A stretch of DNA of 64,000 nucleotides from Lagopus muta (taxonomy: Eukaryota > Chordata > Aves > Galliformes > Phasianidae): positions 32,309,537 to 32,373,536 of the forward strand of contig NC_064440.1 of assembly GCF_023343835.1 (NCBI RefSeq), in the 5' to 3' direction. The translations under genes and the position numbers were made by a program. This document shows positions 1-64,000 of this stretch, in pieces; positions within the stretch are counted from its first letter, which is position 1; the number at the start of each line of letters is the position of its first letter. A model generated the notes under the pieces. The model did no database searches. It was given only the letters and a program-made list of their open reading frames with translations, and had not been told where the DNA came from.

Positions 1-265
1 AAGTTGTGGATAGGGCTGGGATGCGCAGTACGGAACTACATTCTTAAACACTACTTAGTCGGTCTCCTGGCTGCAGAAAAATGAAGCATTAAACTGAACA
101 GTTCGTAATACAATGGCTTATGAGGAAGGGAAGATCATCATGCTCTTTAATACTTTCAAAAGAATCCCTTTGACCAAGTCTTGTGAGATGAAGGCTTGGG
201 CAGGGTGCTTGGGAAAACATCGCCCGATCAGTTTCAACTTATCATCATTTTCAAAATGTTTTTTC

Positions 266-640
266 TAATTTTGACCATGTTTTTTTATTATCATTTATAT
301 TTTTATTATATCATATATTATGATATTATGCATATTATATTATAATATATAATATTTTATTATATAAAATGTGTTATTAATTATAATTACATGTAATAAT
401 ATATAATATATTAAATATTATTATAGTATTATGTATTACATAATAATATATATATAATATATTATTATACATTTTAATATTATATATAATATTTATGTTA
501 TATATATTATATATATTTATTTTATGGTATTATTTTTATTATTATTTATAGTTATATTATGTAATTAATATTCAAGTTTACATATATTTATTACTTATTA
601 CTTTATTGTATTTAAAATTTAAAAAGAAAAAAAACAACAA
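266..640. repeat. AT-rich low-complexity tract
   Basis: About 375 bp made almost only of A and T, with short irregular palindromic units such as TATATAATAT and ATTATTATA. No regular period is obvious by eye. It probably arose by slippage of an AT microsatellite. Confidence 0.8.
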
Positions 641-738
641 ACAAACAAACCTTTAAGTTTTAATTGAGTTAGATTTTGAAACAACCAAGTTTAACTACTG
701 AAATACTCTTTTGAGATACCATCACATCTCCTCTGAAG

Positions 739-767
739 AAAAAAAAAAAAAAAAAAAAAAAAAAAAA
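739..767 (+). repeat. Poly(A) run of 29
   Basis: An uninterrupted run of 29 A. No flanking retroposon body was recognised, so it could be a retroposon tail or a plain mononucleotide repeat. Confidence 0.8.
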
Positions 768-1166
768 CAGAAGTTTGCAGTACACAGCATATGAGCAGGA
801 CTTTACGCTGACCTGTGTCAAAATCATGCCCTGTATTTTCCATTTAAATTTTGTAACTGCCTTGATGTTTGTTAAAGACCAGACATGCTGCTCTACTGCT
901 AGACGCTCAAACTTTCTAACTTCATGAAATCTTAATTTATAAATAAATTTATAGATTTATGACATCGTAATTATACAAAGTTTTAACTCAGTGTAAGAAA
1001 GGCTGTGTTACAAGTAAGTGTTCCGTTGTCCATTTGAAACACTAAAATTGACCGAGGCCCGCACAGTCGATCAGCTGACAGCAAAGCCTGCTGCGCTGGC
1101 TGCTGCTTTCGGTTAGAAAACCCTGCCAGCCCTCCTGTAACCTGTTCTCTGATGCAACCGATTTAG

Positions 1167-1270
1167 GGGTCTACATCCAGGGACTGTTCTTGGATGGAGC
1201 ACGCTGGAACCGAGAAACTAAAAAGCTAAGAGAATCTCATCCGAAAATCCTTTACGATACGGTGCCTGTG
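1167..1270 (+). pseudogene. DNAH7 (pseudogene-like): Penultimate dynein exon of the DNAH7-like relic
   Basis: 104 nt, bounded by an acceptor ending TTTAG and a donor GTGAGT. Two leading bases complete a Gly codon and 34 codons follow with no stop ([13 protein letters not shown] at the start, KILYDTVPV at the end). The exon itself is open; the damage is in the next exon. Confidence 0.83.
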
Positions 1271-1626
1271 GTGAGTGTGTACTACGTTTTGTAACATTTC
1301 TATAGTATTATATGTGAACAAATGCTGTGGATTAAATATCTAAGTGGCTCCCTTTAAGGGAGCAACAGGCTAACGCAAAAGTTTGTAGCATCTCTATGTA
1401 ACAGCGGTACGTTTGGCGTAGCGGATTGCTACCTTGAACAAAATCAGCAAAGACGAGATGCAACAAAAAGCAAGTTTACAGGCTCATCTGTCAAAAAGCA
1501 AACACCGCTCTCAAAACTACTTAGGCCCAACTGAGAATGTTTATCACCTTTCCATTTCCCCCCCCCCGCCCCCTTTTTCTTTTTTTGAAAAGAAAATGTG
1601 AGAAGGATTATTATTCTTTGCTGCAG

Positions 1627-1842
1627 ATATGGTTAAAGCCCTGTAAGAAAGCAGACGTTCCATAACGACGCGGTTACCTGGCTCCAGTGTACAAGACCAG
1701 CAAGCGAAGAGGAATCCTGTCAACCGCTGACCATTCCACCGACTTGGTCACTGCGAGGACCCTTCCTTCCAACAAACCGCAGGAACACTGGATCAAACGT
1801 TATTTTGTCAGCTTAATTCACAAACCTACTGCAATTACTGAG
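1627..1842 (+). pseudogene. DNAH7 (pseudogene-like): Last dynein exon of the DNAH7-like relic, with stop and frameshift
   Basis: The acceptor CTGCAG is followed by ATATGG, continuing the previous exon in phase 0. The 13th codon is TAA (1663-1665), where relatives have a basic residue. The frame then stays open through [13 protein letters not shown] and EHWIKR. After that the expected last residues (CQLNS) appear one frame over, because about 10 bases are missing near 1801. The ancestral stop position now reads CAA. The exon end is therefore approximate. Confidence 0.8.
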
Positions 1843-4460
1843 GGTTCCTTTACTAGATCACCCGTGAGGAACACGTGTCGGTCCTGAACGGCTGTAATAT
1901 CAAAAGGTAAGTCAACACACATATAAAAGTACTCATGAAAAAGCAAAAACCATTTTGCACGTTGCAATTCCTGATGTATAAAATACAGGATTGCGCATTA
2001 AAACCTCATGAAAGCCAGAAAGAGCATCTGCTCCTGCATTTGATCTTTTCCAGCTTTATAAAATTGAAAAAGTAATAATGATAACAAAAAGACCGATAGC
2101 TCGGCTGTATCTTCTAGGATCATAATCACATTAGAAACCGTAGACTCAACTGTTGACAGGAGAGGATTTTTTTATTAAAAAAAAAAATAATAATAATCAC
2201 GCTGAGTCTAGCACCAACAGTATTCCTAGGCATAATCACAGCAGATCGAGTGCAATGTGATCTACATCAAAATTCACATGGGATGTCACACTGTGACAGC
2301 ATTTTAATATACAAATAACATGCCCTCCAACAAACAAAAGTTACCTAAGACACTGGATTTGGTAGAGTGGAATGTACAAACAGAGCAGAAATGTAGTGGA
2401 ATTCAGATTGTCTGTAACGTGACTTGTAAGTGTGCCTGAGAATAATCTGAATTTCAGTATCGGTGGAAAACCTACAGACAAAGTCACAGGTGTCACCCTG
2501 GCCTTCGTAACTTGTAATAAATATGTTACAAAAGTATGTTTTTATTACAAAGTTGTAATAAATAAATACAATATGAAAGACAAACAACTGATGTATTTAA
2601 TGAAAAAAATCCACTACCTGCCTTGACGGATGGTGTTTACCCTTGTCTGAAAACTGTCTTGAAATTAAGGTGAATATTTTCCTATGCTGGCAGCGTATTA
2701 AGCTAAAACCATACTCCAACCAATACCAAAGCAAAAATGCTACCTGAAATAAACGATTTTTCATTTGAAACTTATTAAAAGAAATAAACTTACTAAATTG
2801 ACCAAAACTTTGGTTAGACCACATGGCCTCTTTACACTTGACAGAGTTGAGAAAACAATTACAATTAAGCATCAGTTCGGTAAACAGGCAACATAAGTTA
2901 TAGAAGCTAAGATCCTCAGTAATTATCCCATGACTTAAGTCCCTTAGAAAATGGTACTCAGGGAAGTACTGTCAGCACCGAGTAAATATGTCTCACCTAG
3001 GCACTTAGTGCTGCACAAATTTAGCAAACCAAAGCTTGTAACACTTGCTAATCTGGGTCCGACGGTAAATGTTTTTGGAGAGGAAAACTAACGAGCTGAT
3101 GAGTTCTCAGCATCAAGTGGCCGTGTGTCTCAACTCTGTGTTTCGGCTTCTTCGCCAAAGAAACGGCGTTATTATTTCAAACTGACCCTTAAGCCTACTT
3201 GCATGATTACGAGTGGAACTACAGAATCGACTTGTGCTCCTCAACAGCTCAGCGTATTTGTCCTTAATGACGTAACAGTACAAGAAGAACTCGCTCCTGT
3301 GTGGCAGAATAACCATCTCAGCAAAATCTGAGATGGGACTTGCTCCCAGCATGTCAAAGCCAAAAACTGTCAGTCTATCCTTACAAATTAGGTCATTCGC
3401 TTTTTAATTAAAAAAAAAAAAAAAATCATTTCCAAAAAAAAAAAAAAAAAAACCCACAAAAACACATACAAACAAACTAATTTACGCTGGAAGTAGAAAT
3501 CTTCTTAGCCTCAACCACACAAACTGTTGGTGCCGCTACAACTGATATTGAGGCACTATTGAAACAGAGTAAGTAACCCTACATGCATGTGGCGTATTTT
3601 AGCCTTTGTGCCATCATTCATTAACTAGCATGTTTGTTGTACTTCAACCTAGGAGAAAACATTCCAATTGCATTTTCCTGCTATATCTAAGAACAAACAC
3701 CAAACCAACTTTAGTCAAGAAAGCACCGTCAAAGTGATCCTGGACAGGACATCGTAGCACTTTGCGGCGTATATTGCAATGGCCTGCCTTCTTACACTTG
3801 AAGTTAAAATGAGGGAGTGCGGCTTACTGTTTCGGCCTTGTCTTTTTCCTAACATTTAAGGCGGCACAGTGGTTTCCTCTTATCTGCTTTCATTTTGATT
3901 TAATACTTCAGGTCACCGCTTTGCAGAGGAACCAGCGCTACTCACACAAACACCTACATACACACAGATAGGAGAAGATACATATATAAATATGTATATA
4001 CGTATACACACACACATATCTGTATATGTATATATGCCTGCTGCTTAAGACTTATGTGGTACTGAAAGCATACTCAGGTTCATTTCATAGGTACGATTTT
4101 CAGCTGTAAAATTTTCTGGGTTCTGGTAAACCATGTAAGAAATGCTTTTTTCCTAAGCATGTGCATCCTTTGCTGTCTTTTTTTATGTAAGCAAGCAGCA
4201 CACTGAACTTAGCATTTATTTCCGGAATTTACTATTTCCCAATTGCCACTCAGTGGAGTTTAGAAGATGCTTTCGGGCCATCTCATCTGATTTGAATCGG
4301 AAAAATGCAGCAGATTATACACACAGAAATGAATTGAAGGTACTTGCCTAAGCAGTGCAAGCTGCTGCTTCTCCTCTAAGCTATGTGCCTGCAGTGAAAC
4401 AGTGCAGACTCGAAGTCGTACAGTAATAACATGGTATCCGCAGCGAAACCTGGAATACGG
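1843..4460. other. Spacer between the two relic 3' ends
   Basis: No coding exon was recognised. Being between two convergent 3' ends, it probably derives from the 3' UTRs of the duplicated dynein and zinc-transporter genes. It contains A runs at 3410-3425 and 3433-3451 and an alternating CA/TA microsatellite near 3950-4035. Confidence 0.5.
3950..4035. repeat. CA/TA-type microsatellite, imperfect
   Basis: An imperfect run of ACACA and ATATGTATA units, partly self-complementary (ATATATAAATATGTATATACG). It is a simple repeat without other features. Confidence 0.65.
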
Positions 4461-4618
4461 TCAAAACTGGATGTTAAGCACAATTTCACCTTCGTAGAGG
4501 GCAATCACCAGCATGATGGCAAATCCAAGAAGCAGGCCTAGGTTCTGCGTAATAAACCACCCCGCCTGACAATAAGAAGAGCACGGTTATCTCCGTCTCC
4601 ATGAAGCATTTCTTGAAG
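4461..4618 (-). pseudogene. SLC39A10 (pseudogene-like): Last exon of the SLC39A10-like relic
   Basis: It begins after a good acceptor (TTGCTTTTCTTTTTAG) with LQEMLHGDGDN, matching the ZIP10 LPEMLHGDGDN motif with Pro changed to Gln. It then loses one base (frameshift) and continues as GWFITQNLGLLLGFAIMLV and ends ALYEGEIVLNIQF followed by TGA (4461-4463). The final helix and the terminal residues are well preserved, so decay is moderate. Confidence 0.82.
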
Positions 4619-6578
4619 CTAAAAAGAAAAGCAATTAAAATGAAGTTACTTCACATCTATTCTATTTAATCACTGACAATTTTACAAGATGATATTAATG
4701 GATAAAGAATAAGCAACTGAGGTTTTAGTTACAAAAACGAGCCACTAATACATACTTGAAAGTATACCCAATTACTGTATTTAAGAAAAACGGTCTCAAA
4801 CACGTCCTGTATTTACTAGGCCAATGAAAACTCTTCTGCACCAGGCGCTCCCACGGCTCTTCCTGGATCAGGCGTCTAGCTGAAATTCCAATATCAGGGG
4901 CCAGTCCAGTATTCTCTCGGTCTGCTCTTTCAAGTTTGTTTACTCAATTAAAGGTAGCCACGTGGCTTTATAGACTCGGTCCGTTAACTCAGCCCTTTGT
5001 CTTATTGTATGCGTTACCTGTATTCACACAGGTCTGGGAATAGTGAGGTTCATCGCGCACGCCACAGGTAATTCAGGAAGAATTTCACAGACGTCTATAG
5101 AAAGTTCTGAAAGCTGTGCCTGTTACTCAACTGCAAGGAAAACATCAAATAGTACTGACACAAGCGCTAAGTAAACGCAGACGTGGAAGACGTAAAAATA
5201 AATCTTCCAAAACGCCTTACAGGACCACCAGGCAAGACTAAGGTAACTTAAAGCATTTCCTTTGTTTACCGTACGTTTTTGTCAATTCATTTATTCGTAA
5301 ACCACTTTGAGAGTAAAACGAAACGTTACCCAGATCAAACATAAACTGCAGTCAGTAGAGAGCAAAAGTCTTTATTGTAGCTCTTTGTAAAATAGGCTGT
5401 AACTGTTTTGGCTATTCCAAGTATCTGAATACTGTACAACATAAACAAATTACCAGACCATCAGATCAGCTAAAATGATTCATTTATTGCCTGTTTGCTC
5501 TTGCCTTACCGTATTTCACAAAGATACAAATTCACAAAGATGTAAATTGCTCATCTCTGCTACAGACTACTGAACTTCTCAATTTAGAGGCTCTCAATGG
5601 GACCTATTTCAGTGTCCGAGCATTAAGGCTAGTCCTGTCAATACAAACATGTCTCGCAGTTGAGAATTTATGGTTTCTTGCAGAGATGTGGGAAACAAGG
5701 AATACGACTTTTTTTATAATATGTATGTCACATAACTATATATTATGTATTATAAATTATGTGTATATATAAAATCCATTCAAAAATACATAATATAAAG
5801 TATAAAATACATATAATTTAAAAGTAAGAATAGAATTCAAGGCATCTTGACCTAAGTGACAGCAGAAGGTCATGGAGAGCCTTAAGGATTGAAGATTCCC
5901 TGAGTTGAGTTCAGGTTCTACCTCCACTCAACTAAGAGAAAACTACATTTTAGAAGCATAGAAATATACCTAATTAGATGAACTTCCATCATACGCATGA
6001 ATACCGGAAGGTCAGTCGCCCCTTAGTAGACTTCAGCTGACCTACAAAACAATTAATTACTGTTCCTGTTAGGTGTCAGAAAGCAGGGCCTTAGAGAGGA
6101 AAGCAGATTAAGGTGTCGTAAGAACACGAACTTGGTGCTGTTTCAGGTGTATCTCGCAGAGGCGCTCCTGTTCTTGTTTAGAGTCAAACTATATTGAACA
6201 CTAGCTTGCCTAAGAAAAAGGACCAAGAGTAAAAATACTGCAGAGTAAAAACATTGCCTTCCTTTATACATTCTTCAGTCGAAGTACATCAAGGAAAAAA
6301 AAACAAAACATGAGCACAGAACTTACAGAAAAATAGCTGGTATCCAGTAACTATAGGCTATTGCAAGACATCTATACCTGCACGAGGAGTTATTCTCTAC
6401 TATGCAGCCATTTGCCTCTGCGAGACAAGCACAGGTTTCAACATGATAAGCTAGCACCCCAGAAAAAACTGCAACTGCAGCTATCTACTAGCTATTGGGA
6501 GGAGTATCACGACAGAACTTACACACATGCATTTATTCCATCTTTTGTAGGAAGTGCTGGTTTTATAAAATTCATTAC
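4619..6578 (-). other. Intron-like DNA of the SLC39A10 relic; an expected exon is missing
   Basis: In an intact ZIP protein about 60-70 residues, covering helices after the HELPHELG motif up to LPEM, should be encoded here. I could not find them in any - strand frame. The stretch has an AT-rich part at about 5710-5825 and is otherwise unremarkable. Confidence 0.5.
5708..5825. repeat. AT-rich simple sequence
   Basis: Irregular TATA/ATAATATA units with little G or C, including short inverted repeats. It looks like slippage-derived low complexity. Confidence 0.6.
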
Positions 6579-6659
6579 CTTATTCATGGGGCGGCTTGTG
6601 ACAAAATGCTGCTATACATGTACTAATTCCTCCTGTCAGACCAGCACTAAAAGCTGCTC
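6579..6659 (-). pseudogene. SLC39A10 (pseudogene-like): SLC39A10-like exon for the HELPHELG helix, with stop
   Basis: 81 nt between acceptor TTTCAG and donor GTAATG. The first two bases complete the Gly codon begun in the previous exon, giving GAAFSAGLTGGISTCIAAF and then CHKPPHE. The next codon is TAA (6580-6582), where the family has Leu. The Glu of CHE, a metal-site residue in ZIP transporters, is Lys. Confidence 0.85.
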
Positions 6660-6795
6660 CTGAAAGAATAAAGAAAGAAAAGATACAAATCCTATGTTAC
6701 TGTATAATCAGTGAATGTACAGATGTTGTAATTATGAAATATATCACAGCATTTGGCTAAGCAGCTATTATACACCGAAAGAGGATAGATAGAAC

Positions 6796-6955
6796 GCTTA
6801 CCTGTATCCTGGGCTTGCTATGAAACTCCAGGGAAGGAGATCTTCAGAAGAGATCCTTCCCTGCTGGTAGTCAGCTCTTAAATAGGTCTAGGAGAGGTGG
6901 AGCCAGGCTCCACTGGTGAATTGCCTTCACCTGTGCTCCCGTGGCTGACTCATTG
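6796..6955 (-). repeat. Promoter-like repeat, copy A
   Basis: About 160 bp that align with copy B at 7889-8060 in the same orientation. The best block is 6873-6909, 36 of 37 bases identical to 7966-8002. Read on the - strand it has a GC-rich box (CCTGGCTCCACCTCTCCTAG), then TATTTAAG (6877-6884), then a roughly 70-nt leader ending CCAGGATACAG and GTAAGC, a good splice donor. I do not know the family; a small LTR or a tandemly copied first exon are possible. It lies in an intron of the SLC39A10 relic. Confidence 0.6.
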
Positions 6956-7235
6956 CTCTCCTCAGGGGATCAGTAGGAGGCTCAGGCTGTGATTCAGCAG
7001 TTCCCAGACAGTTACTGTTCTCTAATCAGCAAATTTCATCAACAGACTCACCACCTTTTCTTAAAACACGCGTGCTGATACTTTTTGATTGCACCGGAAG
7101 TACCCTGGTGGGCATTAACGCTGTGTACATTATTACCTAGCTCAACCGAACAGCAGAACTTGAAAAAAGAGAATGTGAAACAGACACAGAAAGGCAAAAG
7201 GGGAAAACTACACCACTGTTTACTTTGCATAGTTG

Positions 7236-7262
7236 TTTTTTTTTTTTTTTTTTTTTTTTTTT
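7236..7262 (+). repeat. Poly(T) run of 27
   Basis: An uninterrupted run of 27 T (poly(A) on the - strand), followed by C6. No retroposon body was recognised next to it. Confidence 0.8.
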
Positions 7263-7741
7263 CCCCCCTTCTTCTTCAGCATAGGAGGAGGAATGACACA
7301 ACAACTGGACTCACAGTACGTTAATTAGAAGTACTGCATACATACTGTTATTAACAAAATGATATTATTGCAAATATTTACAATCCTAAGCAAATATAAT
7401 TCTAAAGAATTTCTTGTTTCTTACTCTAAGGTAAATACTGAGACCCAAACAACCACCAACATGTGTATTTCGGGTATTCCTCAATCCCTAAGGAATTTTC
7501 TCTGTACCTATCTCAATTTGACAGAGATCGCTACTATCGCTGATATCAAGATAGTAATCTTGGTGGAAACAGACAATAGAGCAGAGATTATCAGAGCTGA
7601 TGACCTTTTAATGCCTGCAGTGATTTGACAGTGCTGGTAGCCTTGGGAGACAGGGAGATCTGTCCTGTGATCGCTTATAAAATACTACCCAAGTTACTCG
7701 AGGTAAGAAACTGCCGAGAAACGCTGATTGGTTTTGCTTAC

Positions 7742-7793
7742 CTATTGCTAAGCCATTGCCAAAGTTGTGAATGCCATCTCCCGTGATTACCGC
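7742..7793 (-). pseudogene. SLC39A10 (pseudogene-like): SLC39A10-like exon for the first metal-binding helix
   Basis: 52 nt between acceptor TATACAG and donor GTAAGC, coding AVITGDGIHNFGNGLAIG with the last Gly split across the junction in the phase the next exon needs. ZIP transporters have HNFxDG here; the Asp, a metal ligand position, is Asn. The exon is otherwise open. Confidence 0.85.
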
Positions 7794-7888
7794 CTGTATA
7801 ATCGAAGAATAGTAGGATGTTATAATCACAAAATAAACAAGAGAGTTAGGCAAAGTAGACTATGATAACAAAAAAGAATAAAAGGAGG

Positions 7889-8060
7889 GCTTACCCCTAT
7901 CCTGGGCTCACCACAAAACACCGGCAGAGACCATCTCCAGAAGCGATGCTTCCCCATTGGTAGCCAGCTCTTAAATAGGTCTAGGAGGGGTGGAGCCAGG
8001 CTGCACCCCTTTAGGCAGCACAGCTGAATTGCATTCACCTGCTGACTCGTGGCTCGCCTT
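7889..8060 (-). repeat. Promoter-like repeat, copy B
   Basis: About 170 bp homologous to copy A (6796-6955). On the - strand it carries TATTTAAG at 7970-7977 and ends in CCAGGATAGGGGTAAGC, again donor-like. Its upstream end nearly abuts the last recognisable codon of the SLC39A10-like exon at 8066, so the exon appears cut by insertion or rearrangement at this point. Family unknown. Confidence 0.6.
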
Positions 8061-8065
8061 GCTGA

Positions 8066-8170
8066 CTGAAGCCAGTCAGCATCTGGTCTATTATTTAGTT
8101 TCTGATCTGAAGGTTTCCTTCCAATTGGCGATGCTTCGCTCTGTTTGGTCTCGCACCATTTCTGCTTACT
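8066..8170 (-). pseudogene. SLC39A10 (pseudogene-like): SLC39A10-like loop exon, truncated
   Basis: After an acceptor CTGTTGCAG the exon reads SKQKWCETKQSEAS and IGRKPSDQKLNNRPDADWLQ, 35 codons with no stop, matching the cytoplasmic-loop region of ZIP10. In ZIP10 the exon continues, but here recognisable homology stops at 8066 where repeat copy B begins. This is the most 5' SLC39A10-like exon seen. Confidence 0.83.
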
Positions 8171-8180
8171 CTGCAACAGG

Positions 8181-11100
8181 AAAGATTTAATGTCTGATTT
8201 ATAGAGGGACGTTGTTGGAAATAAAACAAATTGAAATACTGCCAAAAATCTTAGAAAAGACACACGATTTCACTCTTTTTAACGGAGTACAATGTGACGA
8301 AGAATGCTGTAACAGCCAAGAAACACACGTATGCTCGTCGTACTTGCTTCGTTCAAGACGACAGGCGTATAGCAAGAACAGCCCCTATTCTGTTCAATTT
8401 TAAATCATCGACTCCTACAACTTCCTCGTATTTTCCATTAGATAACAGTCTGCTACTTTCCTGTCTGCAGCCCGTACGACAGCCAGCGTGGATTTGCCAA
8501 AGCGGCCTAAGGGATTTAACTGACTGCCCCCGTAGGCGACAGACGTGGTGTCCAGAGGGGAACAGCAGAAGCTTGTTTTCTAAGGGCTGTGTTGTCAGCA
8601 AATCCGTCTCTTTGCAGTCTCCCTTACGCTGGATTCTGCACAACTCGCCCCTTCCTCAGGTCTTGAATTATTAATTAAGTTGAAAAGTCATCCCTGTCTC
8701 TTTTTCAGATTGGGCAGTATGGGGCGCAGAGGAAAATAGATGCCTTTGTTTTTTTTTTTTTCCTAACTGAAATGTCACAGGCTTTTGCTACTGATGTCCT
8801 TGTTTATGTGTGTGGAGAGTTTAATAGGCTGTCCTTTGCCTCCCAGCAGACCCGGTTCTTTTCTGTTCCCTCGGTGCTTTCCAGCCAATAGATGAAGTTT
8901 TAGACCAGATGAACTTTGGGATGGAGACTGTCCCTCCTCCATTCTTACGATGGACTCTTTATTGACCTCCCTGGGGAAGCATCCGATCGGGGGGATCTTC
9001 GACCCGCCCTGCAAGAAAAGAGGTGGCGGATGAGGGATCCGCATGGGTACAGAGGGAAACACAAGCATAGCAAGGAGGCACTGGGCTGGTTGGTTTCCTC
9101 TTGCTCTGACCAAGCTGTCAGTGCGTGGTGTGAACAGAAAGCTCCTGATTTTCTATCAGGTATCCTCTGTGTGAGCAGTGAGCGTGAGGACCTCGGGAAG
9201 GTTGGGGAACCCAACACCTGCAACACGGTGCTGCTGGTTCAGGGAAATTCGGCCCCGTGGGACTGCTGCTCCCCCCCTTCATCCCTTCCTCAAGCTGGTG
9301 TGTGCCGTTTGCGGGCAGGTTTCCTTTGGCCTCTGCCCTCCTGCTGTTTTTCCCTCTCAACGTGAGTATGAATGTGCTGTGGACTCATGGAGCTGGAAGG
9401 TGAGTCTGGGCAGAGGAGGTGGCTGGGGACCCCACAGAGGCCGTTCTTCTTCCTGGGCAACCACAGTGACCTCTGCTGTCACCAAGCAAGTCTGAGCGCT
9501 TGTGCTCTGCTGCAGAGGAGAGGTTTTATTCCAGCTCACCCTGGAGGTCCTCTATAATATGCTGGGCACTGTACCTTGCAGAAATTCTCATTTGTGGTCG
9601 TGTCCCGTATGCTGCTGGACTTGAAAAATGCAGCTCCTGGTATTTGAAGAAAAGCCTCCAGCTGTGCTGGAATGTGGCAGTGTCCTCAGAGGCCCCTCCG
9701 TTAGCCCTTAGCAGCAGCCCCGGCCTCCCGCCACAAATGAGGCAGGGGAGGAAATGAGTTTGCAATGATGTGTTTTTCAGACGTGGTGAAGCCTGCGCTG
9801 GTGGCAGCCACAAGAAGAGCTGTCTGGTGGTTTCCAGGGCTGTCTGTGCTCAGAGAAAGGTAGAAATCTGAAGTTTCTGTTGTTAGCGGTGGTATAGAAA
9901 TGTCCTGGACAAGCAACAAGCACAACCCCAGGCCTTCAGGGTCGTTTCTACTGCTACAAGCTGCTACAGTGCAGCTTGTCGCTTCTTTGGCAAGGACCCT
10001 GGCCTGGAAATCGAGAGGTTGGGATGTATTTGGCAGCTCTGGCATCGGCTTGCTGAGAGGCTCAGACAGCTTTTACCTGCCCCCTACTTTCAATACAAAG
10101 CCCCTTTGGTTCTAACCCTCACCCCAACCCTTATTCCTCAAAATTAGTCCCAAGATACCATTTGAAAGTACAGTATTCAAATAATAGCTTCTAAAATATC
10201 TCCTCTCCTCCTCGTTTTTCTTTATTAACAGCTGTAGAGTATTTCTAATGTGACGGGAAACATCCTCCGTTGTTCCTCCTCTATATTTGACTGAAATGAA
10301 GCTGCCCGCCTGCGCAGTGGTACCCACCTCTGCTATTCTGGGCCCTGTGCAATTTGGAGAGTGACAACTTACCTTAACTATTGGAGCATCGACCGCTTCA
10401 CCAAGTTCTCCCGGGCGTTGCGGTCCCTGCTTCCTGCCACGGCTCCTGATTCCTGCATGGAAACCATCACCGATACAAAGCGGGTGGAGAGGGCGGCTTT
10501 TCATAGAATCGTAGCCTTCAGGTAAGGCTGATTTGTCTCTATTTAGTGTTACGCCATATTAAGCACGTATTCATTAACTGCAGTTCATTTTCCTTGGCTT
10601 GACAGGACTCTGGGTTGCCACAACTCTTGTTTGAAACAAACCACCACCGTGGCATTCCTTGCAGCTAATGACAGGGAAGCTCAAACCTGGCAACTGCTAC
10701 CTTAAAAAGTAATAGAAAAAGGAAACAAAACCCCTGAGAAAGCTGTGCATACGTAGCAAAGGAGTAGCAATGGGCATGCAAATAACACGGTAAACTGCTT
10801 CATAGGGCAGCCGATTAAGTGATATAAAGAAAGCATCCAGCCCGTGTGTTTCCCAGCTCCTGCAGTGCTGCATGGACCGTGAGTGTGCGCAGGAAGGTGT
10901 CTGAACACCTTCTGTGTGCCAGCGAGGCTTGGGACGTGATGCCTTCAGCCGTGGTTCAGCTGCTGAGGAAGGAGTGGCAGTTCTGAGCTCCCCAGCTCCG
11001 TGTTGACCTGAAGGAGAGAGGCAGAGAAACGGAGGAGGCAGGTGCTATACGGCATGTGGTGAAAGAGATCGGCTGGCTTGTCGTGCAGCACAGCCCTCCT

Positions 11101-13504
11101 GCCCTCCCCAGTCCTGCTCCCTGTCTTGCCAGGAGTGCACTCGGATGGAAAGGTCTGAAAAATCAGGACAGTTTCTATTCTATGGGAACAAAAGGTTTCC
11201 TTTGTTGTAATTCCTCTGTTCGGCTCTGCGCAGGGCCCTCGCGTGGGGCCCTGCAACACGTGTCCTGCATAATGGGGACAAAAGCAGATTACTGCGGGGA
11301 TGCCTGAAAGGGAGCCGTGACTTGTTCCCTTGGTGCTGCGATCTTGTTTACAGGCTGAGCTTTGCAGGGAGCAATTCGTACAGGCTTCTTTTGCATTATA
11401 ATAGCAAGGATTTTTCTTGGCAGAAAAAAAAAAAGCACAAAATAGGGGAGAGGGTGAGGTGAGGATTTATCACAGAGATGAACATAGCCTTGCCTGAAAC
11501 AATTTATGCTGTTTAGGCCGTTTATGCTAAATGAAACGATCAGTTCCTGCTTCCCAAACGTTGCCTCCCAGTGCTGTGGGCCTGATTCAGCACAGCAGCT
11601 TGATGTGAAGGGTTGGAGGTTCAGAGGCAGCCTTAGACTCATTTTGCTGCTGGCCCACGACAGGAAGGAGCAGGGTGCGGGGCCAGCAGCTGGGCTCTGC
11701 TAAGACTTGGCTGCTGCACATCTCCACTTGGTGTTGGTAGTGTTTTTTTTGGCAAATATTTGGGAAAAATTATCACGTTTAACTCACGTTTAATACCTCT
11801 TTTGCTTCTGCAGTCCTCTTGCTACCTGCTTGTGCTCTCGGCACCTCTGCTGCCACTCTGGTGGCCTCCAGCAACTGCCACTGTGTTGTACGCAACAGAA
11901 ACATCGGGGTGAGTATGCACAACTGTTTGGCACCACGAAGTGTTGGCTGTCCCCTGAAGTGAAGGGCCATTCAGGTTAATCTCTCACACCCCCGTCGTGT
12001 CGTAATGCCCATCTCATGTGTTCTCCATCTGCCTGTGTTTCTGCGTGGTTGCCGAGTAAGGAGCAAAGGCTTGAGATGTTGGGTGGCTTGGCCTTCTTTC
12101 TGGGAAGCCTTCAAACTCAGTTTTGCTGAAGGAAGGAGCAGACTGAGAGAACCATCGATCCCCTCTTAGGGGCAAGAGGGAAGGAGCAGGGACGCGGTCA
12201 CAGTGGCTCCGCTGTCCCCAGTACCAGCCTGGGATGTCTGTGCAGGAGCTAAAACAACTCCATACCCCGCTCCAATCATGTCACTGAATTTTCAAAGGGC
12301 TCAATAAAATGTTTTGGTTGACTTAATCCAAAATGCTCCTGGCATTTTCGCTGGCCAGCATCTAGTTACTGTGTCACGAGAGTGACTGGGGAAGATGTGC
12401 TTCCAGCGCAGCTTTTTTTGTACCAAATTGCCAGCACGGAGGGCTCGGACCACAGATCCACCTTTCAGGTAAGGCCTCACCTACGGCCAGTCACAGCACT
12501 GTTCCCAGCCGGTTCCTGTCCTGGTACCTCTTTTTCCACCCCCCTCCCCACAGAAGCTTCTCCTGGGACTCTTGCTCTACCCACGCTGCTTATTTTACAT
12601 GCTTTCCCCAGACGGCCTTGCCTTTGCCCTGCACTGCTCACAAAGGCTCACTGCACTTTTAACTGTAGAACAAATTAAAAAAATGTTACAGCATTGCATC
12701 CTCACTGTTAAACCTATACGTATGTACATACCAGAGTCTCATGCATTGCCCATCCTGGAGCCCAGCGCTGCGCTAAGCCTCCTGGAGACCCCTACGGTCA
12801 CTGTGTCCCACCGTGTCCCCAGGTGGGACCCTGGAAGGCTGGCAGGAGCCAGCGGCTGAGGCTGTCAGTGGGGACAGGCAGAGGCCTGCAGCAGTGGCTG
12901 CATTGCACAGCCTGCATCTGCTGTGGGATGGGCAAATGAAGTTGAGGAAGTATTAGGAGCAGGTGACGGCAACCAAAGGGGAGCTCATTGGTTGTCCTTC
13001 ACTTTTTTTGACTTTTCAAGCTTCAGGCAGCAACTTCCAAAATTCTTCCTGAGCCGATCAGAGCGCTGATAAAGGGAACACCTTCAGCCGCTGTGACTTA
13101 GCATGCAGCCACCTCGAGTGGCTGGGTTTATTATCACTCGATGGGTTTTAATTGATGCTTTCTGCTTGTTTTAAATGGGATAGTCAGTCTCTTCTTAGTA
13201 GCTTTTGGTTGTATGATTCCAAACTGAGTGCAGCCTTTAAAAGAGACCTGGGTGAGTTTAGGGCTGATGCACCGTTACTGAAACAGTAGAACCGAATTCC
13301 CCTGCCTGCTGGATGCTGGGCCTTAAAGCAGGGATGCAGGCAAGTGCAGAAAGCAGCAGCTCTGCCTGCTGAGCTCCGTGCGTGGGGCTGCAGCTCAGGG
13401 CTGGTGGGACAAAGCTGCTGTGCAGGCTGCTCAGCTGTGCTGCTGAACATGCAAGGTACAGGAGGTCTGCAGGAGCGGGCCTTGGCAGTAAGGTAGGATT
13501 CAGA
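8181..13504. other. GC-richer intergenic DNA, no named gene
   Basis: I recognise no protein family here on either strand. Open frames of 100-150 codons exist (for example + 8916-9365 and - 10112-10504) but show no domain and no conserved look. Two segments are flanked by good splice sites (+ 11814-11908; - 10373-10452) and might be non-coding RNA exons. They are listed as findings only. Confidence 0.5.
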
Positions 13505-15055
13505 TTGTTTTTTTTTCTTTTATTTTTTACTTATTTGTTCATTTTTTATTGATTTCGTTTTCATTTATTTTTAAGTTTTTAATCTAGTATTTTATTCTTT
13601 TAATTTTAAATTTAGTTTTATTTTCTTTTCAATTTCACTTATTTTTTTAATTTTATATTATTATTTTACCTTTTTTCTTTATTTTTAATTTTTAAATGTT
13701 TATTTTTTGTTAATTTGTTTTTATTTTGTTATTTCCTTTTTATTTTACTTTTTTGTTTTATTTTTATTTATTTCATTTTTAAATTTTCTTTTATTTTTAA
13801 TTTATTTTTATTTCTATTTTTTACTTTCATTTTCATATTTATTTTTAGGTTTTTATTTTTGTTTTTTATTTACTTTTTATTATTTTATTGCTTTTAATTT
13901 TTATTATTTACTAATTATTATTTAATAATTACTTTATTATTATTTATTAAATTTCTTTTTATTTCTTTTTATTTTTTCATTTATTTTAAATTTTTAATTA
14001 TTTATTCCCTTTTTATTTTTCCATTTTTTATTTTTTAATTTCATTTTCATTTTTTATTTACTTTTTATTTTTTTCATTTTTATTTTTATTTCCTTTCTAT
14101 ATTTAATCTTTATTTTTAGTTGTTCTTAATTTATTTTTATTTTAATTTTTTATTATTCATTTATTTTTATTTCAATTTTTTATTTTTCATTTATTTTTAT
14201 TTCGTTTTTCATTTTGTGTAATTCATTTTTATTATTTTACTTCCTTTCTATTATTTTTTCTTTTTTTCTTTTCTATTTCCTTCCTATTTTTTGTTTTTCA
14301 TTAGTATTTTATTTCCTTTTTATTGTTTTATTGTTTTTAAATTCCTTTTTATTTCTTTTTATTTCATTTATTTTTAATTTTATTTACTTATTTATTTGTT
14401 TTTATTTTTCCATTTTTCATTTTTTATTTTTATTTCCTTTTTTAAATTTCCTTTTTATTTTTTCATTTTTATTTTTATTTCCGTTTTATTTTTCGTCTTT
14501 ATTTTTATTTCTTAATTTATTTTTATTTCTTTTAATTTTTTTATTTTTCATTTATTATTTTTATTTCATTTTTCATTTTGTTTTTTTTTAATTCATTTTT
14601 ATTATTTCTTTTATTATTTTTTTCTTTTCTATTTCTTTCTTATTTTTTATTTTTCATTAGTATTTTTATTTCCTTTTCATTATTTTTATTTCCTTTTTAT
14701 TTTTCGTCTTTATTTTTAGTTGTTCTTAATTTATTTTTATTTCTTTTAATTTTTAATTTTTTCATTTTTTAAAATTCATTTTTATTATTTTACTTCCTTT
14801 TTATTTTTTTCTTTTCTACTTCCTCCTTATTTTTTTTTGTTAGTATTTTTATTTCCTTTTATTATTTTTCATTTTTTTATTTTCGCTTTATTTTTATTTA
14901 TTTCCTTTTAATTTTTAAAACGTTTCTTTTATTCATTTTCCGTTATTTTCTTTTGCATTTCATAGTATAATTTTATAATAGTTTATCATATTTTTATCAT
15001 ATTTTATGATACTTCAATATTTTATAATATTTTATATGCTGTATTTTACTTCTTA
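13505..15055. repeat. Long T/A-rich, nearly G-free tract
   Basis: About 1.5 kb built from TTTTATTT, TTTCATTT and TTCCTTTTTATT units on the + strand, with very few G. Inside it, longer similar blocks recur: an ATTCATTTTTATTA landmark occurs at about 14221, 14591 and 14774, spaced about 370 and 183, suggesting a higher-order unit near 180-185 bp. On the - strand it is A-rich with AATAAA many times over. The F/L/Y-rich open frames across it are by-products of composition. Confidence 0.85.
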
Positions 15056-15494
15056 GGTTCTGTTTCGTATGTTCTAAACCGCATCCAGGCACCTGAATAA
15101 TTCCCACCTACTCCATGGCAGGCAGGCTGACCCCCCTGCAGCTGTCAGTGCAGCACGAAGCTGCTTGCAGGAGCTCAGGTGCGCTTTTCAGTACGGCTCA
15201 CACACCCGAACCTGAGCCTTGCAGAGGTGAGTGGCAGTGGGCTCTAATTAGCACTGTTTCCCTGGAAAATAGCTGCCAGATTAACATTTTTCTTTTGCCC
15301 AGGAAATAAAACCTTCTTGGGGACGCTGAACGCGGCGGTGGGGGGCTGCGTGCAGCGGGCCTGGTGCTGGGGTGCCCCTTTATAGGGCCGTGCCTTTGGG
15401 GGCGCTGCTTTCGGGGTCCTTTACCGCCTCCCAGCAGCCCCCTCCGTGTTGCTGGGGATGCTCAACCCCCTGCCAAGAAACTCCACGCGCACAC
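15056..15494. other. Spacer beyond the ERBB4 poly(A) site
   Basis: Mixed-composition DNA between the T/A-rich tract and the inferred ERBB4 cleavage site. No gene was recognised. On the - strand the first bases past the cleavage site are G/T-rich (GTGTGCGCGTGG), as expected of a downstream cleavage element. Confidence 0.5.
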
Positions 15495-18400
15495 GGAGGA
15501 GTTTTGTTTCATATTTTATTGAATTTCATTTATATTAAATTAAAAATATATTTCTGACAGATTCATGTAACAAAAAGGCAGAACAGTTTTCAAATTGTTC
15601 AGCTGGGATGAGCGCGGGTCGATGCAAGGTGGGTGGCAGTCTACATTTGCCTTAACGAACAGATTAAGCTCTACCCCAAGGGCCGTGAGGAGAAACGTGG
15701 GACTGCACACGGGGGGCAAAGTATAACCACACACAGAGAAGGTCTGCAGGCTTCTCCCCAGCCTCCAAACAAGACAGAAGGGGAGGGAAGGAAAAAAGAG
15801 AAAGAAAACAAACGAGAAACCGTGAAAAGAAGGGAAATTATGCTCAAATATGTACCTAATATTAACCCAGGTCAGTGTCTTAACAGTGCGTAATCCTCAA
15901 CAGCTAAAATATGAGAAAGGAAAGGTTAAAGTAACGTTACGCCACACACAACTGGCATACCCTACTGTGTAAGCAAGTGCAGAAAGTCTGAACACACCAC
16001 AATAGTGCTAAAACACAGAATCCCACAGAATGACAAAAATGGTATTTCTAACCAAAACCGGAGGGTGGGAGGGGAAGAAAGAAAAGGGGAAGGAGCGCAT
16101 AAATCACAAGCAAATTACCTATATACAAATCAACCCTAAGGACGATTATGTTCCAAATAATGGTGACCACAAGGAAAATAAAAGCAACATTATCCTTATT
16201 TACAAATGCAACTAGCTGTGTCTTTAACAAGCTATAAAAATACTATTCACATTTTCAAAGTAACATACAGTAGTTTTTGTATTTTTCTGTTTTTGTTTCA
16301 GAAAGGCAGCTAACTCTGAATGCATCGCTTTGCACGAAATGAGCGTCTTCCCCGACAAACCGGTGCTCCTCTTCTTCTGAAGGTGCTTCTAAGGCAGAAC
16401 TACTGTGCCATGATCTCTTCACGCTGTTAGAACCCAGAGAACTGCCCCAAAACCAGAGTCCCCTCACCCCTACCTCCACCTCTCTCTGCAGGGCTGTGCC
16501 CCCCTGGCAGGAGTGGTGCTGCTCCTGCAACTCCTCCCAGCTGGGGCCCAGTCTCATTGCCCTCCCAATTTGGGAAGGTGAGCTTTGCCCTACAGAACAC
16601 GTAATTTAAGGACTGCAAGGACAGCAAACGTATTTTGGGTATCTCTGTTTCTACCGAGAGACTGCTTTCCCCCTCCATTTCCCCTCTCTACCCTAGGGTT
16701 GCTACCTCTGTAGAAACTCCAGCTTACCATGCTGGGGAAATGTCAAAAACTGGGCAGAAGAAAAACCAAACCAAAAGGTGAAAACCATTGTGAATAATGT
16801 TACAAATGCACACCCATTTCCAACGCTGAAATGCTATTAAAAACCGTGTTCTCAATCATCTGCATTCTCAGTATGCCCCACCATGAGAAGGCGGGGACCC
16901 AGCAACTTCCTTCTGCCCCATCTCCAAAGGAACGCTGCCTTAAGTGCATTCAAAGTTAGCTACCCCTTACACAGCTGCTCAGTATTAATCGACCCATTTA
17001 ACAGCAGTACCAGCTTATGCTACATATGTCGTATTACCTTACCTCAAAGGAACGGCGTACGTATCTACATTTATAAAATACCATTCACAGTTTATTACTG
17101 TGGTTATCCCAAAAGGGTTTAGTCTTCGGAGCGCTATGGACATAATAGGGCGTTTTTATCCCTAAGAGGGCTCGCAGCCTGGGCAGGGCACGGGGACAGA
17201 GGTGCTGCCATCAGCAGGGTGCACCTTAGCCCTGGTGGTTCCATCCACGACACTTTCGGAGCACAATCTCATGGCTTTATTTTTTTTTTCTGGGGGAGGG
17301 AGGAACTGGGATGCATCTATTCACACGGCCTAACACCTTACAAATCTACAAAATCCCTCTTTACCAAGGTCCAAAACTCTCTAATTATAAAGAATAAAGT
17401 AGCGCTAACTATTCACACTTCCTAACAGGGATTATGTCCTTAGCTTCCTCCTCAGCTCAGCACAGACCTCCCCCCACCAGCTGGGCTCACCGCTTCAACC
17501 TTCCTCTGTGTTTCAGAAAGCACCACTGCCATAAGTCAGACTTAACAGAGCGCAGAGGATCCCCTGCCTTGTCCCAGCCTACGAACAGATACCAGCCCTG
17601 GCCGTGGGACAAATGGAGATGCCTTACCTTCAGCCTTACCTTAAAGTCATCTCTGTGACAGCAGCGAGCCCCCTCACAGCGTCAGATACTAAATCTGAGT
17701 GGTGCAGTGTGACCATGTGCTTCAATAAAGTGACTCGCGTGTCCCCCTTCATTCTTGGGCATTTGAGAGTCGCTTCAAACCACGGAACATTGTTATTTAT
17801 TCCTGATTTGAAAACCCCACTTTAATGGTGACCGCTTCTACCTGCATAACACTTAGCAAAAGGCCAAAAATAAAAACGAGGGCATGTTCTGAGCAGCTGA
17901 GGCTGCCCTCGTGGACAGCCGTGCTTCTTTGTGTGTGAGGAAATGTAGTACTGCAGCCATCCAGCCCCTGCCTGTGTGCAGCCCTGGCTTGTGGAAGTGG
18001 CACTGGAACCCAAATCCTGCATGCGTAACAACAGATGAGCTGTTCTGTCAGCAGCAGAGATCTACAATCCAGAATAATGGAAACACTACAAGCGACAGAT
18101 CTAGAAATGAGCAGGTGTACAGTCTTTTTTATATTATTGCAAGTCAAAACATCTCTTACAAACAATAGCAGAAGAGAACTCCGGGTGACGCTGCCTGTTC
18201 TGAGGTGATGGTCTTTAAGAGCCCAAGAGGTCACTGATCACCCGAGGCTTGCTTAGTCCTTGTTAAAGCCTATTTTCTACAGGTCCCCCTTGAGCTAAAG
18301 AGCCTTCAAAAGAGATGAACACCTACCTGAGCTCGCACCCAGCTCTCGGCTGGCAATAAGCACTGGATCCCCTCTGCGTGCACGGGCCCCAGCACCAATA

Positions 18401-21400
18401 ACACAGCAGCCCTGCACGCGCCATTTCGGGGCTCCTCCTCACTGTCCCAGAGGACCACACGAAATGAGCTCATTGCATACGGTTCCTGCACTCTGGACTG
18501 CATTTCCACCAAGTGGTGGGATCCAGGGTCAGTGCAACCATTTTTTGTTTCGTAGCAGGAGAAACATCTCTGAGCTGAGCTTAGGGTACCTGGAGCACAT
18601 CCGTGTGATGCCTCCAATCGCTGCTATGCACTCAAGACAAGTCGTGAATACTCCACTGCATCTAAGCAAACGGTCATATAGGTTCAACTCCTTAGCTATT
18701 TTGCAAAAAAAAAACAAAAAAAACCTTAATATTTATTTGAGTAATCAATGAGGTGCAGCTTCCACTTCTGTCAGAACTAGCCCTCAGCTCGGCAGGTAAC
18801 ACCTAAGATGATCACTGCAAGAGAGAAGGTGAAAACCAGCTCTTGCTCTCCTTCATTTAGCGTTTTTACCTTAGACAAAGGCTGATGGAGGTATCTGCTC
18901 TTGAGAAGCAGTGCACTGCTTTCCTTTTGTACATGAACAAAAGGAAAACATCTACCAACAGGTGTCTGCCCATGAAAAACCCACGGGAGCTGATGCTGGT
19001 GTGTATAGATACCACTGTAGAACCAGAGAATTAATCAGAGATGGAGAAAATAATTCTGCTGATGCTCACCTACAGCTTTGTGCTGACAAAATGCACTTTG
19101 TGTGTGGATAGCCCCCAGTGCCAGGTGACGGCCTGCCCCAAGTGCTGCCTCCATCGAAGGAACGCTGCATTTCCACGCTACCAAGTGCATCTTACCCACA
19201 AACAACGATTACAGTGAATAAATAATTCAAGCTATGTAAGAAATGCTAAAGAACGCTGTTATTTACATTTTGTTTCTTTCTAACGCCGGTCCTACTTACT
19301 TTATTACCAGAGGAACAAACAGGTCTCCACCTTCCACGAGCAGCTGTCTGATTCTGGAGACGTACGTCCCTCTCCCCCCATCGCTTTCATGTGCTCCTCT
19401 CTGAATTCATGCACAAGCAGTACAGCCATTGTTCTTCTCCATTGGGAGTTACTCTGTTGTATGACCTGCTCAGGGATAAACTGACCACCCCTTCCCCCGC
19501 TGCTCCATCTGCCTACAGCACCTAAGCTGCTTACATGCTTCGGTACTGTCACCAGCAAACCTTCCAGGAGCAGGGTCCCCAGGAGAGCATGTGCCATCTT
19601 CTGTTTCCCATCACAATCAGAATGTTACAGATGGTGCCAGAAGGAGACGCCGTCTTTGAGCTATGTGACGCTCCCTAATCACTGATTTCACCTCAGAGGT
19701 GTGCTGGTCATTTGCTCTGTTCTCATCTGGCCCAGCATCTCCCTTCAGGAGCTCCGAAGAGCCCCACGCGGCAGGCGTAGCAGTACCCTGCAGCTGGAGG
19801 TGAGCTCGGCTGGCTCAAGCAGGGCTGGGCACACGTGGCACAGGAGCAGGCTGTTGGCAAAACCGGCCCTGGCTCAGCAATCACACGTTTCCTTTCCACC
19901 ACCAAGCACCCAGCTCTGAAAACTTCTCCTACCTTTTGTCAGGCTGCCCCCGAGCCACCAGGACTGCAGTCAGTATTGCAAGCTGTGTTCATAGGAAGGA
20001 TGGTGGAGGAACTGGATACAATTTCCAGACCACTGGTTGTTGCTGGTTTTGTTGCCAGGTTACCCCAAAGATCTTGACATTAATAGTACTGTAGTGCATA
20101 AACTGAAATACTGCCCTCCACCAGGTATTACTCTCCCTTTCTAAAAGCCTTAATTAGACACAGACACCTCTTTACAGGTACCTAATGCAACCTCAAGATT
20201 TTCAGTGGGAACCAGGCGCACAAATGCTCACACAGGACGTGTTGGCGCACCAGGAGCAAGCCATCAGCAGCACTGCTCCACCCCTCCCAGCTCCATCTGC
20301 TAACGCATCCCAAACAGTGGCTGATGGTTCCTTCCCAACAGGAAGAGGGGTGTGCAGCTTTCTACCTAAAAACTGAGGCTGATGAATGCGGAACCCAGTG
20401 CAGGGAGGCCAACTCGTACCTGTTTACATTTTGGGACTGAAAGCTCTGTGAGTCATGCGCATTTTGACTTAGCAAACATCATGTACACTGTGTTCTGTGA
20501 CAGAGTAATCCTCCTGTTAGAAAAAAGCATTCCGTACTGTGCTGCACACCGGAGAAAGGCATTCTCCTCCTTGGATCCCTTCCAGGGCTTGCTCTGCTGT
20601 CCTTCACGTGGCAGCAGTAAGAGCTGGCTGCTCTGTCACTGTGTTCTCTGAAACAGTCAATGCAACGCCTCTCCGAACTGGTGGACATTGTACCAAAGAC
20701 TTGATATGCTTCATTTTGGCATTTCCACAGTCGTCCTTTACATATAATTCACTTTTTTTAATTTAAAATTATTATTTTGTATTTTGCTGGTCACTTCCAT
20801 ATTGCTTCATTCAAAATCCAGAAAACAGTTCAAATAAAATCAGAGCTTAAGTGCAAACTAACTTTCCAGTGAACCTCTATGTGCGTTTTCTCCAGTCCAG
20901 TGTCTTTCTTTCTTCCAGTTTCAAGGACGCTTCCCGCCAGCACCCCACAGAGAGCTGGGCTGACTCCGTGACCCACAGTGAACTCTCCAGTGCTCCGTCT
21001 CATCCTCAGCATTGCCTGACAGCATCCCCAACCACCTTCGTGATCCCAAAGAAGAAAAAGAGGGAAGAGTGTATTTGCGTTTATGTACCTATGGTCGGCA
21101 GGTATAAAACAGGAAAACGGAGCCTTTTACGTACAAATCTTGATTTCTTGGCCTGTCCTTTCCGGTTCAAGAAGAACACGCGGGGGGTGGGGGCTTTGTT
21201 ACTCATTTCTGAAAGGATTTTTCTGTTTAAAACGTTTGTCCTGTTGGCACATATACAAAAATGGTCACGTCACGCACCAGTTCTGAGCTGGAGTCTCTGC
21301 GGTTAGGAAGTGGCACAAAATCATGATGTAGCTCTCAGAACAAGGATTGCGCCAGCTCTCAGAGTCACATCATCATTTCTGGGAAAGCCACGATGAAGAT

Positions 21401-21977
21401 CTGAACGATTATGAAAAGCCAAGTTAGCCATTTTCAGTTGCTGGGATAGAAAGTATTAGAGAAAGAAACTGGATTCTCAATCTCAATTACTGTGCTATTA
21501 CACATGATATAAAAATTGTCCATTTTTCCCCCTAATGGAAACTGCATTGAGATTTCCAGGAATGCTGTACAGACTCATCAGTTCCTCCTGAGAGAGACAG
21601 CCTCTCTGTGGCTTCCCCTACGGCGTCTGGGTGGAATCACTGAGACTAGCTTGACAGCAGGCAACACTGCCACGGATTTTCTGTACTGTCTGGTTTCTCT
21701 GACCACCTGCCCCTCAGAACTGCGGAAGGCGAGAAACACCAGCTGTACACTCCTCCTCTCCGTCTCCTTCCTTCCTTCCTTCTTTTCCGGTTCCCAACCC
21801 AATCCGCAAATGACTCCAAGACATCCTTTCACTTGGAAATAGCAAAAATGAGTGAACTGGCAAGAAGAGGAAGCTCGTGGGAGGAAAAAAGGGGAGTAGG
21901 GAAGGGAGAAGGAGGAAAAGAGAAAGAGTGAGGCAGCTAGAAGGGGTTGCCTTTCCACTTCTGTAAGACCGCGGTTA
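15495..21977 (-). other. ERBB4: ERBB4 3' untranslated region (inferred extent)
   Basis: From the ERBB4 stop codon to a canonical AATAAA about 6.46 kb downstream there is no other recognisable exon, repeat family or gene. The mammalian ERBB4 3' UTR is likewise several kilobases long. The end is placed about 20 nt past the hexamer at 15515-15520. Other AATAAA hexamers occur on the - strand within this interval (for example near 17276 and 18728), so shorter forms are possible. The extent is inference; the starting point is certain. Confidence 0.6.
15515..15520 (-). terminator. ERBB4: Poly(A) signal AATAAA, likely ERBB4 distal site
   Basis: AATAAA on the - strand within TTCAATAAAATATGAAAC, followed about 25-35 nt later by the G/T-rich GTGTGCGCGTGG. 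Hexamer plus GU-rich element is the normal arrangement of a vertebrate cleavage site. No transcript end can be seen from DNA alone. Confidence 0.6.
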
Positions 21978-48516
<26,539 letters not shown>

Positions 48517-51500
48517 CTGAAGGATGAAGAATAGTGGAATAACCTTAATGAGTCTTACATGTTTGGTTTGGTTTTTAGAACCTGTAAGATCTGGTTCCCT
48601 TAATATTATTCACAGTAAGAAAAAAGGTCTCAAGGGCAGAAGTTGAGCGTCGCCCTTGCTGTGAGCAGGAGGTGGGAACCCTGAGGTTCTTTCCAATTTG
48701 AACCATTTAATGGTACTTGCCAAAGGAAAAAATAATAAGAAGAAAACTCCCAAACCCAACCATCAATACCTTGTTCCAGCAAGTTTAAAATCTGGAAAGG
48801 TGAGACAAAGAAAATAAGTATTACAGCCCCTGTTTTTCAGACAGGAAATCTAAAGACCAGAAGGATTAAGCAACTTAGTCAAAGCCTGAGAGAAATCTGG
48901 CCAGATGGGAAAACAATCCCAAATCTCCTAAGTTCTGGACAACTATCCTCAGTTCGAGACAAGGAATCCATCTCCAAGTACCTGAAGCTGGACACAAGTT
49001 CTCAGTATCCTCAGTGGATTAGAAGGGAAACAATTCCTTATTCCACGGGCTGCAATCCACTTGCCTTTTCACTCTCTTCTCATTTTGCATGTGTAGTTAC
49101 AGGAAGTCACCAGGTCAATAGCTGTATTTTTTTTTTTTTTTTAAACATGTATGTTCTGCTACAAGTACTTTTGTTAACAAGCCCATCCAACTGCCTTTAA
49201 AAACAGGTAATATATGATCAGAGTACCTAACCCTAACCTTTTTCTTCTTAACTGTGATGAGAGACCAACCATTTACCATCAGTATGGAAGTTCACATGAT
49301 GTTTTCTGACACTGAGATGAACACCACAGCTTGGTTTTACTAATTATATGACATGTAAAGGATAGTCAAGCAGGGTTACAAGCCTGTAATTTTATTAAAA
49401 GCCATTTATGACATTAACCATCATTATAAGAACCTAGAGATGAAATTATACACTTGATAATTACCCTTGCAGGATCTTTTAATATATTAGCTCTCAATAA
49501 TATATATGGCAATTTAAAAAAAGTCATCGTTAAATACCAAAGAGATCATATTAGCCCATAATACAGAGGATAATTCAGTGAGCCACAGGCAGTCATTAAA
49601 ACAACATATTACTCAGCCTTACGGGCTAGATTTTATGCTCTAACAGAATAAGAAGCCCGCAAGTGCCTACCCTACAGATATCAGGAGGACGATGCATACG
49701 AGTGAGCCACTGCTTGTGGTGACTGGGCCAGAATGCAGTGCTTTCTTGATGTCTTTACAAAAAGCATCAAGTGGAGCTCTGAACTGCTCTGCCATTTAGG
49801 CAAAAGATTTCAGAGCCAACACTACTAAAAGATTTGAAAATGTGTGGGAGAGCATTTGGCATAAAGTAACGCGGTGGGCTCTGCTGCAGCCAACGTGAAG
49901 GTGGCTTTATAGGGGACACAGGGACTCTTTGGCACAGAGCAAATTGAATGATTTTTAAAAGCACTGCTAGCTGCAGCAAGCACACCCTCCTGCCAATTGC
50001 AAGCCAATGATTTTGGCCAGTGAACATTGGAAACCTGGGTCTTTGAAAGGGTAACGATTTTTGACATCAAATTAAAACCTGTCAGAAAAGGACAAATAAA
50101 TCTCAGAGGTCAACCAGCTGTGCGTGTCACACATCAACAAACACAGGAAAGCAGAGGCACCGTGCTTAGCAAAATGATTTCCAACTGGAGACGCCCAACC
50201 AGAAGGAGGCAGCACAGTCCAAAAGCCATGGCAGCGGAACGGAGGAACCACAGCCACAAAAGCAGCTCTGTAAAACCACACCTGCCACAGCAGTTATCAG
50301 AAGGAGCTTCCAAGGCACTCCAGCCCTTCACCATGCCTTCTGAGTCTGACTTTACCTCCCTTACATACTTAATTTCCAAACATGGAGAATAACACTTAAG
50401 GACATTTCACTGTTTATTCTGCTCATTCATCTCATTCTTACACCATCATTCAATATTTTCTTCAAAAAATCACATTTTTATATTCAGCTTAATCTCAAGC
50501 TGTGTTATCAAGTTGAAAGATTTCTCACTGGCAACCTAAATTATATTCCTACCCAACACCACACCTGGCTTTCTTTTTTCTATTCAGAATAGAATCTCTC
50601 TCTGTATCATTATCCTTTCAGTTTACCTCACCTCTGTCAAACAAGCTTCTCAGGGCTTTTTCCCACCTGTATTATCTGCAAAGCTAAAAACAAGCTGTGT
50701 AGGGTTGACAGCTACAAAATCCTATGCAGGGCCGTGACCTGCTGAAATGTAAATGCTCTTAGGAATACTCTGTGTGAGCATGTTTGATTTTCCTGATATC
50801 CTATCAACAAGTTCTGAAGGTGGATGGTGCAAGAATGAGAGAAAAGGTATATCTATATTTGTTTTCAGTAAGCGAGATTATACAAGCAGAATGGAAACAA
50901 TCTAAAAACAGGAAGCCTACACTATTCACTGCAGCGAGTGTCAAAACACACACTATGCCAAGAAGCATCATTTGAAGGCGTTTTCAAAGCTGGCAGGAAA
51001 AGTGTTCCCTATAAATCTAATCCTTCTACATGACGCAGAGACGCATTAATGAAAAAATACCCTCAGCATTACACAGCTGGTACCTTCACCACCCAACAAG
51101 CCTCTGTTCAAATGCCAAGAAGGCATTTTAGGAGAGTTATGAGTAGCCTTAGACCCTGACCAATGGAAAGGGATCGGCTTGTACTGATGACACTTCACAG
51201 CCTGATCCAAAAGAGCCTGATGGTGTGCCATTTGCAGAGTGATCTGCGAGGCTAGAGAGACAAAGCTCTACTCAGGACTTCATACCTCCAAGTTAAAGCT
51301 ATGCGGATCTCATGTAAATCTTAATGTCAATCTCTTAATCTCAAATGTCCAGACAGCAATAAATGTCACACCTCCATATACCTAATGGAATACCACAGTA
51401 GGGTGGGACTTGATGCTCAAGTCACCAAGAGGAGGAAATTCAGCAGTAAGTCATTAAGGATCATTCATCCCATCACCTCTGAGCCCTGATTCACCTCACA

Positions 51501-51945
51501 CTACTGCAAGGATCAGCCACAAGCCACCCAGCACTGACACTTCCTCATCACGGTCAGGAAAGAGGTTTCTTGGCACAGAATGTCATTAGAAATGCAATTA
51601 CCTCTAGGATCCCTTAACATACAGTCACCCTCGGAATCAGTGCTTAATGCTATTAAGAAGTCAAACAGCCACTGCAAACAGCTGTAATGCTGATAAGTTG
51701 AGAAAGTCCGTTTGGAATTGCAGTCTGAGCAAGGAACAGCCTTTTATCTTCTTCAGCTGTGTCCTTTATCCTCAGCCAGAGTCACGCACAATGACAAACT
51801 GGTGCTATACAAATCCTCACCTAGAAATACGTGGCATCACAACCGCCTGCAGCCCAGACACCTCTTCACATAACCACGCAGCTGAGAGAATGTAAATTCA
51901 CTTTGCACAAACACAAACACCCTCACCAAGCCTTCAATTTGTGTT

Positions 51946-52125
51946 ACAGAATCACACAATGGTTGGAAGGGACTTCAAGGATCATGAATCTCCAACCCCT
52001 CTGCCACATGCAGGGCCACCAACCCCCACATTTAATACTAGACCAGGCTGCCCAGGGACACATCCAACTTGGCTTTGAACACCTCTAGGGATGGGGCATC
52101 CACAACCTCTCTAGGCAGCCTCATA
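51946..52125 (-). mobile_element. CR1 retroposon 3'-end fragment
   Basis: Starts ACAGAATCACACAATGGTTG and continues GGAAGGGACTTCAAGGATCA, CCAGGCTGCCCAGGGACACA and GGGATGGGGCATCCACAACC: the inverted CR1 3' region. 5'-truncated, sense with ERBB4. Confidence 0.9.
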
Positions 52126-52619
52126 AATAAATGGCTCAATTTGTGTTAAAGGTCTTTTGTCTTTTCCCATACTGTTACCGACCCGCTCTGGCCTGCCCAT
52201 GTGCTCCACGCAGCACCAGGATGACTAAGAACAGTGCTGAGAGTTAAAGAATCAGGTGTTAAGCAAAGGCAGCTTTGTTCAGTGATGGGAGGTGGACACG
52301 AAATATCTAAACGCCCACTAGGAAATCAACTGCAGCAAGAATTTCCTTTCTGTCATTCTGCAGCCACCATAGTTTTTTAATGTAATAACTGGTGGAAATA
52401 AACATTTGGTAAAACTAGCTGAAGCGACCCCTGCTCTCTGCCCAGTGAATTACTCTCCAACTTGGCTAAGGATAACATAGAACAGAAACAACCATGTTGA
52501 ATGGACAATGAGTTAGTAACAGATGTAGAAGAATAAAGACTGCTATTACGGATTGTTTGCGAAGCCTCTGGGAGTTTGGACACACAGACTTGGTATGGTC
52601 CTGCTCTTCTTCTGTTGTC

Positions 52620-52778
52620 CAAGGAGGCTGTGGATGCCCCATCCCTGGAGGCACTCAAGGCCAGGCTGGATGTGGCTCTGGGCAGCCTGGTCTGCTGGTT
52701 GGTGATCCTGCACACAGCAGGGGGTTGGAACTGGATGAGCATCGTGGTCCTTTTCAACCCAGGCCATTCTAGGATTCT
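52620..52778 (+). mobile_element. CR1 retroposon 3' end
   Basis: GGAGGCTGTGGATGCCCC through TGGATGTGGCTCTGGGCAGC to GTCCTTTTCAACCCAGGCC and ATTCTAGGATTCT. Same subfamily look as the copy at 27551-27792. A 205-codon open frame on the opposite strand (52377-52994) is mostly this repeat and is not a gene. Confidence 0.92.
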
Positions 52779-55700
52779 CACCAGAAAAATGACAGACCAG
52801 AAAACGAGGTACTGCATGATGGCAACCAACAGAGGTGGAACACTGAAAAACAGACTGTGTATCAAAAAAGCCAAGGGAAGCCAGAAGAAAATAAGAGGGG
52901 ACAGCTTTCTCCCCCAACCAAATGTTGCACTACAGCAGGAAGTATCACACTGTTTCATAAAGTAAGAGGACTTCTGGGCTGCAGGCATCAGCACAAGATG
53001 ATCACCACAGCAGCACTGGAAAGAAAAGGTTTTTTTCTTTTTTTTTTCTAAAAAAAAGGCAAACTGAAGCTTTTCTGGGAAGTTATGGCTTTGTTCTCTG
53101 GGATGTCTTGCCTTTAAGATGCGGTCACAATTTGCTGTTTTCTTACTTTATCGCTAGCATTACCTTCTGCAGCTGCCATTTGTCTCCCAGTTCCTGAGGC
53201 AGTTTTTGAGCACACCGTCCATTTGTACAGCTCACAGGGCTGAGCACTGCAAGCACAGACTGCTTCAGCTGCTATTTTTTTTTGGCTTTCTTGCACTTTT
53301 CAGGTCTTTCCTTAGTCCCACGCCCCAGCTGAGAATGCTCCTGGATTCCTTTCAAAGGTTGCGATTGCTGCTCAGGGAACGACCAGTTCTCCAAATCAAC
53401 TGAGCCTTGTCTGAGAGCTCTTTCCATTAGGCTCCTGTACCTCATTTCAGGAAAAAGGTTATTCATTACTCAGGACAGAATTTAAGCAGGTATGTATTTT
53501 CACTGAATGCAAAATCCCTTTGGGATAATTACCAGAAATGAACTGAAGTGTGTTGAATAACTAACTAAAATATATGCATACGTCTTTGCAAGATGCAAGA
53601 CTTAATTCTGCAAGACAATTCAAATTAAAAGCAGTAAGTATAACGAGTTTGACCTGCCCCAAGAACTGTAGCAATACTAGTGGCCGGGTGTGCTGTAAAT
53701 ACTTTTGCAGTGGGACTTTTTTGCTATTTCTACAGCGAATGTTATTTTCTCTCAAATAGAGGGAATGTTGATCTTAAACCATCTTCAGCAGCATAAAGAA
53801 ATGAAGAACAAACTACCTTTTTTTGGTAATGACTTCCGCCCACCAAAGCCAGCACACACGGCAGGTTCATTAAACAAGCACGTGAACAAGAACATTTCAA
53901 GCCCAGCTCAAATCTCATGGACGTTAATCTCCAACCATGGAGACTGCCCTCTTTTCATCCTAATAACTTGAGGCTAGCTTAATATCAGGAGTACTACAGA
54001 AAGCTTGAAACGATCATCTTTCCCCTGCTTGCTCCATGAAAAAAGTATAATTTTACCCAGGGCTAAATACACTTTCAAGGAAAACGCGGTGCCCTTTGTT
54101 GTCATGAGCAACCAGAATCATCTAAGTAGCTGTTACTCCAGAGATAGCTGTGGGAGGGAGAAACTGACAACTGACACCGCTCTGAAATACACTGACTCAG
54201 CTGCAGAGGTGTGATTCGTTCCGTACGCACGGTTGCAAAGCTGGGGCGGAAGGCCATCCTCACAGTGCAGAGAAAGTGAGGGATGCTAACAACTTCAGTC
54301 GAAAGCTGATAGACTGGGCAGGGGACTGGCACCTCGTGCTATGTGCTCCTCCACCCCATTAGCTGTACTGAAAACCTCTGAGTTCAGCCAACTCAGATAA
54401 AGCTGGCAAGGGAGGTTCATCTCTGCACACCAGGCTGTGCTGTATAACACCAAGTACTCGGGAGTTCAATTGTTTTGGATTTACAGGGGGCAGACAAAGG
54501 AAGCTTGTGTGATTTAAGATACTTCTTCCTCTCTCCTGATCCCTTGATCCCTCTCTCTCCCAACGCTGTTTTCTCGGTAATTTACTATAGTTTGAAGAAA
54601 TGCACTATTTGTGTGTAACAGGCCGTATGTTGGGCTCACGGGGCTTTTACCTCAAGTCTTTAGATGCATCCTTAGGACACAGAGCTAACATAACCAGTTG
54701 CATTTTCATCCAGTCGCTTTGGACCTGTCCACATGGCCAGCTCTCCTTTTCTCAGTCCTGGAGCAGCTTTGCTAAATGGGCTGTGGACTACAGAGTTCAC
54801 ACCACAGAAAAACAATCAGAAACTCTATGTACTTGACTTAGGAAAGAAGACACCAGTGCAGCTGGATTATTACCCCTGTGGAAAAGCAGCCAGGGTAAAT
54901 ACACCTGGGCACCTAACTCAAGCTAGTTCTGTCACGAAAAGAGCTCGCAGTGACGTTCTGCACACAGGTTAGTCCTACCTCTCTATTCTTTCTACTCACC
55001 AGTGCAATCACACCTTGGCTGACCCAGCAGAAGCACAAGGTTGAAATGACCTGGCTTCATTGCAATCACAGGAGAACACGTGATACTTGTGACAATATAA
55101 ACAGGTTCATTACCCATCAAAAGAACAAACTTTCTTTGGGAAAAAAAATTCTCTATCAGGACTCTGCTCTGCATCATGCACCTGCTGCATCATACCTGAT
55201 CCAGAATTAGGAGTCCTAGAGCCGCATTTACTGCGCTGCTGAGCTATGGCCCAAGACGCAAACCAAAAGAGATGCTACAGCATGACTAAGCAAAATAAAG
55301 TCAGGAAGCAAAAGGGATGTGAAAGAGGCCATGAGGCTAAAATTTAGGCAACTATAACAGGACAAATGCAGGCTATTCCAAAGACAAAGAGAGAGTGAAC
55401 GCAAAGATGAGAATTAAGCTTACAAGCTTATGGCACTTTAAAACATGACTGAGGTGAGCAGCCATTGTGCTGGGCTCAGACCCCCCTGCAATCCTAAGTT
55501 CAAATCTCTGGAGTGTATTCTCACTTCTCCAAACCACAAGATAAATGGGTTACCAATGAGCTGATGTTGTAGAGTCCTTAATCCTCAGCTGTCCTGGGTG
55601 GGTGTTGAGTTCCTACAGAGTCACCACAAGAGGACATTGTTCTGCTGCTACCATCAAGCATCCCCCTTGTCTGAACTGCTGCAAGGATGAGGTACCCCTG

Positions 55701-56824
55701 GCTCCCCCAGATTATGCAGATATCTAGAAGAGCTGTGCTGAACAAAAGGTCTGCAAAGCACTTCATGTTCCTGTGGCGAAGGATGTTATATGAGTACTAA
55801 GCAGCACAAGTAATGAGAAGCAAAGCAGGCCTTTCAATACTGCCCAGATTGTGTGCATCTCCAAGTTCTGCTCCAATCTACCAGCACATCTGTGTGCAGC
55901 TGCTACGCGGGCTTTTTAGCACAAGAGAAAACAGTTCACTCCTATGCTTGCAATTCCTGAGGAAGGGAGCTGTGGGGTTGCATCCAACCACTGCTTTACC
56001 ACTAACTCGCTCTCACCATGTGGCTTCCTTATGACAGCTGGACCCTAGGTGCTCTCTTAGGCCATCGTCAGTGCCTTCCCCAGGAAAACTGCTTGTGTGA
56101 CTGCTTCACTCAGATGAGATGTCCCAGCCTCTTAGGCTGCATAGACACAGGTTACAGCAGTCTCCTGCAGTGCCTCCTTCTTATTCTCAAAGCAAGAGAA
56201 CAGGAACGTTCTACAACCTTCGAAGAAACTCACCGTGGCTCACCTTACTGTACTGCAGCCCAAACAGGTGAGAAGAACTGCTTGTAGATACACGCTTATC
56301 GTAAGTGTACCACCAAGAAGGACACAGTAACCCAGATACAGCTCTGCAGCTTCTCCACACCCTCAGGAGGCCAACGAAGATGAGATGCACAAATATACTT
56401 TGCTTCCCGGACACACCGAGGGAGTTTCTAACCCTCCAATTACTGCCCAGAACCAGAAACTGTAATAAGAAAAACTTAATAAAGTCAGCGACTCACGAGT
56501 AAAGGGTCACCCCCAATGCTTTGATAAAGTACTTAGCATCTGATGCCTCTCTGCTAGCTCTGCATATCTGCTCCTCACAAGGGCTTATGAAGGAGACCAC
56601 ACGAACCAGTCAGGTGTTTTCAAGAGACTGTCCTTTGTGTGCACTGCCCATGCAAGAGCAGAAAAAAAAAAGAAGACAAATGGACGCAGGTTTCCGTGCT
56701 ACTGCAGGGACACATTTCCCCAGCTGTACCATGGGGCTGGGGCTCAGCGAGCCACAATTTAATGCTAGCTGTGTCTGATAACGCGAACATTACTCCCTTC
56801 GCCCTGTAAGTCAAGTAGTATTTA

Positions 56825-57684
56825 GCATCACAGAATGGTTGAGGTTGTAAGGGACTCGAAAGATTGTTTAGTTCCAGCCCCCCTGCCACAGGTAGGGTCA
56901 CAAGCCACCAGACCAGGCTGCCACGGTCCCATCCAGCCTGGCCTTGAATGCCTCCAGAAATGGAGCACCTACAGTTCCTCTGGGAAACCTGTTCCAGAGC
57001 CTCACCACTCTCTAAGTAAAAAAATTTCTTCCTAATACTTAAACTAAATCTCTCCTGTTTTAGTTCAAAGCCATTCACCCTTGTCCTGTCACTACCAGAC
57101 AGTCTAAGCGGTCAGATCCCCCCCCGCATGAAAGCTCCCTTCAAGTACTTGAAAGCCACTGCAAGTTCTCCCCACAGCCTTTTCTTCTCCAGGCTAATTA
57201 AGCCCTACTTCCTCAACCTTTCTTCACAGGAGAGGTGTTCCAGCCCCCTGATCGTCCTCGTGGCCCTCCTCTGGACCTGCTGCAACTGCTCCACATCCCT
57301 CTTCAGCTGGGGGCCCTAGGTTTAGACACACTACATCAGATGGGGCTCCCAAGGGCAGAGCAGAGGGAACACTCGCCTCCTTTGCCTGCTGCCACCCCTC
57401 TGTCGACGCAGCCCTGGCAGAATACTGGCCTTCCAGGCTGCAAATGCACACTGCTGGCTCACTTCCAGCTTTCTGTCCATCAGGACCCCCAAGCCCTTAT
57501 CTGCAGGGCTGATCTCACTGAGTTCTTCTCCCAGTCCGTGCTCACAGCTGGCATCGCCTCAACTCAAGTGCAACACCACGCTCTTGGTCTCGTTACACCT
57601 CATTAGATTTTTGCACGCCCACTTTTCAAGCACACCTAGGTCCCTCCAGGTCTCCTCCAACCTAAGCCATGCTATCATTCTGAG
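56825..57684 (-). mobile_element. Long CR1 retroposon fragment
   Basis: About 860 bp, the longest CR1 in the window. It starts GCATCACAGAATGGTTGAGG, runs through CAGCCTGGCCTTGAATGCCT, TTCAAAGCCATTCACCCTTG, CTCCTCTGGACCTGCTGCAA and CTTTCTGTCCATCAGGACCC, and fades after CCAAGCCCTTATCTGCAGGG and nearby text. This covers the CR1 3' UTR and probably part of the preceding coding region. Several frames are broken, so it is inactive. Confidence 0.9.
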
Positions 57685-60600
57685 TGTGCCCCATTCAGGA
57701 GCTCTCCATGCACTTCAACCAGCACAGCTGTGGTAAGTGGTTCCGTAACACCGGGTACTTTTGTGCGAGCGTGAAGGGACGCTCCTTGGAACTCCAAGTC
57801 TGCAGAGCAGCCTGAGTTTGGAGGGCTGGCAGCATACTAAACAACACGCTGCCTTTTCCCCACCCAACCACTGACCTCTTGCCAACACAATTACCAGCAG
57901 GAGAGTACATTGTGTAGTGCATTCACTCTCTCCAAGAAAGTGTATTTAAAATGGATTACTTCTGCTCCTTAGGCAGGCAATCAATAGAGATGTGGACTGC
58001 AATAAGTACAGGGATGTCTGTGGGCTGCAGCACTTATCCTTTGTGTCTCTTCAGAAATTAATTAAAAATCAATGAAGTGTGCAGACTATTAATAAGGAGC
58101 CTCCCGATTAACCAATACGAGGGCAGCTTTCCCTCAGTTTCAGAACGAACACAGCTACAGCAACAAACACATCAGAAACTTGTCAGCAGTTCCAGCAGCA
58201 CAGTGGGGACTGGGACATCTCACAGCTGTGCCCTCCATCTCCCTGCACTGTGACATTCTCAGCTTTCTACATACCTAGTAAGCACCCTCGTTTGTCTCCA
58301 ATTGGTTAAACAGGCTGCTCCAGCAAGATGCTCTGTGAATAATTAAGAAACACCCATTCACATTAATTAACACTATCATATAGTAAATTAACCAAACATT
58401 CAATAAGCAAAGCTGTATTCAGGAATGTGGAAGATGGAAGAACTTAATGGGGCAGAGCCTAGGACTGTGTCTAGGTCTTGGGAATCCCCAGTCCTACCAT
58501 CCCTTAGCTACAAGGCCACTTTTTTTTCCGGACAGTTTTCCAATGGAAGCGCACTGACTGAACAGCAGCATCATTTGGATGCAAGGCTTTCTAGTACTCA
58601 CCTTAAGCTGAGTGCTATGGTAATGAATCAGCGCAGAACAGGTCTTCTCTGCACACCGTGTACTCTGCCTGCTCAGATGAGACCATGTTTTTGGGCAGCT
58701 GAACTACTTATTTTCCTTTCTATTGAGCACACGGGGAACGCTGTGGTTGCTGGTACCTTGTGTGCTCAGATGAAAATCCTTTAACAGCGGCGCACAGTAG
58801 TTCCTGGCTTTGCAAAAAGCAAATACGTACACAATCCCAGTGAAATACTGAACAGGGGAATTTATTTTTTTTTAATCTCAAGCCACACGTTTCACGGGGC
58901 ACTTTTGGTTCATTTGAAACCTTTTAGCATTATGCAGTATTCTCATTAAATGAAGCCCCAATGATTTTTTTTCCCTCAGCAGACATTGTGGCTGGGGCTG
59001 AATTTCTGAGGCTGGCTCCTCGGCTTGAGAGATGCCCCCAAAGCACGCACTACCTCAGTGCTCTGCACGATCACTTCTGAAGGCATCCTTTCTGTGTAAA
59101 CAGGAACCTGACAGAACGGAAGGGCTGCTTCTCTAGGAAGCCATCATCTTCAGAAGCTATTCCACTGCAAGGGTCACCATGCTCTGCAGGAGAAAACTGG
59201 GACGAGGGCACGTTTACCCCCCTCCTGATACTGTTTTCTTCTCACATGGGCACAGCAAGCAGTCAGGCTACCCTCTATGAGGGCTCCTGCGTAGGATTGC
59301 AATGTTGTTTTACAAAAGAAAACGGTCTGAATTTATTCCAAATGCTTTTGATACTCTGATTCAAGTGAGTTCTTGAATAAATTAAAGCTTTGAACTTCGA
59401 AACTCTGTTGCCAGTAGGTTTCTGAGCACTTCTTAAAAACCCACATCACAGGTAACCATGGTTACCTATTTCATACTAGTTTTTTTTTCTTTTCTAATTG
59501 AGAAGCTTATGACAGCTGACAGAACAGGAGAGGCCAGCAATGTAAACAGAGTGTGCTAGCTGATAGTGGCTGGAGAAAACTTCTAAATAATCCATTAATG
59601 TTATTCAATAAATCCAGATGAATGCTAGGATGGGGTGAGTGGAAAACAGAAATTTGGTTTCAATAGACAGGTATTTGCCCCCAGCTAAAATATCACATTA
59701 TTATTAATGGTTCACAGCATCGCTGTGCTGACAGGGAGAGCCCACAGAGTGTGAGTCAAACTGCTCCCATGCCCTGTGAGTTATGTGCGTTCAGCCCGAG
59801 CATCCTTTGGTGCGCGTGTGCGTGGGGCTGAGCACTGCACAGAGCTTGTCATTTTTCACTCTGGGATCCTGAGGAGGATGTTTATAGCAGATGATTTGTC
59901 AAGAAAGGTATGAACCGGCCAGATGCTTCTTGAGCTTACGAAAGCCAGGCACGGTGACTTTGCCCTTGTGAAGGAAAGGTCTGCTGATCACTGCCTGCTG
60001 CATGGGGATGCGTGTCCGGCTCCTTTCCCTGCTTCTCTGTATAGCTCAGCTCGAGCTAGACAGTAACATCCACTCCATGGTTGTGTAGGGGTAACGCGTT
60101 CAAAGCAAGGCTAGAGGAGCCCTCATGTCACTCTACCACGTCTGTGTCACTCACACCAAGTCCAGCACGCTTTTACCCTACAGCAAAGCAGAATGACTCA
60201 GGCCATTACAGATGGCAGTAATGCTACATTAGTTCACCCATTCTGAAGAACAGGCCTACAGTTTTATCAGCGGACCATATTCCTGAACTTGCAAACGTAA
60301 ACTACCTTCCAGAATATCCCCCAAACCCAACTGCCTATGTCCTAGAAAACATCTAAATTCAAATTTCAAAGCCCGTTCAGGTTTAATGTTAACCCCAGCA
60401 CTGGAGGCTTTGGTTCCCAGCTTTAAGAAACTTCTGAGTGAGTGAGAACTGGTCCTTCAGCTCATCTCTGCACACCTCCTGGCTACAGCAGGTACTTCAG
60501 TTTTTGTTAAGTCGTTTTAGGAGTCCTGGATGTCATAATTTATTCGAAAAGAAAGACAAGACTCGTGACTTTGACATCTTCATATTTCAGCATGTGGGTG

Positions 60601-62867
60601 GGTGAATAGATTGGAAATGTGAGAGTTGTTGAGCTGAAACAAGTGACCTGAGAAGAACAAAGAGAAATCGGGGCAGGTGCATTTCCACTGCTAGTAACTC
60701 TCAGAGCATATTAACACTTAGTTCCTGGCTCCCTAAACTTAAAGGCAGCTTTCCAATTAATTGCAGCAGAGGCAGGTTTAAGCCCTGGGTCAGTGCTCTT
60801 ACCATCACAAAGCACCAGGCTCCAACCTGCCAAGCACACTGAAATATTTTTAAATCACTGGCAAAGTAATTCAGCAGGGAAGCAAAGGAAATCTAGCTCC
60901 TTTGGGCTCCTCTGGAGTCCCAGATTTTATAAGACTGCAAAGACTCATCTTTGACCTTTCTCTCTAGCTGTAAAGCCATGACTTCCGCCATACGTTCTAA
61001 ACCTCAGCTTAGAATTTGATTTACGATGACAAACTGCTATACTTGTCTACAGAGTCTGCATATCCTGGAGAATTAAAGGCCTTTTAACAGGAATCACCTT
61101 CTTCCTCTATCCTGTCAACAAGACCTTGCGGGGACTAGCTGCTAACATTAGCTGTCCCCTCTCCTGCAGTTCTGCAGCAGCATTGCCATGCCCCTGCACT
61201 ACCAGTCTGCCATACAGCCACTATCATTTTACATGAAGCTTCTTTGAAAGCTATTTAAGTACTGAAATGAGAAAACTCAAAGAAAGATCTGCTTACAATC
61301 AAATTTTTGCAGTGAGTAAAAAAGTCTCCCACAAATTTTGTTTCAAGCGCATGAGACCCAAATTCACAGGACATCTACACAGCTCCCACTTCCCTCCTGG
61401 CTGCAATTTTTCAGCCGTAACTCTGCTTCTTGGCTGCCACCAGCCCTCCCTCATTACCTCCCTCTCTCTCTAACTGCTTAGGTGGTTTGAAGGCTCAGCT
61501 GCAGAAACTCACCATTTCCCCAAGGACCCAATCATGCTGGTTTTTTTTTTCCCCTTCAATTAAAACTAACAGGCACCAGGCTTAAATTGTTTCTGTATGT
61601 TGACCGAAACACATTGATTAAAACACAGGCCAAAGCACAACGTGACCCCCCCAAGCAGAAATACCTTTAAAAAGGTCTTTACACTGAGAGTTCTTCAGGC
61701 ACATGGCGGAGAGAATCAAGCTGTCACCGAGAAAAGCATAAGAAAATCACACCAATAAATGCTGCACAGTCACAGGTGCCATGGATTGTAATGGCAAGAG
61801 CTTCTTTTCCTGAGGCACTGAGATAACTGAGGATGCCTGGGATCACGTATGCACACCTATCAACTGGCTTCTTGCCTGGAAGATCATTACTAGGACTCAG
61901 AACTCACCCATATATAATTCTAGCTCTGCCTCTTTAGAAAATACACACGACTCCCCCGAACTGTGCCACTAACAAAATAACTTTCGACACACCAGTGCAC
62001 ACAGCACAGGTCGTATGCACATCTCCAATCCCAGGCTCTAGGAATACTAGAGCTCAGTCACTAATTTCTAGCCAAACACACCCACAATGAACAGTACCAA
62101 CGGCTTCTCACAGCCATCCACTAATGGTCACAGCAATGGGTTGTGACAGGATGCAGCCACTGCAACTCCTTCCTACCAGCAGAGCTCAGAAGTGACCATT
62201 ATCTATTTTTATTTGAATTATGCATCCATGTTTATGATTTTTTCCCCATTTGATCTCCTTCTAGCTCGATTCCCTAAGGAATGAGGCTGGTGCCATCACG
62301 ACGTGTGTGCACACGTTGTTCTGACTGTCCCTCTCCAGGAATTTTTAATGCCTTTGATGACTTTCAGCCTTATTTGGCACTACAGCGTCTCAAAAGTTTT
62401 GCATTCTTATGAGTTTCCTGAAAGTGGATAGGCAAGTACAGGAGAAAGACTGTAACAATTTCTCTGCTATTGCATTTGCAGTCTTTCTTGGGCCCTAGAG
62501 ACTCCACGTAAGAGAGAGACATTATCGGAGATACTTTAACTAGCACTAAGAACATATTAAATTCCAGATAACCTAATCATAAGACATAAATCATCGGCAA
62601 CCAGCTCTCAGCAGTTCTATTGCTCATAAAACTGTTTTCCTAAGGAGCTCCAGGGGGCCTCATTGATCACAAATTCCGTGAAGTTCTACCAGAGGAAAAA
62701 ATATAATCCTATTTACATACACTTTCCGAGACTAAAACTAGGGGGACTAAAACTACTGAACCAAACCTACTAGTCTAAAAACTACTCCAGGGAGCAGGTG
62801 CTGGGACAGCTGTCCGTGGGATATCAACAAGAAAGGACAGTTGCAGAAATGCTAGTAATGGGGACAG

Positions 62868-63152
62868 GGAGCATCTTTCTTTAGGAAAAGGCTGAGAGGG
62901 GATCTCATAGCTGTTTACAAACATCTAAAGTGCAGGAGTCAGGTTGACGGGGTGGACTCCTTACCAACAATCACAATCAGCAATAGAACAAGGGGCAATG
63001 GGTAGAAACTGGAAGTTCCCTACTAAGACATAGAAGCGCTTCACTGTCAGAGAGTCAGAGAGGTAGAACAGGCTGCCCAAGATGTTGTGGAGTCTCCTTC
63101 TGTGGATATACTTAAAACCCACCCGGATGTCTACCTGTGCAATCTAGGAAGA
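62868..63152 (+). mobile_element. Older CR1 fragment
   Basis: AAGGCTGAGAGGGGATCTCA, ACAAGGGGCAATGGGTAGAA, GAACAGGCTGCCCAAGATGT and GGAGTCTCCTTCTGTGGATA occur in the normal CR1 order, with more divergence than the other copies and no clean 3' terminus. Confidence 0.82.
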
Positions 63153-64000
63153 AAAAGAAGTGGAAGGAGGAGCAGGCAAGACCCTCTGAGATAACCCAGA
63201 GGTTGGTTTTCAGTGGGATTCTCCCATATTGACTCTCAGCTGTTTAATAATGTGGTTGAGCCTACAGTGCCTATCTTGCCTTTAGCAGGAATACAAATCA
63301 CAGCCTCATCTATCTATATGCCTGTTTTTATGAAACTCATACAAGGATAATATCTTTGAGACCTTTTATCCTCTGTCAAATCTGAATAAATTCAACCAAC
63401 ATTTTGAAAAGTTATTGCAAAGGAAACTGAAGACAGATATTGAGGTTGCAATGAGGCTGATTTCCAGAGAAAACTAGGCTAACCATAAGAAGTTGTAAGA
63501 AAACTCCAGCCCTTACACATTCCTTTCTTTTAGAGGAGATTCAAAATAACCATCTAGCCCTGTTCCAGAGAAGAAGTTTGAACAGCATAAACACCCTTTG
63601 GGCCTTATGTTATGGATAGCATACTTGTGTGGCTCTGGTAACTTCCATCTGCTTCAACTGAACTGGGAGCTGCTGTTCAGGAGAGAGGCCACGCTGGAGG
63701 ATCTATGGATCACAGGCTAGTCCACCAGCTCACCGTTAGATCTAGGCCAGCAAGCTTGGGCAGCATCCTATGTTATTATTATTTTTAACAGAGACAGCTC
63801 TCTGATCTTTCACAGCGAGTGCAGGAACGCTGTAATTCCCCAGCAGCCAGCCCTTCAAAGCAGCAAATCCCTCAGTAATCCAGAAAAGAGAGCAGCATAC
63901 CTATCCTACAGATAACTTCACATCTCACTACCCTGGGTAATTACATCCAACGTTAACAGACAGTACTGCCAAACATAAAAACCACTCTCTGAAAAAAAAA

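What the first reader, a model, noticed from the sequence alone, without database searches (positions are those of the whole stretch)
1167..8170. Dead tail-to-tail DNAH7/SLC39A10 pair downstream of ERBB4
Two + strand exons code the last residues of a DNAH7-like dynein, and four - strand exons code a SLC39A10-like zinc transporter. Their stop positions face each other only 2.6 kb apart. In mammals the 3' ends of DNAH7 and SLC39A10 adjoin in the same convergent arrangement, but far from ERBB4. Introns and splice sites are kept, so this was a DNA-level duplication of the locus followed by decay, not two retrocopies.
Basis: partly seen in the sequence, partly recalled or inferred. Interest (0 to 1): 0.75.

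Follow-up and report, generated by a model that had tools for sequence, protein, structure and literature searches.

The report
Decayed duplicate of DNAH7–SLC39A10 gene ends
In what appears to be a bird genome, a dead, old DNA copy of the place where the genes DNAH7 and SLC39A10 meet lies beside ERBB4, while the working pair and a second dead copy sit a few million bases away on the same chromosome; this is ordinary duplication and decay, with signs that the copies have exchanged sequence since.

Summary
Confirmed in substance. Window 1-8521 is the right part of an 18.1 kb block (C, C11:32,299,956-32,318,057) that matches, introns and intergenic DNA included, 24.8 kb at the convergent 3' ends of DNAH7 and SLC39A10 elsewhere on the same contig (A, C11:27,325,500-27,350,341). 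At A the last ten DNAH7 and last four SLC39A10 exons are open; the DNAH7 part aligns to the last 573 residues of DNAH7 in the PDB with gaps only at my exon joints. C is dead: stop, 10-bp deletion and lost stop codon in DNAH7's last exon; frameshift, deleted exon, truncated exon and stop in SLC39A10. So: duplicated as DNA, not retrocopied. Corrections: three, not four, SLC39A10 exons remain, and the block starts 9.6 kb before the window. New: a second dead copy (B, inverted, at least 79 kb, C11:28.781-28.861 Mb) spans most of the DNAH7 sequence examined. B is a mosaic: A-like in most sampled parts, C-like in one tract (with shared stops just beyond it), nearly identical to A in another. This suggests exchange among copies 1.4-5 Mb apart. 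An ordinary kind of object; modest interest.

The parts
1..8521 (.). Window part of copy C: duplicated block of the DNAH7/SLC39A10 junction; whole block C11:32,299,956-32,318,057, i.e. from about 9.6 kb left of the window to 8521
   Evidence: blastn to copy A; edges read
1166..1270 (+). DNAH7 pseudogene, penultimate exon; frame still open, donor GT kept
   Evidence: 34 of 35 residues identical to copy A; PDB match DNAH7; alignment
1627..1823 (+). DNAH7 pseudogene, last exon: in-frame TAA at 1663-1665, 10-base deletion near the end, ancestral stop codon at 1821-1823 lost
4461..4618 (-). SLC39A10 pseudogene, last exon: stop codon 4461-4463, one-base deletion (frameshift) near 4580
6426..6469 (.). 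Site of a ~1.8 kb deletion relative to copy A; removed the SLC39A10 exon that begins GDFAVLLKAG
   Evidence: HSP break; no tblastn match of that exon in C
6577..6660 (-). SLC39A10 pseudogene exon (GAAFSAGLTGG...), with an in-frame stop
6701..7013 (.). Dispersed repeat copy, present at the matching place in all three copies, hence older than the duplications; copy B ends at its edge
7740..7800 (-). SLC39A10 pseudogene, 3' remnant (~23 codons) of the next exon; the rest lost
7795..8041 (.). Second dispersed repeat copy, sitting where ~1.6 kb of copy A sequence (with most of that exon) is missing
8066..8521 (.). Remnant of DNA between SLC39A10 exons, 90% to A; right edge of the block at 8521. Not an exon
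21981..22439 (-). ERBB4 last coding exon (landmark, not part of the block), ~13.5 kb from the right edge
   Evidence: name by recalled C-terminal motifs

Best explanation
A piece of chromosome spanning the facing 3' ends of DNAH7 and SLC39A10 (24.8 kb in today's copy A) was copied as DNA to the 3' side of ERBB4, about 5 Mb away on the same contig (shown by intron and intergenic alignment; direction A to C inferred because A alone is intact and continues into the gene bodies). Holding only gene ends, without promoter or start, it decayed (disablements shown). Later a second, inverted copy of at least 79 kb (B), with much of DNAH7 and the end of SLC39A10, arose 1.4 Mb from A and decayed too (presence and breakage shown; order inferred from divergence). 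The copies then appear to have exchanged sequence by interlocus gene conversion: A rewrote much of B's 3' part and perhaps, earlier, part of C; B and C share one tract (uneven divergence shown; mechanism and direction inferred). No function of C is indicated. The confidence given is for duplication as DNA followed by decay; for exchange after B's birth I would put about 0.65.
For: Three loci on one contig. The DNAH7 exon query finds only these three at high identity, C18 being another dynein at 40-69% (26 of 180 candidates scored); the SLC39A10 query finds the same three loci, then paralogues at 41-68% (27 of 27 scored). A open over the last 10 DNAH7 exons, 566 residues, 1087 bits to DNAH7 in the PDB against 800 to the next kind, and over the last four SLC39A10 exons (Pfam Zip 205 bits). 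C broken. Sharp block edges. B broken. K80 by HSP: A-C 0.13-0.24 except 0.097 at 86.3-89.2k, 0.092 in the last piece and two short pieces at 0.28-0.34; A-B 0.08 at 65-73k, rising to 0.25-0.30 at 80-84.6k, then 0.037-0.073; B-C 0.037-0.088 at 79.5-84k, else 0.105-0.175 (repeat piece 0.298). Site patterns differ between four segments (chi2 661, 6 df); best A=B and B=C tracts score 314 and 218 against shuffle maxima of 23 and 13 in 500 shuffles.
Against: No outgroup bird, so duplication order and conversion direction rest on divergence and on which copy is intact. The three-way alignment is poor at A 80-84.6k: it gave K of 0.27-0.8 for A-B and A-C there in most windows where HSPs give 0.21-0.30, one short piece 0.34; the chi2 and the shuffles rest on that alignment and ignore linkage among sites. 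Part of the mosaic could come from how B was formed. Decay of C is uneven: two of its DNAH7 exons are still open at 95% and 97% residue identity. A-C divergence itself differs between the left (about 0.2) and right (about 0.15) parts, which regional rates could also give. In one search a stop is flagged in 6 of 15 matches in A; each lies where the match overruns the open frame listed, which I take for intron, not damage.
Confidence: 0.9

Rival explanations
1. Two separate retrocopies landed tail to tail by chance.
For: Both remnants are 3' ends, which truncated retrocopies favour.
Against: Introns and the intergenic DNA align along 18 kb in the same order.
Confidence: 0.01
2. The block is the relic of a chromosome break: the ancestral locus was here and the genes moved away by inversion or transposition, leaving ends behind.
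For: A, B and C lie on one contig within 5 Mb, B inverted; a break with duplicated ends can leave such relics.
Against: C holds copies of both gene ends across the junction while A's junction is complete, so sequence was duplicated, not split; in human the pair is also named together (PMC7856608, passages).
Confidence: 0.07
3. B's mosaic arose at its birth, by template switching between A and C during the copying, with little later conversion.
For: B-C K80 in the C-like tract (0.084-0.088 in its two longer pieces) is close to A-B K80 in the A-like 5' part (0.08-0.11).
Against: A-B K80 is 0.037-0.05 at 84.7-94.8k and 0.004-0.016 per 500-base window at 85.5-88.5k, too low for the same event; at least one later exchange is needed.
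Confidence: 0.3
4. C is kept as a regulatory or noncoding RNA element beside ERBB4.
For: It lies on the 3' side of ERBB4, its SLC39A10 part in ERBB4's orientation; the piece at A 86.3-89.2k is less diverged (K80 0.097) and holds two still open exons.
Against: Large deletions and a repeat insertion; no Rfam match in the window; the low-divergence piece also fits old conversion. Transcription was not testable.
Confidence: 0.03

Closest known systems
Duplicated (unprocessed) pseudogene
   Same: Introns kept, intact parent elsewhere, several disabling changes.
   Different: Carries the ends of two convergent genes in one block, neither with a start.
Interspersed intrachromosomal segmental duplication
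   Same: Same contig, Mb spacing, direct and inverted copies, sharp edges.
   Different: C is mostly below the customary 90% identity (threshold recalled).
Interlocus gene conversion between a gene and its pseudogenes
   Same: Alternating tracts of high and low identity among the copies.
   Different: Only three copies in one genome; direction and rate not measured.

Membership tests
Unprocessed (duplicated) pseudogene | Introns of the parent retained | tested here: met
   aligned pieces 71-90% over the block, 79-90% inside the window
Unprocessed (duplicated) pseudogene | Disabling changes | tested here: met
Unprocessed (duplicated) pseudogene | Intact parent in the genome | tested here: met
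   Copy A: last 10 DNAH7 exons and last 4 SLC39A10 exons open; DNAH7 exons further 5' seen only as single open frames; whole genes not assembled
Processed retrocopy | Introns absent, exons fused | tested here: not met
Segmental duplication (customary >=1 kb, >=90% identity; recalled) | Identity of 90% or more over 1 kb | tested here: not met
   A-C pieces 71-90%, only one 461-base piece at 90.2%. A-B meets it in parts
Interlocus gene conversion | Divergence between copies varies in tracts | tested here: met
   with the alignment caveat stated
Interlocus gene conversion | Copies within a species more alike than orthologues | not testable with these tools
   No other bird genome held

The most novel reading that the evidence does not exclude
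A working axonemal dynein gene and two of its own dead copies, 1.4 and 5 Mb away and in different orientations, have formed a three-way gene conversion network over tens of millions of years, in which dead copies exchange sequence with each other and one is still being overwritten by the live gene up to recent times; the live gene's 3' end would then be at risk of receiving the dead copies' stops.
Probability: 0.3. Interest if true: 0.5.

Novelty: new member of a known kind. Interest (0 to 1): 0.33.

Why it matters
It is a clean case where one block carries the ends of two genes, so that DNA-level duplication can be told from retrocopying at a glance, and where three copies of known state on one contig would allow exchange tracts, their direction and their dates to be measured once other birds are added. 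It also warns annotation and variant calling at DNAH7 and SLC39A10 in this species: B is 98-99.6% identical to the live gene over 3 kb, so short reads could be misplaced (inference).

Tried and rejected
Fourth SLC39A10 exon: looked for in A and C at the matching place, no open frame. Rfam on the window: 0 matches at gathering score against 4227 families. ZIP remnant against PDB sequences: only a chance avidin match, E 0.18. Literature, five searches of an open-licence library: DNAH7+SLC39A10+duplication+bird 0 papers; DNAH7+SLC39A10 6 papers, seen as listing with abstract starts, and passages of one, PMC7856608; DNAH7+segmental duplication+avian 0; DNAH7+chicken+gene duplication 0; interlocus gene conversion+pseudogene+avian+segmental duplication 4, listing with abstract starts only. 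No description of these copies was seen there. A 10 kb query to the genome search missed even its own place and was not used; queries of 5.5-8 kb found theirs. K80 from the global alignment at A 80-84.6k was set aside for HSP values. First MAFFT attempt was killed. The DNA search with A 100,001-106,000 did not complete, so SLC39A10's upstream part was not searched as DNA.

Full report
The window lies in a genome of 1.027 Gb in 165 contigs, at C11:32,309,537-32,373,536.

Observation. The two + strand exons translate to the very end of an axonemal dynein. Against PDB chains the best matches are two named Dynein axonemal heavy chain 7 (148 and 141 bits); next come a 4069-residue chain labelled malate dehydrogenase 1B (104 bits; by length and alignment a mislabelled dynein) and chains named DNAH12 and DNAH3 (101-103 bits). 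The second exon has a TAA in frame at 1663-1665, a 10-base deletion, and has lost the terminal stop codon. On the - strand three SLC39A10 exons remain: the last (4461-4618, one-base frameshift), one at 6577-6660 (in-frame stop) and a 3' remnant at about 7740-7800. The exon between the first two was removed by a deletion at 6426/6469, and the stretch at 8066-8521 is not coding in either copy.

Where it comes from. Searching the genome with window 1000-8300 gave two other places on the same contig, beside short dispersed repeats: C11:27.338-27.350 Mb (+, here A) and C11:28.781-28.788 Mb (-, here B); 40 of 4327 candidates were scored. I read 200 kb at A, 41 kb at B and 14 kb left of the window. 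Positions written 'k' below are offsets in A from C11:27,250,000. The window copy, C, matches A from 75.5k to 100.3k in order, through introns and the space between the genes, in pieces of 71-90% identity; 24.8 kb of A correspond to 18.1 kb of C. Both edges are sharp, and the flanks match the 200 kb of A only in dispersed repeats. Such a match excludes retrocopies.

Which copy works. The last ten DNAH7 exons of A are open and join into 566 residues that align to residues 3452-4024 of DNAH7 in the PDB with gaps only at my exon joints, 1087 bits against 800 for the next kind. The last four SLC39A10 exons of A are open, and give Pfam Zip at 205 bits. flags a stop in 6 of its 15 matches in A; each match there runs beyond the open frame listed, so I read these as intron. 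In C, of the ten exons, tblastn finds remnants of seven, five of them left of the window, with stops in three; two are still open and 95% and 97% identical in residues. In B it finds six: one with two stops and small gaps, one with C-like altered residues and four at 90-100% identity. Further 5' B has an exon match with four stops, a frame break and an exon split with loss, and one with a deletion and two stops.

Extent of B. Pieces of A used as DNA queries match B: A 10.0-16.0k at 93%, 30.0-36.0k at 91%, 64.0-70.0k at 90%, 70.0-78.0k in three pieces at 82-87%. A 0-6k gave no match at B (40 of 5685 candidates scored). B ends on the SLC39A10 side at 28,781,312, the edge of a dispersed repeat. 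B is thus an inverted copy of at least 79 kb, sampled and not read through; its 5' edge should lie between A 6k and 10k, so it apparently lacks the first part of DNAH7.

Number of copies. A query of 1802 residues of A's DNAH7 exons found A, B and C and, at 40-69% identity, exons on C18 that I take for another axonemal dynein (26 of 180 candidates scored). The SLC39A10 query found A, B and C, then paralogues at 41-68% (27 of 27 scored). A query from the part of C left of the window found A, B and C, and otherwise short matches that I take for repeats (40 of 228 scored). Unscored candidates were not seen.

Mosaic. HSP-based K80. A-C: 0.151-0.235 at 75.5-85.7k apart from one short piece at 0.342, 0.097 at 86.3-89.2k, 0.131-0.150 at 89.3-98.3k, 0.092 in the last 460 bases; a repeat piece (0.278) is left aside. 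A-B: 0.080 at 65.0-73.4k, 0.112 at 73.7-76.7k, 0.185 at 76.7-80.2k, 0.249-0.300 at 80.3-84.6k, then 0.073, 0.037, 0.050 and 0.066 up to 96.5k; a repeat match (0.319) is left aside. B-C: 0.175, then 0.084, 0.037 (139 bases) and 0.088 across A 79.5-84k, then 0.153, 0.152, 0.105, 0.153, 0.157, 0.149; a repeat piece (0.298) is left aside. In that tract B and C share altered residues in one exon (83.4-83.6k); two shared stops lie in the next exon but one (84.45-84.68k), just beyond it, where B-C is 0.153 against 0.285 for A-B and 0.227 for A-C. In 500-base windows A and B differ by only 0.004-0.016 at 85.5-88.5k. Shared-site patterns differ strongly between four segments (chi2 661, 6 df), and the best A=B and B=C tracts score 314 and 218 against maxima of 23 and 13 in 500 shuffles; both controls ignore linkage and rest on an alignment that is weak at 80-84.6k. 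An A=C tract of about 70 bases also exceeded the shuffles (17 against 8), but lies in the badly aligned part and I do not lean on it.

Reading. Simplest order: C is the oldest copy; B is younger; B received or inherited a tract like C's and was later rewritten by A in its 3' part. The direction A to B is inferred from A being intact. Whether B's C-like tract came at its birth or later is open. With a recalled avian rate of about 2e-9 per site per year, A-C would be roughly 35-55 million years, A-B's less affected part about 20-28, and the freshest A-B tract 1-4; these are rough and conversion lowers them.

In human the two genes are named together for one interval of chromosome 2 (PMC7856608, passages read); that their 3' ends face each other there is recalled. 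Copy A shows that arrangement directly in this genome.

Verdict. The finding is real and correctly read in its main claim. It is an old, partial, duplicated pseudogene block of an ordinary kind; the three-copy mosaic is the part worth following.

Noticed in passing
C11:28,781,312-28,860,697 (copy B; partly read in L029-L031, L034-L036): A second, inverted, larger dead copy with much of DNAH7 plus the SLC39A10 end, mosaic between A-like and C-like tracts.
   Followed up: partly
L017, about C11:27,334,700-27,335,400: Tandem array in a DNAH7 intron of the intact copy, open in several frames as FLRSYVLT-like repeats.
   Followed up: no
window 13552-14903: About 1.3 kb of T-rich degenerate tandem repeats between the dead block and the ERBB4 last exon.
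   Followed up: no
C18:228,401-244,906: Another axonemal dynein with a 741-codon open stretch over parts that are separate exons in DNAH7.
   Followed up: no
window 6701-7013 and 7795-8041: Two dispersed repeat copies of about 250-320 bases, with scored matches on several contigs at 82-90% identity.
   Followed up: no
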